Assembly: GCF_002288065.1 (NCBI RefSeq)
Contig: NZ_CP016773.1
Location: forward strand, 434,001-498,000
DNA length: 64,000 nt
Origin: Candidatus Planktophila sulfonica
GTDB taxonomy: Bacteria; Actinomycetota; Actinomycetes; Nanopelagicales; Nanopelagicaceae
Direction of reading: 5' to 3'
Shown: one piece after another, positions 1 through 64,000 of the stretch
Layout: each line of letters begins with the position of its first letter
Numbering within the stretch: position 1 is the first letter of the stretch
Made by a program: the position numbers and the translations under genes
The notes under the pieces: generated by a model
What the model saw: only the letters and a program-made list of their open reading frames with translations
Told to the model about the DNA's origin: nothing
The model's database searches: none

Positions 1-62
1 ATGAAGTTTTTGAAGTTCCAGAGTCAGCTGTTAAGCAACTTCAACCAGGAATCAAAGTGTAA
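1..62 (+). CDS. 3' end of an upstream gene, product unknown
   Basis: Reading from base 3, an open frame runs to a TAA at 60-62 and ends in EVFEVPESAVKQLQPGIKV. The stop lies two bases before the ATG of the NERD helicase, the spacing expected of an operon, so this is probably the last part of another gene of the same defence operon. Only about 19 residues are visible, too few to assign a family. A DISARM accessory helicase or DrmE-like protein would fit the position, but that is only a guess. Confidence 0.5.
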   Translation, partial: EVFEVPESAVKQLQPGIKV

Positions 63-64
63 TC

Positions 65-1756
65 ATGGCCAGAATGATTCCAAATTACTGCATAACTACT
101 TCCCCCGGTGAGAAGCAGCTATATAAGCTTTTGCGTGACGATCCTTTAACAAAAGATTGGGTTGTGCTTCATTCGCTTCATATTGCGAATCATGTGAGTA
201 AGGCAAAGGGTGAAGCAGATTTTGTGCTACTCATTCCAAAATATGGCATCGCTATTCTTGAAGTGAAGAGCCATAAAACTGTAAGCGTGAGTTCTGGAAG
301 CTGGTATCTTGGAAGCGATAAGACGGCACACGAAAGCCCTTTTGTGCAATCAGAAAGAGCGATGTTTTCAATACGAGAACGGTTGCATGAGAGGGTATCT
401 TTTTCAAAAAACGTAACATTTTTGAACTTTTGCTGGTTTACTGAAGTTCCTTTTCCCAGAGAAAGTACTTTCGAATGGCAGGGCTGGCAAGTACTCAATA
501 GCCAAGATTTGGAAACCCCGATTGATTCCATCTTAAGTTCATTCAACTCAGGAATTGAGCATCTCAAGAATAAAATAAATTCCCAAATCGGTCATAACCC
601 GAGTTTTAATGAAGTTCAAATTTCAGCCGTGATTGATTGCCTTCGACCAGATTTTGAATATGCCATGAGTGAAAAGCAAGTTAGGTCACAGCGGAGAGCA
701 GAGTTGATAAAGTTTGTAGAGGATCAATATCAAGCATTGGATTTAATTTCTTCCATACCTCGGGTTATTTTCAAAGGTCCGGCAGGAACAGGAAAATCAC
801 TCTTAGCGATAGAGGTGGCTAGAAGGGCTTCTCTTGAAGGCAAGAAGGTAATGCTTCTCTGCTTCAACACATTACTAGCTGCATATTTAAGATCTCAGTA
901 TCAGAATCCAAATTTAGAGATATCAACCATTGATTCATTCGCCTACAGAATTGCTTCACTTGTAAACAAAGAGCCACTCCTAAAAAATCCAATAGAAGCT
1001 TTAAAGTCAATAGATTTTGATTCTCTTTCAGTACCGTTGGAGTCAAAAGTTGATCTACTAGTTATTGATGAGGCACAAGATACGTTGAATTCTAACTATT
1101 TCTCTCTCTTGAATTCATTGCTAGACAATGGTCTGAGTTCTGGCAGTTGGATTGCCTTTGGCGATTTTGATTCTCAACAAATTTATAACTCTGAAGATGG
1201 ATTGAAAGTTGTTATGGAAAGATTTGGGGACGTTCCTGTTGCTACCCTTAGCAAGAATTGTCGTAACGTAATCCAGATAGGGCACTTTGCTGAAGGCATA
1301 TTATCTTCTATGCCTAAGTGGAATTCGTTTCTGCGCACAAGTGATAATCCAAACCCAAGGCTCGTAACAATCCCTCCCGATACAGATATGGTTCCCATGC
1401 TTGATGATGTTATTAGTGAACTACGCAGTGAACATTTTTCATGGGACGAGATAATCATTTTATCTCCACTTGAAATTCCAAATCCGGCCGATTTGTTTCG
1501 TGATTCAAAGTATTCTGACAAATTTTCTGCAATCGATTCTAAACGGAGTGGGCAGATTGGCTTTTCTACGATAGGTAGATTTAAGGGTTTGGAATCATCG
1601 TGCGTAATTGCACTGGATCTTGAACAATTGAAAAACTGGTCTACAAAAAATGAACTTCTTTACATCCTGTTTACACGGGCTACTGATAGATTGGCAATTA
1701 TGGCCAATAATGAGGCAAGAGTGATGCTAGTTAAAACGGTAGGTTCATCAGGATGA
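65..1756 (+). CDS. NERD-domain nuclease fused to UvrD-like SF1 helicase
   Basis: 563 aa. Residues ~10-130 match a NERD nuclease-related domain: E50, D52 and the E66-V-K68 strand form the expected PD-(D/E)xK-like core. Residues ~230-550 form an SF1 helicase/ATPase: Walker A GPAGTGKS at 238-245, Walker B VIDEAQD around 333-339, a motif V-like RFKGLE around 505-510 and motif VI LFTRATDRL at 535-543. The family is linked to DNA processing and is frequent in phage-defence islands. The stop overlaps the next start as ATGA, so translation of the two genes is probably coupled. Its exact role is unknown; as first complete gene of a DISARM-like operon it could supply a nuclease that the missing DrmC would otherwise provide (inference). 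Confidence 0.85.
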   Translation: MARMIPNYCITTSPGEKQLYKLLRDDPLTKDWVVLHSLHIANHVSKAKGEADFVLLIPKYGIAILEVKSHKTVSVSSGSWYLGSDKTAHESPFVQSERAMFSIRERLHERVSFSKNVTFLNFCWFTEVPFPRESTFEWQGWQVLNSQDLETPIDSILSSFNSGIEHLKNKINSQIGHNPSFNEVQISAVIDCLRPDFEYAMSEKQVRSQRRAELIKFVEDQYQALDLISSIPRVIFKGPAGTGKSLLAIEVARRASLEGKKVMLLCFNTLLAAYLRSQYQNPNLEISTIDSFAYRIASLVNKEPLLKNPIEALKSIDFDSLSVPLESKVDLLVIDEAQDTLNSNYFSLLNSLLDNGLSSGSWIAFGDFDSQQIYNSEDGLKVVMERFGDVPVATLSKNCRNVIQIGHFAEGILSSMPKWNSFLRTSDNPNPRLVTIPPDTDMVPMLDDVISELRSEHFSWDEIIILSPLEIPNPADLFRDSKYSDKFSAIDSKRSGQIGFSTIGRFKGLESSCVIALDLEQLKNWSTKNELLYILFTRATDRLAIMANNEARVMLVKTVGSSG

Positions 1757-4700
1757 GCGAAGCAAAAGACAGCCAACGAGGGAAGATAATTGACTTTCTT
1801 TCCGGTGAAATTCTTGGTCCTAGAAATGAAGGAAAAAAACTCGATCTTTCTAAATCAGTAGTTTTCACATCTTGGGAGGAGAGCCATGGCCCTTGGATAG
1901 ATTCTGAAACAGGAGAAGAAGTCATACCCATAAAACCTCGAGACCGTTATGGATCGGGCGTGCTTGAGCCTGTTCATGGGAGTGCTCCGCGAATAACCGA
2001 AGAGGAGGGCGACACACCTGTGGAGGAGGATTTAACTTCTTCGGTGGGCGATAGTCCGGACATCGGCGATATGGAAAAACTTGAGACAAGACCTGCTGTC
2101 GGGTCTGACGAAAATAGAGATCATTTAGATATTGAAGTTCGATCGAACAAATCTTGGTTAAACCCAAGGACTATAGGAATTTCGTTTCTCATTAAGGATG
2201 CAAATAAAGGTCAGATTAGAGTTTTGATCTCAGGTGGAACTTATAGGCCTTTCGTTGTGGGTATCAAGCCAGGGGAGCCTAGCAAAAATGATTCAGAAGC
2301 CGCTGCGCCAAGCAGGGTCTATGAGAATACCTGGTACGTACGTCAGAGCTTTTCAAATACATTCGTTTTTGATTCAAGTGATTTACAGGAAGTTAAAGTG
2401 AAGGAGTTCCTTACTGGAAAATTGGTAGATAGCCAGGGAAGAAAACTCAATATCGAAGTGAAGTTACTTGTCCGACGAGAATCAGAAAGCAGATTTCTTT
2501 GCACACTTTCTTGTGTAAATCGATCAAGTATCGTTTCAGACGAGAATATCTTGTACCAAGCAAAATTAGTGGCGATGACGGAAGACGGGCCAAGTTTTGG
2601 ACCATATCCAGAGTCTGCGAGAGATTTTGAAATGGATTTAGATGACGAAAGTGCATTATTGCTATACAAGAATTATCCAACATTCGGTATTGGACACAAT
2701 GCAGGCGTTGAGTGGGATAGAGATCCTAAAGCAAGCATCATAAAGTTAACCTTGACTTCACTTCCTAAATTCGAAGCTCCTAGCATTACTCCGACCGTCT
2801 ATTTCGAAGACGGTTCAGAAGCAATAATTGATATGCGACTTATGGCGGATAAATCAAGAAAAGAAGAGGCTTTGGGCGAGTTAGAAAAACTTGTCTCTTC
2901 CTATTCAAATTGGATCTCTAATCAGGAGACTAAATCAAAGTCTGATCCTGACATTCTTCAGAAATACACAAAGTCTGCCAAATCTAATATTGAGGATTGC
3001 AGAAAAGCTTGCAGCCGCATGCTTAAAGGAATAGATTCATTGAGAAATAACCCCGAAGTATATGAAGCTTTTAGGTTAGCGAATTTCGCGATGCTTGAGC
3101 AGCAATATCGTTCAAGATTAGAGACCAGACAAATTAATTACTCGGGTCGGATTTCGATAAGTGGTAACAAGCCGAGCGAAGCTATACCCCCATCGGGTGG
3201 TCTTTGGAGACCGTTTCAGATTGCCTTCTTTTTGTCCGTGATTGAATCAAGCTCAAATGAGTTGAGTGAGGATCGTGACTTAGTTGACCTAATCTTCTTT
3301 CCGACAGGCGGTGGTAAAACGGAAGCTTACCTAGGTGTGGCAGCTTTTGTTATATTGCTTAAGCGAATGAAGGATTCAAATGATTCCGGCACTACAGTAT
3401 TAATGCGCTACACCTTGCGACTTTTAACTACGCAGCAATTCTTGAGAGCAGCCTCACTCATTTGTGCCCTAGAAAAAATTAGGCGGCAAAACGAAGAAAA
3501 ATTCGGTAAAACTCCTTTTTCAATTGGCGCCTGGCTTGGAGGAGTGGTTACCCCTAACTCAAACCAGAAAGCACTCACAGCACTTGCAGAAATGAAGAAG
3601 CGTGGAGAGGACGCACCAAATCCATTTCTACTATTGCGTTGCCCTTGGTGCGGAACTGCGATGGGTCCGGTAAAAAGTGATCTAAATTCAGGCCCAGATA
3701 AGAATTTCACGGCTGGCTATAAGATTTTAACGACTTCTCCAAAACAGTTTAAATTCCACTGCCCAGATCTTGAGTGTGACTTTGCAGGTGGCCTTCCATT
3801 AAATGTAATTGATGAGCAGATATATCAAAATCCACCCACGATTCTGATTGGCACAGTAGATAAATTTGCGCAGATGAGTTGGCAAGAGGGTGCGCGAAGC
3901 ATATTTGGACTTGGTGCTGACGGCCAAAGAATTTCCACGCCTCCAAGTCTAATTATTCAAGATGAATTTCACTTGATCTCAGGCCCACTCGGTTCTCTTG
4001 TCGGAATTTACGAAGGAGTAATCGAAGAATTGTGCACCATCGATATAGATGGTGTGAAAACACTGCCAAAAATTATTTCTTCTACGGCAACTATCCGAAG
4101 ATTTCGAGCTCAAGCGGAAGCGATATATGGAAGAAAGAAAGTTTCACTGTTTCCACCCCCATGTATTGATGCATCAGATTCATTCTTTGCGGTCTGGGAT
4201 CGTCACAAAGATGGAACTCTCAAGAATGGAAGAATGTATTTAGGGGTGAATGCACCAGGTCTTGGCTCTGTGCAATCAGCACAGGTCCGAGTTGGAGCTG
4301 CATTGGCTCAAGCGCCGATGGGTATAGATAATGACGAGGAACGAGATCCTTGGTGGACAAACTTATGGTTCTTCAACAGCATCAGGGAACTTTCAAATAC
4401 AGTGTCACTGTTTCAGAGTGATATACCAAATTATTTGAAGGACATGAAGCGAAGATATGGCCATCAGAGTCGCCACTTAAATGTAATAAACGAGTTAACG
4501 AGCCGTCGCCAAAGCCACGAGCTGCCCAAAATCCTGAGAGAACTCGAGGAACCCTATCGTGGGATTGCAGAGCCATCCCAGCGTGGGATTTGGGATGCTT
4601 GCTTAGCATCAAACATCATTGAGGTTGGAATCGATATTAATAGGTTGTCTCTCATGACGATTGTCAGTCAGCCAAAATCCACGGCCCAGTACATTCAGGT

Positions 4701-5271
4701 TTCAGGTCGTGTGGGAAGAGATCCTTTACGTAAACCAGGGTTAGTTGTAACGATATACACGAGTAATAGACCAAGAGACTTATCGCACTTTGAACATTTC
4801 CGGTCTTATCATGAAAAACTCTACGCACAGGTCGAACCTACAAGCGTTACCCCGTTCTCCGCACCCGTAATAAAACGCGCTTTAAGAGGCGCTGCAGTGT
4901 CATATTTGAGAATGGTGATTCCAATGGGGACTCCTCCCAAGGAAGTAGACACGCGAAAACTTGTATTCATTTTGACTCAATTACGCACTAGAGCTGACAG
5001 GTTGAATTTGTCTTCCGATGACTTAAAAATTCTCGATGCAGAAATCCAACTCATTTTGAAAGAATGGAATGTATACAGAGCTGATGAATGGGGTGCGCAA
5101 GAGGGATCGCCAAATGGCTTGCTCGCCGCGCCCAGTGAAGACAAAAATATAACTGGTTACCGCTGGGTCATACCTGTTTCTATGCGTAACGTAGATGCCA
5201 GCGTTGAATTAGAAATTTCCAGAAAATACAGACTCGCCCAGATGAATGACGAGGAACCAATCAGTGTCTAA
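1753..5271 (+). CDS. drmA: DrmA-like SF2 helicase of a DISARM-like system
   Basis: 1172 aa, close to the usual DrmA size. The N-terminal ~500 residues have no motif I recognise. The helicase core has Walker A PTGGGKT near residues 516-523, a DEFH motif II at 737-740 and motif VI QVSGRVGR near 980-988. Between motifs I and II lies a zinc-finger-like insert, CPWC near 630 and CPDLEC near 670. In DISARM, DrmA is the helicase that works with DrmB in recognising invading DNA. It starts inside the upstream stop codon and overlaps the DUF1998 gene by 26 bp. The split helicase/DUF1998 arrangement argues against Druantia DruE, where the two are fused. Family-level assignment is strong; the exact DISARM subtype is inference. 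Confidence 0.82.
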   Translation: MSEAKDSQRGKIIDFLSGEILGPRNEGKKLDLSKSVVFTSWEESHGPWIDSETGEEVIPIKPRDRYGSGVLEPVHGSAPRITEEEGDTPVEEDLTSSVGDSPDIGDMEKLETRPAVGSDENRDHLDIEVRSNKSWLNPRTIGISFLIKDANKGQIRVLISGGTYRPFVVGIKPGEPSKNDSEAAAPSRVYENTWYVRQSFSNTFVFDSSDLQEVKVKEFLTGKLVDSQGRKLNIEVKLLVRRESESRFLCTLSCVNRSSIVSDENILYQAKLVAMTEDGPSFGPYPESARDFEMDLDDESALLLYKNYPTFGIGHNAGVEWDRDPKASIIKLTLTSLPKFEAPSITPTVYFEDGSEAIIDMRLMADKSRKEEALGELEKLVSSYSNWISNQETKSKSDPDILQKYTKSAKSNIEDCRKACSRMLKGIDSLRNNPEVYEAFRLANFAMLEQQYRSRLETRQINYSGRISISGNKPSEAIPPSGGLWRPFQIAFFLSVIESSSNELSEDRDLVDLIFFPTGGGKTEAYLGVAAFVILLKRMKDSNDSGTTVLMRYTLRLLTTQQFLRAASLICALEKIRRQNEEKFGKTPFSIGAWLGGVVTPNSNQKALTALAEMKKRGEDAPNPFLLLRCPWCGTAMGPVKSDLNSGPDKNFTAGYKILTTSPKQFKFHCPDLECDFAGGLPLNVIDEQIYQNPPTILIGTVDKFAQMSWQEGARSIFGLGADGQRISTPPSLIIQDEFHLISGPLGSLVGIYEGVIEELCTIDIDGVKTLPKIISSTATIRRFRAQAEAIYGRKKVSLFPPPCIDASDSFFAVWDRHKDGTLKNGRMYLGVNAPGLGSVQSAQVRVGAALAQAPMGIDNDEERDPWWTNLWFFNSIRELSNTVSLFQSDIPNYLKDMKRRYGHQSRHLNVINELTSRRQSHELPKILRELEEPYRGIAEPSQRGIWDACLASNIIEVGIDINRLSLMTIVSQPKSTAQYIQVSGRVGRDPLRKPGLVVTIYTSNRPRDLSHFEHFRSYHEKLYAQVEPTSVTPFSAPVIKRALRGAAVSYLRMVIPMGTPPKEVDTRKLVFILTQLRTRADRLNLSSDDLKILDAEIQLILKEWNVYRADEWGAQEGSPNGLLAAPSEDKNITGYRWVIPVSMRNVDASVELEISRKYRLAQMNDEEPISV

Positions 5272-7147
5272 TTTCAATAATCAACTCCGGAGAGAACAAC
5301 TCATAACACCCTTCGGTGTGGGTGCAATGACTGTTTTGCCAGATGGAATGAGCATAATAATGGCAGGTACAGACCATTGGTTTGGAAACGATGGTGGGGT
5401 ACTGAAGTCAGAGTGCGAAATTGATGATTGGCGGTTATCTGGAAGACTAGGCGTTAAACATCTTTATAGCCCGCCAACCGTAAAATCTAACGACGGACAA
5501 ATGTTTGTAAGAGGAAGATTACCTGATCCGAAGGTTCCGGTTCTTAGGTTTCCTACTTGGTACTTCTGTAAGTATTGCAGCCGAATGGAGAAAAAAGAAC
5601 TAGATTTTTTTGGACCTTTGAGATGCCCTAATACAAGTCACTTAGAAAAAGGCATGAGACCGCCAGTTATGTTTCAGGTCCCATATGTTGTTATGTGTAA
5701 GAGCGGCCATTTAGATGACTTTCCTTGGCGAGAATGGGCTCATCGATCTGCAAGCATTACTTGTATGGGAGTGTTGAGGTTTGCTCCATCAGGGAATTCA
5801 AATCCACAAGGTACGAGAGTTTATTGCGACAGTTGCAAAGCATCACGAAATCTGGAATTCATAACTTCAGAACGAAATGGGCGTACCTACCTATCAACTG
5901 CACTAGAAAAAGGAGAAGAATTTCTTTGTAGTGGAAGAAGGCCTTGGCTTGGTGATAGCAGCGATGCAAAAGAAACCTGTGCAAATGACATTAGAGGTTC
6001 ATTCCGAGGCTCCTCTAACCTTTACTTTTCTTTAGTAGAGACGTCGCTGTACGTACCGCAAAGCTCAAGTAATGTTCCTGAAGAATTACTGGAATTACTC
6101 TCGCGCACCTATATGAACGCTTGCAAAATTTTGGCTAATGGTGATTCAGTCATGGCATCTTCTATGGCTCGACAAATTGACTTACAAAATAATGGTGGCT
6201 TAAAGAGTTATACCGACGAAGAAGTAATTGCGGCTTATGATGATATTTTTGGATTGAATGGTGCAACAGATTTCGCAAGAGATCAATCAAGAGAATCCTA
6301 CTTGCGAATGGAGTACGAACTATTCCAAAGTACATTTGAGAATGATCGTTTACGAATTCAAGAATCAAGCACTCCTTATTCAGAAACAGTCTCTAGATAT
6401 TTTGATTCGATAAAATTGGTTCCAGTGCTTGTAGAAACCTCAGCTCTTTGGGGATTTACCAGATATGAATCTAACCCATCCCTTTCATTTGAGGATGGCC
6501 GAAAAATGCTTGCTCTAAATCCAAGTTCTTCTTTTGCACCGGATTCATGGCTTCCTGCTAAACAAACTAAGGGAGAGGGCATCTATCTTCAATTTTCCGA
6601 TGCTCTATTGAAAAAATGGGAAAGTCGTCAAAGTGTAATTTCGAGAGTTTCTAAATTTACTAACACAGAGTTTTCAGATTCATTCCGATCGGTGCAACTT
6701 TCCCCTAGATACGCAATGATTCATACATTTTCACATTTGCTTATTAAGCAATTAGTTTTTTACTGTGGTTATAGCCAAGCAAGTTTGAAAGAGAGGCTAT
6801 ATGTGAGCGATGGGGATCAAAGCATGTCAGGACTTTTGATCTATACAGCTTCAGGAGATTCTGAAGGAACGCTTGGTGGTCTTGTGAGAATGGGAAAGCC
6901 TGGGTTCCTAGAACAGATCATCGAACAGGCTCTTCGTGAGGCGGAATGGTGTTCGAATGATCCAGTCTGTTCTGAAAGTGGTGAAGTTCAAGAAGATGGG
7001 GATGTCATAAATCGGCTCTCAGCCTGCTATGCGTGTGGCTTAATCCCGGAAACAGCATGTGAATCATTTAATCTTTTCTTGGATCGTTCACTAATTGTGG
7101 GCGAACTTTTAGCCCAAGATTTATCTTTCTTCCAGATCTCGCGGTAA
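5246..7147 (+). CDS. drmB: DrmB-like DUF1998 protein
   Basis: 633 aa. The start RREQLITPFGVGA is typical of DrmB. Cysteine pairs include CKYC near residue 110, and a characteristic CKSGHLDDFPWREW segment lies near 151-164. The C-terminal third is a DUF1998 domain: HTFSHLLIKQL near 493, a following LLIYTASGDSEGTLGGL stretch, and CYACGLIPETAC near 595. DrmB pairs with the DrmA helicase in DISARM. The frame opens at ATG 5246 inside drmA; a GTG at 5261 is an alternative start. It is probably translationally coupled to the helicase gene. Composition is AT-rich like its neighbours. Confidence 0.82.
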   Translation: MTRNQSVSNFNNQLRREQLITPFGVGAMTVLPDGMSIIMAGTDHWFGNDGGVLKSECEIDDWRLSGRLGVKHLYSPPTVKSNDGQMFVRGRLPDPKVPVLRFPTWYFCKYCSRMEKKELDFFGPLRCPNTSHLEKGMRPPVMFQVPYVVMCKSGHLDDFPWREWAHRSASITCMGVLRFAPSGNSNPQGTRVYCDSCKASRNLEFITSERNGRTYLSTALEKGEEFLCSGRRPWLGDSSDAKETCANDIRGSFRGSSNLYFSLVETSLYVPQSSSNVPEELLELLSRTYMNACKILANGDSVMASSMARQIDLQNNGGLKSYTDEEVIAAYDDIFGLNGATDFARDQSRESYLRMEYELFQSTFENDRLRIQESSTPYSETVSRYFDSIKLVPVLVETSALWGFTRYESNPSLSFEDGRKMLALNPSSSFAPDSWLPAKQTKGEGIYLQFSDALLKKWESRQSVISRVSKFTNTEFSDSFRSVQLSPRYAMIHTFSHLLIKQLVFYCGYSQASLKERLYVSDGDQSMSGLLIYTASGDSEGTLGGLVRMGKPGFLEQIIEQALREAEWCSNDPVCSESGEVQEDGDVINRLSACYACGLIPETACESFNLFLDRSLIVGELLAQDLSFFQISR

Positions 7148-7198
7148 GCCGACGGGGCGCAGTCCATGCTTGTCAGTGGTGGCAGATAATCTCTTGAT

Positions 7199-7396
7199 AT
7201 GAGAAAAGTATGTCCAAAATGTGGGTCAAAGAGCGGAATCCGGGAAATCATCTACGGGCTTCCAGATGAGCCTAGTGACGACTCCAAATTTGTACTTGGG
7301 GGCTGCAGTATTTCTGATCAAGACCCAACTTCGACTTGTATTGAGTGTGGGCGGGAGGGTGATTATGAGGATCTCGCCCGTGTTTTTAGAAGCTGA
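7199..7396 (+). CDS. small double-CxxC zinc-ribbon protein
   Basis: 65 aa. Two cysteine pairs, CPKC at residues 5-8 and CIEC near 47-50, should bind one zinc. The middle carries an IIYGLPDEP segment and a GGCSIS turn; the pattern CPKCGS...EIIYGLP recurs in small uncharacterised zinc-ribbon proteins. It sits between drmB and the methyltransferase on the same strand, 51 bp after drmB, with no strong ribosome site. An overlapping 96-residue frame at 7221-7511 lacks any such motif. Function unknown; a DNA- or protein-binding adaptor for the island is possible. Confidence 0.65.
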   Translation: MRKVCPKCGSKSGIREIIYGLPDEPSDDSKFVLGGCSISDQDPTSTCIECGREGDYEDLARVFRS

Positions 7397-7504
7397 TATG
7401 CGGAGTCAAACTCTTTACACCAAAGAATTTTCCCAGAATCGACGTTTTATCCTGGATTTTTTGACTAGAAGTTGGAATACTCCGAACATAATAGAGGAGC
7501 TAAA

Positions 7505-8758
7505 TTGTTGACAGTAGTTGATTTGTTTGCCGGATGCGGTGGCCTTTCCCTTGGGCTCGAGCAGGCTGGTTTTGAAACAGTATTTGTTAATGAGTTACAT
7601 CCTGATGCGATGAAAACATTTGTGATGAATCGGCCGAATTCGCCGATACAAAATACCAAGTACCAAGTTTTAGATATTTTGAAGCTAACGCGAAAAAAAG
7701 CTGATTTAACATCGCTTGCCGCACACCTCAATAAACAATATAAGGGGATTGATTTAGTTGTTGGTGGGCCACCCTGTCAGGGTTTTAGTGGAATAGGACA
7801 CCGTCGCACGTTTGAAGTTACGAAAGAAGACATTCCGACCAATTACCTCTATCGTGAAATGGCTAAAGTCGTAGCTGAGATCGCACCTAAAGCGTTTGTT
7901 TTTGAAAATGTACGAGGATTGCTTACATCCAGATGGACGCCGGAAGGCGAGAAGGGCGAGATTTGGAAAGATGTCTTAAAAACTTTTAGCAGAATTACCG
8001 TAAAAGTAAATGGAAAGACTCTTTCTTACCAAATCGGATATGAATTGGTGTATGCGAAGGACTATGGTGTCCCACAAAATCGCCCAAGAATTGTCATGAT
8101 AGGTATTCGAGAAGATATCCCTGTTGCCACTAGTTCGAAACTAGTTGGCAATGGCTTGCTCCCTCAACCAACGGGTGGCGCACCTGATCCATATGACTTG
8201 CTCTCGGATCTCGTCGATCCCAAATGGGTCCCAGGTGGGTCAACTCTGATTTATCCGAAGGAAGCACGTAGCGCTTTCCAAAAGTTACTGAGAGATGACC
8301 CAATTACAGGGAAGATCCTCGCCAAAGGTTCTCCGATTAGTGATCATGTGTATTCAAACCACTCTGAGCTTGTAATGAAGAAATTTCAATACATGATTGA
8401 GCATGATGGCAATATCGCTGCCTCGATGAAGACTAAGAAATTTGCACAGAGATTATTGCCAGAGAAGTGGGGCCCAGGAGGGCCTAATATAACCGCAACT
8501 TCACTTCCGGATGACTATGTTCATTTCTCACAACCAAGAGTACTGACTGTAAGAGAATGGGCACGTCTTCAAACTTTTCCTGATTGGTATCAATTCAATG
8601 GAAAGCGAACCACTGGAGGCAGAAGGCGTGCTGGAGACCTTGAGGTGGGAGACTGGACGCGAGATCTTCCGAAGTACACACAAATCGGAAATGCCGTTCC
8701 TGTCCTACTTGGTGAAGCAATAGGAAATCATTTGAAAAAAATATTGGGAGTTAAATAG
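7505..8758 (+). CDS. DNA (cytosine-5) methyltransferase
   Basis: 417 aa from TTG 7505, chosen because GAGGAG lies at 7494-7499 with a 5-nt spacer and because the protein then begins just before motif I; a TTG at 7472 adds 11 residues with no ribosome site. All C5-methyltransferase motifs are present: DLFAGCGGLSLG (I), GGPPCQGFSG with catalytic Cys ~91 (IV), FENVRG (VI), QNRPRIVMIG (VIII), REWARLQTFP (IX) and QIGNAVP (X). The enzyme should be active. It can be the modifying enzyme of the DISARM-like operon (DrmMII position) and also the partner of the convergent MvaI/BcnI-type endonuclease. The two genes overlap by 8 bp at their 3' ends. Confidence 0.93.
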   Translation: MLTVVDLFAGCGGLSLGLEQAGFETVFVNELHPDAMKTFVMNRPNSPIQNTKYQVLDILKLTRKKADLTSLAAHLNKQYKGIDLVVGGPPCQGFSGIGHRRTFEVTKEDIPTNYLYREMAKVVAEIAPKAFVFENVRGLLTSRWTPEGEKGEIWKDVLKTFSRITVKVNGKTLSYQIGYELVYAKDYGVPQNRPRIVMIGIREDIPVATSSKLVGNGLLPQPTGGAPDPYDLLSDLVDPKWVPGGSTLIYPKEARSAFQKLLRDDPITGKILAKGSPISDHVYSNHSELVMKKFQYMIEHDGNIAASMKTKKFAQRLLPEKWGPGGPNITATSLPDDYVHFSQPRVLTVREWARLQTFPDWYQFNGKRTTGGRRRAGDLEVGDWTRDLPKYTQIGNAVPVLLGEAIGNHLKKILGVK

Positions 8759-9968
8759 TTAACTTTGCTAAGTCAATAATTCTTGGCGGTGGGAAGAGGC
8801 TTTCAAAAGAGTTATTAGCAATTTTCCAAAGATATCCATGATCACGTGCAAAAGGAGCTCCGCTTGGCCTCAATTTTGTTGATAATGTGTAATCCATAGA
8901 GATCTGGCTAGAAAGAACCAAGGGGCCAAAATAGGAAACAAATGGCGATGCAGTAGCCATAACTTCAAAGTAATGAAAGTACTCATGTCCAGATTCAGGG
9001 CGGTTCTTAGCCTTGACCCAAAAAGTTTGCTTGTGTTTTTTTGAAAGTTCTTCTTGTAGCTCATTCAATTTCCAACTTACAACCGGTTTCCTAGTTCCGT
9101 TGCATTGATGCACATTAACAATCAGGCCATTCTTTGCATCTAAGTCAAGAAATAACCCCTGTCTATTTGGCTGGTGTTTAACGGTTACATACAATTCAAC
9201 TTGTTTTGTTGCAGGCGACAGATAACCGTAAGTTTCAAGAATTTCAGCGCCATTTTTAAGTTCGCTTATGCCCCAATTAGGAACCATGCTAAAAAGCACG
9301 CTTCGTTGGGTCTGATTTGGATTATTTCGTCTCGATGCCTTGATCTCTATACCCTTATAGTCAGGATTCTTACTTGAATTTCTGCTTATCCCAAGCAACT
9401 TTTCAAGAGTATCGCCTACTCCGCTTGCGGCATTTGTTGTGGACCGTACAAATCCAGCTGCCTCGATTTCCTTTAGTTTTCTGAGGAGCTCTGTTTCAAC
9501 AAGTGAGTAATTTGAACCTGCTGACATTAGTGCTAAATAAAGCGGGGAATTTGTATTGTTCATTGACTTCCAGACGGTTGGGTCAGAGGCATTGAAAACA
9601 AAGAGCTGACCGTTACTGACAAACAATGCAATCAAATTCCAGGGCTTTGAGTGCGCATTGAGTTTCGAAATCCAAATTCTTGGATCGCCAGACTTTGTAT
9701 TAGGTCTATAAAGCGATGCAAACGACCCAATGACGCCACTTTCAGTAATTATGTTTGCAGGGATTTTGACTTTGTTTTCAGGTCCCTGTCCTTGATGATC
9801 AAAATAATGTAAACCAGATTTGGCTAAAAAAATCCGTAAATCCTCGTGGGCGTCAAGAATTGATTTTTCTAAACCAGTTGGGGTGGGAACTAAGAATCCA
9901 GCCTCAACACGAAAAGACGAAAGAGAAGCTATTACTTCGCTTATGGAGATGTCAGCCTTAGTTAACAT
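8751..9968 (-). CDS. MvaI/BcnI-family type II restriction endonuclease
   Basis: 405 aa. The catalytic region reads GVGDTLEKLLG (183-193) followed by PDYKGIEIKA (202-211), giving D203 and E208-I-K210, the PD-(D/E)xK arrangement seen in MvaI/BcnI enzymes, which cut CCWGG or CCSGG. The N-terminal ~170 residues are less typical and may help in target recognition. Start ATG 9968 is preceded by GGAGAGG four bases upstream. It is convergent with, and overlaps by 8 bp, a complete C5 methyltransferase, so the pair could work as an ordinary restriction-modification system. Recognition sequence is not deducible from sequence alone. Confidence 0.8.
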   Translation of the reverse strand: MLTKADISISEVIASLSSFRVEAGFLVPTPTGLEKSILDAHEDLRIFLAKSGLHYFDHQGQGPENKVKIPANIITESGVIGSFASLYRPNTKSGDPRIWISKLNAHSKPWNLIALFVSNGQLFVFNASDPTVWKSMNNTNSPLYLALMSAGSNYSLVETELLRKLKEIEAAGFVRSTTNAASGVGDTLEKLLGISRNSSKNPDYKGIEIKASRRNNPNQTQRSVLFSMVPNWGISELKNGAEILETYGYLSPATKQVELYVTVKHQPNRQGLFLDLDAKNGLIVNVHQCNGTRKPVVSWKLNELQEELSKKHKQTFWVKAKNRPESGHEYFHYFEVMATASPFVSYFGPLVLSSQISMDYTLSTKLRPSGAPFARDHGYLWKIANNSFESLFPPPRIIDLAKLTI

Positions 9969-10230
9969 TCAACCTCTCCAATCAAGAACGTTGCTAGGCG
10001 AAAGCTCAAACTTTCTCGCTGTGGCCCATGACTTAGGCTACTGTCATATAAGTCTTTTCTCACCAAGTTCTGGGATCTAACAGGCCATGGGATCAATCCG
10101 AAGCAACTCTTAGGGTTATAAACATTGAACTTTATGGTTTGACTATACGGCTAGGACAGCCTAATTGGAATATCATTCCGCACTGGCAAACGTCGTTTTG
10201 TATGTGAGCGAAGTCGTCTAAAATGAACAC
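9969..10230. other. intergenic boundary of the defence island
   Basis: About 260 bp between the divergent endonuclease and HIRAN genes. No coding frame of its own is convincing. It carries the ribosome site of the endonuclease on the minus strand and, at the right end, a probable promoter for the HIRAN gene. No tRNA, integrase or clear direct repeat marks the edge of the island here. Confidence 0.5.
10219..10224 (+). promoter_or_regulatory. -10 element, leaderless start of HIRAN gene
   Basis: TAAAAT, six bases (GAACAC) before ATG 10231; there is no Shine-Dalgarno. A weak -35 (TTTTGT, 10196-10201) is 17 bp upstream. The spacing predicts a transcript starting at or next to the ATG. Confidence 0.55.
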
Positions 10231-10746
10231 ATGTACTCCGTCCTCCCTTTCTTGATTCCCGTAATAGTTATTCTCATTTTGGTAATCCGTCGCACCCCGA
10301 AGAGCACTCCCGCTTCGATGGCACGCCCTGACTACTTTGAACAAGCGCCTCAATCTAGATTTGTTACGAGTGACCTAGGCGCATTTGTTGTCGTGAACCA
10401 ATCGGGCGATGACGATTCTGAATACAACTACGGAGTAGTGGGCGAGAGTTTCCAGAGAGATCACTTGATGGCGTTGATTAGAGCGCATAAGGCATTTGAG
10501 ACGGGGGAGATATTGGCGACGGCTGTTCTTGAGCCAGAGCCTACGAATCCCTTTGATTCGACTGCGGTGAAGGTTGTTATTGAGGGTGTGCAGGTTGGGT
10601 ATATCGCAAAGTTTGATTCAGCTGCGGTGACGAAGATGATTGAGAAGAGCGGGAAGAAGAGTTATGAAGTTCCGGCAAAGATTGGTTTTGATGCCGAATC
10701 ACCAGCTCCGCTTATTGGAGTGAAGATTGCACTGACGGTGGAGTGA
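10231..10746 (+). CDS. membrane-anchored HIRAN-domain protein
   Basis: 171 aa. An N-terminal membrane helix (residues ~4-21, FLIPVIVILILVI) is followed by a linker and a HIRAN domain at ~75-170: VVGESFQRDHL, then LEPEPTNPFDSTAVKV and VQVGYIAKFDS, the family's conserved blocks. HIRAN domains usually sit in helicases and DNA-repair factors and bind DNA ends or stalled forks. A free-standing, membrane-tethered copy is unusual. It follows the defence island but has its own promoter. The 3' end overlaps the convergent PH-like gene by 35 bp. Confidence 0.72.
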   Translation: MYSVLPFLIPVIVILILVIRRTPKSTPASMARPDYFEQAPQSRFVTSDLGAFVVVNQSGDDDSEYNYGVVGESFQRDHLMALIRAHKAFETGEILATAVLEPEPTNPFDSTAVKVVIEGVQVGYIAKFDSAAVTKMIEKSGKKSYEVPAKIGFDAESPAPLIGVKIALTVE

Positions 10747-11392
10747 GCTTCGGTTCCTCTTCGTAAATCCTTTTCTCAATGTCCTTGAGTTCCTTCAAGA
10801 CTGCTTCGATTCCATGTTCATTGACTGCTGTTGCAGAGCCTAGGAATCTATTGAATTCGCGGCCGGTTGTGGGATCGAAGCGGACTCCTGAGGTTTTCTG
10901 GCGGTTGGAGACGCTGAGGAAGTAATCGGATTGGTCGGGAGTTGTTGAGGCCATGAGAAGTTTGTCGAAGTCCCATTGTTGAGTCTTGATGGGGCCAGTG
11001 AAGATGAGGCGGTCGGTGGTGAGCATGACGACGCCTTCATCTTTATCCATCTGTAGTTCTTCACCGGGGATTACTTGGCCTTGCATGGCTCCTACGCGAA
11101 AGCGGATGCCTCCGCCGATGGGAATGCTGACTCCGGATGATCCGCCGGTGTAGCGAGAGGGAGTGCGGCCTGCTTCGTGGAAGATGCCTGTGGCAGACCA
11201 GAGAGTGTGTTCACCTTTTGCTTGCATGAGTGAGTTGGGGACTGAATCTTCGCCCTTGGATGCGGCAGTGAAGACGGTGATGAGTTTGGTGAGCGTCTCT
11301 TTATCTTCTTGCCAGATTGCGTGAAGGCGGTTGTATTCATTGGTTGCGGCTTTGTCGGCGCGCTTAGCTTTGAAGTTTGCTATCCATCCCAT
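10712..11392 (-). CDS. PH-like domain protein of unknown function
   Basis: 226 aa from ATG 11392 (MGWIANFKAKR). A longer frame upstream, to 11578, would overlap the divergent PsiE gene almost fully and looks non-coding. The N-terminal half is charged and probably helical. The C-terminal half contains a bacterial PH/GRAM-like pattern, GVVMLTTDRLIFTG, followed by a WDFDKL strand. No signal peptide or membrane segment. It lies only 46 bp from the divergent psiE-like start. Function unknown. Confidence 0.6.
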   Translation of the reverse strand: MGWIANFKAKRADKAATNEYNRLHAIWQEDKETLTKLITVFTAASKGEDSVPNSLMQAKGEHTLWSATGIFHEAGRTPSRYTGGSSGVSIPIGGGIRFRVGAMQGQVIPGEELQMDKDEGVVMLTTDRLIFTGPIKTQQWDFDKLLMASTTPDQSDYFLSVSNRQKTSGVRFDPTTGREFNRFLGSATAVNEHGIEAVLKELKDIEKRIYEEEPKLTPPSVQSSLQ

Positions 11393-11438
11393 GGCATAAG
11401 GGTAGTGACTGGGAGTGACAATCGGCGTACCTTTAACT

Positions 11439-11909
11439 ATGGCTAAAGAAGAGAAAGACCGGGTAGAGACTTCGATCCTGCCCCTTAAGTATGTAGATCT
11501 CGTTGAAGATATCTTCCATGCGGTGCTGGCTATCGCACTCTTTGCTATTGGTGTGGGGGCCTTCTTCTTCAGCATCAAGCGCTTGCTTGAGACAGCGCCC
11601 TTCTTTCCTAATGGAATGATTCAAGGCGTTAATGACATTTTATTTATCGTCATCATCTTAGAAATCTTGCGCACCGTTATCTCGCGCTTTACCGATGGCG
11701 TGTATCAGCTCGATAAGTTCCTGATTATTGGCGTGATCGCGGCTGTGCGACATATCTTGACTGTGGGCGCATCTCTTACCTTGGAAAGCGGAAAGAGCGA
11801 TACGGCGTTTGAGAGAGCGATTTATGAGATGGGGCTTAATGCCCTGATTGTTGTGGCGCTGGTCTTTGCAATCTTTATGTCAAAGAGCGCGCATAGAAAA
11901 GCGAAGTAG
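11439..11909 (+). CDS. PsiE-family membrane protein
   Basis: 156 aa from ATG 11439 (MAKEEKDRV); an upstream ATG at 11415 adds eight residues and would crowd the divergent gene. Four hydrophobic helices are evident (about 25-45, 60-82, 95-112 and 130-148). The segment ILRTVISRF...LIIGVIAAVRHIL is typical of phosphate-starvation-inducible PsiE proteins. The biochemical role of this family is not established. No phosphate regulatory box was recognised upstream. Confidence 0.68.
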   Translation: MAKEEKDRVETSILPLKYVDLVEDIFHAVLAIALFAIGVGAFFFSIKRLLETAPFFPNGMIQGVNDILFIVIILEILRTVISRFTDGVYQLDKFLIIGVIAAVRHILTVGASLTLESGKSDTAFERAIYEMGLNALIVVALVFAIFMSKSAHRKAK

Positions 11910-11911
11910 CT

Positions 11912-12034
11912 TTACTCGAAGTCACCGCCGCGCCCTGTTAGGCGCTGGCGGTTCTTTCGAGGTCGATCAGCTCTCGTAATGAGAAAGATAACCGCGGCTG
12001 AATAGATCGCGATGAGAGCTAATCCGAATCTCAT
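11912..12034 (-). CDS. 40-residue single-span membrane protein
   Basis: A short frame starting with ATG at 12034, two bases after the stop (TAG, 12037-12039) of the upstream membrane-protein gene, and ending at 11912, two bases from the convergent psiE stop. It encodes a hydrophobic helix (GLALIAIYSAAVIFLIT) followed by a basic tail rich in Arg and Lys, positive-inside in style. Tight coupling to the upstream gene and the clean topology support it as a real small protein; no family is recognised. Confidence 0.5.
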   Translation of the reverse strand: MRFGLALIAIYSAAVIFLITRADRPRKNRQRLTGRGGDFE

Positions 12035-12036
12035 GG

Positions 12037-12411
12037 CTATCCGAGTACTGCTAAGACAACGAGTGCGAAGATTGCAAGGTCAAGGGCGACGATTGCAATT
12101 GCTGAGAGCGAGAGCAAGCCGCGTGAATCTGCGATTTTCTGTGAGAGTGCAGATGGCTTATCAATCTTCTTAAGGTCAAGTAGGAGCGCTTCGCCTTCGC
12201 GAACGGCTGCGTATTGGCTGATGGTGGCAAGGATTCCGGTTGCTGCTGCAACGCCGAGTGCTAAGTACTTTGCGCCATCTGATGCTGTTTCAAATGATCC
12301 GATTGCAGCGAGAACTAGAACGCCGATCAATACAAGTGCTGGTGCAACCTGTGCTTGAATGATTTGGGCGCGCATCTGGTTCCACTGCTTGAGTAATGAT
12401 TTTTCATCCAT
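12037..12411 (-). CDS. small multi-span membrane protein, unknown function
   Basis: 124 aa. An amphipathic N-terminus (MDEKSLLKQWNQMRAQ) is followed by hydrophobic helices around 23-40, 48-67 and 100-123, with a basic loop in between. Start ATG 12411 has a good ribosome site, GAGAGG, seven bases upstream. A 40-residue membrane protein follows two bases after its stop, so the two are probably co-expressed. No homologous family recognised from the sequence. Confidence 0.6.
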   Translation of the reverse strand: MDEKSLLKQWNQMRAQIIQAQVAPALVLIGVLVLAAIGSFETASDGAKYLALGVAAATGILATISQYAAVREGEALLLDLKKIDKPSALSQKIADSRGLLSLSAIAIVALDLAIFALVVLAVLG

Positions 12412-12536
12412 GGTGTTGCCTCTCTCCGTGAGCTATCCAAAGTGGATACGTAAGAGGTTAAGGGGTGCGGGGGCGAAGTGCTACCCCAAATTTCTGTGTA
12501 TTTGGGTGGGGTGGTGACATTGTCGGTCTGGGGTTT

Positions 12537-12542
12537 TAACCT
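12537..12542 (+). promoter_or_regulatory. -10-like element TAACCT before exported metallopeptidase
   Basis: TAACCT six bases (CGGGGG) before ATG 12549, with no Shine-Dalgarno. Same layout as at 57996, 39681 and 21905, which suggests a leaderless mRNA. Confidence 0.45.
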
Positions 12543-12548
12543 CGGGGG

Positions 12549-14162
12549 ATGAGAAAGCATCTGCGCTTGGTCGCTTTGTTAATCCCAATGGTTCTTGTTG
12601 CCTCGAATTCATATGCTGCAGTTAAAGCTGGAAGTGCGTGCACCAAGGCGGGTACGAAGAGCGTCAGTGGTGGAAAGAGTTACACCTGCATTAAGAGCGG
12701 TAAGAAGTTGGTCTGGGATAAGGGTGTAGTTGTTGCTAAGCCGTCGGTAGCAAAGCCAACCCCGGCGCCATCTGCAAGTGCATCGACTGCGCCTGTTGCG
12801 AAGCCGGAAGTTATAAAAGTCGATTTCAGCAATACATTTTCAACTGATCAGGGGTACTACACAGATTTTACGGATCCTTGTCAATGGGATTCTGCGCTTG
12901 ACGGAAAACTGATGGAGATACAGCAGTACTTCTGGAACATCAATCGATGTGCAGGTCAGATGCGTATCAGTAAGTACACATTAGGCAATGCTCGACCGTC
13001 CAGCACTTTTGATTCGAAATCACTATTCGCTAATCCTGAGCCTTGCAAGTTAGTAACTCCAAAAGGAGTGATGACTAATAATGGATACTCCACCGCAGAG
13101 CCAGAAAGAAACAGATGGTCGGATGAAAGACGTTATCCATCACCCGACACAGTTATTCAACTTGTGCCGATCTATTCTGAAGACACAGCGGAACCGAGGA
13201 ATTCACCATCTGAGGACTATGTGGTGTACCTGAATTTTTTGAAGGATTGGATTAATTACTCAAGCGATCTTGGATCAAACGTGGAAATTCGCATTCCAAG
13301 CAAATATATAAAGATGGATAAGAAACTTGGTGATTACGGGATTAGCCATACAAATCGCTACGACTCGCCAGGTCACGTTGCATTCAATAAGGCGGTGGTC
13401 GTAGCCACTGATGACTCGATTGACTTCAAGGGCGTAAATATTGCGATTGTTGTTCCGCCTGCGGGCACTGACACTTCTGTGTTCGCGCAAGCGTCAATTG
13501 GTTCATTGGTAACAAAAGAAGGATCTGTTGGCGTGGCAATGTCTGAATACGGAGTAAAAGCCGCAAGACCTAATGCATCCAATTTTTCAGGGCTTGGACA
13601 CCCATTCTTCTGGATTCACGAATTAATGCATTCAGGATATGGATTCGATGATCATTACGGGGATACACAGCAGAATTTGAATACTGAATACGGCATGGGG
13701 TGGCTCACCTTAATGACTCCATATGGAGGCGATCTAACTACTTGGGAAAAGTGGATTCTTGGATTTATGAAGGATTCGCAAATCCAATGCGTAACTGGAG
13801 GTCCATCATCTACACATTGGATTGCACCCTCGACAGTAAAAACTACGGAGAGCAAAGCAATTGTTATCCGAGTCTCCGCTACGAAAGCGATTGTTGTTGA
13901 AACTTTGAGGCCTGGAGGTCTCTATTACAAAATTCCAAAAGATACGCAGGGAGCTCTCGTCTACGAGATAGACCTACTGCAGGCAAATCATGGAATGGGT
14001 ATGAAACTGTCTCTTCCGATTGGGCGTAACGTGAACAATAAGCCATTCTTTATGGCTTCGTATCCACTTAAACAAGGAGAGTTCACGATTTCAAATGGAT
14101 ACAAGATCACAATTGTTGAATCAGGTACTTTTGGTGATGTCGTGAAAGTGGAAAAGGTGTAG
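12549..14162 (+). CDS. exported zinc metallopeptidase-like protein
   Basis: 537 aa. Signal peptide with hydrophobic core LVALLIPMVLVA and likely cleavage after SYA (~24). Residues ~25-64 form a small two-Cys module (SACTK...KSYTCIKSGKKLVW) shared with the next gene, then a Pro/Ala/Ser linker to ~95. The catalytic part carries HELMH at 357-361 followed by SGYGFDDHYG, a zinc-peptidase HExxH site resembling M6-type enzymes. Cysteines elsewhere suggest disulfides. Probably secreted or surface-attached. Assignment to a peptidase family is tentative; the HExxH in context HPFFWIHELMHSGYGF is the main evidence. Confidence 0.65.
   Translation: MRKHLRLVALLIPMVLVASNSYAAVKAGSACTKAGTKSVSGGKSYTCIKSGKKLVWDKGVVVAKPSVAKPTPAPSASASTAPVAKPEVIKVDFSNTFSTDQGYYTDFTDPCQWDSALDGKLMEIQQYFWNINRCAGQMRISKYTLGNARPSSTFDSKSLFANPEPCKLVTPKGVMTNNGYSTAEPERNRWSDERRYPSPDTVIQLVPIYSEDTAEPRNSPSEDYVVYLNFLKDWINYSSDLGSNVEIRIPSKYIKMDKKLGDYGISHTNRYDSPGHVAFNKAVVVATDDSIDFKGVNIAIVVPPAGTDTSVFAQASIGSLVTKEGSVGVAMSEYGVKAARPNASNFSGLGHPFFWIHELMHSGYGFDDHYGDTQQNLNTEYGMGWLTLMTPYGGDLTTWEKWILGFMKDSQIQCVTGGPSSTHWIAPSTVKTTESKAIVIRVSATKAIVVETLRPGGLYYKIPKDTQGALVYEIDLLQANHGMGMKLSLPIGRNVNNKPFFMASYPLKQGEFTISNGYKITIVESGTFGDVVKVEKV
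12621..12740 (+). repeat. shared 40-codon module, copy 1
   Basis: 120 bp coding for the KAGSACTK...LVWDKGVVVAK module. It aligns without gaps to 14244-14363; I count 106 of 120 identical bases, including an exact run of about 43 bp in the second half. Confidence 0.85.
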
Positions 14163-14165
14163 TAG

Positions 14166-15431
14166 ATGAGAAGAAATATTCTTACATGGGCTTTGGTGGC
14201 TGGCATTGCTTCTGTATTTCTAGTTCCGAATTCATCTGCGGCAGTCAAGGCAGGCGCCGCCTGCACCAAGGTGGGTGCGAAGAGCGTCACTGGTGGAAAG
14301 AGTTACACCTGCATTAAGAGCGGTAAGAAGTTGGTTTGGGATAAGGGTGTGGTTGTTGCGAAGCCAACTCAGTCTGCAGTTCCTTCTTCAACTAGTTCAG
14401 CAAAACCAAGCGTGGCAAAGTCACCGACCCCCATTCCTAATGCCACTGCCGAATCGGTCTCCATGCCAACTAATTTTTCTGATTTATTTGAGAAGCGCAG
14501 AGGTATTGCAGTTGCAACTTGGAACAAAATTAATTCAAAACTGAATTCTGAAGTGCAACTTCCACCTGTTGAGGTTTACAGGGGGCCTAATACTCCGGTG
14601 TGGGTGAATGATCCGACAGAATATTTCAATTTTGTTGCGAAGGTTTTCTCAGGCAAGAAACTTCCGAAGAAGATTGTTGTATTTTACTGGAGCAACGAAG
14701 ACAGGGCTGCTGTTGCGGCAAAGGCTCTTTCAATTATGGGATCAGAAAATGACAAGAAACACACCACGGAGACCACGGGTCCCTTTGTTGACTGTTACAC
14801 CCCTACGAGTTGCGATGTTGGCCATGCATTCATTGGGAATGATGGAGTCGCCTACCTTGGCCTGGGAATACCAGACACCCTTGAAGAAGCCAAGAGAGCT
14901 GCTGGCGGATTTGGCGGCGTAGAGGTAGTTGAGTTTTACCACTCGTTAAATTTGCTTCCCTATCATTTAAATTCTCTTTCTGTGGCCGCGCCAAAAGCGA
15001 ATACCAAATCTCCCTTCCAACCGCCGTTCTGGTTGAAACAGGGCTCCGAGAATCTCATATCATCTTCTTTGGCATTTAAAAAAGATCTTAAGGGCTACAC
15101 TCAAAATAGTGGACGAAAAGCTTGGGTAGATCAAACAATTCCAAATTTTGGCCCTGAATGGATTGATGAGTATTTGAGCATCGAGAATCTCGGAAATCGA
15201 TGGTCGGATTCCAGTTTTAAGAATTCTAAACCTCACCTCATAATGGGCATGTACCTGATTGAAATTCTGGTGGCATTGAAAGGACCTCTGGTAATGCTCG
15301 ATTTTTTTGAAGAGATGAGCGAAAAGAAATCCTTTACAGATACATTTCAAAATATCCTAGGCGTTTCTTGGAACGAGGCAAAACCTGAAATAGCAAAAGT
15401 TATCTACGATAGATACCTGTACAACTACTGA
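14166..15431 (+). CDS. exported protein sharing the N-terminal module, unknown function
   Basis: 421 aa. Signal peptide (LTWALVAGIASVFLV, cleavage near SSAA ~25), then the same ~40-residue two-Cys module as the preceding metallopeptidase, then a Ser/Pro/Ala linker (~75-105). The remaining ~310 residues match no family I recognise; they include one CYTPTSCDVGHAF segment with a Cys pair and a long C-terminal part rich in Lys, Trp and Phe. It starts three bases after the metallopeptidase stop, so the two are very likely co-transcribed and may act together at the cell surface. Confidence 0.6.
   Translation: MRRNILTWALVAGIASVFLVPNSSAAVKAGAACTKVGAKSVTGGKSYTCIKSGKKLVWDKGVVVAKPTQSAVPSSTSSAKPSVAKSPTPIPNATAESVSMPTNFSDLFEKRRGIAVATWNKINSKLNSEVQLPPVEVYRGPNTPVWVNDPTEYFNFVAKVFSGKKLPKKIVVFYWSNEDRAAVAAKALSIMGSENDKKHTTETTGPFVDCYTPTSCDVGHAFIGNDGVAYLGLGIPDTLEEAKRAAGGFGGVEVVEFYHSLNLLPYHLNSLSVAAPKANTKSPFQPPFWLKQGSENLISSSLAFKKDLKGYTQNSGRKAWVDQTIPNFGPEWIDEYLSIENLGNRWSDSSFKNSKPHLIMGMYLIEILVALKGPLVMLDFFEEMSEKKSFTDTFQNILGVSWNEAKPEIAKVIYDRYLYNY
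14244..14363 (+). repeat. shared 40-codon module, copy 2
   Basis: Second copy of the module at 12621-12740, same frame and same position after the signal peptide. The first ~36 bases have diverged more than the rest. Confidence 0.85.
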
Positions 15432-15445
15432 GTTAAGAGAGAGCC

Positions 15446-16408
15446 ATGACAACATTTAATTGGGGTTTTGTTGGGGCGGGAATGATTGCCAAGAAGGCGT
15501 TATATCCTGCTATCTCCAGATCTAATGTGGGCGAGATTCATGCAGTGGCATCGCGCGATGCAGATAGGGCGATGACTATCTCGCCTAAGGGTTTGATTTA
15601 TACCGATTACGACCAGTTATTTGCTGACCCTGCGGTAGATGGTGTCTATATCTCTTTGCCGAATGCTTTTCACTTGCCAGTTGCTATAAGAGCGATGAAG
15701 GCAGGCAAGCATGTCTTGTGTGAGAAGCCGCTGGGAATGAATGCAGCTGAAGTAAAGGAAGCGATTGCTGTTTCAGAGGCGATGGGCGTTTTATTTGTTG
15801 AGGCATCATGGAATAGATGGCATCCGCGTACACAAAGAATTCAAGAGATTGTGCAGTCAGGTGAATTGGGTGCGATTAAACGTATTCGTGCAGCCTTTAC
15901 ATACGATGGATTAGATGGCGGCAATATTCGCCTTGATCCAACTATTGGTGGGGGAATCTTGTATGACTTGGGGCCATATTCAACTGTGGCACCGTTGTGG
16001 TTGATGGACTTCCCTGAAGTTTCTAATTTATCTGTGCAGTCGGTGAAGCATTCAGGTGGAGTCGATGAGACAACGCGTGTGAATTACACGTTGGGCAATA
16101 CAGTGTGCGAGACGGTGGCATCGTGCAATATTCCTGAGACAAGCTGGTTAATTGTTGATGGCGAAAAGGGAAGTGCGAAGATGTTGGGCGATAACGTCTT
16201 TAACTCACGCCATGCGGGAAGCTTGCTTGAGGTTGAAGTGGGTGGGGTTAAGCGGGTGGAAGAGTTTGGTCCAGTTGATCCGTATCAAATCATGGCCGAT
16301 AACTTTGCGCGCAAGGCCATGGGTGGAAGCGATTGGGTAATGCCGCTGACAGAATCTGTGCGCTTTGCAGAACTCTTTGATGCAGCCTTTGCTCAGATAA
16401 AGATGTAA
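15446..16408 (+). CDS. Gfo/Idh/MocA-family NAD(P)-dependent oxidoreductase
   Basis: 320 aa. N-terminal Rossmann fold with GFVGAGMIAKKAL (~7-19), then the family hallmark CEKPLG at ~91-96, and a C-terminal alpha/beta substrate domain with a GGGILYDLGPY segment at ~168-178. Members oxidise or reduce sugars, inositols or their derivatives. The substrate cannot be told from the sequence. AGAGAG before ATG 15446 is a plausible ribosome site. It ends directly against the convergent DUF4287 gene, with no spare base between the two stops. Confidence 0.85.
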   Translation: MTTFNWGFVGAGMIAKKALYPAISRSNVGEIHAVASRDADRAMTISPKGLIYTDYDQLFADPAVDGVYISLPNAFHLPVAIRAMKAGKHVLCEKPLGMNAAEVKEAIAVSEAMGVLFVEASWNRWHPRTQRIQEIVQSGELGAIKRIRAAFTYDGLDGGNIRLDPTIGGGILYDLGPYSTVAPLWLMDFPEVSNLSVQSVKHSGGVDETTRVNYTLGNTVCETVASCNIPETSWLIVDGEKGSAKMLGDNVFNSRHAGSLLEVEVGGVKRVEEFGPVDPYQIMADNFARKAMGGSDWVMPLTESVRFAELFDAAFAQIKM

Positions 16409-16960
16409 CTACTTCGTCTCTGCAATACGAGCTTTGACCATATCGAGGATTAACTTCTCTTCGACTTTCCAATCACTTGGAATCACGATGGTCTTCTTAT
16501 TTACCTTCAAGTGATCCATCTTGTCGCGGAATGCATCGAGGACATCGGTGCTCCATGGAGCGATGGTGATGTGGTTCTTTGAACAAGATCCGCCGAAAAT
16601 GTAGTCATCACCTAGCTTGAGCATGGGCTGGTTCCAGGCGATCACAAGTTCAGTCTTTGGGTATTTGGTTTGAATCACTTTAAAAATCTTGCGCAGAGTT
16701 GTTGCCTGCTTTGGATGAATGGTCTTGTAGTAATCAGCTGGGGTGTCGTGGCGACGTGATGAAGTAGAGCCGCGGGAGTACATAACGAGTGCGTTTGCAT
16801 GGGCTTGAGAGAAGCCGTAGTTCTCGCGCAGGTGTGCAATCTGTTGTGGGTACTTCTCGTCCTTGATTTCCTTCATGACCTTGAACCAGTAGGACATCTT
16901 TTCGCCATAGCGCTTTTCAATAGCGGGGAAGTGAGCCTCACGTGAAGGATCTTTAGGCAT
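16409..16960 (-). CDS. DUF4287 / DUF1801 (YdhG-like) protein
   Basis: 183 aa. Residues ~8-70 resemble DUF4287 (FPAIEKRYGEKMSYWFKVMKE, then HLRENYGFSQAHANALV). Residues ~75-180 resemble the DUF1801/YdhG fold (KTIHPKQATTLRKIF, ELVIAWNQPMLKL). Soluble, no signal peptide. These proteins are common in actinobacteria and lack an established role. A -10-like TATTCT lies six bases before the ATG. Confidence 0.7.
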   Translation of the reverse strand: MPKDPSREAHFPAIEKRYGEKMSYWFKVMKEIKDEKYPQQIAHLRENYGFSQAHANALVMYSRGSTSSRRHDTPADYYKTIHPKQATTLRKIFKVIQTKYPKTELVIAWNQPMLKLGDDYIFGGSCSKNHITIAPWSTDVLDAFRDKMDHLKVNKKTIVIPSDWKVEEKLILDMVKARIAETK

Positions 16961-16966
16961 AGGCCC

Positions 16967-16972
16967 AGAATA
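16967..16972 (-). promoter_or_regulatory. -10 element, leaderless start of DUF4287 gene
   Basis: TATTCT on the minus strand, six bases (GGGCCT) before ATG 16960, no Shine-Dalgarno in between. Confidence 0.55.
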
Positions 16973-17023
16973 CGCGAGATTGAGGCATAGACTGAAGGTA
17001 TTGCATTCGATGAGCGGAGAATA

Positions 17024-17494
17024 ATGAAGCGCCAGAAGAAGTTAGCCCAAATTGATTATGTCGTGAGCTTAATGGGAGCCATGATGCTGGTCTGCTTCTG
17101 GCTCATCATCTCGACACTTCCAGACTTTTTCTTCATTAATCCGCAAGGAACCAGTAGCGAAATCCGCCGAGCCGAATTGGTTCTATCAACAATTGGTTGG
17201 ATTCTGCTCTCTACAGTAGCTCCGCTACTGCTATTTCTCTATGCAGCAGGTCTTCACGGAGCTCGAAAATTTCTTCCGGTTGCTGCCCTGTGGTGGCCCA
17301 TCAGTCTCACCATCTCTCAAGTAACTGTGTACATACTCGATGGTGCTTTCTATTTAGACTATTTAGTTAAGTTTCCAATCTTTATCTTCACCGACATCAT
17401 TCTTCCGATATTCGTCCTGATTCTCTGGCATGACCTTCGCGAAGATAAACCGCTTGAGATTCATGAAGATGCACGAGACCTGCCGCAACCATGA
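17024..17494 (+). CDS. four-span membrane protein, unknown function
   Basis: 156 aa with hydrophobic segments at about 15-35, 52-75, 85-105 and 115-137 and a short acidic tail (HDLREDKPLEIHEDA). GGAG lies four bases before the ATG. The gene overlaps the following collagen-like gene by ATGA, suggesting the two products are made together, perhaps as an anchor or export partner for the collagen-like protein. No family recognised. Confidence 0.6.
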   Translation: MKRQKKLAQIDYVVSLMGAMMLVCFWLIISTLPDFFFINPQGTSSEIRRAELVLSTIGWILLSTVAPLLLFLYAAGLHGARKFLPVAALWWPISLTISQVTVYILDGAFYLDYLVKFPIFIFTDIILPIFVLILWHDLREDKPLEIHEDARDLPQP

Positions 17495-18150
17495 AAAGTA
17501 GAAATCGCTTAGAAGGCTTTTCCTTAATTGCAGTAATTTTTGGCTTGCTTCTCTCATTTGCTGTTTCACAGGCGCTTTCTCCGCTTCCTTCATCTGCACT
17601 TCTACTTAAGGAAGATAAAGAAGTCGTCTATGAGACCGCGGGTGAATCTGTGGGCAGCGCATCCGTTTTACCTGTAGTTGTCGCTGGTTCAACAGGATCT
17701 CCTGGTCAGGTTGGATCTAAGGGAGCGGTTGGTCCGATTGGACCCCAAGGCGAACAAGGGATTCAAGGTCTTCAAGGTGAAGATGGTTTACAAGGACCAG
17801 CAGGTCCACAGGGCGAAAAAGGTGACAAGGGCGATCAGGGAATTCAAGGCGTGCAAGGAGAGCAGGGAATTCAAGGTGCAACGGGCGCAACAGGTGCAAC
17901 GGGCGCAACAGGAAGTTCTGGATCTTCGGGTGGCACGGGATCTCAAGGTGCAACGGGCGCAACAGGTTCTATTGGTCCGATGGGACCAACTGGCCCCGCT
18001 GGCACTTTTTCTTCCTCTGGTTTTGTTGAAGTGAGAGCATGCAGCTACGTGAGCGGTAAAGAGAAAATCCCCGTAGGAACGTTGATTATGGGATCGTGCG
18101 CAACAGCAGGAGTAACTGGAACCGATGTTGTGATTGTGATGCGCCCCTAG
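17491..18150 (+). CDS. exported collagen-like (Gly-X-Y) repeat protein
   Basis: 219 aa. An N-terminal hydrophobic segment (~10-30, signal or anchor) and a short spacer precede 35 consecutive Gly-X-Y triplets at residues ~66-170, with GIQG/GEQG-rich triplets first and GAT triplets later. A ~48-residue non-collagen tail with two cysteines follows. Bacterial collagen-like proteins form trimeric surface stalks. The GAT part is a DNA tandem repeat that could vary in length. Translationally coupled to the upstream membrane protein. Confidence 0.75.
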   Translation: MKSRNRLEGFSLIAVIFGLLLSFAVSQALSPLPSSALLLKEDKEVVYETAGESVGSASVLPVVVAGSTGSPGQVGSKGAVGPIGPQGEQGIQGLQGEDGLQGPAGPQGEKGDKGDQGIQGVQGEQGIQGATGATGATGATGSSGSSGGTGSQGATGATGSIGPMGPTGPAGTFSSSGFVEVRACSYVSGKEKIPVGTLIMGSCATAGVTGTDVVIVMRP

Positions 18151-18155
18151 AAATT

Positions 18156-19058
18156 ATGAACGTTTCACTTGCAATTGATGTCGGAGCTACCAAGGTAGCG
18201 GTCGGCTTAGTGACGCTTTCTGGGCAGGTGCTTGCTCGTATTGATGTGAATTCAAAGGCTGGCTCGATTGCAGAGCTCAATGGTTCATTGGCGGACGCGA
18301 TTAAGAGCGTGATGGCCACACCTGATGTGGTTGTGGTGGGTGCGGGGATTGGATCAGCAGGTCCTATCGATAATGTGAAGGGCACAATCAATCCGGTCAA
18401 TATTCCGCATTGGGTTGATTTCTCACTCGTTGATTTTGTCCGTGAAGTTTCTGGTCTTGCTTCTGTTCGCATTATTGGAGACGCAAGTGCGCTTGCTTAT
18501 GCTGAGTTTGTTCTGGGTGCAGGTCGTGGTGCAACGAACTTGATGGGTATTGTGGTTTCAACAGGAATTGGTGGTGGCGTTGTTTTGAATGGCGCATTCC
18601 ATGTGGGGCGCACAGGTAATGCGGGAATGATTGGCCATAGCGTTGTTGTGCAAGGTGGAAATGAATGTGCGTGTGGTCAACGCGGATGTGTTGAGGCGTA
18701 TTCGAGTGGAACCAATATGGCGAAAGATTTTGGTGCAGCTAACTTTGAGGCCGTGGCTAGTGCTGCACGTTCTGGTGATGGTGCAGCAGTTGCTGCAATC
18801 GAAAAGGGCGCAGCTGTTTTAGCTCTTGGGCTTTTAAATGCGGTGGCGCTAATGGATCTCGACACCATTGTGGTGGGCGGGGGAGTTATGTTGGCCGATG
18901 ATGTCTATTGGCCGATATTGGTGAAGCACTTTGAAAAAGAGATGAAAGTGCTCAATTTCCCTGGGAATGTGGCGTTAAAGAAGGCAACACTCGGCAAAGA
19001 TTCAGGACTTGTTGGCGCTGGTTTGGTTGGATTCATCTCACCAACAGAAAGGGCATAG
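18156..19058 (+). CDS. ROK-family sugar kinase
   Basis: 300 aa from ATG 18156; a longer frame from 18096 runs back into the upstream gene. ATP-binding DVGATK at 8-13, GIGSAGP near 67, catalytic-region DASALAYAE near 109, and the ROK zinc signature GGNECACGQRGCVEAYSSG around 167-185. Family members phosphorylate glucose, mannose, fructose or N-acetylated hexoses. Because a mannose-6-phosphate isomerase and a beta-mannosidase follow with almost no gap, mannose is the most likely substrate (inference from context). Confidence 0.85.
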   Translation: MNVSLAIDVGATKVAVGLVTLSGQVLARIDVNSKAGSIAELNGSLADAIKSVMATPDVVVVGAGIGSAGPIDNVKGTINPVNIPHWVDFSLVDFVREVSGLASVRIIGDASALAYAEFVLGAGRGATNLMGIVVSTGIGGGVVLNGAFHVGRTGNAGMIGHSVVVQGGNECACGQRGCVEAYSSGTNMAKDFGAANFEAVASAARSGDGAAVAAIEKGAAVLALGLLNAVALMDLDTIVVGGGVMLADDVYWPILVKHFEKEMKVLNFPGNVALKKATLGKDSGLVGAGLVGFISPTERA

Positions 19059-19059
19059 C

Positions 19060-19404
19060 GTGCTGGAATTCTCAGAACGTCCGTGGGGCACTTATCAAGT
19101 GCTTCATAGCAATGCCTTTTCACAGGTGAAGGAAATTACCGTGAAGGCCGGAGCTCGCCTTTCTTATCAAACACATGAAAAGCGCGCAGAGCACTGGTTT
19201 ATTACCCAGGGGCCAGCGATTGTCACCATCGATGGAGTAACAAAGACACTGCAGATGGGTGACTCAGTAGATATTGCTGTCGGTGTTGCACACCGTATGG
19301 CAGCACCTGAAACAAATGGTGTGACATTCATTGAAGTACAAACAGGTACTTACTTTGGCGAAGATGACATCGTGCGCCTTGAGGATGATTTCGGCCGCAA
19401 CTAA
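19060..19404 (+). CDS. cupin-type mannose-6-phosphate isomerase
   Basis: 114 aa from GTG 19060, one base after the ROK kinase stop. The start VLEFSERPWGTYQVL and the cupin metal-binding block HEKRAEHW...GDSVDIAVGVAHRM are typical of type II phosphomannose isomerase C-terminal cupins. It would convert mannose-6-phosphate to fructose-6-phosphate. Its stop overlaps the start of the beta-mannosidase by one base (TAATG). Confidence 0.78.
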   Translation: MLEFSERPWGTYQVLHSNAFSQVKEITVKAGARLSYQTHEKRAEHWFITQGPAIVTIDGVTKTLQMGDSVDIAVGVAHRMAAPETNGVTFIEVQTGTYFGEDDIVRLEDDFGRN

Positions 19405-21821
19405 TGAAGGTTGTGCGGCGCAGCGTTACTGAAGGTTTCTCGCTCGCACTCGATACACCGCAAGGCCATAAGACATTTCCGGCTTCAGTTCCGGGTTCAA
19501 TCCATACAGACCTCATTGCATCAGGCGTAATCGGTGATATTCGCATTAATGGCACAGAAGCTGAACAAGAGTGGATCCGTAGCGCTGATTCGGTTTACTC
19601 GGCGCAGATTCCAGCAAGGAGTGGTGGCGGTAAGTACGAACTGAAGTTTGATGGCTTAGATACCTTGGCAACAGTTTCGGTCAATGGTGCGGTGAAGTTG
19701 CAGAGTGAAAACATGCACCGCGCGTATTCGATTGATGTAACCGACGTTGCTTCTGGTGCGATGGATCTAAAGGTGGAATTTAAGGCACCTCTCCCTGAAG
19801 CGTTGAAGAGGCAAGATGAGATGGGTAAATATCCCAACCCATATGACATGCCCTATAACTACTTTAGAAAGATGGCGTGCAGCTTTGGTTGGGATTGGGG
19901 TCCCATCACAGTAACCAGCGGAATTTGGAAACCTATTTGGTTGATGCAGTGGGATGAAGGAATTCTTGATGAAGTAGGAGTTGTTGCAGATGTAGTTGGT
20001 GGGGTTCCACAGTTGCGTGTGCGCACAGTGGGACGCGGAAGTGCAACGGCTGTTTCAGTGCGCATTAGTGGCCATGGCAAAGAGAAAAGCTTCACGACTA
20101 CTTTAGGCAGCGATGAAGTAATTAACTGCGAGGGCTTTGAGTTGTGGCATCCGCGTGGTTTCGGTGAGGCTACGCTGTATTCAGTCGAGGTAGCACTGCT
20201 TAACGCTGCAGGTGAAGTCATTGATGAAGTCAGTAAGCGAGTGGGCTTTAGGCATGTATCTCTTGATCAAAGTAATTTCGGAGATCGTCAGATGTTTGCC
20301 ATCTGCGTCAATGGCAAGCGCGTCTGGGCCAAGGGAGTGAACTGGATTCCAGATGATCCTTTCCCGCATCGAGTATCGAAAGAGCAGTATGCGCAGAAGA
20401 TTCATGATCTTTACTCAGTTGAAGTAAATGCCATCCGTGTGTGGGGTGGAGGAATCTATGAGTCAGATGATTTCTATGACCTATGTGATGAACTCGGAAT
20501 TATCGTCTGGCAGGACTTCCTCTTTGCATGTGCGGCATATCCCGAAACTCCTGCGATGTTTGAAGAAGTTGCTGATGAAGCACACCAAGCAATTACGCGA
20601 TTGGGTTCACATGCCAGCCTTGTGATGTGGTGCGGTGGCAATGAATGTATTGAAGGCTTCCAGCATTGGGGATGGCAAGAACCGTTAGCTGGAAAGGCGT
20701 GGGGGCTGAACTTCTATCTCGATACTTTGCCTACAGCATTAGCTGCTTTCGATGGTTCGCGTCCTTATATTCCAGGTTCTCCTTTCTCGACGCTGAAAGA
20801 AGATGTGAAAGATTTTTCATCAGGAACAAATCACATCTGGGATGTCTGGAATGACACTGGATATCAGCGCTATGAAGAATATTCGCCATCGTTTTCTGCA
20901 GAGTTTGGATATAACGGTCCTGGTTCTTGGCGCACGCTAACCAAGGCGATTGGTAAAGCGAATCTAGATTCAGCAGATAGTGATTTAGCAACGCATCAGA
21001 AGGCATTCTTCGGAATGGATAAAGTGGCAAATGGTTTGGTGCGTGAATTTAGTAAGCAATTCACACAAGGCCCCGCTTGGTATTTTGCAGCGCAGTTAGT
21101 GCAGGCGCGTGCTGTTGAAGTTGGTTTGAAGCACTTTAGAAGTCAGTACGAAACCTGTTCAGGATCTGTCTTGTGGCAATACAACGATATGTGGCCAGCA
21201 ATTAGTTGGGCAGTTCTGGATTCAGCATCTTCGCGAAAGTTATCTTGGTATGCCATGCGCGAGGCATATAGGCCGCAGGTATTGCACTTCTCAGGCGTTG
21301 AGCGAAAGCTGATTCTGATTAACGATACGGATGCGCCTTGGCACGACATGCTCAACCTGCATCTGGTGGGTAAGAACGGTGAAGTCATTGAGCAGAGCTC
21401 ACGAGAAGTAGTTCTTGCCCCGCGTTCGCAGGCAAGCTATGAATTGGGCGAAGTATTTAAGACCTCAGATATTGCAGCGATTGATGGATATCTGGTGGCT
21501 GAACTTGGAGAGATTCGTACTGCGCGACGCATCTGGGATGCAGCAGTGCAGGAAGTATGCGGGCATAACGTGGCATTGGTTGAAAGAGTTGAAGGCAAGC
21601 AGGTGCAAGTTCTTGTGCAGGCCGAGTGCTTTATTCACGAACTTTCAATACTGCCTGAATTAGTTGCAGCAGATCGCGTCACGGTATCGGTTGAGCGAGT
21701 TACTTTGCTGCCGGGTGAATCAATCAACGTTGTAATTGATTGTTCTAGTAATGAGGATGCTCAGCTGGTTGCAGCAAAGATTGAAGAGATTACCTGGAGC
21801 CTGAACCGCTTAATGAATTAA
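19404..21821 (+). CDS. GH2 beta-mannosidase
   Basis: 805 aa, a normal length for the family. N-terminal sugar-binding jelly roll (FDGLDTLATVSVNG ~75-88; KMACSFGWDWGP ~155-166), immunoglobulin-like middle, then a TIM barrel. The proton donor is E414 in WCGGNECIEG; the nucleophile is E500 in SAEFGYNG. No signal peptide, so it acts on mannosides taken up into the cytosol. Last gene of the kinase-isomerase-mannosidase operon, which takes beta-mannosides to fructose-6-phosphate. The annotation as mannosidase rather than another GH2 rests on the WDWGP segment and on the neighbours. Confidence 0.87.
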   Translation: MKVVRRSVTEGFSLALDTPQGHKTFPASVPGSIHTDLIASGVIGDIRINGTEAEQEWIRSADSVYSAQIPARSGGGKYELKFDGLDTLATVSVNGAVKLQSENMHRAYSIDVTDVASGAMDLKVEFKAPLPEALKRQDEMGKYPNPYDMPYNYFRKMACSFGWDWGPITVTSGIWKPIWLMQWDEGILDEVGVVADVVGGVPQLRVRTVGRGSATAVSVRISGHGKEKSFTTTLGSDEVINCEGFELWHPRGFGEATLYSVEVALLNAAGEVIDEVSKRVGFRHVSLDQSNFGDRQMFAICVNGKRVWAKGVNWIPDDPFPHRVSKEQYAQKIHDLYSVEVNAIRVWGGGIYESDDFYDLCDELGIIVWQDFLFACAAYPETPAMFEEVADEAHQAITRLGSHASLVMWCGGNECIEGFQHWGWQEPLAGKAWGLNFYLDTLPTALAAFDGSRPYIPGSPFSTLKEDVKDFSSGTNHIWDVWNDTGYQRYEEYSPSFSAEFGYNGPGSWRTLTKAIGKANLDSADSDLATHQKAFFGMDKVANGLVREFSKQFTQGPAWYFAAQLVQARAVEVGLKHFRSQYETCSGSVLWQYNDMWPAISWAVLDSASSRKLSWYAMREAYRPQVLHFSGVERKLILINDTDAPWHDMLNLHLVGKNGEVIEQSSREVVLAPRSQASYELGEVFKTSDIAAIDGYLVAELGEIRTARRIWDAAVQEVCGHNVALVERVEGKQVQVLVQAECFIHELSILPELVAADRVTVSVERVTLLPGESINVVIDCSSNEDAQLVAAKIEEITWSLNRLMN

Positions 21822-21850
21822 AGCGAGCGCAGTACTGCTGTAACGATTCC
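21818..21850 (-). repeat. remnant of a lexA 3' end (direct repeat, left copy)
   Basis: 33 bp that repeat 22454-22486 with one mismatch; 29 bp (21822-21850) are exact. On the minus strand it encodes GIVTAVLRSL-stop, the end of LexA, in frame. Two more codons upstream still read Val-Leu with synonymous differences (GTT CTA against GTC TTG), as expected of a diverged lexA allele. It abuts the beta-mannosidase stop codon. Confidence 0.8.
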
Positions 21851-21904
21851 TAGAACTTATCAACAGAGAGCAGAATTCTTAGCTCATAGCGGGGTAGGGG
21901 CACC

Positions 21905-21910
21905 TACCTT
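21905..21910 (+). promoter_or_regulatory. -10-like element before DUF4258 gene
   Basis: TACCTT six bases (CCGCCG) before ATG 21917, no Shine-Dalgarno. Suggests the small module carries its own leaderless promoter. Confidence 0.4.
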
Positions 21911-21916
21911 CCGCCG

Positions 21917-22156
21917 ATGGATTTCATATACAGCCGGCATGCACGCCGGCAAATGTTGGAACGCAGAGTAACCGAAGAGGAAATTAATTACGTTTTACAT
22001 CGATATTCACTGACCTACCCAGCTGACAAGGGAGGAACATCTCTCTTTGCAGAACTTCCAGATGGGCGCAAATTGGTGGTCTGGCTAGCAAATAGTCGGC
22101 CGCTGAATAAACCGTTCTTTATAAAATCAGTAGCTAGGAGAGATCGACATGTGTAA
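21917..22156 (+). CDS. DUF4258-type small protein, possible toxin
   Basis: 79 aa. SRHARRQMLERRVTEEEINYVL at the N-terminus and GRKLVVWLA near residue 57 match the DUF4258 pattern, a small RelE/BrnT-like fold often paired with DUF2283 proteins. The next gene, overlapping by 8 bp, encodes a DUF2283-like protein, so a toxin-antitoxin-like pair is plausible. That function has not been shown for most members. The pair lies between two copies of the lexA 3' end. Confidence 0.65.
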   Translation: MDFIYSRHARRQMLERRVTEEEINYVLHRYSLTYPADKGGTSLFAELPDGRKLVVWLANSRPLNKPFFIKSVARRDRHV

Positions 22157-22457
22157 TTCGATTATTGAAATTGACCTTGAAGTCGAGGCTGCGGCAGTTA
22201 ATTTCCTGCAAAAGGGTTCGGAACGCACTGATCCTTTTGGAGAAGATATAAATGTAGATTTCGCGGCAACAGGCGAGGTGGTGTCGGTGGAATTTCTGAG
22301 TTTTAAGAAACTCGACTTGACCGAAGCGGAATTAATCGCTTTGAATCCTCATGCAAATATGGAAGCAATTTATGCCATTGAGTTTGCACAACGCTTCTTA
22401 CTCGCAACGCTTTCAGAGGCTTCCTTGCAAGGTAAGGCAATCGAGGAAGCGAGTTAG
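22149..22457 (+). CDS. DUF2283-like partner protein
   Basis: 102 aa, acidic. The pattern IEIDLEVEAAAVNFLQKG, then INVDFAATGEVVSVEFLSFKKL fits DUF2283 (YDxEADALYI...DxxGxVVGIEI...), although the alignment is loose. It overlaps the DUF4258 gene by 8 bp and the convergent lexA stop by 4 bp. Probable antitoxin-like partner (inference from pairing). Confidence 0.55.
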   Translation: MCNSIIEIDLEVEAAAVNFLQKGSERTDPFGEDINVDFAATGEVVSVEFLSFKKLDLTEAELIALNPHANMEAIYAIEFAQRFLLATLSEASLQGKAIEEAS

Positions 22458-22486
22458 AGCGAGCGCAGTACTGCTGTAACGATTCC
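22454..22486 (-). repeat. lexA 3' end (direct repeat, right copy)
   Basis: The end of the functional lexA. It repeats 21818-21850 at a distance of 636 bp and brackets the DUF4258/DUF2283 pair. Confidence 0.8.
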
Positions 22487-23095
22487 CAAGACTTCACAGT
22501 TATCGCCATCGATTGGCGCGAAGTCATCGTTTGCAGGAAGCAACCAGATGTGGCCTCCTTTTCGTGAGAATGTCTTTACAGTTGCTTCGCCATCAATCAT
22601 TGCTGCAACGATGTCGCCATTGTTGGCATCTTTCTGCTGACGAATAACAACGTAATCGCCATCGCAGATTGCTGCATTGATCATTGATTCACCCTTAACC
22701 TTGAGCATAAATAATTCGCCCTTGCCAACGAGTGATTCAGGAAGTGGGAAAGTTTCTTCAACTTGCTGATCTGCAGTAATTGGAACACCTGCGGCGATGG
22801 AACCAACGAGCGGGATAAAGCGAGTCTTATCTGTGTGGGCACCTTCACCGGTCATTGAATCGGGAAGTACGACCTCCATTGCGCGGCCTCGGTCGGCATC
22901 GCGGCGGATGAAGCCCTTCTCTTCCAAGATATCGAGCTGGTACTTAACGGATGCGGGGGAGTTGAGCCCTGCTGCCTCACCGATTTCACGCATAGAAGGG
23001 GCATAGCCCTGGGATTCGGTCGAGGTCTTGATGAAGTCGAGGATCGTTACCTGGCGGGTGGTCAGCTCAGGCTTGGGTGTGGGGTTCTTGGCCAT
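22454..23095 (-). CDS. lexA: LexA repressor
   Basis: 213 aa from ATG 23095 (MAKNPTPKPELTTRQ); an in-frame ATG at 23134 would run through one of the SOS boxes. N-terminal winged helix (SMREIGEAAGLNSPASVKYQL ~34-54), Ala102-Gly103 self-cleavage site in AAGVPI, catalytic Ser137 (KGESM) and Lys174 (EATVKTF). It represses SOS genes until RecA-stimulated autocleavage. Two LexA boxes lie between it and the divergent LysM gene, so it should repress both itself and that gene. The last 29 bp are duplicated at 21822-21850. Confidence 0.96.
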   Translation of the reverse strand: MAKNPTPKPELTTRQVTILDFIKTSTESQGYAPSMREIGEAAGLNSPASVKYQLDILEEKGFIRRDADRGRAMEVVLPDSMTGEGAHTDKTRFIPLVGSIAAGVPITADQQVEETFPLPESLVGKGELFMLKVKGESMINAAICDGDYVVIRQQKDANNGDIVAAMIDGEATVKTFSRKGGHIWLLPANDDFAPIDGDNCEVLGIVTAVLRSL

Positions 23096-23126
23096 ACACA
23101 GATTCTTCCACAGGTTGGGGATAAAT

Positions 23127-23142
23127 TCAAACAAATGTTCGA
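23127..23142. promoter_or_regulatory. LexA (SOS) box, lexA-proximal
   Basis: TCAAACAAATGTTCGA: one mismatch from the actinobacterial consensus TCGAAC-N4-GTTCGA. It lies 32 bp upstream of the lexA start. Confidence 0.8.
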
Positions 23143-23185
23143 AAAAATGTTGCAGATGTCAGTGGGCAGGTATATGGTTTTCCTA

Positions 23186-23201
23186 TCGAACAAGTGTTCG
23201 A
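23186..23201. promoter_or_regulatory. LexA (SOS) box, perfect
   Basis: TCGAACAAGTGTTCGA, a perfect match to TCGAAC-N4-GTTCGA, in the intergenic region before the divergent LysM gene. Centre-to-centre distance to the other box is 59 bp. Confidence 0.92.
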
Positions 23202-23244
23202 AAACCTTCCCCAAGGTTTACGTCGATAGCAGGAGAGACGAACC

Positions 23245-23601
23245 ATGAGCACCATGACTCTTAACCAAAGCAGTGTAAATCAAGCACTTTCGACCGTTCC
23301 GTCTGGCATTCGTTTGAATCGCCGTGGTCGTCTAGCGCGCACCTTTGTGGTTCTCTCTCTCGCTATCGTCTTGGGGTCAGTTGTCAGCGCAAAGGCAGGG
23401 GCTGGTACGGATGTAGCTCCTCAAGCTGCCGGATCCTTCATCACAGTCACTGTGGCACCCGGAGATACCGTCTGGTCGCTGGCTACACGCCTTGCAGACG
23501 GCGGCGATGTGCGCTCGCTCGTCTCAGAGATCATCTCGGTCAACTCATTGGCCTCAGTCGATGTTGCAACAGGGCAGAAGCTGCGTATCCCGCTTAACTA
23601 G
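23245..23601 (+). CDS. SOS-controlled LysM protein, likely cell-division inhibitor
   Basis: 118 aa. A basic N-terminus, one membrane segment (~34-50) and a C-terminal LysM domain at ~65-117 (VTVAPGDTVWSLATRLADG...NSLASVDVATGQKLRIP). A perfect LexA box lies 43 bp upstream. Position between lexA and nrdR matches mycobacterial Rv2719c (ChiZ), and the architecture matches Bacillus YneA; both delay division during SOS. Inference: a division inhibitor. AGGAGAG precedes the start. Confidence 0.82.
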   Translation: MSTMTLNQSSVNQALSTVPSGIRLNRRGRLARTFVVLSLAIVLGSVVSAKAGAGTDVAPQAAGSFITVTVAPGDTVWSLATRLADGGDVRSLVSEIISVNSLASVDVATGQKLRIPLN

Positions 23602-23682
23602 CCAGATCTGCAGGGTTGGCCGCGACACGAAGACGCGCCACGCCTTTCATCCTGCAAACTCTCAAGATTTGCTTTACAGTTC

Positions 23683-23698
23683 CCACTATATGTAGGGG
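23683..23698. promoter_or_regulatory. NrdR box 1
   Basis: The core at 23684-23697 (CACTATATGTAGGG) matches 12 of 14 positions of the NrdR-box core CACWATATATWGTG. It sits ~110 bp upstream of nrdR. Confidence 0.75.
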
Positions 23699-23713
23699 TC
23701 GAAGACGCAAAAA

Positions 23714-23729
23714 CTTCCATAAGTAGTGT
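23714..23729. promoter_or_regulatory. NrdR box 2
   Basis: A weaker match (9 of 14, ending ATAAGTAGTG). It is 31 bp from box 1, i.e. three helical turns, the spacing seen for paired NrdR boxes. Confidence 0.6.
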
Positions 23730-23806
23730 TTTTACGGTAGTTTAGCGAATTCGCCAATACACCTGAATTTGGGAAAAACTGAGCATTCGAAGGGAGACAC
23801 GCCGAA

Positions 23807-24328
23807 ATGATTTGTCCGTTCTGCAGACACGATGATTCTCGAGTCGTCGACTCCCGTCCGGTCCAAGATGGCACAGAAATCCGCCGTCGCCGCGAATGCC
23901 CTAAGTGTGGCCAACGCTTCTCAACACAAGAGGTGGCGCTGCTCAACATCATCAAGCGATCAGGGGCTACTGAACCATTTAGCCGCGAGAAAGTTCTTGT
24001 GGGCGTCCGTAAGGCATGCCAAGGTCGCCCAGTAAATGAAGATGATTTGGTTCTCTTAGCCCAGCGAGTAGAAGAAACCCTTCGCTCAACCGGTCAAGCA
24101 GAAATCGAAGCTCAAGAAGTAGGGCTGGCAATTCTTGCGCCACTACGCGAACTCGATGAGGTGGCTTACCTCCGATACGCGTCTGTGTACCGTAACTTTG
24201 CCTCCCTTGAAGATTTTGAAGGTGAGATTGCACTTCTCCGCGCCCTCCCATCAAATGCAACAACAGCTACAAAAGCAGTAAAAACACCAGATACAACATC
24301 AACAGTTCAACAGAAGACGGGGAAATAA
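23807..24328 (+). CDS. nrdR: NrdR transcriptional repressor of ribonucleotide reductase
   Basis: 173 aa. Zinc ribbon CPFC (3-6) ... CPKC (31-34), then an ATP-cone domain (~46-140). It has a Thr/Lys-rich tail of about 20 residues beyond the usual ~150 aa. NrdR senses ATP/dATP and represses RNR genes. GGGAG upstream of ATG 23807. It lies four bases upstream of nrdJ, and two NrdR boxes precede it, so the operon is probably autoregulated. Confidence 0.95.
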
Positions 24329-24331
24329 CAC

Positions 24332-27175
24332 ATGTCAGATACGGTCATCAATCGACCAGTAAAGATCAAAGCTCACAACACCCTCAAGGGTAAGGGCTTA
24401 ACGATCGAACGCATTTATACAAAAGAAGGCGTTCATCCATACGATGAAGTTAAGTGGGAACGTCGCGACGTCGTTCAGGCTAACTGGAAAACAGGCGAGA
24501 CCGTATTTGAACAACGCGGTGTTGAATACCCTGACTTCTGGTCAGTGAATGCTTCAACAATCGTAACCACCAAGTACTTCCGTGGCGCAGTCGGTGCTGA
24601 AAACCGCGAATGGTCTCTTAAGCAGGTCATTGATCGCGTTGTACTCACCTACACAAAGGCCGGAAAAGAATTCGGTTACTTTGCAACTGATGCAGATGCA
24701 ACAATTTTCGAGCACGAACTTACACACATGCTCATGCACCAAATCTTCTCTTTCAACTCCCCAGTTTGGTTTAACGTCGGAACTGCTGCCCCACAGCAAG
24801 TATCTGCATGCTTCATCTTGTCTGTTGATGACACTATGGATTCAATCCTTAACTGGTACCGCGAAGAAGGAATGATCTTTAAGGGCGGTTCTGGTGCCGG
24901 TCTTAACCTTTCACGTATCCGTTCTGCAAAGGAACTTCTTAAGTCAGGTGGAACAGCTTCAGGGCCAGTTTCATTTATGCGCGGTGCTGATGCATCTGCA
25001 GGAACAATCAAATCTGGTGGCGCAACCCGTCGCGCTGCAAAGATGGTTGTTCTCGATGTAGATCACCCAGATATCGAAGAATTTATCGAGACCAAGGTCA
25101 ATGAAGAGGACAAGATTCGCGCCCTCCGTGATGCTGGCTTTGATATGGACCTTGGTGGAAAAGACATCATCTCTGTCCAGTACCAGAATGCAAACAACTC
25201 AGTACGCCTTTCAGATAAGTTCATGAAGGCTGTTGAAAACGGTGAGCAGTTTGGTCTAACAGCTCGTTCAACTGGTGAAGTTATTGACACAGTTGATGCG
25301 CGCGAACTCTTCACAAAGATCGCACAAGCTGCATGGGCATGTGCTGACCCAGGAGTTCAATTTGATGACACCATCAATGATTGGCACACAACTCCAGAGA
25401 CAGGTCGCATCAATGCGTCAAACCCTTGCTCTGAGTACATGTCACTTGATAACTCATCATGTAACTTGGCTTCACTTAACTTGATGAAGTTCCTCAAGGC
25501 AGATGGTTCATTCGATGCAAAGACATTTGCAAAGGCATCTGACTTGATCATCACCGCAATGGATATCTCAATCTGTTTCGCAGATTTCCCAACCGAAGCA
25601 ATTGGTGACACAACTCGTGCCTTCCGTCAGCTCGGAATCGGATACGCAAACCTTGGCGCGCTTCTAATGGCATCAGGCCTTGCATACGATTCAGAAGGCG
25701 GCCGTGCTCTTGCTGGTTCAATCACATCGCTTCTCACCGGAACGACATACAAGCGTTCTGCTGAACTCGCGGGAATCGTTGGACCATACGCAGGCTTCGC
25801 ACAAAATGCTAAGCCACATGCACGCGTTATGCGCAAGCACGCTGCTGCTTCATCTGCTGCAAAGCAAGAAACCACACTCGATATCGATGTATGGGCAGAA
25901 GCAAATAAGGCGTGGGATGCATGTCTTTCAATTGGTGACAAGAACGGATGGCGCAACGCGCAGATCTCAGTTCTTGCACCAACAGGAACAATTGGTTTGA
26001 TGATGGATTGCGATACAACCGGTATCGAACCTGACTTCTCACTCGTTAAGTTCAAGAAGCTTGTCGGTGGCGGATCTATGCAGATCGTTAACCAGACAGT
26101 TCCACAGGCTCTTCGTAAGCTTGGATACACCGAAGAAACCATCGAAGCGATCGTTGAATTTATCGCTGCAAATGGACACGTCATCGATGCCCCAGGACTT
26201 AAGCAAGAGCACTACGAAGTATTTGACTGTGCACTTGGTGCACGATCAATCGCTCCAATGGGCCACGTCCGCATGATGGCTGCTTGCCAGCCATTCTTGT
26301 CAGGTGCAATTTCAAAGACAGTTAACCTTCCTGAAGATGCAACTGTTGAAGAAGTTGAAGAAGTTCACCTCGAAGCATGGCGTATGGGCATCAAGGCACT
26401 TGCTGTCTACCGCGATAACTGCAAGGTCGGTCAGCCACTTTCAGATGGCAAGGCTAAGAAGAAAGAAGCAGTTGTTGAAGAAGACGTTGCAACTCCAGTG
26501 CGCAAGCGCCTTCCTAAGTCACGTCCTGCAACAACAACTTCATTCTCAGTCGGAGGCGCAGAGGGTTACATGACCGCTGGTGCATACGCTGATGGTGCAC
26601 TCGGTGAGGTATTCCTCAAGCTCGGTAAGCAGGGTTCAACTCTTGCCGGCGTCATGGATGCATTCTCAATCGCAGTATCGATCGGTCTTCAGTACGGAGT
26701 ACCTCTCGAGACATTCGTAGAGAAGTTCACCAACCTACGCTTCGAACCAGCAGGTATGACAGATGATGCAGATGTTCGCATCGCACAGTCAATGATGGAT
26801 TACATCTTCCGTCGCTTGGCACTTGATTACCTTCCATTCGAACAGCGTTCAGCAATGGGTCTTTACACAGCAGCAGAGCGCGCAGCAGCTCTCGATAACG
26901 GTGGTGAGTACGTTGAACTCGCTAAGGAAACCGATAGCCCAAAAGCACCTGTTGCGGCGGCTCCTGTAGCTGCTCCAAGTAAGCCGGTAGCAGTAAAGAT
27001 TGAAGCAGCGCCAGCTGCTCCACTTGCTGCAACGATTGGTTCATCATCTGATCTCCTAGAATCAATGGGAATCAAATCAGATGCGCCAATGTGTATGACA
27101 TGTGGCGTGAAGATGCGTATGTCAGGTGCTTGCTACGTATGCGAAGGTTGTGGAAACACATCTGGTTGCAGCTAA
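24332..27175 (+). CDS. nrdJ: adenosylcobalamin-dependent ribonucleotide reductase (class II)
   Basis: 947 aa. Features of class II RNR: SGGTASGPVSFMRGADASAGTIKSGG is only partly quoted here as GPVSFMRGADASAG (~210-223), NPCSEYM with an active-site Cys near 366, and LAPTGTIG near 549. The C-terminus has CMTCGVKM...CYVCEGCGNTSGCS-like paired cysteines that re-reduce the active site. It makes deoxyribonucleotides and needs vitamin B12. Distances to nrdR (3 bp) and the following strong terminator define a two-gene operon. No cobalamin riboswitch was seen in front of it. Confidence 0.96.
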   Translation: MSDTVINRPVKIKAHNTLKGKGLTIERIYTKEGVHPYDEVKWERRDVVQANWKTGETVFEQRGVEYPDFWSVNASTIVTTKYFRGAVGAENREWSLKQVIDRVVLTYTKAGKEFGYFATDADATIFEHELTHMLMHQIFSFNSPVWFNVGTAAPQQVSACFILSVDDTMDSILNWYREEGMIFKGGSGAGLNLSRIRSAKELLKSGGTASGPVSFMRGADASAGTIKSGGATRRAAKMVVLDVDHPDIEEFIETKVNEEDKIRALRDAGFDMDLGGKDIISVQYQNANNSVRLSDKFMKAVENGEQFGLTARSTGEVIDTVDARELFTKIAQAAWACADPGVQFDDTINDWHTTPETGRINASNPCSEYMSLDNSSCNLASLNLMKFLKADGSFDAKTFAKASDLIITAMDISICFADFPTEAIGDTTRAFRQLGIGYANLGALLMASGLAYDSEGGRALAGSITSLLTGTTYKRSAELAGIVGPYAGFAQNAKPHARVMRKHAAASSAAKQETTLDIDVWAEANKAWDACLSIGDKNGWRNAQISVLAPTGTIGLMMDCDTTGIEPDFSLVKFKKLVGGGSMQIVNQTVPQALRKLGYTEETIEAIVEFIAANGHVIDAPGLKQEHYEVFDCALGARSIAPMGHVRMMAACQPFLSGAISKTVNLPEDATVEEVEEVHLEAWRMGIKALAVYRDNCKVGQPLSDGKAKKKEAVVEEDVATPVRKRLPKSRPATTTSFSVGGAEGYMTAGAYADGALGEVFLKLGKQGSTLAGVMDAFSIAVSIGLQYGVPLETFVEKFTNLRFEPAGMTDDADVRIAQSMMDYIFRRLALDYLPFEQRSAMGLYTAAERAAALDNGGEYVELAKETDSPKAPVAAAPVAAPSKPVAVKIEAAPAAPLAATIGSSSDLLESMGIKSDAPMCMTCGVKMRMSGACYVCEGCGNTSGCS

Positions 27176-27192
27176 TAGCTAACTGTTAGTTA

Positions 27193-27236
27193 AGAAATCC
27201 CCCGACTTGGTTACAGGTCGGGGGATTTCTCTTTCT
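27193..27236 (+). terminator. Rho-independent terminator of nrdR-nrdJ
   Basis: A perfect 14-bp stem (27193-27206 with 27217-27230, core AAATCCCCCGAC / GTCGGGGGATTT), 10-nt loop, followed by CTTTCTT. Confidence 0.9.
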
Positions 27237-27296
27237 TAATTCAAAACTTTCATAAATTAAAGAATCAAAAATGGTTCCAAATGCTATTTTTCCCTT

Positions 27297-27484
27297 GGCG
27301 AACAGATGCGCCTCTGAGGACTCGCATCTGGTGGCCGGCAAGTCAGCTTTGATTCAATTCGAAGGTGGCTACCGGCCTCGTCACCAAAATGGAACGCCGC
27401 CTTGAGAATTCTCAAGACGACGCCCAACTTCCGTTACGAAGTATCTGAATGCCCGTCGTTCTTGCGGCGGGCATTCTTCATTTC
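27297..27484 (+). ncRNA. candidate structured non-coding RNA of unknown family
   Basis: Lies in the 675-bp gap between nrdJ and ribD. Hairpin 1: 27303-27310 with 27323-27330 (8 bp, perfect). Hairpin 2: GGCCGG 27333-27338 with 27372-27377, extended by GGTG/CACC. Hairpin 3: the 16-bp palindrome 27401-27416. A closing helix is possible between TTGGCG 27295-27300 and CGCCCAA 27421-27427. It ends in a 12-bp terminator-like hairpin (27447-27476, one G-U pair). An extended -10 (TGCTATTTT, 27282-27290) is suitably placed. Length (~185 nt) is in the range of 6S-type RNAs but I cannot assign a family. Confidence 0.45.
27447..27484 (+). terminator. terminator-like hairpin ending the candidate RNA
   Basis: Stem 27447-27458 / 27465-27476 (GAATGCCCG... 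/ ...CGGGCATTC) with a 6-nt loop, then TTCATTTCT. Confidence 0.65.
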
Positions 27485-27698
27485 TATAAATAGAAATATG
27501 AATCTGCACGTGCACAAAACGATTTCGAGCGCTTCTTCTAGCTTCATAACTCCTCCCTTCTCTCATCCGCCACGGATGCGGCGGAATAATTGGGGGAAGT
27601 CAGTGACGGACCCAACGAGATCTGGAAGCGAAGTGCGCGAAAAATAGGTCTTTGAACCAAGCGTTTTATTTGATTTCTCGACCCCTGTGGATGAGTAG

Positions 27699-27704
27699 TA
27701 GACT
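27699..27704 (+). promoter_or_regulatory. -10 element of the riboflavin operon
   Basis: TAGACT, placing transcription start near 27711, just before the FMN riboswitch. The -35 is not obvious. The stretch from the candidate RNA to here (27485-27698) contains an AT-rich palindrome (ATTTCTAT AAATAGAAAT area, ~27478-27496) and nothing else I can name. Confidence 0.45.
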
Positions 27705-27712
27705 CACGGTGT

Positions 27713-27834
27713 TGTTATCGGGGTCGATGTAATTTCGAACCGGCGGTTATAGTCCGCGACCCGCACATATCCAATGGGCGGTTGACTCAGTGAAACTCTG
27801 GGACCGACGGTTAAAGTCCGGATGAGAGATAACA
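27713..27834 (+). promoter_or_regulatory. FMN riboswitch (RFN element)
   Basis: Conserved RFN segments are present: the 5' GGGGTCG...ATTTCGAACCGGCGGTTA part, AGTCCGCGACCC, then TGACTCAGTGAAACTCTGG and ACCGACGGTTAAAGTCCGGATG. P1 pairs 27713-27719 with 27828-27834. Only 16 bases separate it from the ribD ATG, so it most likely controls translation initiation of the operon in response to FMN. Confidence 0.95.
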
Positions 27835-27850
27835 GCGGAATCGGTGCACC

Positions 27851-28846
27851 ATGTTTATCGATGACGCCTACGCGCATCTGTACTCACTGAGCCTTCAGGG
27901 TCTCGGTGTGAGTACCCCCAACCCAAATGTTTCTGCCGCAATTTATGGCAAAGATGGGTCACTAATCTCTGACGGTTTCCATAACCGCAAAGTCTCAGTA
28001 GATCACGCAGAAGTTGTGGCTCTTAAAAAGGCCGGCAGCGCAGCGCGTGGAGCGACGATGGTTATCTCGCTTGAACCCTGTGCGCATACCGGAACAACTC
28101 CACCATGTGTTCAAGCAATCATTGATGCCGGAATCGCGAAGGTTATTTACGCAGTTGCCGATCCCAATCCGATTGCAGCTGGGGGCGCCCAGAAGCTCGC
28201 AGATGCTGGAATCGTTGTCGAGCATCGCGAATCTGCAGAACTTAACTTTGTGCAACGCGCATGGCTACATAAAGAGCTCACAGGTCGCCCGCTCATGATC
28301 TGGAAGGTTGCGACAACCCTTGATAGCAAAGTCGCTGCCAGTGATGGAACTTCGCAATGGATTACAGGCCCTGAGTCCCGTGAAGATGTTCAGGAACTTC
28401 GTGCGCAATCTGATGCAATCTTGATTGGCACAAATACGGCTCTGGTTGATAACCCACATCTGATTCCACGCGGGCATGAAGCACGCCCTGTGCGCGTGAT
28501 CTGCGGCGAACAAGAAGTTCCTGCCACCAACAAAGTATTTGATAACGAAGCTCGCACCATTGTCGTGAAGAGCAAATCAATCCCTGAGCTAATCAAGGTA
28601 TTAAGTGATGAAGGCTTTAATCAGGTGCTTGTCGAAGCAGGTCCCACTTTGGGTTCAGCTTTGATGGCTTCTGGAAAGATCGACGAACTGATTGTCTATC
28701 AGGCGCCAAAGATGCTGGGCGCAGGCAAAGAATTTGTGAGCCATCTAGGTATTTCAACTCTTAATGATCATCTCAAGTTGCAACTTCTTGGTGTGCAGCC
28801 ATTTGGTGGCGATATCAAATCTCACTATCTAGTGAAGGGGCGCTAA
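27851..28846 (+). CDS. ribD: bifunctional diaminohydroxyphosphoribosylaminopyrimidine deaminase / reductase
   Basis: 331 aa. N-terminal deaminase (~1-145) with zinc ligands H52 (DHAEV), C77 and C86 ([12 protein letters not shown]). C-terminal NADPH-dependent reductase (~150-331), including [17 protein letters not shown] and [14 protein letters not shown]. It catalyses the second and third steps of the GTP branch of riboflavin synthesis. First gene of ribD-ribE-ribBA-ribH, behind an FMN riboswitch. Confidence 0.95.
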
Positions 28847-29458
28847 ATGTTCACAGGACTCATTACCGAGCTCGGCACAGTGCAATCAATTGAACGTGGC
28901 GAAAGCTCAGCGATCTTCACAATCAAAGCCCCAGAGTCAGTACAGGACTTAGCGATTGGCGATTCCATTGCAGTTAATGGAACTTGTTTAACTGCCACCT
29001 CATTGTCCGCAGATTCATTCACAGCAGATGTAATGGTGCAGACACTGTCACTGACATCTCTTGGTCAATTAGAAGTTGGTTCGCCTGTAAACCTTGAGCT
29101 AGCAGCGCAGATGGATATGCGTATGGGTGGCCATATCGTGCAGGGCCATGTCGATGGCACAGGCACTGTGGCGCAATTGGCACCAGGTGAAAAGTGGGCA
29201 CAGTTTGATGTTGTGGCGCTCGATCATTTAACTAAATATGTCGTGGCACAGGGTTCAATCACCCTCGATGGAGTCTCACTCACCGTGGGCGGCATCGATG
29301 ATGCAACCAACACCATCACGGTTTGGCTCATCCCTGAAACTCTTGCAAAGACAAACCTGTCTACTAAGAAAGCTGGCGATCTCATCAATATCGAAGTCGA
29401 TATCTTGGCTAAATATGTCGAACGCTTGATTTCGAAAGGGGTTGCTCGTGGAGAATAA
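28847..29458 (+). CDS. ribE: riboflavin synthase alpha chain
   Basis: 203 aa, two lumazine-binding repeats: MFTGLITELGTV at 1-12 and GGHIVQGHVDGTGTV near 91-105. It dismutates 6,7-dimethyl-8-ribityllumazine to riboflavin. The ATG directly follows the ribD stop; AAGGGG six bases upstream. It overlaps ribBA by about 11 bp. Confidence 0.95.
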   Translation: MFTGLITELGTVQSIERGESSAIFTIKAPESVQDLAIGDSIAVNGTCLTATSLSADSFTADVMVQTLSLTSLGQLEVGSPVNLELAAQMDMRMGGHIVQGHVDGTGTVAQLAPGEKWAQFDVVALDHLTKYVVAQGSITLDGVSLTVGGIDDATNTITVWLIPETLAKTNLSTKKAGDLINIEVDILAKYVERLISKGVARGE

Positions 29459-30656
29459 TTTCAACGCAGCTCTCGATCGCTTTAGACGCGGTGAACTTGT
29501 CATTGTTGTCGATGATCACGACCGCGAAAATGAAGGCGATCTCATTATGTTGGCAGAGAAAGCCACTGCTGAAAAGACAGCTTTCATGGTTCGCCACACC
29601 ACCGGAATCTTGTGTGTAGCAATCACTTCAGAACATGCGCATCAACTTCGTCTTCCTTATATGGTCGAACAGAATCAAGATGTTCGTAAGACTGCCTTTA
29701 CTGTCTCCGTCGATTTGGCTGAAGGAATCACAACGGGCGTCAGTGCAGTAGAACGCACCAAGACAATTTGCGCCCTCGGTTGTGCAACATCACGTGCCAC
29801 AGATTTCATTCGCCCAGGCCATATCTACCCACTCATTGCACATAAAGATGGTTTGGCAGCACGTGGGGGACATACCGAAGCAGGAATCGCACTTGCTGAA
29901 CTCACTGGCTCGTACCCAGCAGCCCTGCTCTCTGAAATTGTTGCCGAAGATGGATCGATGGCACGTGGTGAAACTCTGCAAGCATTTGCTGCACAACACC
30001 AAATCCCGATTATTTCTATCGCAGAAATTAAGAGGCACCAGGAATCACTTGCTCCGGTTGCTCGTGTTTCTACATACCCGACTCATGAATTCGAGTGGGT
30101 TCCTGTGCAGTTACGTGATGCCGAATGGGATCTTGCAACGTACCCATCACTGAAACACCGCGAGCAAGTAGTGATGCGTTTCTGTACCGAAGATAAGGTG
30201 CCGATGGTCCGAATTCACTCGGAATGCTTTACAGGAGACGTTGTTCATTCGCAGCGTTGTGATTGCGGACAACAACTCGATGCATCTATTGCAGCAATCG
30301 AAGCCTATGGCTGTGGCTACATCATCTATATTCGCGACCACGAAGGCCGCGGCATTGGACTAACTGAAAAGCTCAAGGCATATATCTTGCAGAATGAAGG
30401 CCTCGATACCGTCGATGCTAATCTCAAATTAGGCCATGTAGTTGATTCACGTGATTGGTCTGAGGCCATTGCAATCTTAAAGAACTTGGGCGTATCAGCA
30501 ATAAAGCTATTGACTAACAATCCTGAAAAGGTGAAAGCTGTCGCCGAAAGCGGAATAGCTTGCGAGCAGGTTTCTTTAAGCGTTGAACCTAATGAATTTA
30601 ATAAGAAGTACCTAGCAACTAAGGCAGAGCGCCTTGGTCACACTGGAGGAAAATAA
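29448..30656 (+). CDS. ribBA: bifunctional DHBP synthase / GTP cyclohydrolase II
   Basis: 402 aa from GTG 29448, which has AAAGGGG six bases upstream; TTG 29442 is an alternative. N-terminal RibB (~1-200) with DDHDRENEGDL and the RPGHIYPL segment; C-terminal RibA (~205-402) with zinc site CFTGDVVHSQRCDCG and DHEGRGIGL. It supplies both entry compounds of riboflavin synthesis from ribulose-5-phosphate and GTP. Confidence 0.95.
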   Translation: MENNFNAALDRFRRGELVIVVDDHDRENEGDLIMLAEKATAEKTAFMVRHTTGILCVAITSEHAHQLRLPYMVEQNQDVRKTAFTVSVDLAEGITTGVSAVERTKTICALGCATSRATDFIRPGHIYPLIAHKDGLAARGGHTEAGIALAELTGSYPAALLSEIVAEDGSMARGETLQAFAAQHQIPIISIAEIKRHQESLAPVARVSTYPTHEFEWVPVQLRDAEWDLATYPSLKHREQVVMRFCTEDKVPMVRIHSECFTGDVVHSQRCDCGQQLDASIAAIEAYGCGYIIYIRDHEGRGIGLTEKLKAYILQNEGLDTVDANLKLGHVVDSRDWSEAIAILKNLGVSAIKLLTNNPEKVKAVAESGIACEQVSLSVEPNEFNKKYLATKAERLGHTGGK

Positions 30657-31111
30657 TGGCCGGCCACGCACCCGAAATCGCAGTACCGAAATTTCCTAAG
30701 GCAAAGGTCGCCATCATTTCTTCTTCATGGCACCTCGATATCTGTAACGACCTCATCGCTGGCGCAACTCGCGCACTAGAAGCTGCAGAAGTTAAGAAGA
30801 TCAAAGTTGTCTACGTACCTGGCTCATTTGAGATTCCGCTGGCCGCACAGAAGATGTTTGAAAAGGGTTATGACGCAGTAGTTGCTGTGGGCCTAGTCCT
30901 TAAGGGTGAAACACCACATTTTGATTACGTCTGCCAAGGCGTTACACAAGGTGTTGTCGATGCTCAACTGAAGTGGTCGAAGCCAATCGGTTACGGCGTA
31001 TTGATGTGTAACGACCTTGATCAAGCAATCGCACGTTCTGGCCGTCCCGGAAGTAAAGAAGATAAGGGATACGACAGCGCCATTGCTGCCCTTGCTTTGA
31101 TGGGTCTTTAA
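30656..31111 (+). CDS. ribH: 6,7-dimethyl-8-ribityllumazine synthase
   Basis: 151 aa. SSWHLDICNDLIAGA (~24-38), VPGSFEIPLAA (~61-71) and GLVLKGETPHFDYVC (~84-98, with the catalytic His) are diagnostic. It overlaps the ribBA stop by one base and has GGAGG upstream. Last enzyme before riboflavin synthase; closes the rib operon. Confidence 0.95.
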   Translation: MAGHAPEIAVPKFPKAKVAIISSSWHLDICNDLIAGATRALEAAEVKKIKVVYVPGSFEIPLAAQKMFEKGYDAVVAVGLVLKGETPHFDYVCQGVTQGVVDAQLKWSKPIGYGVLMCNDLDQAIARSGRPGSKEDKGYDSAIAALALMGL

Positions 31112-31119
31112 TTCTCCTC

Positions 31120-31695
31120 ATGAAGAACGTCGCATGGAATGAAGGCAGCTGGACTCGTGAACCTGTCTCGCAATCACAAGAGGGCGCTCTTCTCACAGTA
31201 GAAGCAGCTGCTGAAAGCGATTGGTGGCGCACTACTTCCTACGGCTTTATCCATGATGACGGCCACGCCCTCGTTAAAGAATTTCCCAACGAATCAGCGA
31301 TCGAAGTGACATTCGTTTTAAATTACACCGAACAATTCGACCAAGCTGGAATTTTTATTACTGCAGATAGCGAAAACTGGATTAAGGCAGGCGTTGAATT
31401 CTGCGATGGTTTTCCTCAGGTCGGAGCAGTTGTTACGCAGAAGAACTCAGATTGGTCGGTAGCTCCTGTTGCTGAATGGATGAATAAAGAGGTAACTATT
31501 CGCGTCAGTCGTTCAGGGGATGCAGTCACTGTCCGAGCGGGAATTAACAATGATTTACGCCTAGTTCGCGTGGCTCCTCTTGATCCATCGCGTACATGGA
31601 AGGCAGGCCCAATGTTCTGTGCACCAACGCGAGCCGGGTTGAAGGTAAGTTTCACAAAGTGGTCTGAAGGACCAGCTGATTCAGATCTGCACTAA
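31120..31695 (+). CDS. DUF1349 protein
   Basis: 191 aa. WNEGSWTREP, ESDWWRTTSYGF, then QAGIFITADSENWIKAGVEF and the closing GPMFCAPTRAGLKVSFTKW match DUF1349, a concanavalin-like beta-sandwich of unknown role. No signal peptide. It follows ribH by eight bases on the same strand, so it may be read through from the riboflavin operon, though no functional link is known. Confidence 0.82.
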   Translation: MKNVAWNEGSWTREPVSQSQEGALLTVEAAAESDWWRTTSYGFIHDDGHALVKEFPNESAIEVTFVLNYTEQFDQAGIFITADSENWIKAGVEFCDGFPQVGAVVTQKNSDWSVAPVAEWMNKEVTIRVSRSGDAVTVRAGINNDLRLVRVAPLDPSRTWKAGPMFCAPTRAGLKVSFTKWSEGPADSDLH

Positions 31696-31706
31696 TTTAT
31701 TTAAAA

Positions 31707-32480
31707 TTAGGCAACGAGCAGCGAACGCTTAGAAAGCCCCATCCAAAAACCCTCAATCAAAGTCTCTGGAATTGCATCGGCTTGCGTTGCCGCGCCAAGA
31801 GTTACAAATAACGGAGTGAAGTGCTCAACGGTTGGGTGGGCATAGTTCACAGCTGGCGCTAAATCCTTATAAGAAGCGAGCATGTCTACATCACCGCGAG
31901 AAAGTGCATCAGCGGCCCACTGATCAAAGTCTGATGACCAGCCCGGAGCCTTGGCATCAATCGACCAATCGCGAAGGAATGGAAGTCCGTGAGTCATAAA
32001 ACCTGAACCGACAATCAATACGCCTTCTTCGCGCAATGGGCGAAGACGCTTTCCAAGTTCAATGAGCTTTCCAGGATCCGATGTCGGCATAGACATCTGT
32101 AGAACAGGAATATCTGCATCGGGATACATGATGCGAAGTGGAACCCAAGCGCCATGATCAAGGCCGCGACGAGATTCGTGAAGCGGTTCGTTGTCAGGCA
32201 TCATCGCGGCAATGCGTGCAGCAAGTGCTGATGCATCAGGAGTTTCGTATGTCATCTCATAGAACTTTTGAGCAAAACCACCGAAGTCATAGACAAGGGG
32301 AGTGCCGGCGACAGGAGAGGTAATTGAGATGGGTGCGGATTCCCAATGTGCTGAGACAATCAGAATCGCCTTTGGCTTCTCAAACTTCTTGGTGATTTCA
32401 GCGATTTCAGAGGACCAGACAGGATCATCGAGCAGCAACGGTGCGCCGTGGCCGATGTAGAGAGCTGGCATCTGTGTCAT
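31707..32480 (-). CDS. extradiol ring-cleavage (4,5-DOPA type) dioxygenase
   Basis: 257 aa. LYIGHGAPLLL (~6-16), LIVSAHWES (~41-49), DHGAWVPL (~107-114) and GSGFMTHGL match the LigB-type YgiD/DODA family, with His residues binding the catalytic metal. Opens catechol-type rings; the natural substrate in bacteria is unclear. It is transcribed away from dinG from a good promoter that overlaps a 20-bp palindrome, so it is probably repressor-controlled. Confidence 0.85.
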   Translation of the reverse strand: MTQMPALYIGHGAPLLLDDPVWSSEIAEITKKFEKPKAILIVSAHWESAPISITSPVAGTPLVYDFGGFAQKFYEMTYETPDASALAARIAAMMPDNEPLHESRRGLDHGAWVPLRIMYPDADIPVLQMSMPTSDPGKLIELGKRLRPLREEGVLIVGSGFMTHGLPFLRDWSIDAKAPGWSSDFDQWAADALSRGDVDMLASYKDLAPAVNYAHPTVEHFTPLFVTLGAATQADAIPETLIEGFWMGLSKRSLLVA

Positions 32481-32486
32481 ACATGC

Positions 32487-32516
32487 AGGCTACACCTAAG
32501 TAGTTGAAATTTCAAC
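32487..32516 (-). promoter_or_regulatory. promoter of the dioxygenase gene
   Basis: On the minus strand: TTGAAA at 32510-32515 as -35, 17-bp spacer, TAGCCT at 32487-32492 as -10, then GCATGT and ATG 32480. The -35 lies inside the palindrome. Six bases between -10 and ATG imply a leaderless message. Confidence 0.65.
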
Positions 32517-32519
32517 TAC
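32500..32519. promoter_or_regulatory. 20-bp perfect palindromic operator
   Basis: GTAGTTGAAA followed by its exact reverse complement. It covers the -35 of the dioxygenase promoter and lies 25 bp before dinG. MarR-family sites often have this TAGTTGAAATTTCAACTA form. No MarR gene is in the window. Confidence 0.75.
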
Positions 32520-32531
32520 ATCTCAACCTAG

Positions 32532-32537
32532 TAAGGT
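32532..32537 (+). promoter_or_regulatory. -10-like element of dinG
   Basis: TAAGGT six bases (GCACCC) before ATG 32544, no Shine-Dalgarno. Confidence 0.4.
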
Positions 32538-32543
32538 GCACCC

Positions 32544-34541
32544 ATGAGCGATCTATCGGCACAGGTGCGTAGCGCACTCGATGCTGCGGTCACCGCAATT
32601 GGTGGATCTGCTCGTGAAGGCCAGATCGAAATGGCTGAGGCAGTTGCCAATGCAATGACTGATCGACATCACTTGATGGTCCAGGCAGGTACAGGAACCG
32701 GAAAGTCACTTGCCTACTTAGTTCCGGCTTTAGTGCATGGCCGTAAAGTCTTAGTCGCAACAGCAACTCTTGCGCTGCAACGCCAGCTAGTAGAACGCGA
32801 TTTACCGGCTGTTGTTCCAGCACTTGAAAAAGCTTTAGGTCGCGACATCACGTATGCAATTTACAAGGGCGTAGGAAACTATGTCTGTCTGCAGAAGATG
32901 AATGCAGATGAGCCTGACCCTGATGGCGAGCTTTTGCTCGAGGCTTCATATCTAGAGAAAGATGCAAAGCGTCTGATTGCATGGGCGAAGACTCCTGGAG
33001 TTTCGGGAGATCGTGATGATGCTCCAGAAGTAGATCGCAGAGTATGGGCAGCCAACTCTTTATCGGGGCGCGAATGTGTGGGCGCTGATTCATGTGCGTG
33101 GGGAGCCCAGTGCTTTGCAGCGAAGGCGAAGGCGAAGGCGCAAGATGCTGATGTTGTCGTTACTAACCACACCTTGCTCGCAATTGAGATCGTTGATTCG
33201 CATCCCATCTTGCCTGAACGCGATGCGGTGATTCTGGATGAAGCGCACGAATTTATGGATCGCACGACGCAAGCAGTTACCGAAGAGCTAACATCTGGTC
33301 GCGTTCAACGCGCAGCTGCAATGGCCCGTAAGTACATGCCTGGCAAGCCATCGGATGCCTTTACCAATGCAGCAGATAGCTTTCATGATGCGATGGCTGA
33401 TTACGGCGAAGATGTAAAGGGCGATTTCTCGGCGCAAGGAAGACTCGAAGAGATTCCAATGTCACTGGAAGCACCGATTCGTAAGGTGAAAGAAGCAGCT
33501 TCTGCGCTGGTGCAGTTGATTAATGCTGATGACGAAATTATTGATCCTGATGAGAATGCTGAGCGTGCTCGTGTTAAGGGCGCGGTCCAAGAGATTGCAA
33601 CAACAGCAGGCAAGTTGCTCAAGATGGGTAACGAGCATGTGCTCTGGTACGAGCCAACGTTTTCAACTCTGCACTTGGCGCCACTTTCGGTTTCGCATGT
33701 TTTACGTAGCAATCTGCTGACGCAAAACCCAGTGATTGCAACGTCTGCAACGCTGACAGTTGGAAATAATTTCGATGCGATGGCGCGCAGCATTGGTTTC
33801 GTTGTCGGTTCTGACTCTGATGAAGAGATCAAACCTGGCGAGATAGACCCAGCAAATTTACAGATGCTCGATGTGGGATCTCCTTTTGATTTCGCTAATC
33901 AAGGCGTTCTCTATATGCCTAAGCATCTTCCTGAACCAGGCCGTGATGGTCCAAGCCAAGAGGTATTAGATGAACTGGGCGAACTGATTGATGCAGCTGG
34001 CGGCCGCACATTAGCTCTCTTTAGTTCATGGCGCGGAGTCGAGGCAGCCGATGCTCATCTGCGCAAAGTATTGGTGGACCTACCGATTTCAATCATTACC
34101 CAAAAACGTGGCGATGCAGTGGGTCCATTGGTAGAACGTTTCGCTAAAGATGAAACATCAATCTTGCTCGGCACAATGTCTTTATGGCAGGGCGTCGATG
34201 TTCCCGGAAACTCGTGCATCTTGGTCGCTATCGATCGCATTCCTTTCCCGCGTCCTGATGAACCAGTGATGTCTGCCCGTTCTTCCTTAGCCGATGCATC
34301 AGGTGGAAGTGGATTTATGCAGGTATCAGTTCCGCGCGCAGCGCTGTTATTGGCGCAAGGTACGGGGCGATTGATTCGCAGTATTGATGATCGTGGGGTC
34401 GTGGCAATTCTTGATTCACGCATTGTGACAAAGCGCTACGGAAGTGTCCTACTTAACTCGATGCCGCCCCTATGGCGCACTAGCGATGGGGCGGTAGTAC
34501 GAGATTCACTGCGCAGACTTGCGAGCAGCGTGGAAGACTAG
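32544..34541 (+). CDS. dinG: DinG-type ATP-dependent DNA helicase
   Basis: 665 aa. Walker A AGTGTGKS (~51-58), iron-sulfur cysteines between C113 and ~C191 (CLQK...CVGADSCAWGAQC), Walker B DEAH (~232-235), and a C-terminal helicase half with GTMSLWQGVDVPG (~547-559) and QGTGRLIRS. XPD/DinG helicases unwind 5'-3' and resolve R-loops or G-quadruplexes. No LexA box was seen in front, unlike E. coli dinG. Confidence 0.9.
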   Translation: MSDLSAQVRSALDAAVTAIGGSAREGQIEMAEAVANAMTDRHHLMVQAGTGTGKSLAYLVPALVHGRKVLVATATLALQRQLVERDLPAVVPALEKALGRDITYAIYKGVGNYVCLQKMNADEPDPDGELLLEASYLEKDAKRLIAWAKTPGVSGDRDDAPEVDRRVWAANSLSGRECVGADSCAWGAQCFAAKAKAKAQDADVVVTNHTLLAIEIVDSHPILPERDAVILDEAHEFMDRTTQAVTEELTSGRVQRAAAMARKYMPGKPSDAFTNAADSFHDAMADYGEDVKGDFSAQGRLEEIPMSLEAPIRKVKEAASALVQLINADDEIIDPDENAERARVKGAVQEIATTAGKLLKMGNEHVLWYEPTFSTLHLAPLSVSHVLRSNLLTQNPVIATSATLTVGNNFDAMARSIGFVVGSDSDEEIKPGEIDPANLQMLDVGSPFDFANQGVLYMPKHLPEPGRDGPSQEVLDELGELIDAAGGRTLALFSSWRGVEAADAHLRKVLVDLPISIITQKRGDAVGPLVERFAKDETSILLGTMSLWQGVDVPGNSCILVAIDRIPFPRPDEPVMSARSSLADASGGSGFMQVSVPRAALLLAQGTGRLIRSIDDRGVVAILDSRIVTKRYGSVLLNSMPPLWRTSDGAVVRDSLRRLASSVED

Positions 34542-34545
34542 GGGA

Positions 34546-35127
34546 ATGCCGAGAATTTCGACCACATCGCTTGCGCAGCACCGAGACTGGCGTCGCAACC
34601 AGCTCATCGAAGCTGCAGCAGCGATAGCTCTCGAATCTGGCGGAGAAGCAGTCACTGTTGCTGCAGTTGCGCAACGTGCCGGACTTTCGCGAACTTCTGT
34701 CTACGAGTATTTCGCCAGCAGCTCAGATCTCATCGCAGATCTCATCATCGATGAACTTCAGACTTTTTCACTTACTCTCGAAGAAGCGATTGCTGGGATT
34801 TCTGAACCAACTGATGCAATCGAACAATGGATTACGACTTCACTTATTTATGTTGCAGATGGCAGACATCTCTTGGCAAAGGCACTGAACTCAACTCAGC
34901 TGCCGCAAGAAAGAAGTGCCGCGATTGGTACAGCTCACCGCCGCTTGCTCTCTTCCCTTACTCAGAACCTACAGGGTTTAGGTGTTACCGATATCCATCA
35001 GGCGCTTTCGCTTATTCAAGCTGCCACGGATGTTGCGACAAAGCGCATTGAAAGCGGAAACGATGCAGAATCAGAGATCTCGATGACCTCACGATTCTGC
35101 ATCGCTGGAATCCGCGCCCTTATTTAA
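34546..35127 (+). CDS. TetR-family transcriptional regulator
   Basis: 193 aa from ATG 34546, preceded by AGGGG and only four bases after dinG. Helix-turn-helix VAAVAQRAGLSRTSVYEYFASSSDLIADL at ~39-67 (quoted: VAQRAGLSRTSVYEYF), C-terminal ligand domain without recognisable specificity. It may regulate a neighbouring gene. Its 3' end overlaps the convergent exported-protein gene by 8 bp. Confidence 0.88.
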   Translation: MPRISTTSLAQHRDWRRNQLIEAAAAIALESGGEAVTVAAVAQRAGLSRTSVYEYFASSSDLIADLIIDELQTFSLTLEEAIAGISEPTDAIEQWITTSLIYVADGRHLLAKALNSTQLPQERSAAIGTAHRRLLSSLTQNLQGLGVTDIHQALSLIQAATDVATKRIESGNDAESEISMTSRFCIAGIRALI

Positions 35128-36100
35128 TAGGGATTGAGATAGTTAGATCCAAAGCTTGCCAGGTATCTGCCTTTGCTCCGGCTGTTGCGCTTAAGTTGCA
35201 CTTTCCAGATTTCTTTGCGCTCACAAGATTTCCTTCAACGGCGCAGCTCTTATTCAAAGACTTGTAGGTGATGGTGCTACCGAAGTTTGTCTCTAGAGGA
35301 AGCGCCTTTGTTCCGTTCTTTTTAATGGACTTTGTCATGCCAACGATCTTCTGAGTTCCTGGCACCAAGATGAACGGGAAGTTTCCAGTTGCTGCAGCTG
35401 TCGTTGCATTTCCTGCAGTCGAATATCCAAGTGCACATTGGCCTTTACCCTTGAGTGCAGTGAAGATTCCATTAGAAAATGTGCAATCAGGTGTGAGTGA
35501 TGTGAAGTTGACCGCGAGCCCTGACTTTGCAGTGGCAACAATCTTTGCCTCTGCGCGATATGCCAAGTTACGTGGAACGTTGCGCACTAGCGGAGTTCCA
35601 TTCAGAGTGACGGTGATTTCATCAGCTGCAAGTACAGGTGCTGCTGCCCCCATAGCAAAAGTCATCGGGTAGAACTTATCTTCCGAGAAATCTGTTGGAG
35701 CTGTGTGGTCAAAGCGGAAGAAGAGCCCACATTGCGCTGTAGTGCAATCTACGGTGACACCTTTACCGGTGATTGAGCTGGCGACCTTCAAAGCAATTGG
35801 GCCTGTTGGGCTTGTAGTTCCTGGTCCACCCGCTGCGGTTACCCATAACTGAATGGTGTCACTACACGTTACTGGGCGCGCTGTTCCGACGGGTGCGATG
35901 CACTGCTGAATATAGAGTCCAGCTTTTGTAGGGAATTTAGTGAAGCCACCGTTGATGGTTGCTCCTGCTGGATCAAGATTTGTCAGCGGGCTGCTTGCGA
36001 ATGCAAATGTTTCAGCCTGCGCTGGGGTAACCATCGAAGCTGGGGCAATCAATCCAATGGCAAGGGCAAGGGCGATAGCTCTTTTACGTCGTGACAACAT
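35120..36100 (-). CDS. exported protein with paired-Cys beta domain
   Basis: 326 aa. Signal peptide (ALALAIGLIAPASM, cleavage after AQA ~29). Residues ~45-155 contain YIQQCIAP, a second Cys in PVTCSD, then VDCTTAQCGLFFRFDHT and FYPMTF. The 163-aa protein encoded upstream has the same pattern, so they are paralogous domains. The C-terminal half (~175-326) looks like two further beta repeats with Cys pairs (SLTPDCTF...GKGQCALGY; LNKSCAVEG...SGKCNLSA). AAGGAG lies before the ATG. Divergent from a haem/siderophore ABC transporter, so a role in capturing its ligand is possible but unproven. Confidence 0.65.
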   Translation of the reverse strand: MLSRRKRAIALALAIGLIAPASMVTPAQAETFAFASSPLTNLDPAGATINGGFTKFPTKAGLYIQQCIAPVGTARPVTCSDTIQLWVTAAGGPGTTSPTGPIALKVASSITGKGVTVDCTTAQCGLFFRFDHTAPTDFSEDKFYPMTFAMGAAAPVLAADEITVTLNGTPLVRNVPRNLAYRAEAKIVATAKSGLAVNFTSLTPDCTFSNGIFTALKGKGQCALGYSTAGNATTAAATGNFPFILVPGTQKIVGMTKSIKKNGTKALPLETNFGSTITYKSLNKSCAVEGNLVSAKKSGKCNLSATAGAKADTWQALDLTISIPIK

Positions 36101-36121
36101 TTCTTCTCCTTAAGTAGTTTC

Positions 36122-36613
36122 TTACTTTGAAATTGTTATTGGAATAAAGAGATCTTGAGAACGATCTCCTTCGTGTAGATGATCTGATCTCACGGTGATT
36201 GCACATGTAACTTTGGTGCAATCAAATTTGCCTATCTTCTTGGTAACGGTAACTTTCTGAGAGAAGCGACCCCCAGGAATAAATGGAGTAGCTAGCCCTT
36301 TGCCGTATGTCGGAGCGTTGGAAGATATCCAGTGAGAAACACCTTGAGTGCCTGATTTATCTGCGCCGCCTCCACAAGGTGAAGGTGCAACACCTTTCTT
36401 TGGCTGTACGCAGTAGGCAAGATAGATCCCGATGGTTTCATCGAAACCTTTCCCTGTAACTCGAATATCTGATCCTGCTTTAACAGTGGTGTTCTTGATG
36501 CTGATGCTCTGGCCTTGCGCACCTGTAGCAGTTGCAGCCGCCCAAGAGGCAGTGTTTGAGAGCATGGAGATTCCCAGTGCCATCAAGGCCATCAGCGACG
36601 CTTGCATCTTCAT
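36122..36613 (-). CDS. small exported protein with paired-Cys beta domain
   Basis: 163 aa. Signal peptide (LMALMALGISML, cleavage near SWA-A ~26). An immunoglobulin-like start, GSDIRVTGKGFDE, is followed by IYLAYCVQP, SPCGGG, then FDCTKVTCAITVRSDH and LFIPITI. The four Cys and the RxDH motif recur in the next gene, 21 bp downstream. Probably co-expressed, surface or periplasmic. It lies 87 bp from the divergent lipoprotein gene of the ABC transporter. Confidence 0.65.
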   Translation of the reverse strand: MKMQASLMALMALGISMLSNTASWAAATATGAQGQSISIKNTTVKAGSDIRVTGKGFDETIGIYLAYCVQPKKGVAPSPCGGGADKSGTQGVSHWISSNAPTYGKGLATPFIPGGRFSQKVTVTKKIGKFDCTKVTCAITVRSDHLHEGDRSQDLFIPITISK

Positions 36614-36700
36614 ATGGCCAAAATCTTAAAGTTCGCTTGATCCAGCGTTATCCGACAAGACCAGCAGACGTGTCGGAAAGAAATTTGAGAGGATATATCC

Positions 36701-37618
36701 ATGCGTGCCAGAGCCAAGATTTCGTTGATTTCTGTTGCCACTATCACGCTCTTACTTCTCTCTGGTTGCGCGTCGCAAGAGAGCGCAGTTCTTGAAATCT
36801 CCTCGGCAAAAGCAGTAAATGTCTCCACAACGCAAGCGCCTCAAGTAACTCGAGTCATCGCGCTGGCCAATGGTTCGGCTGAAATAATTGCATCCCTAGG
36901 TTTTATGTCGATTCTCATCGGTCGAGATATTGCAAGTACCGATAATCAGTTGCGCGATATTCCGATTGTTACTTCCGGACATCAAGTAGTCGCTGAGAAA
37001 ATCATTGCTCTTAATCCGCAGTTAGTAATCATTGATAAATCAACTGGTCCAGCATCTGCACTAGCAGCGCTTAGGAGCGCTGGCATTGCAGTGGTTCAAA
37101 CCCCTGAAGCCTGGACCCTTGCCGACATTCCATTAAAGGTCACGCGTATTGCCCAAGCGATTGGTGCTCCACAAAGCGGTGAAGCTCTCAATCGTGCGAT
37201 GGCTCGCACTCTCGAAATCTCTACGCAGAGCAAAGTGAAGAAGAGAATTGCCTTTCTCTATCTCAGAGGCGGAAGCGCCATATACCTGATTGGCGGAAAA
37301 GAATCGGGTGCGGATTCACTGATCCAAGCGATTGGCTCAATCGATGTCGGAGCCGAAAAGTTCTCGAATCCTTTTACTGCAATGACAAGTGAATCAATAC
37401 TTTCACTCAACCCAGAAATCATTCTTGTCATGAGCAAAGGGCTTGATTCGGTTGGGGGAGTAGATGGCTTGCTGGCGCTGCCCGGCATTGCGCAGACAGA
37501 TGCTGGTGAAAATAGACGAGTGATTGCTGTCGACGATTCGCTTTTGCTCTCATTTGGTCCGCGCACTCCAAATCTGATTAATCGCTTAGCAACAGCGGTG
37601 CAGAAGGTGGCGCCATGA
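36701..37618 (+). CDS. haem/siderophore ABC transporter substrate-binding lipoprotein
   Basis: 305 aa. Lipobox LSGC with Cys23. The rest is a class III (helical-backbone) binding protein: VIALANGSAEIIASLG (~51-66), ALNPQLVIID and the closing RTPNLINRLATAV. Closest in style to HmuT/ChuT haem-binding proteins. GAGAGG lies eight bases before ATG 36701. It overlaps the permease start as ATGA. Confidence 0.82.
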   Translation: MRARAKISLISVATITLLLLSGCASQESAVLEISSAKAVNVSTTQAPQVTRVIALANGSAEIIASLGFMSILIGRDIASTDNQLRDIPIVTSGHQVVAEKIIALNPQLVIIDKSTGPASALAALRSAGIAVVQTPEAWTLADIPLKVTRIAQAIGAPQSGEALNRAMARTLEISTQSKVKKRIAFLYLRGGSAIYLIGGKESGADSLIQAIGSIDVGAEKFSNPFTAMTSESILSLNPEIILVMSKGLDSVGGVDGLLALPGIAQTDAGENRRVIAVDDSLLLSFGPRTPNLINRLATAVQKVAP

Positions 37619-38589
37619 TTAAGCGGTTAGCGCCTCTCGTACTAGCTGTTCCGTTTCTCTCGATGTTCGCACTTTCTGTTGGGGCCGCTGATGTAATTGA
37701 TATCTGGCGATACATCTTTAATCCATTTCTTGATACACAATCACCATCACATCAAATCATCTGGGAGATCCGCGCCCCACGTGTGGCAGCTGCGCTTTTA
37801 GTTGGAGCAGCACTTGGAATTGCTGGTTCGCTCGCTCAAAGTTCAACAAATAACCCGCTCGCCGATCCTGCGATTCTCGGTACATCTGCCGGTGCTTCAC
37901 TCGGCGTCCTTCTCGGCGTCCTTCTCAACGTTGTCACTATCGGATCATTGGGATCAGTTATCTGCGCAGCAGTTGGCGCACTGGCTGCGACGCTGCTTAC
38001 ATTCTCTTTAGCAAGATCAGCTCTCTCCTTGATCACCATTGGAATCGGTGTCTCAGCAATTCTCAACGCCATTGTCGGTCTGACCATTACTGCAATTAGT
38101 CGTCCGGATGCGCGTTCCATTTCATTCTGGTCCTTTGGTTCGCTCTCATTGGTGACAGGCAAGAATTTGGTGATACTCACACCGATCCTTGTTGCGGGCG
38201 CGCTCTTTGCCTGGAAGATGGCGCCACGATTGGATTTACTCTCACTTGGAGATTCATCCGTTCGCCACATGGGATTTAACGCATACCGAATCCGTCTTGC
38301 CACATTTGCAGTTCTAGCAACTCTCGTCGCTGTCACTGTTTCAACCGTTGGTTCAGTCGCTTTTCTAGCACTTGCGGCTCCACATATTGCTCGCTACTTA
38401 CATGGTCCAAGAAATCGAAACTTAGTTATCTTTGCCGGACTTATAGGCGCACTAATCTTATTAATCGCCGACACCGCTGCGCGCGCACTCATTCCACCTT
38501 TCGAACTTCCAATCGGTTTACTCACCTCATTAATTGGCGCGCCCATCCTGATTGCCACGCTTAAGAAAAGCGGCGATATATGGCGCTAG
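37615..38589 (+). CDS. FecCD-family ABC transporter permease
   Basis: 324 aa, about nine or ten membrane helices. WEIRAPRVAAALLVGAALGIAGSLAQ (~46-70; core RVAAALLVGAALGIAG), NPLADPAILGTSAGA and the C-terminal FLALAAPHIAR...LPIGLLTSLIGAPILI are typical of iron-siderophore and haem permeases (BtuC/HmuU fold). Translationally coupled both ways. Confidence 0.9.
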   Translation: MIKRLAPLVLAVPFLSMFALSVGAADVIDIWRYIFNPFLDTQSPSHQIIWEIRAPRVAAALLVGAALGIAGSLAQSSTNNPLADPAILGTSAGASLGVLLGVLLNVVTIGSLGSVICAAVGALAATLLTFSLARSALSLITIGIGVSAILNAIVGLTITAISRPDARSISFWSFGSLSLVTGKNLVILTPILVAGALFAWKMAPRLDLLSLGDSSVRHMGFNAYRIRLATFAVLATLVAVTVSTVGSVAFLALAAPHIARYLHGPRNRNLVIFAGLIGALILLIADTAARALIPPFELPIGLLTSLIGAPILIATLKKSGDIWR

Positions 38590-39197
38590 TAAAGATTGAA
38601 AACGTCTCTATAGAACGTGGAGCTCGTGTTGTAGTGCGCGACTTCAGCGCAACTTTAGAACCCGGGAAAATCACTGCAATTATCGGCCCCAATGGAAGTG
38701 GTAAGAGTTCGCTACTCGGTGCAATTGCAGGTGACCTTCCATTAATCGCGGGCAATATCTACTTTGGTGATAGAAATCTGTGCGAGCTTTCAGATGCCGA
38801 GCAGGCAAAGATTCGCAGCGTCGTGCAACAAAATCGTAATTATTGGCTTTCATACACCGCTCGTGAAGTGATCGAAATGGGCCAGAGCGGTGAAGCGCTT
38901 CTGAAGGTAGATGAAGTGATGCTTGCCTTAGAAATTAATCACTATGCCGATCAGAGAGTTACAACTCTTTCAGGAGGTGAGGCGCAACGTATTGAGATTG
39001 CCCGGGCGCTTATTCGCGATAGCGAGGTCTACCTCTTCGATGAACCACTTTCAGCGCAAGATAGCGCGAGTAAAGTCCGCATCATTAACTATTTAAAGCA
39101 ATTACGCGATGCTGGAAAGACCGTTGTGGTGATTGCTCATATCGATAGAGAAGCTTTAACGTGGTGCGATCAAGTCATCAACACATTGGCGAATTAA
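38580..39197 (+). CDS. haem/siderophore ABC transporter ATPase
   Basis: 205 aa, short but complete. Walker A GPNGSGKSS (~37-45), signature LSGGEAQRIEIARAL (~130-144), Walker B VYLFDEP (~151-157) and a switch His in VIAHID. It overlaps the permease gene by 10 bp, giving a three-gene importer. The 3' end overlaps the convergent Nudix gene by 42 bp. Confidence 0.9.
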   Translation: MALVKIENVSIERGARVVVRDFSATLEPGKITAIIGPNGSGKSSLLGAIAGDLPLIAGNIYFGDRNLCELSDAEQAKIRSVVQQNRNYWLSYTAREVIEMGQSGEALLKVDEVMLALEINHYADQRVTTLSGGEAQRIEIARALIRDSEVYLFDEPLSAQDSASKVRIINYLKQLRDAGKTVVVIAHIDREALTWCDQVINTLAN

Positions 39198-39623
39198 CGG
39201 CCACGTTTTTGCAAAGCTGGGATGTAGCGGTAGTCGCGTGACATCATCAAATTTCACCCAGCGCACTTCATGAGATTCATCGTTTAATTCGTGGCCCTCT
39301 AGATTCTCGTTGGCGAAGGCGATAACGGTTGAGTAGCTCCAACCTTCGTGATCATCAGTAAAGGTATGAACGGGCTGCAAATCTTCAGGTTTGATACCGG
39401 TCTCTTCAACTGCTTCTCGGATAGCGCCTTCAATAATTGTTTCGTGCGAATCGCGAGCACCGCCTGGAATTCCCCAGGTATCGCCGTTATGCACCCATGG
39501 TGCTCGATGCTGCAAGAAGACTGAACCATCGCGAATAATCAAAAGGCCTGCTGCGCCGTGCTTGCCCCAATGTTTTGAGCCGCATGCACATTCGATCCAG
39601 CCATCACCATCGCGCGCAGTCAT
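39156..39623 (-). CDS. Nudix hydrolase with N-terminal CxC motif
   Basis: 155 aa. The Nudix box GARDSHETIIEGAIREAVEETG (~55-76) keeps the GX5EX7REUXEE pattern. The N-terminus has WIECACGSKHWGKHG, which may bind zinc, and an LLIIRDGSVFLQHRAPWVH strand. Hydrolyses nucleoside-diphosphate derivatives; the substrate is unknown. A TACTCT -10 and an overlapping AGGAGT precede the ATG. Confidence 0.85.
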   Translation of the reverse strand: MTARDGDGWIECACGSKHWGKHGAAGLLIIRDGSVFLQHRAPWVHNGDTWGIPGGARDSHETIIEGAIREAVEETGIKPEDLQPVHTFTDDHEGWSYSTVIAFANENLEGHELNDESHEVRWVKFDDVTRLPLHPSFAKTWPLIRQCVDDLIAPR

Positions 39624-39629
39624 ACTCCT

Positions 39630-39635
39630 AGAGTA
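39630..39635 (-). promoter_or_regulatory. -10 element of Nudix gene
   Basis: TACTCT on the minus strand, six bases (AGGAGT) before ATG 39623. The spacer itself resembles a Shine-Dalgarno, so the start mode is ambiguous. Confidence 0.45.
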
Positions 39636-39680
39636 TCCACAGTTCGTAGTTTTTGAACTTTAAAGCGGTACACGCGCACT

Positions 39681-39686
39681 TACCCT
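39681..39686 (+). promoter_or_regulatory. -10-like element before exported protein gene
   Basis: TACCCT seven bases (CCCGCGC) before ATG 39694. The same spacer sequence occurs before yraN at 58009. Confidence 0.45.
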
Positions 39687-39693
39687 CCCGCGC

Positions 39694-40449
39694 ATGAAGA
39701 AGTTAATTGCGTTCTCATTAATCCTTACATCTATTGCACTTCCCGCACATGCCACAGATTGCATAGAAAAGGCATGCATTGATGTCTATACCCAAGATGG
39801 AAAGATCATCATCGAGGGGCGAAAGGGAAGTGGTCTGCCTGAGAAGAAGGCAGTGGCACCAGCGCCTGTGAAGACTCGCAAAGCGATTGTGCGAAAGCCA
39901 GTTGCGCCAAAGCCAAAGGTGACAGGAAGTGCAAAGCCCAAAGTAATTACGTCAACGAAGAAGCCAGTGGTGCGAAAGAAACCCACGCCATCAGCTACTG
40001 CAAGTGCAACATCGCTGAGCGACAAGTTAGTTGAAATCCTGCCAAGTGCCGGAATCGCATATTCACCTTCTTTTCAGCCACTGATCAAAGTTCCAGTCTT
40101 CTTCTGGAGCGATATTCCTGAAGTCATCACAAAGAAGATTGAGATTGTTGGCGAGGTAGTCGATGTAAAGCTCAAACCAACCTTTCTCTGGCATTACGGA
40201 GATGGCGTTGTATTTGTAACGCGAAAAGTTGGCGCTCCTTATCCCGAAGGCGAAATCCAACATACCTATTCCAATCCGGGCCATTACTTAATTCAACTTA
40301 TAACGCGGTGGGAAGGCAGCTTCACCATCAGCGGAGTCACCGCGCAAATTCCAGGAAAGATCGACACCGTCTCCATTCTTCCCATCACCGTAGTTGCAGC
40401 ACCTACTCGTTTTACTCCACCCGTTCTCTATAAGAAAGGCAGACCATGA
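39694..40449 (+). CDS. exported protein with Lys/Pro-rich linker, unknown function
   Basis: 251 aa. Signal peptide (IAFSLILTSIALPAHA), a short CIEKACID segment with two Cys, a long basic Pro/Lys/Thr linker (~48-105), then a ~140-residue beta-rich domain. The stretch FLWHYGDGVVF...IQHTYSNPGHYLIQL resembles a PKD-type fold. It overlaps the DUF4192 gene as ATGA. No family assignment. Confidence 0.6.
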   Translation: MKKLIAFSLILTSIALPAHATDCIEKACIDVYTQDGKIIIEGRKGSGLPEKKAVAPAPVKTRKAIVRKPVAPKPKVTGSAKPKVITSTKKPVVRKKPTPSATASATSLSDKLVEILPSAGIAYSPSFQPLIKVPVFFWSDIPEVITKKIEIVGEVVDVKLKPTFLWHYGDGVVFVTRKVGAPYPEGEIQHTYSNPGHYLIQLITRWEGSFTISGVTAQIPGKIDTVSILPITVVAAPTRFTPPVLYKKGRP

Positions 40450-41438
40450 CAACCCTTACTTCCCCTCACGATCTACTTGCCGCAATTCCATTTCTTATCG
40501 GCTACCACCCAGATCGTTCTCTCGTCCTTGTTTCACTGAAGAACGAAACAATTGGTATGGCGATGCGCGTTGATTTACCGAGCGATATTGCACCTGAAAG
40601 CTATGACTTACTTGCTTCCCACTTAGTGCGCGAAGAAGCCGATGGGGCATTTATCGTTGCTTATAGCGGTGAATCCGAAAGCGATGCCGAAAGCGCTGTT
40701 ATCAATACTTCTGCGGCTCTTATCCGCGCGGGCCTGGATATCAAGGAATCCCTGGTCGTTCGCAATAACCGATTCCGTTCGATGCTCTGCACAGATCTGA
40801 CATGTTGCCCGCCTGAAGGAAGTGAAATTCCTGACCTCGATACTTCACGAATTGCTGCCGAACATGTCATCGCAGGACACCCGATGCCGTACGAATCAGT
40901 TGAAGGTCTTGTGCAATCCATCGCTGCCGTTCCGTCTTCGTTTGAACTGAGTTGGCAGGATGAAGTACTGGCCTTCATCGTTTCCAGTGATGCTGAAGAA
41001 CTCAATGATTTACAGCGCGATGGTGCAACGGCGATTATTGATTTGGCGGGCGAATACCGAGAAGGGCGAGGCGCCGAAGATCGTGAATTAGTAGCTCGGG
41101 TTATTGGTCGTATGAGCGATATTCAAGTGCGCGACTTTGCGCTAGGTTCACATTCTGAAGAGAGCGCCGATCATTACTGGTCGATGTGGCATCAACTTCT
41201 GCGCATCGCACCCCGTGGCTTTGTTGCTCCCATTGCTTCTCTCTTTGCGGCGATGGCGTACGAGCGCGGAGAAGGAGCGTTGGCACATAAGGCGCTCGAC
41301 CGGGCGCTCGATGATGATGACCAGTACTCCTTAGCCCTCCTTCTGCGACGAGTCTTCACTGCAGGCTGGCCACCTCACTCATTTACGGCGATGCGGGCTG
41401 AACTTCACCCCAAAGTGGTGGCGACAATCTTCGGGTAA
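40446..41438 (+). CDS. DUF4192 protein
   Basis: 330 aa. The N-terminal SPHDLLAAIPFLIGYHPDRSLVLVSL is the hallmark of DUF4192, a family largely confined to actinobacteria, with no known function. Soluble. The C-terminal ~100 residues are helical, with GFVAPIASLFAAMAYERGEGALAHKALDRAL reminiscent of tetratricopeptide helices (only partly typical). Coupled to the upstream exported protein by ATGA. Confidence 0.88.
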   Translation: MTTLTSPHDLLAAIPFLIGYHPDRSLVLVSLKNETIGMAMRVDLPSDIAPESYDLLASHLVREEADGAFIVAYSGESESDAESAVINTSAALIRAGLDIKESLVVRNNRFRSMLCTDLTCCPPEGSEIPDLDTSRIAAEHVIAGHPMPYESVEGLVQSIAAVPSSFELSWQDEVLAFIVSSDAEELNDLQRDGATAIIDLAGEYREGRGAEDRELVARVIGRMSDIQVRDFALGSHSEESADHYWSMWHQLLRIAPRGFVAPIASLFAAMAYERGEGALAHKALDRALDDDDQYSLALLLRRVFTAGWPPHSFTAMRAELHPKVVATIFG

Positions 41439-41441
41439 TAT
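41436..41441 (+). promoter_or_regulatory. -10 element of metX
   Basis: TAATAT overlapping the stop codon of the DUF4192 gene. It puts the transcription start near 41448, exactly at the 5' end of the SAM-IV riboswitch. Confidence 0.55.
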
Positions 41442-41448
41442 TTACACC

Positions 41449-41562
41449 GGTCACGAGTTCTCATCGATAGCCCCGGCTGATGAGACGGCAACCCTCCACC
41501 GCGGTGGGGTGCTCCGGGTGACGACCAGGCAGGTGCGTGTAATGCGCAGTTGCAAGTGCGTG
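41449..41562 (+). promoter_or_regulatory. SAM-IV riboswitch
   Basis: Conserved SAM-IV blocks: GGTCACGAG at the 5' end, AGCCCCGGCT, CGGCAACCCTCCACCGCGG, TGGGGTGCTCCGGGTGACGACC, then a small hairpin TGCG/CGCA near 41533-41547 and a 3' segment before the Shine-Dalgarno. SAM-IV is found mainly in actinobacteria before methionine genes. It ends next to GAAGGA (41562-41567), the metX ribosome site, so SAM probably blocks translation. Confidence 0.9.
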
Positions 41563-41574
41563 AAGGATTTTTCT

Positions 41575-42672
41575 ATGAGCAGAACACCTAACTTCGATGT
41601 CACCGGTGCGTGGCTTGAGGGCGATGACCCAGGCGATCGTGAGTTCGTCAAGATTGGTTTCTTACTTCTTGAAAATGGCGAGACCTTGCCAGATATCACT
41701 ATCGCGTATCAAACATGGGGAACTCTCAACGCAGATAAATCCAATGCAATCTTAATTAACCATGCGATGACCGGTTGGTCTGATGTCACAGGGTGGTGGC
41801 CACAGATGGTTGGTCCTGGTCTTCCTTTTGATACAGATAAATACTTCATCGTCTGTCCCAATGTCATTGGTGGTTGCCAAGGATCTACTGGTCCTTCAAG
41901 TATTGCTCCCGATGGAAAACGTTACGGTTCACGCTTTCCCATCATCACGATTCGCGACATGGTCAACGCCGAAGTTGCCTTCAGTAATGCACTTGGAATT
42001 GATAAGTATCTATTGGCAGTTGGTCCATCTCTTGGTGGAATGCGTTCGCTGGAATGGGCTGTCCAACTTCCAGATCGCGTCGGTGCAATCTGCACCATCG
42101 GTTCATCAGCTGTTGCCACAGGAGACCAAATCGGCACAGCTTCGATTCAAATTCGTGCCATCAAAGCGGACCCACATTTCAATGATGGCGATTACTACGA
42201 GCAAGAGCGCGGACCAATCGATGGCATGGGAATTGCCCGCCGCATCGCGCACCTGACCTATCGCACCGAATCTGAGATGGATGTTCGCTTTGGCCGCCAG
42301 CTTCAGGGAGATGAGACCGGCCGTTACGCCGTTGAGTCATACCTGGACCACCAGGCGACAAAGCTGGCCAAGAGATTTGATGCCAATACCTATATCGCTC
42401 TGACTGATGCGATGAACTCACATGACATCGGCCGCGACCGCGGAGGAGTGGCAGCAGCCCTTGAAGCCATCACAGTTCCGGTCGTTGTGGTCTCGATTGA
42501 TACCGATCGCCTCTTCCCACCTCGACTTCAGGTTGAGATATCTGAGCTAGTTCCGACTGCAGATGCGCCAATAACCATCAGTTCTGACTTTGGACACGAT
42601 GGATTCTTAGTTGAGGCAGAGGCGATGGGCGATGCGATTCGGCACGCCTTGAAGGTTGCGGGTACAATATAG
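41575..42672 (+). CDS. metX: homoserine O-acetyltransferase
   Basis: 365 aa from ATG 41575, which has GAAGGA seven bases upstream; the frame opens earlier, but that part is the riboswitch. Alpha/beta hydrolase with nucleophile S152 in [12 protein letters not shown], Asp in SIDTDRLFP and His in DFGHDGFL. It activates homoserine for methionine synthesis. Acetyl versus succinyl donor cannot be fixed by eye, but acetyl is usual in actinobacteria. Regulated by the SAM-IV element. Confidence 0.92.
42662..42667 (+). promoter_or_regulatory. -10 element before the main sigma-factor gene
   Basis: TACAAT overlapping the metX 3' end, ~50 bp before the GTG start of the sigma-factor gene. Confidence 0.5.
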
Positions 42673-42715
42673 GTATTGCTTCGAGAAGTTCGAAGAAAAC
42701 AACCAAAGGACAATT

Positions 42716-44689
42716 GTGGCTGTATTTAGTGCGCTCAAAAACAAGGCAAAGGGCAAGAAAGCTGCAGCAAAGCCAGCAGCAAAGAAGGCCGTAGCTAAGA
42801 AAGCTCCTGCAAAGAAGGCGGCACCTGTTAAAAAGGTCGTTGCAAAGAAAGCAGTTGCGAAGAAGGCAGCGCCAGCTAAGAAGGCAGCACCGGTTAAGAA
42901 GGTTGCACCAGCAAAGCCAGTCAAGATTGAACTGAAGAAAGATCTCTCTGCCAAGGAAGTACAACAACTCGTTGATTTGAAGAACGCAGTTGCGCGCCAG
43001 AAAGAGATCATTGAAACTCTTGCAGCGAGCGGAATTGATAATTACCGCAAGGCAGTGAAGAAAGAATTTATGGCGCTCGCTCTTGAAGCACGCCAGCTCG
43101 ACATTGAAATTCCAGAAGCAACTGAGAAGGCACGAAAGGCCGGACTTGGCGCACCAAGCCGCATCTTGTCGAAGGCACAGCTTGCTCTCATTGCACCGAA
43201 GGAAGAGCCAAAGCCAGCCGCAGAAAAGGGCGGCAAGGCTGCAGTTGTTCTCGATGAAGATGGCAATGAAATCGTTGTCGAAGAAGTCGAGCTCGAAGAT
43301 GTAGAAACACTTATCGCTGAAGCTGCTGAAATCATTGATGCAGAGGCAGATGGAAAAGATCAGCCACGCGTCGTCACTCTCTCAGATGAGACAAAGAATG
43401 AAGAAGGTTCATTTACCCTTCTTGATACCGATGCAGATGATGAAGAAGAAGATAAGAACGAGCGCGAAAAGCATAAGAAGGATCTCAAGAATGTAAACCT
43501 CGTTCTTGAAGCAATCAACGGCAAGATTCAGGGCGTTGAAGTCGCTCCTAAGCACAATATTGATCAGGCTGATGCAAAGGCTCTGACCTTCAAGCAGATC
43601 CAACAGCAATTTGCGATGAATACCTTCAATGAGAAATCAGCGAAGATGATTGCAGAAGCTGTAAACCAGGGTTACCTCAAGAACCTTGAAGATTTGCAGT
43701 ACTTCTTCAACGAGCAGGCCCGATTTATTCAGATTGAAATCAAGCGCCTCCCACCAGAACAGACTGTTCTTACAGCAGGTGCAACAGCTGACCCAGTTAA
43801 GGATTACCTCAAGCAGATCGGTCGCGTAGCACTTCTTAACGCAGAGCTTGAAGTAGAACTTGCTACACGCGTTGAAGCTGGCCTCTTTGCTGAAGAAGCG
43901 CTGAAGAACACTAAGAAGATTGATAAGAAGCTTAAGCGCGAGCTCGAGTGGATCGTTGAAGATGGAAAGCGCGCAAAGAACCACTTGCTCGAAGCAAACC
44001 TTCGTCTCGTTGTCTCTCTTGCAAAGCGCTACACAGGTCGCGGAATGTTGTTCCTCGACTTGATCCAAGAAGGAAACCTCGGTCTTATCCGTGCTGTCGA
44101 GAAGTTCGACTACACAAAGGGCTATAAGTTCTCGACATACGCAACATGGTGGATCCGTCAGGCAATCACCCGCGCGATGGCAGACCAGGCTCGCACAATC
44201 CGTATTCCTGTTCACATGGTTGAAGTCATCAACAAGCTTGCACGCGTGCAGCGCCAGATGCTGCAAGACCTAGGTCGCGAACCAACACCTGAAGAGCTCG
44301 CTAAGGAGCTCGATATGACACCTGAAAAGGTTGTCGAAGTTCAGAAGTACGGTCGCGAACCAATCTCGCTTCACACACCACTTGGTGAAGAAGGCGACTC
44401 CGAATTCGGTGATTTGATTGAAGACTCTGAAGCTGTAAAGCCAGAAGAATCAGTGACATTCACGATCTTGCAGGAGCAGTTGATGCAGGTTCTCGGTGGG
44501 CTCACCAACCGTGAGGCTGATGTGATCAAGGCTCGTTACGGACTTACAGATGGTCAGCCAAAGACCCTTGATGAGATCGGCAAAGTTCACGGCGTAACCC
44601 GCGAACGTATTCGTCAGATCGAATCAAAGACAATGTCGAAGCTGCGCCACCCTTCACGTTCGCAGTCATTGCGCGATTACCTCGATTAA
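42716..44689 (+). CDS. rpoD: primary RNA polymerase sigma factor (HrdB/RpoD type)
   Basis: 657 aa from GTG 42716, with AAAGGA five bases upstream. The first ~75 residues are Lys/Ala-rich repeats (AKK, APAKK). An acidic middle follows (to ~270), then sigma regions 1.2 ([14 protein letters not shown]), 2 ([31 protein letters not shown] and [14 protein letters not shown]; shown in part), 3 ([17 protein letters not shown]) and 4 ([20 protein letters not shown]). The basic N-terminus resembles Streptomyces HrdB. It directs transcription of housekeeping genes. hrdB-like gene close to parE is the Streptomyces order too. Confidence 0.96.
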
Positions 44690-44706
44690 AAAGATCGGTT
44701 TTCGCA

Positions 44707-44895
44707 ATGTCTGATGCAAAGGCTTTTATCAACCCTAAGAGCGGATCTATTCGCATCACAGGAGTTGTCGATATCGTCGATGCAGATGGCAATGTGATTG
44801 AAACTATCGAGAATCCAAAGTTCTGCGGTTGTGGTCAATCAAAAGAAAAACCCTTATGCGATGGTTCGCATAAGGGCCTTCGTAAAGAAGAGTAA
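44707..44895 (+). CDS. CDGSH-type iron-sulfur protein
   Basis: 62 aa. FCGCGQSKEKPLCDGSHK carries the 3-Cys-1-His CDGSH ligands of a 2Fe-2S cluster. The N-terminal strand repeat is short. Likely redox or cluster-transfer role. 17 bases after the sigma-factor stop, and its stop abuts the convergent DUF7455 gene. Confidence 0.85.
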   Translation: MSDAKAFINPKSGSIRITGVVDIVDADGNVIETIENPKFCGCGQSKEKPLCDGSHKGLRKEE

Positions 44896-45105
44896 TTACT
44901 TAACTTCAACCAACTTCTCTGACTCGTCCTGAATCTTTGCAGCGACAGTCTTAAGCTTTTCGGCATATTCCTTGCCATGATGTGCGCAGAACATGAGTTC
45001 GCCACCAGTTACCAAAATCGCACGCACGTAAGCCTGTGCGCCACAACGATCGCATCGATCGAGGGCATTTAGAGGTGTGGATTCGAGGATTACTTGCTCG
45101 GTCAT
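44896..45105 (-). CDS. DUF7455-type small zinc protein
   Basis: 69 aa. LDRCDRCGAQAYVRAIL...LMFCAHHGKEY: CxxC and CxxH would bind zinc. An actinobacterial family found near hrdB and parE genes; function unknown. GGAG precedes the start codon. Confidence 0.78.
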   Translation of the reverse strand: MTEQVILESTPLNALDRCDRCGAQAYVRAILVTGGELMFCAHHGKEYAEKLKTVAAKIQDESEKLVEVK

Positions 45106-45325
45106 CGCGCTCTCCGTTTCGCTTCAGTCTTGCCTTGGTCTGTGGGAAGTTCTGTACATCTATGGAACATCATGCCAGTTCTCTTTATTCCCCGCTCGGT
45201 AAAAAGATTCGAATATTGTGTGAAATATCGATTTTCTTGAGATATCTCACCCTAATTAATCAATATATGAGACCTTCGGCGCGCTTAACCAGATGCGAAC
45301 CATTCGCTGGCTAACCTTTGCCACC
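45106..45325 (+). other. intergenic region upstream of topoisomerase B gene
   Basis: About 220 bp. A possible sigma-70 promoter: TTGAGA near 45235-45240 and an AT-rich TCAATA about 17 bp later. A TAACCT at 45312-45317 lies eight bases before GTG 45326. Nothing else recognised. Confidence 0.4.
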
Positions 45326-47413
45326 GTGGCAGATGAATTGAACTTCGACGTAGCGGCGGACTCTAAGGATTCCTATACCGCCAAAGACTTAGCTGTCCTC
45401 GAAGGTCTCGATGCCGTTCGTAAGCGCCCAGGTATGTATATCGGTTCAACCGATTCCCGCGGCCTTCAGCACTGTCTCTGGGAAATTATTGATAACTCTG
45501 TCGATGAATCCTTGGCAGGTCATTGCAAGAAGATCGAGATTAATCTTGAAGCCGATGGCTCTGTAGAAGTTCACGATGATGGCCGCGGTATTCCTGTCGA
45601 TAAGGAACCAAAGACTGGCCTTACCGGCGTTGAAGTTGTTATGACCAAGCTCCACGCAGGTGGAAAGTTCGGTGGCGGTTCATATGCTGCCTCCGGCGGT
45701 CTCCACGGTGTGGGTGCATCCGTTGTAAACGCACTTGCAGAACGCCTTGATGTTGAAGTCGACCGTAACGGCAAGATTTACTGGATGTCATTTAAGCGCG
45801 GCGTCGCTGGCGTATTCGATGGCGATGGACCAAAGGCTGAATTCACGCCGCAATCAGGTCTTCGCACTATCGGCAAGATTTCTGCAAAGGTAACTGGAAC
45901 ACGCACTAAGTGGTGGTCAGATCGTCAGATCTTCCTGAAGGATGCTGAACTCGATCTTGAAGATATTTACGCACGAGCACGCCAAACATCATTCTTGGTC
46001 CCAGGACTTTCAATCACCGTTAACGATAACCGCAAGAAAGAGAAGACCACTCAGGTCTTCTTCCATAAGGGCGGAATCTCTGAGTACTGCGACTTCTTGC
46101 AGCCAGATGCACCAGTTGGTGAAGTAATTCGTATTTACGGTACTGGCCACTATCAAGAGACTGTTCCAGTTCTCGACGATAAGGGCCACATGGTTTCAAC
46201 TGATGTCGAGCGCGATATGGAAGTTGATATCGCGATGAAGTGGGGCGTTGGCTTTGATTCAACCCTTCGCTCATTCGTGAACATCATTGCTACCCCAAAG
46301 GGTGGATCTCACGTACTTGGCTTCGAGCGCGCAATCACGAAGGCATTTAACGAAGCGATGCGCAGCGCAGGTATCTTGAAGAAGAATGAAGCCGATGTCA
46401 TTAAAGATGACGTCATGGAAGGCCTCACAGCCGTTGTCACAGTGCGTATGTCTGAGCCACAGTTCGAAGGTCAGACCAAGGAAGTCTTGGGCACAGCAGC
46501 TGCCACAAAGATTGTCTCGGCAGTCGTTGCCGACAAGTTGAAGGAATTCTTCGCAACAACTCGTCGTATTGATAAGGCCAACGGCAAGTTGATCATGGAA
46601 AAGATTGCCAATGCCTCACGCACACGAATTAGCGCGCGTGCTCATAAAGATATTCAACGTCGTAAGAACGCTCTTGAATCTTCATCACTTCCAACAAAGC
46701 TTTCCGATTGTCGTTCAGAAGATGTCACTCGTACCGAACTCTTCATCGTAGAAGGTGACTCAGCGCTAGGCACAACAAAGGCTGCCCGAAACTCAGAATT
46801 CCAAGCAATCTTGCCTATCCGCGGAAAGATCCTTAACGTTCAGAAGGCATCACTTTCACAGATGCTCGATGATAAGGAGTGCGGATCTATCATTCAGGTT
46901 ATTGGCGCTGGCTCAGGTAAATCATTTGAACTTGATGAAGCTCGCTATGGCCGCATTATCTTGATGTCAGATGCTGACGTTGACGGCGCGCATATTCGCT
47001 GCCTCTTGCTTACATTGATGTATCGCTACATGCGTCCAATGCTCGATGCCGGACGCGTCTTTGCTGCTATTCCACCACTGCACCGCATTGAAACAATGGG
47101 CGCAGGCGGCAAGAAGGGTGAATACATCTATACATACTCAGATGATGAGATGAAGAGCGTCACCGCAGATTTGAAGAAGAACGGCAAGCGTTGGAAAGAA
47201 CCAATTCAGCGCTACAAAGGCCTTGGCGAAATGGATGCTGATCAGCTCCGTGAAACCACTATGGATCCTGATGTTCGTACGCTTCGCCGCATTACTGTCC
47301 CAGACGGTGAAGCTGCTGAGAAGATGTTTGAGCTCTTGATGGGTTCAGAAGTTGCTCCTCGTAAGGAATTTATTGCAACTGCTGAGATCGATCGCGAACA
47401 GATCGACGCTTAA
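45326..47413 (+). CDS. parE: type II topoisomerase subunit B (ParE/GyrB)
   Basis: 695 aa from GTG 45326 (VADELNFDVAADS); ATG 45293 would add 11 non-conserved residues. GHKL ATPase (EIIDNSVDESLAG ~49-61, DDGRGIPVD, GGKFGGGSYAASGGLHGVG), transducer, then TOPRIM with EGDSALGTTK and DADVDGAHIRCLL. The GGSYAASGGLHGVG loop and the nearby subunit A gene favour topoisomerase IV naming used in actinobacteria, but gyrase B cannot be excluded from this window. Works with the subunit A encoded at 49838-51364. Confidence 0.9.
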   Translation: MADELNFDVAADSKDSYTAKDLAVLEGLDAVRKRPGMYIGSTDSRGLQHCLWEIIDNSVDESLAGHCKKIEINLEADGSVEVHDDGRGIPVDKEPKTGLTGVEVVMTKLHAGGKFGGGSYAASGGLHGVGASVVNALAERLDVEVDRNGKIYWMSFKRGVAGVFDGDGPKAEFTPQSGLRTIGKISAKVTGTRTKWWSDRQIFLKDAELDLEDIYARARQTSFLVPGLSITVNDNRKKEKTTQVFFHKGGISEYCDFLQPDAPVGEVIRIYGTGHYQETVPVLDDKGHMVSTDVERDMEVDIAMKWGVGFDSTLRSFVNIIATPKGGSHVLGFERAITKAFNEAMRSAGILKKNEADVIKDDVMEGLTAVVTVRMSEPQFEGQTKEVLGTAAATKIVSAVVADKLKEFFATTRRIDKANGKLIMEKIANASRTRISARAHKDIQRRKNALESSSLPTKLSDCRSEDVTRTELFIVEGDSALGTTKAARNSEFQAILPIRGKILNVQKASLSQMLDDKECGSIIQVIGAGSGKSFELDEARYGRIILMSDADVDGAHIRCLLLTLMYRYMRPMLDAGRVFAAIPPLHRIETMGAGGKKGEYIYTYSDDEMKSVTADLKKNGKRWKEPIQRYKGLGEMDADQLRETTMDPDVRTLRRITVPDGEAAEKMFELLMGSEVAPRKEFIATAEIDREQIDA

Positions 47414-47423
47414 GCCTTAGTTT

Positions 47424-49022
47424 TTAGTCAATCGAAACTAAGTCGAAGTACTCTTCTTTCCAAATATCTTCATCGCCATCAGGCAGCAAAATCACGCGCT
47501 CTGGTTTAAGGGCTTGCACGGCTCCCTCATCGTGAGAAACCATGATGACTGCGCCTTGGTATTCACCAAGGGCTCCAAGGATTTCTTCTCGAGATGCTGG
47601 GTCTAAGTTGTTTGTAGGCTCATCGAGAAGCAGAACGTTTGCAGCCGATACAACCAATGTTGCGAGTGCAAGACGAGTTCTTTCGCCACCAGATAAGACC
47701 TTGACTGGCTTATGAACATCATCGCCAACGAAGAGGAATGAACCTAGAACGTTACGGGCTTCTGGTTCACGCAAGTCATCCTTTGAGGACAACATATTTT
47801 CAAGAATGGTGCGCTCGAAGTCGAGCATTTCATGTTCCTGGGCGTAGTAGCCGAGTTTCAAACCGTGGCCATGTTCAACTTTTCCGGTATCGGATTCAAG
47901 TTGGTTGGCAAGAATCTTAAGAAGAGTGGTCTTGCCAGCTCCGTTAAGTCCCAAGATCACAACGCGTGAGCCCTTATCGATAACGCAAGAAACGTCGGTA
48001 AAGATTTCAAGAGATCCGTAGTTCTTAGAAAGCTCTTCACCCGATAGGGGAGTCTTGCCACAAGGAGCAGGTGTAGGGAAACGAAGCTTTGCGACCTTAT
48101 CTTTAACGCGAACATCTTCAAGACCGGCGCGCAATTTATCTGCGCGACGCAACATTCCTTGAGCCGCGGTTGCCTTAGAAGCCTTAGCGCGCATCTTCTC
48201 GCCCTGCTTCTGCAAAATTTCAGCTTTCTTCTCGGCGTTAGCGCGCTCTTTCTTTCGGCGATGTTCATCTTGTTCGCGCTGTAAGAGGTACTGCTTCCAA
48301 CCCATGTTGTAGACATCGATAACGTTACGGTTGCCGTCGATGTAGAAGACCTTATTGACAACAGTTTCAATCAAGTTCACATCGTGGGAGATGATGACCA
48401 ATCCACCGGCATAGTTGATGAGGTAGTTACGCAGCCACATGATCGAATCAGCATCAAGGTGGTTTGTAGGCTCATCGAGCAGAAGTGTTTCAGCGCCTGA
48501 AAAGAGGATGCGAGCAAGCTCGATACGACGACGCTGACCACCAGAGAGCGTGTCGAGCTGGTTGTTAAATACTGACTCTGAAACTCCCAGAGAGGTTGCA
48601 ATCGCCTCGGCTTCAGAAGTTGCGGCATATCCACCGGCTGCTGAAAACTCTGCATCAACGCGTGTATAGCGTTCCAAAGCTTTTTCTAGTTCGGCGCCTT
48701 CAGTAGTTGCCATCTCTTGTTCTACTTGGGTCATACGCGCAGCGATTTGATCGAGATCGCGGGCAGACAAGATGCGATCTAAAGCTGTTCCTTGGTCTTC
48801 ACCAGTACGAGGATCCTGGGGGAGGTAACCAATCTTTCCTGTGCGCTGAACGCCGCCACCTGCAGGCAGGTTTTCGCCAGCTAATACTTTTGCAAGAGTT
48901 GATTTACCAGCACCGTTACGGCCAACGAAGCCGACGCGGTCGCCATGGTTGATGCGCACATTAACGCCAGATACTAAGAGGCGCGCTCCGGCACGGAGTT
49001 CAAGAGCGGATGTGGAGATCAT
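47424..49022 (-). CDS. ABC-F family ATPase
   Basis: 532 aa, two ABC domains and no membrane part. Domain 1: GRNGAGKST (~35-43), LSGGQRRRIELARIL, LLDEPTNHLD. A charged linker of ~70 residues (EHRRKKERANAEKK, KMRAKASKA). Domain 2: GLNGAGKTTL, LSGGERTRLALATL, LLDEPTNNLD. ABC-F proteins act on ribosomes, as translation factors or in antibiotic protection. Which subgroup this is cannot be decided here. Confidence 0.9.
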   Translation of the reverse strand: MISTSALELRAGARLLVSGVNVRINHGDRVGFVGRNGAGKSTLAKVLAGENLPAGGGVQRTGKIGYLPQDPRTGEDQGTALDRILSARDLDQIAARMTQVEQEMATTEGAELEKALERYTRVDAEFSAAGGYAATSEAEAIATSLGVSESVFNNQLDTLSGGQRRRIELARILFSGAETLLLDEPTNHLDADSIMWLRNYLINYAGGLVIISHDVNLIETVVNKVFYIDGNRNVIDVYNMGWKQYLLQREQDEHRRKKERANAEKKAEILQKQGEKMRAKASKATAAQGMLRRADKLRAGLEDVRVKDKVAKLRFPTPAPCGKTPLSGEELSKNYGSLEIFTDVSCVIDKGSRVVILGLNGAGKTTLLKILANQLESDTGKVEHGHGLKLGYYAQEHEMLDFERTILENMLSSKDDLREPEARNVLGSFLFVGDDVHKPVKVLSGGERTRLALATLVVSAANVLLLDEPTNNLDPASREEILGALGEYQGAVIMVSHDEGAVQALKPERVILLPDGDEDIWKEEYFDLVSID

Positions 49023-49066
49023 TTGGCGTATCTTCCCACAGTATTCCTATTACCTTGTAATCAGCC

Positions 49067-49072
49067 TAGAAT
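49067..49072 (+). promoter_or_regulatory. -10 element, leaderless start of methyltransferase gene
   Basis: TAGAAT, six bases (CTTCAA) before ATG 49079, no Shine-Dalgarno. Confidence 0.6.
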
Positions 49073-49078
49073 CTTCAA

Positions 49079-49837
49079 ATGCTCAGCCTGATGATTCTGC
49101 TCATCGCACTCTTACTTCTTGCGATTTCCTTCTATCAGATTCGAATTCTGAAGCGCATCAACGAAAAACTTATCAAGTTAGTAGCTCCTGAAAGAGATGT
49201 GCGTCGCATTGCCAAGGCACAGAGCGAAGCAGCTTGGGAGAACTATCGACAAGGTGAGTTCTATTCGCAATTACTTCGATTGATCGATCTCAGCGCTCCG
49301 ATTCCATCTACTCGCAGCTGGGCAGCATCACCTGATGTTTTGCTGACACTTCTTGATCTGGCTAAGAGTTCTAAACCAACGCGAATACTCGATTTGGGTT
49401 CAGGAATGTCCACCTTGGTGCTTGCAAAGAGCGCTCCTCAAGCAACAATCACAAGTATTGATAACTCTGCTGAATACGCCGGAAAGACAAAGAGACTTCT
49501 TGCTGCCCATGGTGTTACCAATGTTGATGTGCGTATTGCTCCGCTTACACCACATGCTTCAGGAGTCGATTGGTACGACTTATCTCAGCTCAACGATGTA
49601 ACCAATATCGATCTTCTCTTTATTGATGGACCTCCGGGATCTAAGAATCCCAAGGCGCGCCACCCAGCTATCGTTGAATGCATTTCGAAGTTGAGTCCAC
49701 GAGCAATTATTGTCATTGACGATGCTGGGCGAGAAGGTGAAAAAGATATGGCTCACGAATTTGCAAAGGCTCTTCCAAGCCACACCCTTGAATTTCTATC
49801 TCACGAAAAAGGAACGGCAGTTCTACTGCCTAACTAA
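49079..49837 (+). CDS. membrane-anchored SAM-dependent methyltransferase
   Basis: 252 aa. An N-terminal membrane helix (MLSLMILLIALLLLAISFY) and short basic segment precede a class I methyltransferase: motif I ILDLGSGMSTLVLA (~96-109), acidic end of strand 2 in SIDNSAEY, LLFIDGPPG (~176-184) and AIIVIDDAGR. The FIDGPPG/IDDAG pair resembles sugar or small-molecule O-methyltransferases. Substrate unknown. The stop abuts the convergent subunit A stop. Confidence 0.8.
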   Translation: MLSLMILLIALLLLAISFYQIRILKRINEKLIKLVAPERDVRRIAKAQSEAAWENYRQGEFYSQLLRLIDLSAPIPSTRSWAASPDVLLTLLDLAKSSKPTRILDLGSGMSTLVLAKSAPQATITSIDNSAEYAGKTKRLLAAHGVTNVDVRIAPLTPHASGVDWYDLSQLNDVTNIDLLFIDGPPGSKNPKARHPAIVECISKLSPRAIIVIDDAGREGEKDMAHEFAKALPSHTLEFLSHEKGTAVLLPN

Positions 49838-51364
49838 TTACTCTTTGCCGATACGTGTGCGGCGTGGAACTGCGAATGATTTACCGACAGCAGTGAGTTC
49901 TTCTGAAACCTGCTTGCGGATTGCATCCTCATTCTTAAGCAAAGTTGTGAGGGCTGCGATGATTGCCTTGAGTTCTTTCGACTCTGTTTCAAGTTCGAGC
50001 TTGCTCATCTTTGTCAGGCGACGAAGTGGCATATCCAAGATGTAGGTTGCTTGTTCATCGTTGAGCTTGAAATCCTTGATGAGCTTCTCTTTTGCAGCTG
50101 CTGCGTCATCGCTTCCGCGAATAATCTTGATGACCTTATCGATATCAATGATTGCCTTGAGCAATCCATCAACCAATGAAAGGCGATCTTCAGCCTTTGC
50201 CTTACGAAATTCTGAGCGACGACGCACAACTTCAATGCGGTGATCGATAAATACCTGCAAGAGTTCCTTGAGGCCAAGTGTCTGTGGCTTGCCTTTAACG
50301 AGAGCAACAGCGTTGATTGCGAATGCATCTTCCATTGGAGTGAGCTTGAAGAGCTTTTCAAGGACATCTTCGGGCTCGAAACCGTTCTTGAGTTCGATAA
50401 CTACGTTTGTGCCTGTCTGGCCATCGGTGAGATCGACGATATCTGAGATACCTTGAATCTTCTTTGCCTTAGCAAGGTCTGCAATACGTTCAACAATCTT
50501 TTCAGGACCAATGTTGAACGGCAGCTCCTTGATGATGATGCCCATTTTGCGTGAAGTAACTTTGCTGATCTCAACAGTTGCGCGGACTTTAAATGAGCCC
50601 TTACCTGTTGCATACGCTTCACGAACACCTTCGAGTCCAACGATTTCTCCACCTGTTGGGAAATCTGGAGCCGGTACATGCTTCATGAGCTGATTGAGAG
50701 TCGCCTTAGGGTTATCAATGAGAAACTTTGTTGCAGCGATAACTTCACCGAGGTTATGGGGAGCCATGTTGGTCGCCATACCGACTGCGATACCTGAACC
50801 ACCGTTGACCAATAGGTTAGGAAAAGCGGCTGGAAGAACAAGTGGCTCTGAAAGCTGACCGTCGTAGTTAGGGCCGAAGTCGACTGTATTTTCATCTGCT
50901 TCTGCCACCATCGACATTGCCGCTGATGCAAGGCGCGCTTCTGTGTAACGCATCGCTGCAGGACCTGCATCGAGTGAACCGAAGTTTCCGTGGCCATCGA
51001 TCAGAGGAATCTGCATTGAGAAAGATTGAGCCATACGCACAAGTGCGTCGTAAATTGCTGAGTCACCGTGAGGGTGCAACTTACCCATTACTTCACCGAC
51101 AACACGGGCGCTCTTTACGTGCCCGCGCTCTGGGCGAAGACCCATATCGCTCATCTGGTGAAGGATGCGACGGTGTACAGGCTTTAATCCATCGCGCGCA
51201 TCAGGAAGAGCGCGTGAGTAAATTACTGAGTATGCGTACTCAAGAAAAGATTCCGACATTTCAGAAGAGACATCGATATCAACGATCTTGCCAGGAAATT
51301 CTCCTGGCTTAGGTCCGACGACCTTCGCTGATTTTTTTGGAGCTGCTGTCTTCTTTGTTGCCAT
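49838..51364 (-). CDS. parC: type II topoisomerase subunit A (ParC/GyrA) lacking the C-terminal domain
   Basis: 508 aa against ~800 for usual ParC/GyrA. Winged-helix/CAP region ([17 protein letters not shown] ~52-68), catalytic Y140 in [10 protein letters not shown], tower and coiled-coil gate up to [19 protein letters not shown], and it stops at the PRRTRIGKE boundary where the beta-pinwheel domain would begin. A short Lys/Ala-rich N-terminus ([13 protein letters not shown]) precedes. No remnant of the missing domain follows; the next gene starts at once. The DNA-cleavage core is intact, so it should work with the nearby subunit B, with altered DNA wrapping or topology preference. Confidence 0.9.
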
Positions 51365-51390
51365 GGCGCGTATTCTGCCAAGCGAAGTAG

Positions 51391-52296
51391 CTAAATCTTG
51401 GTACCTACACGCGGTCTAGCCCCAATGATTGCCACACATTGGGCTGCAATCTCGGCGCCAGCCATTAAAGCTCGGTTGAGGTCCTTATGAATCGCAAAAT
51501 GAGAAATAAATCCAGCTGCAAATGAATCGCCAGCCCCGGTTGTATCTGCAACGATTGCAGGAATTGCTGGGATAGAGATTGATTGCCCACCGCGTGACTT
51601 TCCTATAGCGCCATGTGATCCACGTTTAATGACAACGGTCTGGCACTGCTCGAGAAGATTGTTGAGAGCAACTTCAATATCACTCGCTCCTGAAAGATAG
51701 ATCGCCTCTTCTTCATTGAGAAGAAGTACATTCATGAGCGGAAGCCAAGATTTCACTTCATCGATAGCAACCTCCTTCATCCCACCAACAGATGCTGGGT
51801 CAAAGTAGATAGGAATATTTGCTTCACGAATCTTTGCAATCATCTCTTTAATGCCAGGAAGTGAAAGAGGATCGAGCGGGGAGTACCCAGAGATATAGAC
51901 CGCGTCATAACCCTTTAGTTCTGGCAGATCACCAATATGAAGACCGGAGTTGGCACCATTGTCGGGAAACATTGTGCGCTCACCTGTTGGGTCAACCAGA
52001 ACTACGACAACTCCTGAATGACCGTGATCAACTACAAGATTGTGATGCTGTACGCCCAGCGCATCGAATTCACTTACTAGCGCTGATCCTGCTGCATCAT
52101 CGCCTACATGGCCCACGATCGTTGATTGAGCACCAGCTCGAGTAAGCCACGAAGCTACATTTCCGGCAGCGCCACCACCGTGCGTTGAAATCGTTGCGGG
52201 TGTATCGCTGCCGTAATTAATCTGCGAAGGGAGTACGCCAATCTTGGTAACAACATCGAGCATGACATCGCCAATGCATAAGACCTTGGCGCTCAT
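51391..52296 (-). CDS. psuK: PfkB-family kinase, probable pseudouridine kinase
   Basis: 301 aa. N-terminal [25 protein letters not shown] (~38-54) and the C-terminal [13 protein letters not shown] (~253-265) with catalytic Asp are ribokinase-family signatures. Four bases downstream of psuG on the same strand, so pseudouridine is the probable substrate (context); a ribokinase-like specificity remains possible. Confidence 0.85.
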
Positions 52297-52300
52297 GAAA

Positions 52301-53209
52301 TTACTTTGCGACCGCTACTGCGATATCTGCAGCAAGAGCTGAATTCGACTTAATGATTTCGATATTAACCTTGAGTGATTCACCTTCGGATGCGGTATGA
52401 AAATGCTCGAGAAGGAATGGAGTAACTGCCTTGCCGACTATTCCATTCTTGGCAGCGCCCTCAAGTCCGCTCTTCAAGATGGCATCGTGGCGTACGCGAT
52501 CCATCTCTTTAAGAACAGGGTTAGCGACTATGAGTGCATGGATATCTGTCTTCAAAGAATTACGCGCATGGATGATCGCTGCAATTTCATCGGCCGTATT
52601 TACTTGATGCTCAAGTGTGTAGCCAGAGTCAGTGAGGTAGAAACCAGGGAAGTGGGTTGTCTTATAACCAACGAGTCCAATAGCGAGAGTCTCAAGGCGC
52701 TCGAGCGTTGCTCCGACATCGAGAATAGATTTCACTCCGGCACAGACAACGGTGATATCAAGATCAGAGAGCGCAGTGAGATCGGCTGATTCATCGAATG
52801 ATTCATTTGCTCCGCGGTGAACTCCACCGAGGCCGCCAGTTGCAAAGACATGGATACCAGCCAAGACTGCAAGGTGAGCTGTTGCTGCAACAGTTGTTGC
52901 CGCTGACTTTCCAGTTGCTGCGATGATTGCAAGATCACGGCTTGAAGCTTTGGCGATGTCATCGCGGTTTGCAATGGCAACGAGCTGATCATCGGTAAGT
53001 CCGATGCAGACCTTTCCATCGAGAATCGCAATCGTTGCAGGCGTTGCTCCGTGATCACGAACAATCTGCTCAACTTCGCGCGCTACATCAAGGTTTGATG
53101 GGCGTGGAAGTCCGTGGCTAATAATCGTTGATTCAAGTGCGACAACAGGCTTGCCTGCTTTAAGGGCCGCAGCAACTTCAGGAGATGGAACGAATTCATA
53201 CGAGTTCAT
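52301..53209 (-). CDS. psuG: pseudouridine-5'-phosphate glycosidase
   Basis: 302 aa. VVALESTIISHGLPRPSNL (~22-40), the lysine/cysteine blocks GKVCIGLTDDQL, FATGGLGGVHRGA (~117-129) and a LVANPVLKEMD segment identify PsuG. It splits pseudouridine 5'-phosphate into uracil and ribose-5-phosphate. Operon with psuK. TATTGT lies seven bases before the ATG. Confidence 0.93.
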   Translation of the reverse strand: MNSYEFVPSPEVAAALKAGKPVVALESTIISHGLPRPSNLDVAREVEQIVRDHGATPATIAILDGKVCIGLTDDQLVAIANRDDIAKASSRDLAIIAATGKSAATTVAATAHLAVLAGIHVFATGGLGGVHRGANESFDESADLTALSDLDITVVCAGVKSILDVGATLERLETLAIGLVGYKTTHFPGFYLTDSGYTLEHQVNTADEIAAIIHARNSLKTDIHALIVANPVLKEMDRVRHDAILKSGLEGAAKNGIVGKAVTPFLLEHFHTASEGESLKVNIEIIKSNSALAADIAVAVAK

Positions 53210-53216
53210 GGCGGCA

Positions 53217-53222
53217 ACAATA
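53217..53222 (-). promoter_or_regulatory. -10 element, leaderless start of psuG
   Basis: TATTGT on the minus strand, seven bases (TGCCGCC) before ATG 53209. Confidence 0.5.
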
Positions 53223-53241
53223 CCCGTGAGAAGATAGCGCC

Positions 53242-54345
53242 GTGCATTTATCGCAAATCATGCCCTCGATCTTCTCGAGTCTGGGTTTAACAACAGCGCA
53301 TGATTCAATCAACTGTGGCGAAAGTCCTAGCGGCCGCGAACTCGTATTTCTTGTCGATGGTCTTGGCGCCGATGTCTTAAGTAAATTTGCAGAAGTTGCT
53401 CCAACTCTTTCGCGCATGGTTCTGCACGGAACAATCACGACATCTTTTCCATCTACAACAGCAACAAGCTTGGCAACTCTGACAACAGGTGAAATGCCGG
53501 GCGCCCATGGAATGTTGGGATACACAGTCCAAGTTCCGCGCAGTGGGGGACGAGTACTTAACTCTTTAAAGTGGGATGAACGCGTTGATCCGGTTATTTG
53601 GCAACCAGTGCCAACCCTCTTTGAACGAGCAAGTGCCGCGGGAATCGCCACAACGCATGTTGCTGCCAAGCGTTATGAAAATACTGGATTTACTCGCGCC
53701 GTATTTCGCGGAGCCCATTACAAGGGCGCCAATGTTTCGGCCGATTTGATTTCAGAGACTGTCGCAGCACTTCAGAAGTCACCTTCATTTGTTTATCTCT
53801 ACGTTAATGATGTTGATTCGGCTGGCCACTCAGATGGAGTTGGTTCAGAAAAGTGGTTAGCGGCCTTGAAGAGTGTGGATGAATTGGTGCAGGCGCTTAT
53901 GCAGAAGTTACCCAACGGAACTCGCATTTGGCTGACTGCCGATCACGGAATGATTAACGTGGAAGAGAAGATCATCCTGGGCCAAGATAATGAATTGCTT
54001 ACGGATGTGGCTGTGATTGCGGGAGAACCGCGTATGCGCCATCTCTACCTTTCATCAGATAGCGCAAATGCAGAGAATGAAGTGATTGCTCGTTGGCAGA
54101 GCGCGTTGGGCGCAAAGGTCACAATGCATACGCGTCAGAGCGCAATTACTGCAGGGCTCTTTGGCCCAAATGTTTCACTCGATGCATCAGAACGTGCCGG
54201 TGATGTCATTGCGATTGCTCAAGCCAACGTTGTTCTGCTTGATCCAGAACGCGCAGATAAAGAAGGCGCGATGATTGGCCACCATGGTGGCGATAGCGTT
54301 ATTGAAAGTTCAGTGCCGTTATTGCTGCACAGCGTGAAGAATTAG
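53242..54345 (+). CDS. alkaline-phosphatase-superfamily phosphodiesterase
   Basis: 367 aa from GTG 53242. FLVDGLGADVL (~34-44, metal-binding Asp), TTSFPSTTATSLATLTTG (~71-88, with the nucleophile Thr), DVDSAGHSDGVG (~192-203) and TADHGM (~233-238) match nucleotide pyrophosphatase/phosphodiesterase proteins. No signal peptide, so probably cytosolic. Substrate unknown. Divergent from psuG by 32 bp; its 3' end overlaps sepH by 4 bp. Confidence 0.83.
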   Translation: MHLSQIMPSIFSSLGLTTAHDSINCGESPSGRELVFLVDGLGADVLSKFAEVAPTLSRMVLHGTITTSFPSTTATSLATLTTGEMPGAHGMLGYTVQVPRSGGRVLNSLKWDERVDPVIWQPVPTLFERASAAGIATTHVAAKRYENTGFTRAVFRGAHYKGANVSADLISETVAALQKSPSFVYLYVNDVDSAGHSDGVGSEKWLAALKSVDELVQALMQKLPNGTRIWLTADHGMINVEEKIILGQDNELLTDVAVIAGEPRMRHLYLSSDSANAENEVIARWQSALGAKVTMHTRQSAITAGLFGPNVSLDASERAGDVIAIAQANVVLLDPERADKEGAMIGHHGGDSVIESSVPLLLHSVKN

Positions 54346-55181
54346 TTATCTTCCTCAGTAGGTTCTTCAGACTTTCGTCCAAACATAATTTCATCCCATG
54401 AAGGAACTTTTGCGCGAGCTGTAATTCCATCTTGTGAATCAGCAGCTGATGGAGTCTCGCGAATAACAGCAAGACGTGGTGTCTCAGCCTTTTCTTCAGG
54501 AGCGTTGAGAAGATCTGCGATACGAACGATTTCTGGTTCTGGAGCTACTTCTTCACGTCGTGAAGAATGTGATGGCTCTGAATAAATGATTGCTGTTGAT
54601 GGAGCGCGAACTGGTGCTTCCTCATCAATAAGCCAAGCGCCGTTATCGTCTGATGCATCGAGTGCGCGACGTGAAAGATCAAAGTTCCAGGTTGCGATGC
54701 CATTGCCGTCGCGGTTTGGGTAGTGAAGTTCGATATGCCAAGTGCCATCAAGTTGGCGCCATGTATTCCATGAAACTTCATCGGTATCGACGCCACGTGC
54801 TGCAAGCTTGGCAAGAACTACTTCGCGGAATGTGAGATCGATGCGGTGAATATCTCTACGCATGATGAGGTTACGAGCATTTTCAAGGATGTATTCGCGC
54901 TCTTGCATGACGGGGCCTGAGAAACGTTCGACCTTATCGACAGTTGTCTGGCCCTCGCGCGCAATCTGTTCAAAGCTATCGCCGGCGCGAAGTCTGCGCT
55001 GAATCTCTTTGACCGAAATTGTTTCAACTGCATCCATTGCAGGAACTGAAGTCAGACGTGGCTGATTCACAGTTGCGCGGAGAGTGTCGCTGATACGAAG
55101 TGAATAGTTATTCCCATCGGTATCGACAAGCGAGAGATGGCTTCCATCATCTGTCTTGCCATCTAAACGAAGCTCAGTCAT
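54342..55181 (-). CDS. sepH: septation protein SepH
   Basis: 279 aa. The N-terminal DUF3071 domain (~1-170) with LRLDGKTDDGSHLSLVD, IQRRLRAGDSFEQIAREG (~60-77) and VERFSGPVMQEREYI is diagnostic; the C-terminal ~100 residues are acidic and low-complexity, ending WDEIMFGRKSEEP. SepH stimulates FtsZ assembly in actinobacteria. TATTCT lies six bases before the ATG. Confidence 0.93.
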   Translation of the reverse strand: MTELRLDGKTDDGSHLSLVDTDGNNYSLRISDTLRATVNQPRLTSVPAMDAVETISVKEIQRRLRAGDSFEQIAREGQTTVDKVERFSGPVMQEREYILENARNLIMRRDIHRIDLTFREVVLAKLAARGVDTDEVSWNTWRQLDGTWHIELHYPNRDGNGIATWNFDLSRRALDASDDNGAWLIDEEAPVRAPSTAIIYSEPSHSSRREEVAPEPEIVRIADLLNAPEEKAETPRLAVIRETPSAADSQDGITARAKVPSWDEIMFGRKSEEPTEEDN

Positions 55182-55187
55182 GGGGTG

Positions 55188-55193
55188 AGAATA
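55188..55193 (-). promoter_or_regulatory. -10 element, leaderless start of sepH
   Basis: TATTCT on the minus strand, six bases (CACCCC) before ATG 55181. Same hexamer as at 16967. Confidence 0.6.
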
Positions 55194-55230
55194 ACCGATG
55201 GGGTGGTATTTTCTCGAGAGTTAGACCCTT

Positions 55231-55236
55231 TAGACT
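55231..55236 (+). promoter_or_regulatory. -10 element, leaderless start of inositol-phosphatase gene
   Basis: TAGACT, six bases (TCATAT) before ATG 55243. Confidence 0.55.
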
Positions 55237-55242
55237 TCATAT

Positions 55243-56007
55243 ATGCATGAAGATTTGCTCGAACTTGCGAAGAAAGTCGGCGCCGAGGCGGCTGCGCTCC
55301 TCATGGACCGCCCACCCGCCTTTGAAATCGAAGAGAAATCCACTGCCATCGATATCGCCACTCAGATGGATAAGAAGGCAGAAACTTTTATTGTGCAATC
55401 ACTTCTTGCAGCTCGTCCCGACGATGGAATCATCGGCGAAGAAGGCGCTGAGGTCGCAAGTAAATCTGGCATCACATGGGTTATCGATCCACTTGATGGA
55501 ACCGTTAATTACTTTTATGGACTTCCTGGCTGGAACGTCTCCATCGCTGCAAAAGATAAAGATGGCTCTGTAGTCGGAGTTGTCGTTGCACCTACGATCA
55601 ATTCAACGTGGTGGGCTTCTCGCGGTGGCGGAGCTTTCTTCAATAGCAGCAAGATCAAGACCAATGAGCCAGTTGAATTCAATCGCGCATTCATCGGAAC
55701 AGGTTTTCAATACGATGTTGCTCATCGCGGACGTCAGATCGAGAACGTCGGTCGCATGCTTCCGTTGATTCGCGATATTCGTCGCAATGGCGCAGCAGCT
55801 GTCGATATCTGTTCAGTTGCCATGGGCTCACTCGATGCTTACTTTGAAGATGGGTTGAAAGAGTGGGATTGGGCAGCAGCTTCCCTCGTTGCCACTGAGG
55901 CAGGGGCGCGCTTCGGTCTCTACGGTCAGGCTCCCTATATGACCACCTTGGCGGCAGGTCCAACCTTGTTCGCCGAACTCGAGGGCTTCCTCAACCTCCA
56001 CGCGTAA
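55243..56007 (+). CDS. inositol monophosphatase family protein
   Basis: 254 aa. Metal-binding GEEGAE (~65-70), DPLDGTVNYFYGLP (~84-97) and EWDWAAASLVATEAGA (~206-221) are the three family motifs. It dephosphorylates inositol-1-phosphate or related compounds such as histidinol- or nucleotide-derived phosphates; specificity is uncertain. Divergent from sepH. Confidence 0.9.
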   Translation: MHEDLLELAKKVGAEAAALLMDRPPAFEIEEKSTAIDIATQMDKKAETFIVQSLLAARPDDGIIGEEGAEVASKSGITWVIDPLDGTVNYFYGLPGWNVSIAAKDKDGSVVGVVVAPTINSTWWASRGGGAFFNSSKIKTNEPVEFNRAFIGTGFQYDVAHRGRQIENVGRMLPLIRDIRRNGAAAVDICSVAMGSLDAYFEDGLKEWDWAAASLVATEAGARFGLYGQAPYMTTLAAGPTLFAELEGFLNLHA

Positions 56008-56116
56008 TTCCAGGGGGTCATTTGACCGATTTACGCTCAGAGCCCCTTCTATGGCAAGATACGCAGTCTGCACGGCGATACCCGTGCTTATAGATAAGTA
56101 ATGAACAGGAATCACC

Positions 56117-56659
56117 ATGAATATTCTCGACGTCGTAGATGCAGCCTCACTTCGTAAGGACATCCCACAGTTCCGCGCAGGCGATGAGCTCAAGATTCAC
56201 GTCCGTGTTATCGAAGGTAACAAGTCACGTCTTCAGGTATTCCAGGGAATCGTTATCGGTCGCCAGGGCGACGGAGTCCGCGAGACTTTCACAATCCGTA
56301 AGGTTTCTTACGGCGTTGGCGTAGAGCGCACATTCCCAGTTCACACACCAGTTATTGAAAAGATCGAGCTTGTCACTAAGGGCGATGTCCGTCGTGCAAA
56401 GCTCTACTACCTCCGCGATCTCCGCGGTAAGGCTGCAAAGATTCGCGAAAAGCGCGATGGCATTGTTGGCTACGGTGATGGAATTCTTTCAACACCGGCT
56501 CCTGTCGTAGAAGCTGTCGTCGAAGTGTCCGAGCCAGCTGCGGTCGAAGTTGTGGCAGAGGTTCCAGCTGAAGTTACGATTACAGAAGATGTCGTAGTAA
56601 CAGAAGCTGTAGTTGAGACTCCTGAAGTTGCTGCTGAAGCAACTGAAGAATCTAAGTAA
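56117..56659 (+). CDS. rplS: 50S ribosomal protein L19 with long acidic tail
   Basis: 180 aa. Residues 1-~118 are an ordinary L19 ([60 protein letters not shown]). The extra ~60 residues are Val/Glu/Ala-rich and acidic ([17 protein letters not shown]...), unlike most L19 proteins. AGGAATC precedes ATG 56117. First gene of the rplS-lepB-rnhB cluster. A TTGACC at 56023-56028 may be its -35. Confidence 0.95.
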
Positions 56660-56673
56660 CTTCACCTCTTCAC

Positions 56674-57324
56674 ATGCCACGCAAGGGCTCAGTCCTTCGT
56701 GAGTTCCCGATTCTTATAATCGTTGCGCTCGCCGTTTCACTTCTAATCAAGACTTTTCTTGTGCAGTTTTTCTATATCCCTTCGGGCTCTATGGAGAACA
56801 CGCTGCAAATTGGTGATCGCGTAGCCGTTAACAAGCTGCCATTTATCTCAAAGACAATTAATCGCGGCGATGTTGTGGTCTTCCGTGATCCTGCTAATTG
56901 GCTTCCTGAACCATACGAAGCATCTGGAAATAAAATTCTTGGAAAAGTTAAAGATGGCCTCGTAACTGTGGGCATACTTCCCAACCCTGCAAAGCAATAC
57001 CTGGTTAAGCGCGTCATTGGCGTAGCTGGTGACAAGGTCATCTGCTGCGATAACGGCAAGCTGACAATCAATGGAAAAGAAACTTCTGAGCCATATATTT
57101 TTGCAGGCAATAAAGCCAGCGATTTAGATTTCAACATCACCGTCCCAGAAGGAAAAATCTGGGTAATGGGCGATCACCGCGGTTCATCTGCTGACTCTCG
57201 TTATCACCAAGATGATGTCAATAATGGTTTTGTTCCGGTCTCTAAAGTAACTGGACAAGTCTTTGCAACAATCTGGCCAATCAAGAGCGTTGGATTAGTT
57301 CCAGGCCAGAACCCCATCAAGTAA
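56674..57324 (+). CDS. lepB: signal peptidase I
   Basis: 216 aa. One N-terminal membrane helix (~10-28), catalytic Ser in IPSGSMENTL (~35-44), catalytic Lys in YLVKRVIGVAGD (~109-120) and the GDHRGSSADSR box (~168-178). Removes signal peptides from exported proteins. 14 bases after rplS. Confidence 0.94.
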   Translation: MPRKGSVLREFPILIIVALAVSLLIKTFLVQFFYIPSGSMENTLQIGDRVAVNKLPFISKTINRGDVVVFRDPANWLPEPYEASGNKILGKVKDGLVTVGILPNPAKQYLVKRVIGVAGDKVICCDNGKLTINGKETSEPYIFAGNKASDLDFNITVPEGKIWVMGDHRGSSADSRYHQDDVNNGFVPVSKVTGQVFATIWPIKSVGLVPGQNPIK

Positions 57325-57342
57325 TCAGACACCGCAAACATT

Positions 57343-57948
57343 ATGAAAGCGATCGAAGAACTTCTTCGTAACGCAGGAATCTCACCTATTGCAGGTGTTG
57401 ATGAAGCTGGTCGCGGTCCATGTGCGGGTCCACTTGTTGTTGCCGCAGTCATTCTCAAAGATCCGAATGCGCCAGAGCTAGCTGAAGTGCGCGATTCCAA
57501 AGAAGTCTCTGAAAGCAAACGCGAAATTCTCTTTGATGTGATTATGAATATCGCCGAAAGTGTTAGCGTCATTATTGTCCCGCCATCTGAAATCGACGAA
57601 CGCGGTGTGCATGCGGCAAACCTCGATGGAATGCGCCGTGCGGTGAAGGGGCTTTCTATTGAACCGGCATATGTACTGACAGATGGTTATGCAATCGAAG
57701 GTTTAGCTATTCCCAATGTTGCGGTGTGGAAGGGCGATCAAGTTGTTACTGCAATTAGTGCAGCATCAATTATCGCCAAGGTAACTCGTGATCGCATGAT
57801 GATTGAGCTAGATAAGACTTATCCGCAATATGGCTTTGCAAAACATAAGGGCTATATCACTGCCGTTCACACAAAAGCCCTTGCCGAACATGGCCCGTGT
57901 ATAGAACACCGTAAATCGTTTTCAAATATCGCTGCCCTTCTTCAATAG
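57343..57948 (+). CDS. rnhB: ribonuclease HII
   Basis: 201 aa. GVDEAGRGPCAGP (~18-30; Asp-Glu active site), DSKEVSESKR (~50-59), an Asp in VLTDGYAI and the YPQYGFAKHKGY motif. Cuts RNA in RNA-DNA hybrids and removes misincorporated ribonucleotides. 18 bases after lepB. Confidence 0.94.
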   Translation: MKAIEELLRNAGISPIAGVDEAGRGPCAGPLVVAAVILKDPNAPELAEVRDSKEVSESKREILFDVIMNIAESVSVIIVPPSEIDERGVHAANLDGMRRAVKGLSIEPAYVLTDGYAIEGLAIPNVAVWKGDQVVTAISAASIIAKVTRDRMMIELDKTYPQYGFAKHKGYITAVHTKALAEHGPCIEHRKSFSNIAALLQ

Positions 57949-57995
57949 TTTCCACAGGCGCCTGCTTTTCTTAATATCAAGTAAGGACCAACCTC

Positions 57996-58001
57996 TAACC
58001 T
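57996..58001 (+). promoter_or_regulatory. -10-like element before yraN
   Basis: TAACCT, seven bases (CCCGCGC) before ATG 58009, no Shine-Dalgarno. Confidence 0.45.
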
Positions 58002-58008
58002 CCCGCGC

Positions 58009-58389
58009 ATGGTGGCTAGAGTTAAACGTCCAGGAGCGAAGCAGCGCACAGGTGCCTTTGGTGAAGAATTAACTGCGCAATATTTATTGGCGCGTGGAGA
58101 TGAAATCCTCGATCGCAACTGGCGGATACGTGAAGGTGAAATAGACCTTGTTTCACTCAGTAGCGATGGTGCTTTTCATTTCGTCGAAGTTAAGACTCGT
58201 AGCTCACTCGCATTCGGTCATCCCTTCGAGGCAATTAATCGGGATAAAGCACATCGCATGCAGCGGCTGGCGATGGGATGGCTGGCAACACACGGATGCT
58301 TGGGGTGCGAATACACCATTGATGTCGTTGCAATTCTGATTGCTGCAGATGGAACTCATACCTTGGAATACCGAGGTAATTTGCTATGA
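58009..58389 (+). CDS. YraN-family endonuclease-like protein
   Basis: 126 aa. GEELTAQYLLARGDEILDRNW, GEIDLVS and FVEVKTRSS give the E..D..ExK pattern of an archaeal-resolvase-like nuclease fold (UPF0102). Role unproven. It overlaps yifB as ATGA, in the usual actinobacterial order. Confidence 0.9.
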   Translation: MVARVKRPGAKQRTGAFGEELTAQYLLARGDEILDRNWRIREGEIDLVSLSSDGAFHFVEVKTRSSLAFGHPFEAINRDKAHRMQRLAMGWLATHGCLGCEYTIDVVAILIAADGTHTLEYRGNLL

Positions 58390-59906
58390 GTATCGGACAA
58401 ACTCAGAGCATCGCATTACTGGGGCTCACCGGAAGTGTTGTTGAAATCGAAGTTGATATCTCAGATGGCATTCCCATGTATTCATTGTTGGGGCTTCCGG
58501 ATGCTGCGTTGCAAGAATCCCGTGACCGGGTACGAGCTGCGATATCAAATTGCAATGAGGTCTGGCCCAATAGAAAGGTGACTGTCTCGCTATCGCCGGC
58601 TTGGTTACCAAAGAGTGGTTCCAGCTTCGATCTCTCCATTGCACTAGCGATTCTGATTGCGCATGGCACCGCTCCACAAGAACCCTTTGCATCCATGGTA
58701 GTACTTGGCGAGCTGGCACTCGATGGCAAAGTTCGCTCGGTGCGAGGTGTATTGCCAGCCCTCATTGCAGCTTATAAATCTGGAATCACGCGGGCAATTG
58801 TTCCGGCTGCTAATCGTTCTGAAGCTGCACTGATGACACAGATGCAGATCCTTACCTTTGAATCACTTCGAGAAGTTCTTCTATGGGGTCGTACGGGCGA
58901 GCATCCTGTTGCCCAAGAACTCGATTTAGAGAAGACAGATGTCGATGAATATCTCGACTTCGCCGATGTCGCAGGACAAACCAAAGCGCGCTTTGCTGCC
59001 GAAGTCGCTGCCAGCGGTGGACATCATCTCTTGCTTATTGGTCCACCAGGAACTGGCAAGACGATGATTGCTTCGCGCATCCCAACAATTCTTCCTTCTC
59101 TCACTATCGATCAAGCACTCGAAGTTACGGCAGTGCATTCCATTTCAGGAGCGCTGGGTTCACGTTCACCGATGTCACTTATTGCCCCCATAGTTTCGCC
59201 GCACCACACGGCTTCGCGCGCTTCCATAGTTGGCGGAGGTTCTCATGTCATCAAACCAGGTGCGTGCAGCTTGGCTCATCACGGAGTGCTCTTTATCGAT
59301 GAAGCACCTGAATGCGCGATCGGAGTTCTCGATTCGTTACGCCAGCCTCTTGAATCCGGAACCATCACTATTGCCCGCAGCGTTGGAAACATAACTTTCC
59401 CTGCACATTTTCTCTTAGTGCTTGCTGCAAACCCATGTCCTTGCGGAAAGTACACAGGCAAAGGTCGCAACTGCACCTGTTCTTCAGTGCAGGTTCGTCG
59501 CTATTTAGGAAAACTCTCCGGTCCGCTCATGGACCGCATCGATATGCGAGTACAAGTTGATCCTGTCAGCCGAGTCGAAATGGCACAGACAGACCTTGGC
59601 GAAAATAGCGCCGAAATTCGTGCTCGTGTAATCAAGGCACGAAAAGCTGCGGCAGATCGTTTTAGTAATGATCCATGGCAACTTAATGCTCAGATTCCAA
59701 GTCGTGAACTTCGCGGCAAGTATCGCCCACAACGCGATGCCATGAATTTTCTCCACGATGAACTAGATCGCGAACGAATTACTGCGCGCGGACTTCACAA
59801 AGTTATCCGCTTGTCATGGACCCTTTCAGATTTAGCAGGGCACACAGTTCCGACCCTCGATGATGTCGAACGAGCACATTCACTACGCGAAGGAACTGAT
59901 CTATGA
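58386..59906 (+). CDS. YifB-type Mg-chelatase-related ATPase
   Basis: 506 aa. N-terminal Lon-protease-like domain (~1-165; GIPMYSLLGLPDAALQESRDR), AAA+ Walker A GPPGTGKT (~219-226), sensor blocks GVLFIDEAPE (~299-308) and the cysteine cluster NPCPCGKYTGKGRNCTC. ComM-like; in other bacteria it helps branch migration during natural transformation. Coupled both to yraN and to dprA. Confidence 0.92.
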   Translation: MSIGQTQSIALLGLTGSVVEIEVDISDGIPMYSLLGLPDAALQESRDRVRAAISNCNEVWPNRKVTVSLSPAWLPKSGSSFDLSIALAILIAHGTAPQEPFASMVVLGELALDGKVRSVRGVLPALIAAYKSGITRAIVPAANRSEAALMTQMQILTFESLREVLLWGRTGEHPVAQELDLEKTDVDEYLDFADVAGQTKARFAAEVAASGGHHLLLIGPPGTGKTMIASRIPTILPSLTIDQALEVTAVHSISGALGSRSPMSLIAPIVSPHHTASRASIVGGGSHVIKPGACSLAHHGVLFIDEAPECAIGVLDSLRQPLESGTITIARSVGNITFPAHFLLVLAANPCPCGKYTGKGRNCTCSSVQVRRYLGKLSGPLMDRIDMRVQVDPVSRVEMAQTDLGENSAEIRARVIKARKAAADRFSNDPWQLNAQIPSRELRGKYRPQRDAMNFLHDELDRERITARGLHKVIRLSWTLSDLAGHTVPTLDDVERAHSLREGTDL

Positions 59907-60760
59907 AAGAACGTGCACAACGCCTAGCGCTCTTTTCAGCCATTGAAGGTGGAGCAACTTTCTGGAGCCGGGAAATCACAGAACGAGGTGTGCAATCAGT
60001 TTTCGATCGCATCAAAGGCAATGTGTATGACTCTGTAAAGCATGCGGCGTTAGTTGAAAAGGTTCAAAGTTTTGATAGCCCTACAGCTTTTCAATCGATA
60101 GAGAAGTTAGGCGCCCACTTCATCATCCCAGGAGATGCGCAATGGCCGCTGCGCGTGGATGAACTTGAGTGCCCGCCCATTGGTCTGATTGTTAAAGGAA
60201 ATATTGAAATCCTAAGTAATCCTTCTCTTGCAATTGTTGGTACACGTAACCCAACACCGTATGGCGTTCGTATCGCAGGAGATTTCGCTGCGGGCTTTGT
60301 TGATCGCGAATGGGACATTGTGAGCGGGGGAGCATATGGAGTTGATACGGCAGCTCATCGCGGCGCACTCGTTGCCGAAGGTCGCACCATTGCAGTCATT
60401 GCATCAGGAATTGATCTGCAATACCCATCAGGAAATAGCAGGCTCTTTGAAGAAATCTGCGAGAACGGGGCGATAGTTACTGAAGTAATGCCCGGAGTTC
60501 CGGCGCTTCCACATCGTTTCTTGACTCGCAATCGACTTATCGCAGCGCTTTCACAAGCAACGCTGGTTGTCGAGGCGGCTTTTCGAAGCGGTTCGTTGCG
60601 AACTGCACGAGATGCAGCCGAACTCATGAGACCTGTAATGGCGATACCTGGGCCAATCAATTCACCTTCATCAGAAGGCTGCCATCGACTTATCGGCGAG
60701 AGAGCAGCTGAACTTGTGACATCTGTGCCTGATGCAATCGAGTTAATTTCAGCGCTTTAG
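59903..60760 (+). CDS. dprA: DNA-processing protein DprA
   Basis: 285 aa. Rossmann-like core: LAIVGTRNPTPYGVRIA (~110-126), VSGGAYGVDTAAHRGAL (~141-157), GIDLQYPSGN and GSLRTARDAAEL. DprA loads RecA on incoming single strands during transformation. ATGA overlap with yifB suggests a DNA-uptake or recombination unit. Confidence 0.93.
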   Translation: MKERAQRLALFSAIEGGATFWSREITERGVQSVFDRIKGNVYDSVKHAALVEKVQSFDSPTAFQSIEKLGAHFIIPGDAQWPLRVDELECPPIGLIVKGNIEILSNPSLAIVGTRNPTPYGVRIAGDFAAGFVDREWDIVSGGAYGVDTAAHRGALVAEGRTIAVIASGIDLQYPSGNSRLFEEICENGAIVTEVMPGVPALPHRFLTRNRLIAALSQATLVVEAAFRSGSLRTARDAAELMRPVMAIPGPINSPSSEGCHRLIGERAAELVTSVPDAIELISAL

Positions 60761-60792
60761 GTTCTTCTCGCATGTAATGAGAGAATACCTAT

Positions 60793-61710
60793 ATGAGTGA
60801 TTTCCGTTCGGGCTTTGTGGCTATTGTCGGCCGCCCTAACACTGGTAAATCAACTCTTATTAATGCACTCGTTGGAAGCAAGATTGCGATTACATCGCCT
60901 CATCCCAACACCACTCGTCATGCTATCCGCGGAATCGTTAACAATCCTGATTATCAGGCAATTCTTGTAGATACACCTGGAATCCATAAGCCAAAGACGC
61001 TGCTTGGATACCGCCTCAACGCTGTCGTCAACGAGAGCCTTGATTCAGTCGATATTGTGATGATGTGTCTACCTGCTGATGAAACTTCAGGTGCCGGAGA
61101 TGAATTCCTCGCTGCTGAAATTGCAAAGTATTCACGTGCCAAGAAGTTCGCACTGGTTACCAAGACAGATTTAGTTTCAAAGAAGAATTTAGCAACTCGC
61201 TTGCTTGGGATTTCCTCACTTGCAAAGGGATTTACTTGGGATGAAATCGTTCCTATCTCTGCAGCAATTCACGAGCAGATTGATCTCCTTGAAAAGTTGA
61301 TTGGCGATAACTTGCCTGTAGGTCCTGCCTTTTATCCAACAGATGTAAAGAGTGATCAGAAGATTGAAACTCTCATCTGCGAACTCATCCGCGAAGCTGC
61401 CTTACGCGATGCTCGCGAAGAACTTCCTCACTCAATCATGGTCACCATCGATGAGATGGCAGAACGTGAAGAGAAAGGCAGCCGTCCTTTCTACGATATT
61501 CACGCAACTATTCACGTTGAGCGCGATTCACAGACCGGCATCTTGCTTGGCCACCAAGGCGAGCGATTGAAAGATATTGGAATGCGCGCACGAAAAGATA
61601 TTGAGCGCGAACTCGGTGCACGTATTTTTCTTGGACTTCACGTTAAGGTTTCAAAAGAATGGCAGCGAGATCCAAAGCTGCTTGAGCGCCTCGGATTTAC
61701 TGAGCGCTAA
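60793..61710 (+). CDS. era: GTPase Era
   Basis: 305 aa. G1 GRPNTGKST (~13-21), G3 DTPG (~60-63), G4 TKTD (~121-124), C-terminal KH domain (HVERDSQTGILLGHQGERLKDIG). It binds 16S rRNA in 30S assembly. GAGAAT lies six bases before the ATG. The 3' end overlaps uppP by 14 bp. Confidence 0.94.
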   Translation: MSDFRSGFVAIVGRPNTGKSTLINALVGSKIAITSPHPNTTRHAIRGIVNNPDYQAILVDTPGIHKPKTLLGYRLNAVVNESLDSVDIVMMCLPADETSGAGDEFLAAEIAKYSRAKKFALVTKTDLVSKKNLATRLLGISSLAKGFTWDEIVPISAAIHEQIDLLEKLIGDNLPVGPAFYPTDVKSDQKIETLICELIREAALRDAREELPHSIMVTIDEMAEREEKGSRPFYDIHATIHVERDSQTGILLGHQGERLKDIGMRARKDIERELGARIFLGLHVKVSKEWQRDPKLLERLGFTER

Positions 61711-62506
61711 TAAGACCTGTTGCTAAGGCAACAAGTAGAGCTGAACCCAGCACAACGCGGTAAATCACAAAAGGTGTAAAGCTCTTCGTTGAGATGAACT
61801 TCATCAACCAAGCAATCACGGCATAACCAATTAGAAACGCGGTGACCGTTGCCGCGAGTATCTCTGGCATGGAATAGACCGAAACTGTTGAATCATCCAT
61901 TGCTTGCTTGAGTTCGTAGAAACCACTTCCGAATACCGCAGGTACTGCCAATAAGAATGAGTAGCGCAGTGCTGCTTCTCGCTTGTATCCCAAGAAACGA
62001 CCGAGAGCGATTGTTGCGCCAGAGCGAGAGACGCCAGGAATCAGAGCCATGGATTGTGCGAAGCCGTAAATAACTCCATCGCGCACAGAAAGGTTCGATA
62101 AATCTTTAGCGCTCTTACCGACACGATCGGCGAATCCGAGAATCAACCCAAAGATAATGAGCGTTGATGCAATAACCCACAAAGAACGGAAGTGGTTGGT
62201 GATGTACTCCTGGCCGAGATAGCCCAACACAACAATCGGCAAAGTTCCGACAATGATGAGGCTTCCCAAGCGGGCCTCAGCAGATCCATCACGTTTAATC
62301 CAGGCACGTGCGATATTGAGAATATCTCTGCGGAAGTAGAGCAAGACTGCGAGCTCGGTACCAATCTGCGTAATGGCAGTAAAGGCTGCGCCCGGGTCAG
62401 TTGCATTGGGTAGAAACTCTCCAACGATACGGATATGCGCACTAGATGAAATAGGCAGGAACTCAGTAAGTCCTTGGACTATTCCTAAAAAGAGCGCTTC
62501 TAACAT
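61697..62506 (-). CDS. uppP: undecaprenyl-diphosphate phosphatase
   Basis: 269 aa, seven or eight helices. GLTEFLPISSSAHI (~12-25) and PGVSRSGATIALGR (~157-170) are the two catalytic regions. It recycles the lipid carrier for cell-wall synthesis. Probably the last gene of a minus-strand operon after the EamA transporter (20 bp gap). Confidence 0.94.
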   Translation of the reverse strand: MLEALFLGIVQGLTEFLPISSSAHIRIVGEFLPNATDPGAAFTAITQIGTELAVLLYFRRDILNIARAWIKRDGSAEARLGSLIIVGTLPIVVLGYLGQEYITNHFRSLWVIASTLIIFGLILGFADRVGKSAKDLSNLSVRDGVIYGFAQSMALIPGVSRSGATIALGRFLGYKREAALRYSFLLAVPAVFGSGFYELKQAMDDSTVSVYSMPEILAATVTAFLIGYAVIAWLMKFISTKSFTPFVIYRVVLGSALLVALATGLISAQ

Positions 62507-62526
62507 GGAAGTTAGTATCTCAATAA

Positions 62527-63402
62527 TTACTTCGCGACAGGTTTACGGCTCGCGAAGTAAGAACCAATTAATACCAATGGAAGTCCAAGGACGATTCCAA
62601 CTGTGAGTGGTTCATTCAAGATGATGACTCCCAAAATCACTGCGATTGCTGTGTTGAGGTAAGTAACTAGAGATCCACGGGCGACGCCGATGATGGATGC
62701 AAGAGTAAAGAATGCGGCAAAGGCAGCTCCCGTAGATAGAACTCCCAGTCCCACGATCGCGCGGATTGCGCCATCTGAAATCTGATGTGTCGGCCATTGT
62801 GCAATAGTGAAAGGCATATAGAAGATTGCAGTCATCAACATCGCGACCGCATTAATTGCAATTCCTGATACATGGGGAAGTGCACCTTGCACCATCATCA
62901 CAGCGTACGAGTAACCGATAGATGCGACCAGAACCATTGCAATCGAAAGTGGATCAGCAGATCCGGTAATGCTTTCGATACCAACGACAGCTACGAGGCC
63001 GATAAAACCCGCGATGATTCCGAATAAGCGCGTGTGATGCCAGACTGATTTATCGCCACGCATTGAAGCAAAGATCGTTGCCCAGATAGGCACTGACGCG
63101 ACAAGGAGCCCAGCCAGCCCTGATGAAATCTTCTGCTCTGCAGTTCCGATCAGAATCCAAGGCCCAATCATTTCTAGCAGCGCATAAGCAAAGACATAAC
63201 GCCATCCACGAACAGCTGCAATGAACTGACGTTGCTTAATGGCGATAGGAATCAATATTGCTGCGCCGATTGCTGTTCGAAGACAGACAACAGTTGCGGG
63301 ACTAAATCCATTATCTGGATCAACGGCTACCTTGATGAAAAGGTAAGGAATACCCCATAGGAAGCCGACAAGAATGAATAAGAACCAACCGCGACGTGAC
63401 AT
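62527..63402 (-). CDS. EamA-family (DMT) transporter
   Basis: 292 aa from ATG 63402 (MSRRGWFLFILV), which has AAGGAAA just upstream; the longer frame to 63507 overlaps the glycosyltransferase. Ten helices in two EamA repeats, typical of metabolite exporters. Substrate unknown. Eight bases after the glycogen-synthase-like gene. Confidence 0.85.
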   Translation of the reverse strand: MSRRGWFLFILVGFLWGIPYLFIKVAVDPDNGFSPATVVCLRTAIGAAILIPIAIKQRQFIAAVRGWRYVFAYALLEMIGPWILIGTAEQKISSGLAGLLVASVPIWATIFASMRGDKSVWHHTRLFGIIAGFIGLVAVVGIESITGSADPLSIAMVLVASIGYSYAVMMVQGALPHVSGIAINAVAMLMTAIFYMPFTIAQWPTHQISDGAIRAIVGLGVLSTGAAFAAFFTLASIIGVARGSLVTYLNTAIAVILGVIILNEPLTVGIVLGLPLVLIGSYFASRKPVAK

Positions 63403-63409
63403 GTTTTCC

Positions 63410-64000
63410 TTACTTGTTGATGACGCTCTTATAGAGCGCAATGGTTTGGGCAGCGACGGCATCCCAGCCGAACTCTGATTGGGCACGTGCACGTCCTGCT
63501 TTTCCATACTTTTTAAGCAGGGCAGGATCTGCCATCAGTGATGAAATAGCTGAAGTTAAATCTGCTTCAAACTTTCCGTGATCTATTGTGTAATCAACGA
63601 GCTCACCGGTCTGCTTATGTGAAACAACTTCAGGGATTCCACCGACACGAGACGCGAGCACTGCAGTTTCGCACCCCATCGCTTCAAGGTTCACGATTCC
63701 AAGAGGTTCATAAATAGATGGACAGAGGAATAAATCCGCATGAGTAAGTGCTGCTGTCAGCTTGTCATGGGGGAGCATCTCTTTAATCCACCAGACGTTA
63801 GAACGCGTGCTCTGAAGTTCTGCAATCAGTGCGGCAACTTCATTGCCAATCGTCTCTTCATCAGGACTTCCGGCAGCAAGCACCAGCCCGTATTCGGCTG
63901 GAACTTTCTTCCAGGCACGGAGTAAGTGAGCTAAACCTTTTTGGCGAGTAATGCGGCCGACGAACATTGCGTAGCGACCAGTGATTCCAAATTCCTTCAA
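63410..64000 (-). CDS. GT4 glycosyltransferase, glycogen-synthase-like (5' part outside window)
   Basis: The last 196 residues of a GT-B enzyme. YAMFVGRITRQKGLAHLLRAW begins the second domain (shown shortened as FVGRITRQKG), and SIYEPLGIVNLEAMGCETAVLAS contains the E-x7-E donor-binding motif (EPLGIVNLE). The form fits the actinobacterial single-chain glycogen synthase/alpha-maltose-phosphate synthase group, but other GT4 enzymes cannot be excluded without the N-terminus. Confidence 0.78.
   Translation of the reverse strand: MKEFGITGRYAMFVGRITRQKGLAHLLRAWKKVPAEYGLVLAAGSPDEETIGNEVAALIAELQSTRSNVWWIKEMLPHDKLTAALTHADLFLCPSIYEPLGIVNLEAMGCETAVLASRVGGIPEVVSHKQTGELVDYTIDHGKFEADLTSAISSLMADPALLKKYGKAGRARAQSEFGWDAVAAQTIALYKSVINK

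What the first reader, a model, noticed from the sequence alone, without database searches (positions are those of the whole stretch)
27237..27484. Unassigned structured RNA candidate between nrdJ and the rib operon
Three clear hairpins, a possible closing helix, an upstream extended -10 and a terminal hairpin with T-rich tail occur in a 675-bp gap in an otherwise packed genome. Length ~185 nt resembles 6S-class regulators. I match it to no known riboswitch.
Basis: partly seen in the sequence, partly recalled or inferred. Interest (0 to 1): 0.58.

Follow-up and report, generated by a model that had tools for sequence, protein, structure and literature searches.

The report
Tiny membrane peptide with antisense RNA
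The folded stretch between two ordinary genes of a freshwater actinobacterium is not a 6S-like RNA; it looks like an unannotated 37-residue membrane peptide gene with a structured RNA transcribed against it, an arrangement typical of bacterial self-poison and antidote pairs, but no transcript or toxicity has yet been measured.

Summary
On the minus strand lies a 37-codon gene (27547-27434) with a strong ribosome site and a promoter-like -10; a TTATCCACA-like box sits a fixed 48 bp upstream of the -10. Relatives of the peptide (one predicted helix, hydrophobic N-terminal part, charged RR...ND tail) occur in 48 of 296 genomes of the family. Two hairpins have opposite strand signatures: the one after the stop codon tolerates G-U on the mRNA strand (28:0 hairpins), the one inside the ORF on the opposite strand (18:2), and codon choice there is bent to match. 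Across relatives the antisense half survives alone at nine distinct strongly matching loci, the peptide half at none. I read it as a type I toxin-antitoxin-like module of Planktophila and relatives (Actinomycetota), possibly DnaA-linked. Toxicity and transcripts are untested. Not 6S, not a riboswitch, no Rfam match.

The parts
27434..27547 (-). Small ORF, 37 codons plus stop (27436-27434): MKLEEALEIVLCTCRFIFLFIEMKNARRKNDGHSDTS; proposed toxin-like membrane peptide
   Evidence: Homologs of equal or near-equal length (33-39 aa) with ribosome sites; profile hits in 48 of 296 family genomes; pN/pS 0.31-0.60 in five groups
27550..27557 (-). Shine-Dalgarno sequence GGGAGGAG
   Evidence: Sequence; conserved in relatives
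27566..27585 (-). Leader hairpin just upstream of the Shine-Dalgarno
   Evidence: fold; the equivalent hairpin of the second subfamily has changes on both sides in 4 of 7 pairs
27384..27635 (-). Proposed peptide mRNA, about 250 nt (ends inferred from the -10 and the terminator)
   Evidence: Fold z -5.51; no transcript data
27641..27646 (-). -10-like element TATTTT of the peptide gene
   Evidence: TA-rich -10-like sequence 48 bp (47 in two) after the box start in 29 units
27685..27694 (-). TCATCCACAG, DnaA-box-like (8 of 9 to TTATCCACA)
   Evidence: 29 of 29 units have at least 7 of 9 and 23 of 29 at least 8 of 9, null mean 0.33; TTATCCACAG occurs at 4 places in the own genome, two of them flanking dnaA
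27392..27425 (-). Hairpin 3: terminator-like stem of the peptide mRNA
   Evidence: Terminator scan on - strand; 88 sense G-U against 12 sense A-C in 30 distinct hairpins
27447..27476 (+). Hairpin 4 inside the peptide ORF; proposed terminator of the antisense RNA
   Evidence: 6 sense G-U against 31 sense A-C in 28 distinct hairpins; codon choice; terminator scan on + strand
27282..27290 (+). Extended -10-like element TGCTATTTT of the antisense RNA
   Evidence: TGCTAT or TGCTAC followed by a T-rich run in the five members with the junction, and TGCTAT in L098 which lacks it
27296..27383 (+). Three-way junction at the 5' end of the antisense RNA (P1 27296-27301/27378-27383, P2 27303-27330, P3 27333-27377); present in five genomes
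   Evidence: 34 pairs, 2 with both sides changed, G-U intermediates on + strand
27297..27487 (+). Proposed antisense RNA (antitoxin-like), about 185-190 nt
   Evidence: Fold z -7.01; opposite-strand signature of hairpin 4; no transcript data

Best explanation
The locus is a type I toxin-antitoxin-like module. The minus strand encodes a 37-residue membrane-type peptide from its own promoter, which carries a DnaA-box-like site at a fixed 48 bp upstream of the -10 (shown by comparison; that DnaA binds it is inferred). Its mRNA folds so that the leader can cover the ribosome site (supported by covariation in one subfamily) and ends at hairpin 3. From the other side a convergent promoter makes an antisense RNA that runs through the complement of hairpin 3 and the last third of the ORF and stops at hairpin 4, whose strand of action is shown by G-U and codon patterns. 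The antisense RNA would pair over a long stretch with the peptide mRNA and block translation or trigger its decay (inferred from systems with this layout). When the balance is upset the peptide would insert in the membrane and stop growth (inferred, untested).
For: Peptide family: 34 of 135 genus genomes at E<=0.1, 48 of 296 family genomes at E<=0.01; invariant E22, R27, R28 in 27 sequences; single helix 3-33, mean pLDDT 85.9; hydrophobic 17-mers, mean KD 1.6-2.1 in six members. Opposite strand signatures: hairpin 3 28:0 for sense, hairpin 4 18:2 for antisense. Codons pinned in hairpin 4: Asp GAC 20 of 21 (usage 0.21), Ala GCC 19 of 21 (0.16), Gly GGG 14 and GGA 3 of 17 (GGG 0.08), while Arg27, opposite an A, takes both CGC (15) and CGT (9). 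Leader: ribosome-site helix with changes on both sides in 3 of 5 pairs; covariation score of the leader structure above 500 of 500 shuffles. Loss asymmetry: 18 of 18 strong 5' halves have a 3' half; 10 evaluable strong 3' halves (9 distinct loci) stand without a 5' half; three of five weak matches in a second genus are also truncated. The antisense promoter-like sequence is kept in the truncated copies.
Against: No RNA-seq, no toxicity test. Strand counts come from related sequences, so they are not independent. pN/pS is only modestly below the shuffled null (shuffles at or below observed: 14, 23, 0, 10 and 41 of 200 in five groups). For most single sequences the ribosome-site complementarity does not exceed shuffled leaders, the window's included (187 of 200 shuffles as high). 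In the second subfamily the tails after hairpins 3 and 4 are only moderately T-rich. No -35 is recognisable and the promoter scan found no site. 101 of 135 genus genomes and 248 of 296 family genomes show no match, so the module is dispensable. No Pfam, NCBIfam or PHROGs family matches.
Confidence: 0.6

Rival explanations
1. A small regulatory membrane protein rather than a toxin: the peptide is expressed under DnaA control and binds a membrane partner, comparable in logic to Sda of Bacillus; the antisense RNA only tunes its level.
For: DnaA-box-like site at fixed distance in 29 of 29 units; the sda promoter is described as rich in DnaA boxes (passages of PMC6399470); peptide conserved with modest constraint.
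Against: 3' halves kept alone and 5' halves never alone is not expected for a benign peptide; copy number variation, tandem copies and patchy presence suit an addiction-like or selfish module better.
Confidence: 0.2
2. The conserved 3' part is the functional object, a stand-alone small RNA or bidirectional terminator acting on other genes, and the peptide is secondary.
For: Nine distinct strong loci keep only the 3' part; its structure covaries well.
Against: Peptide leader, ribosome site and reading frame are conserved across genera; a mere terminator needs no conserved AATTAAAGCA and palindrome downstream; copies lie beside varied genes.
Confidence: 0.13
3. An independent + strand structured RNA, a 6S-like or other trans-acting regulator, that merely overlaps a small gene.
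For: Three-way junction with + strand G-U pairs and some covariation; fold z -7.0.
Against: The junction was found in only five genomes and is absent from L098, where the same -10 runs straight into the antisense part; RF00013 gives nothing in the genome.
Confidence: 0.05
4. Chance hairpins and a spurious ORF in an intergenic gap.
For: Small size; weak coding statistics in some groups.
Against: Profile E-values down to about 1e-20, fixed box spacing, covariation.
Confidence: 0.02

Closest known systems
Convergent Gram-positive type I modules: txpA/RatA, bsrG/SR4, yonT/SR6 (Bacillus), CD2517.1/RCd8 and relatives (Clostridioides), Fst/RNAII (Enterococcus)
   Same: Small hydrophobic peptide with charged C-terminus; antisense RNA gene facing it and overlapping the 3' part of the mRNA (layout as described in passages of PMC6563280 and PMC8167048)
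   Different: No detectable sequence relation to a named family; the antisense terminator-like hairpin lies inside the peptide's coding sequence; DnaA-box-like site; Actinomycetota instead of Firmicutes
TisB/IstR and AapA1 modules
   Same: mRNA structure that holds back translation (passages of PMC8167048); peptide of similar kind; regulator site upstream
   Different: TisB is LexA-controlled; here the site resembles a DnaA box; AapA1 uses a 5'-3' interaction, here a leader helix at the ribosome site
sda of Bacillus subtilis
   Same: Small protein gene with DnaA boxes at its promoter (passage of PMC6399470)
   Different: Sda is a soluble kinase inhibitor (recalled) without antisense RNA; only one box is seen here
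6S RNA (RF00013)
   Same: Similar length of about 185 nt
   Different: No model match in the genome; no long single hairpin with central bubble

Membership tests
Type I toxin-antitoxin system | Toxin under about 60 aa, hydrophobic or transmembrane, charged C-terminus | tested here: met
   33-39 aa, hydrophobic stretch, RR...ND tail, one predicted helix
Type I toxin-antitoxin system | Antisense RNA transcribed against the toxin mRNA | tested here: inconclusive
   Comparative signatures for an opposite-strand RNA, conserved opposite-strand -10-like sequence; no transcript measured
Type I toxin-antitoxin system | Toxin mRNA structured so that translation is restrained | tested here: inconclusive
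   Ribosome-site helix covaries in one subfamily; per-sequence complementarity mostly not above shuffles
Type I toxin-antitoxin system | Toxin half is not maintained without the antitoxin half | tested here: met
   0 of 18 strong 5' halves alone; 10 evaluable strong 3' halves alone, 9 distinct loci
Type I toxin-antitoxin system | Overexpressed peptide stops growth and the RNA neutralises it | not testable with these tools
   Needs experiment
A named type I toxin family (Fst, Ldr, TisB, Hok and similar) | Match to a curated protein family model | tested here: not met
   Four peptides against Pfam, NCBIfam and PHROGs at E<=10: nothing above a curated cut-off, no type I toxin family listed; PDB profile search 0
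6S RNA | Match to RF00013 | tested here: not met
   0 matches in the whole genome
Known riboswitch or other Rfam RNA | Gathering-level match at the locus | tested here: not met
   Only the FMN riboswitch at 27710-27837 and SAM-IV at 41449-41564 in the window
DnaA-regulated gene | DnaA box at the promoter | tested here: met
   29 of 29 units with at least 7 of 9
DnaA-regulated gene | DnaA binds the box and changes transcription | not testable with these tools
   Needs experiment

The most novel reading that the evidence does not exclude
A type I toxin-antitoxin family native to streamlined freshwater Actinomycetota, the first of that phylum, whose peptide gene is switched by the replication initiator DnaA through a single box at a fixed helical phase, and whose antitoxin terminates inside the toxin's own codons so that peptide tail and antisense terminator have evolved together.
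Probability: 0.4. Interest if true: 0.8.

Novelty: new variant of a known kind. Interest (0 to 1): 0.64.

Why it matters
PMC12390103 (abstract and passages read) states that type I modules had been found only in Proteobacteria, Firmicutes and Tenericutes before its own cyanobacterial case. A family in Actinomycetota, and in genomes of about 1.3 Mb that are thought to shed dispensable DNA, would widen the range and raise the question of why they keep it. The DnaA-box-like site would tie a growth-arrest switch to chromosome replication, which is directly testable in cultured Planktophila strains. The 3'-only copies offer natural experiments on antitoxin retention.

Tried and rejected
6S RNA: rejected. 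Known riboswitch or Rfam RNA: rejected. A + strand only model: rejected because hairpin 3 has C-A mismatches on + and G-U pairs on minus. Phage origin: two exact DNA patterns gave 0 matches in viral contigs, a weak test since it needs exact identity. The 33-base match in another family, L007, is not the junction. Wider class: 12 of 394 sampled genomes, all in the same family, 2 of 137 genera. Per-sequence complementarity of leader to ribosome site against shuffles: mostly negative. Fold searches were not run, a lone helix being uninformative. Rows dropped: of the 39 places taken, partial or contig-cut ones (L109, L110, L112, L113, L115, L123-L126) and two identical to L101 (L102, L103) were left out, and three units (L134, L141, L150) added, for the 31 units used; one search lost one more without upstream sequence and one duplicate. 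In one search the strict scoring picked a different small hairpin instead of hairpin 3 in three of the 30 (L092, L095, L122). Five weak R1 matches and five weak R2 matches (29-42 bits) were left out of the 18 and 29 strong ones; nine of these ten were then read by eye, the tenth (G110) lies at a contig end.

Full report
What is there. The window lies in a 1.34 Mb single-contig genome; the nearest named records are Candidatus Planktophila and related freshwater actinobacteria. The gap between nrdJ (stop at 27175) and ribD (27851) is 675 bp.

The missed gene. Relatives of the DNA showed that the minus strand carries a 37-codon ORF, 27547-27434, behind GGGAGGAG. tblastn over the fetched loci found it with equal length in six distinct loci, the window included. 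A profile of six (A2) hit 34 of 135 genus genomes at E<=0.1; a profile of 27 distinct peptides (A3) hit 48 of 296 family genomes at E<=0.01, in 7 of 17 genera, and 12 of 394 sampled class genomes, all in the same family. E22, R27 and R28 are invariant in the 27. Synonymous excess is modest, pN/pS 0.31 to 0.60 in five groups, with 14, 23, 0, 10 and 41 of 200 column shuffles at or below the observed value. AlphaFold2 gives one helix, residues 3-33, mean pLDDT 85.9. No Pfam, NCBIfam, PHROGs or PDB family fits.

Promoter side. In 29 of 29 distinct units with enough upstream sequence the best 9-mer has at least 7 of 9 matches to TTATCCACA, 23 have at least 8 (shuffled mean 0.33, maximum 3 in 500), and a TA-rich -10-like element follows 47-48 bp after the box start. 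The stretch between is not conserved. The exact TTATCCACAG occurs four times in the own genome, once just upstream of a dnaA ORF and once just downstream of it, so it is this organism's likely DnaA box; binding is inferred. The window's copy is TCATCCACAG.

Two RNAs on opposite strands. I located each hairpin with a scoring that treats sense G-U and sense A-C (G-U on the other strand) alike, then counted. Over 30 distinct hairpins after the stop codon (hairpin 3) there are 88 sense G-U and 12 sense A-C; 28 hairpins favour the mRNA strand and none the other. Over 28 distinct hairpins inside the ORF (hairpin 4) there are 6 and 31; 2 favour the mRNA strand and 18 the other. These are related sequences, so the counts are not independent events. 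Because hairpin 4 is coding, codon bias was checked: Asp is GAC in 20 of 21 (0.21 in 37 long window ORFs), Ala GCC in 19 of 21 (0.16), Gly GGG in 14 and GGA in 3 of 17; third positions opposite a fixed G are almost always C, while Arg27, opposite an A, is CGC 15 times and CGT 9 times. That is the pattern of a hairpin that acts in the antisense transcript. In the second subfamily a promoter-like TGCTTTAATTA on the opposite strand and a palindrome ACTCnGAGT at constant distance follow hairpin 3; in the window's group it is TGCTAT(C)TTT.

In the window and four relatives the antisense RNA has an extra 5' domain, a three-way junction of 34 predicted pairs, two of them with changes on both sides and several with G-U steps on the + strand. 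L098 lacks it and its -10 leads straight into the antisense part. The predicted RNA, 27297-27487, folds at z -7.01.

Leader. In 15 units of the second subfamily the leader shows a hairpin (4 of 7 pairs with both sides changed) and a long-range helix between the mRNA's 5' part and the ribosome site (3 of 5 pairs), with a covariation score above all 500 shuffles for the whole structure. Against this, for most single sequences the complementarity is no better than in shuffled leaders, including the window's. Divergent members of another genus show long matches of the same kind by eye.

Loss pattern. Covariance models of the 5' half (R1) and 3' half (R2) were run over the same 296 genomes. R1: 23 places, 18 of them above 100 bits. 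R2: 34 places, 29 of them above 55 bits. All 18 strong 5' halves have a 3' half next to them. Eleven strong 3' halves have none; one (G141) ends at a contig edge, leaving 10, of which two (G146, G040) carry the same sequence, so nine distinct loci. Their upstream sequences show loss of leader and ORF start, in several with the box still in place (L124, L152, L154), in L149 of promoter and leader only. The 3' half with its antisense -10-like sequence is intact in them. Among the weak matches, read by eye, four 5' halves of genus g37 all have a downstream hairpin; of five 3' halves of genus g46 two have an ORF and three are truncated. No 5' half alone was seen. This is what an antitoxin-toxin relation predicts; a stand-alone role of the 3' RNA would predict it too.

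Reading. Layout and peptide type match convergent type I modules (passages of PMC6563280 and PMC8167048). PMC12390103 (abstract and passages) reports type I modules outside Proteobacteria, Firmicutes and Tenericutes for the first time, in a cyanobacterium. My searches for such a module in Planktophila or Actinomycetota listed no report of one, judged from titles and abstract starts; the library holds open-licence papers only. I therefore call it a probable new type I-like family, with toxicity, transcripts and DnaA binding all unproven.

Noticed in passing
window 41449-41564: SAM-IV riboswitch on the + strand, 97 bits.
   Followed up: no
window 27710-27837: FMN riboswitch ahead of the rib operon, 101.9 bits; the DnaA-like box of the divergent peptide gene ends only 15 bp upstream of it.
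   Followed up: no
window 27193-27230; L020 8601-8637; L026 7913-7949: A nearly identical terminator-like hairpin (CCCyCGACTTGGTTACAGGTyGGGGG) recurs after different genes in related genomes, more alike than terminators need to be.
   Followed up: no
L167, L168, L092, L094 downstream of the peptide genes: A box like AACTACTTTAAGT ends many units of the first subfamily and of genus g37 on the antisense promoter side; no regulator is known to me.
   Followed up: partly
L105, L114, L141: Two copies of the unit, or of its 3' half, about 0.4-1.3 kb apart, and copies beside varied ordinary genes, suggest the module moves or duplicates.
   Followed up: partly
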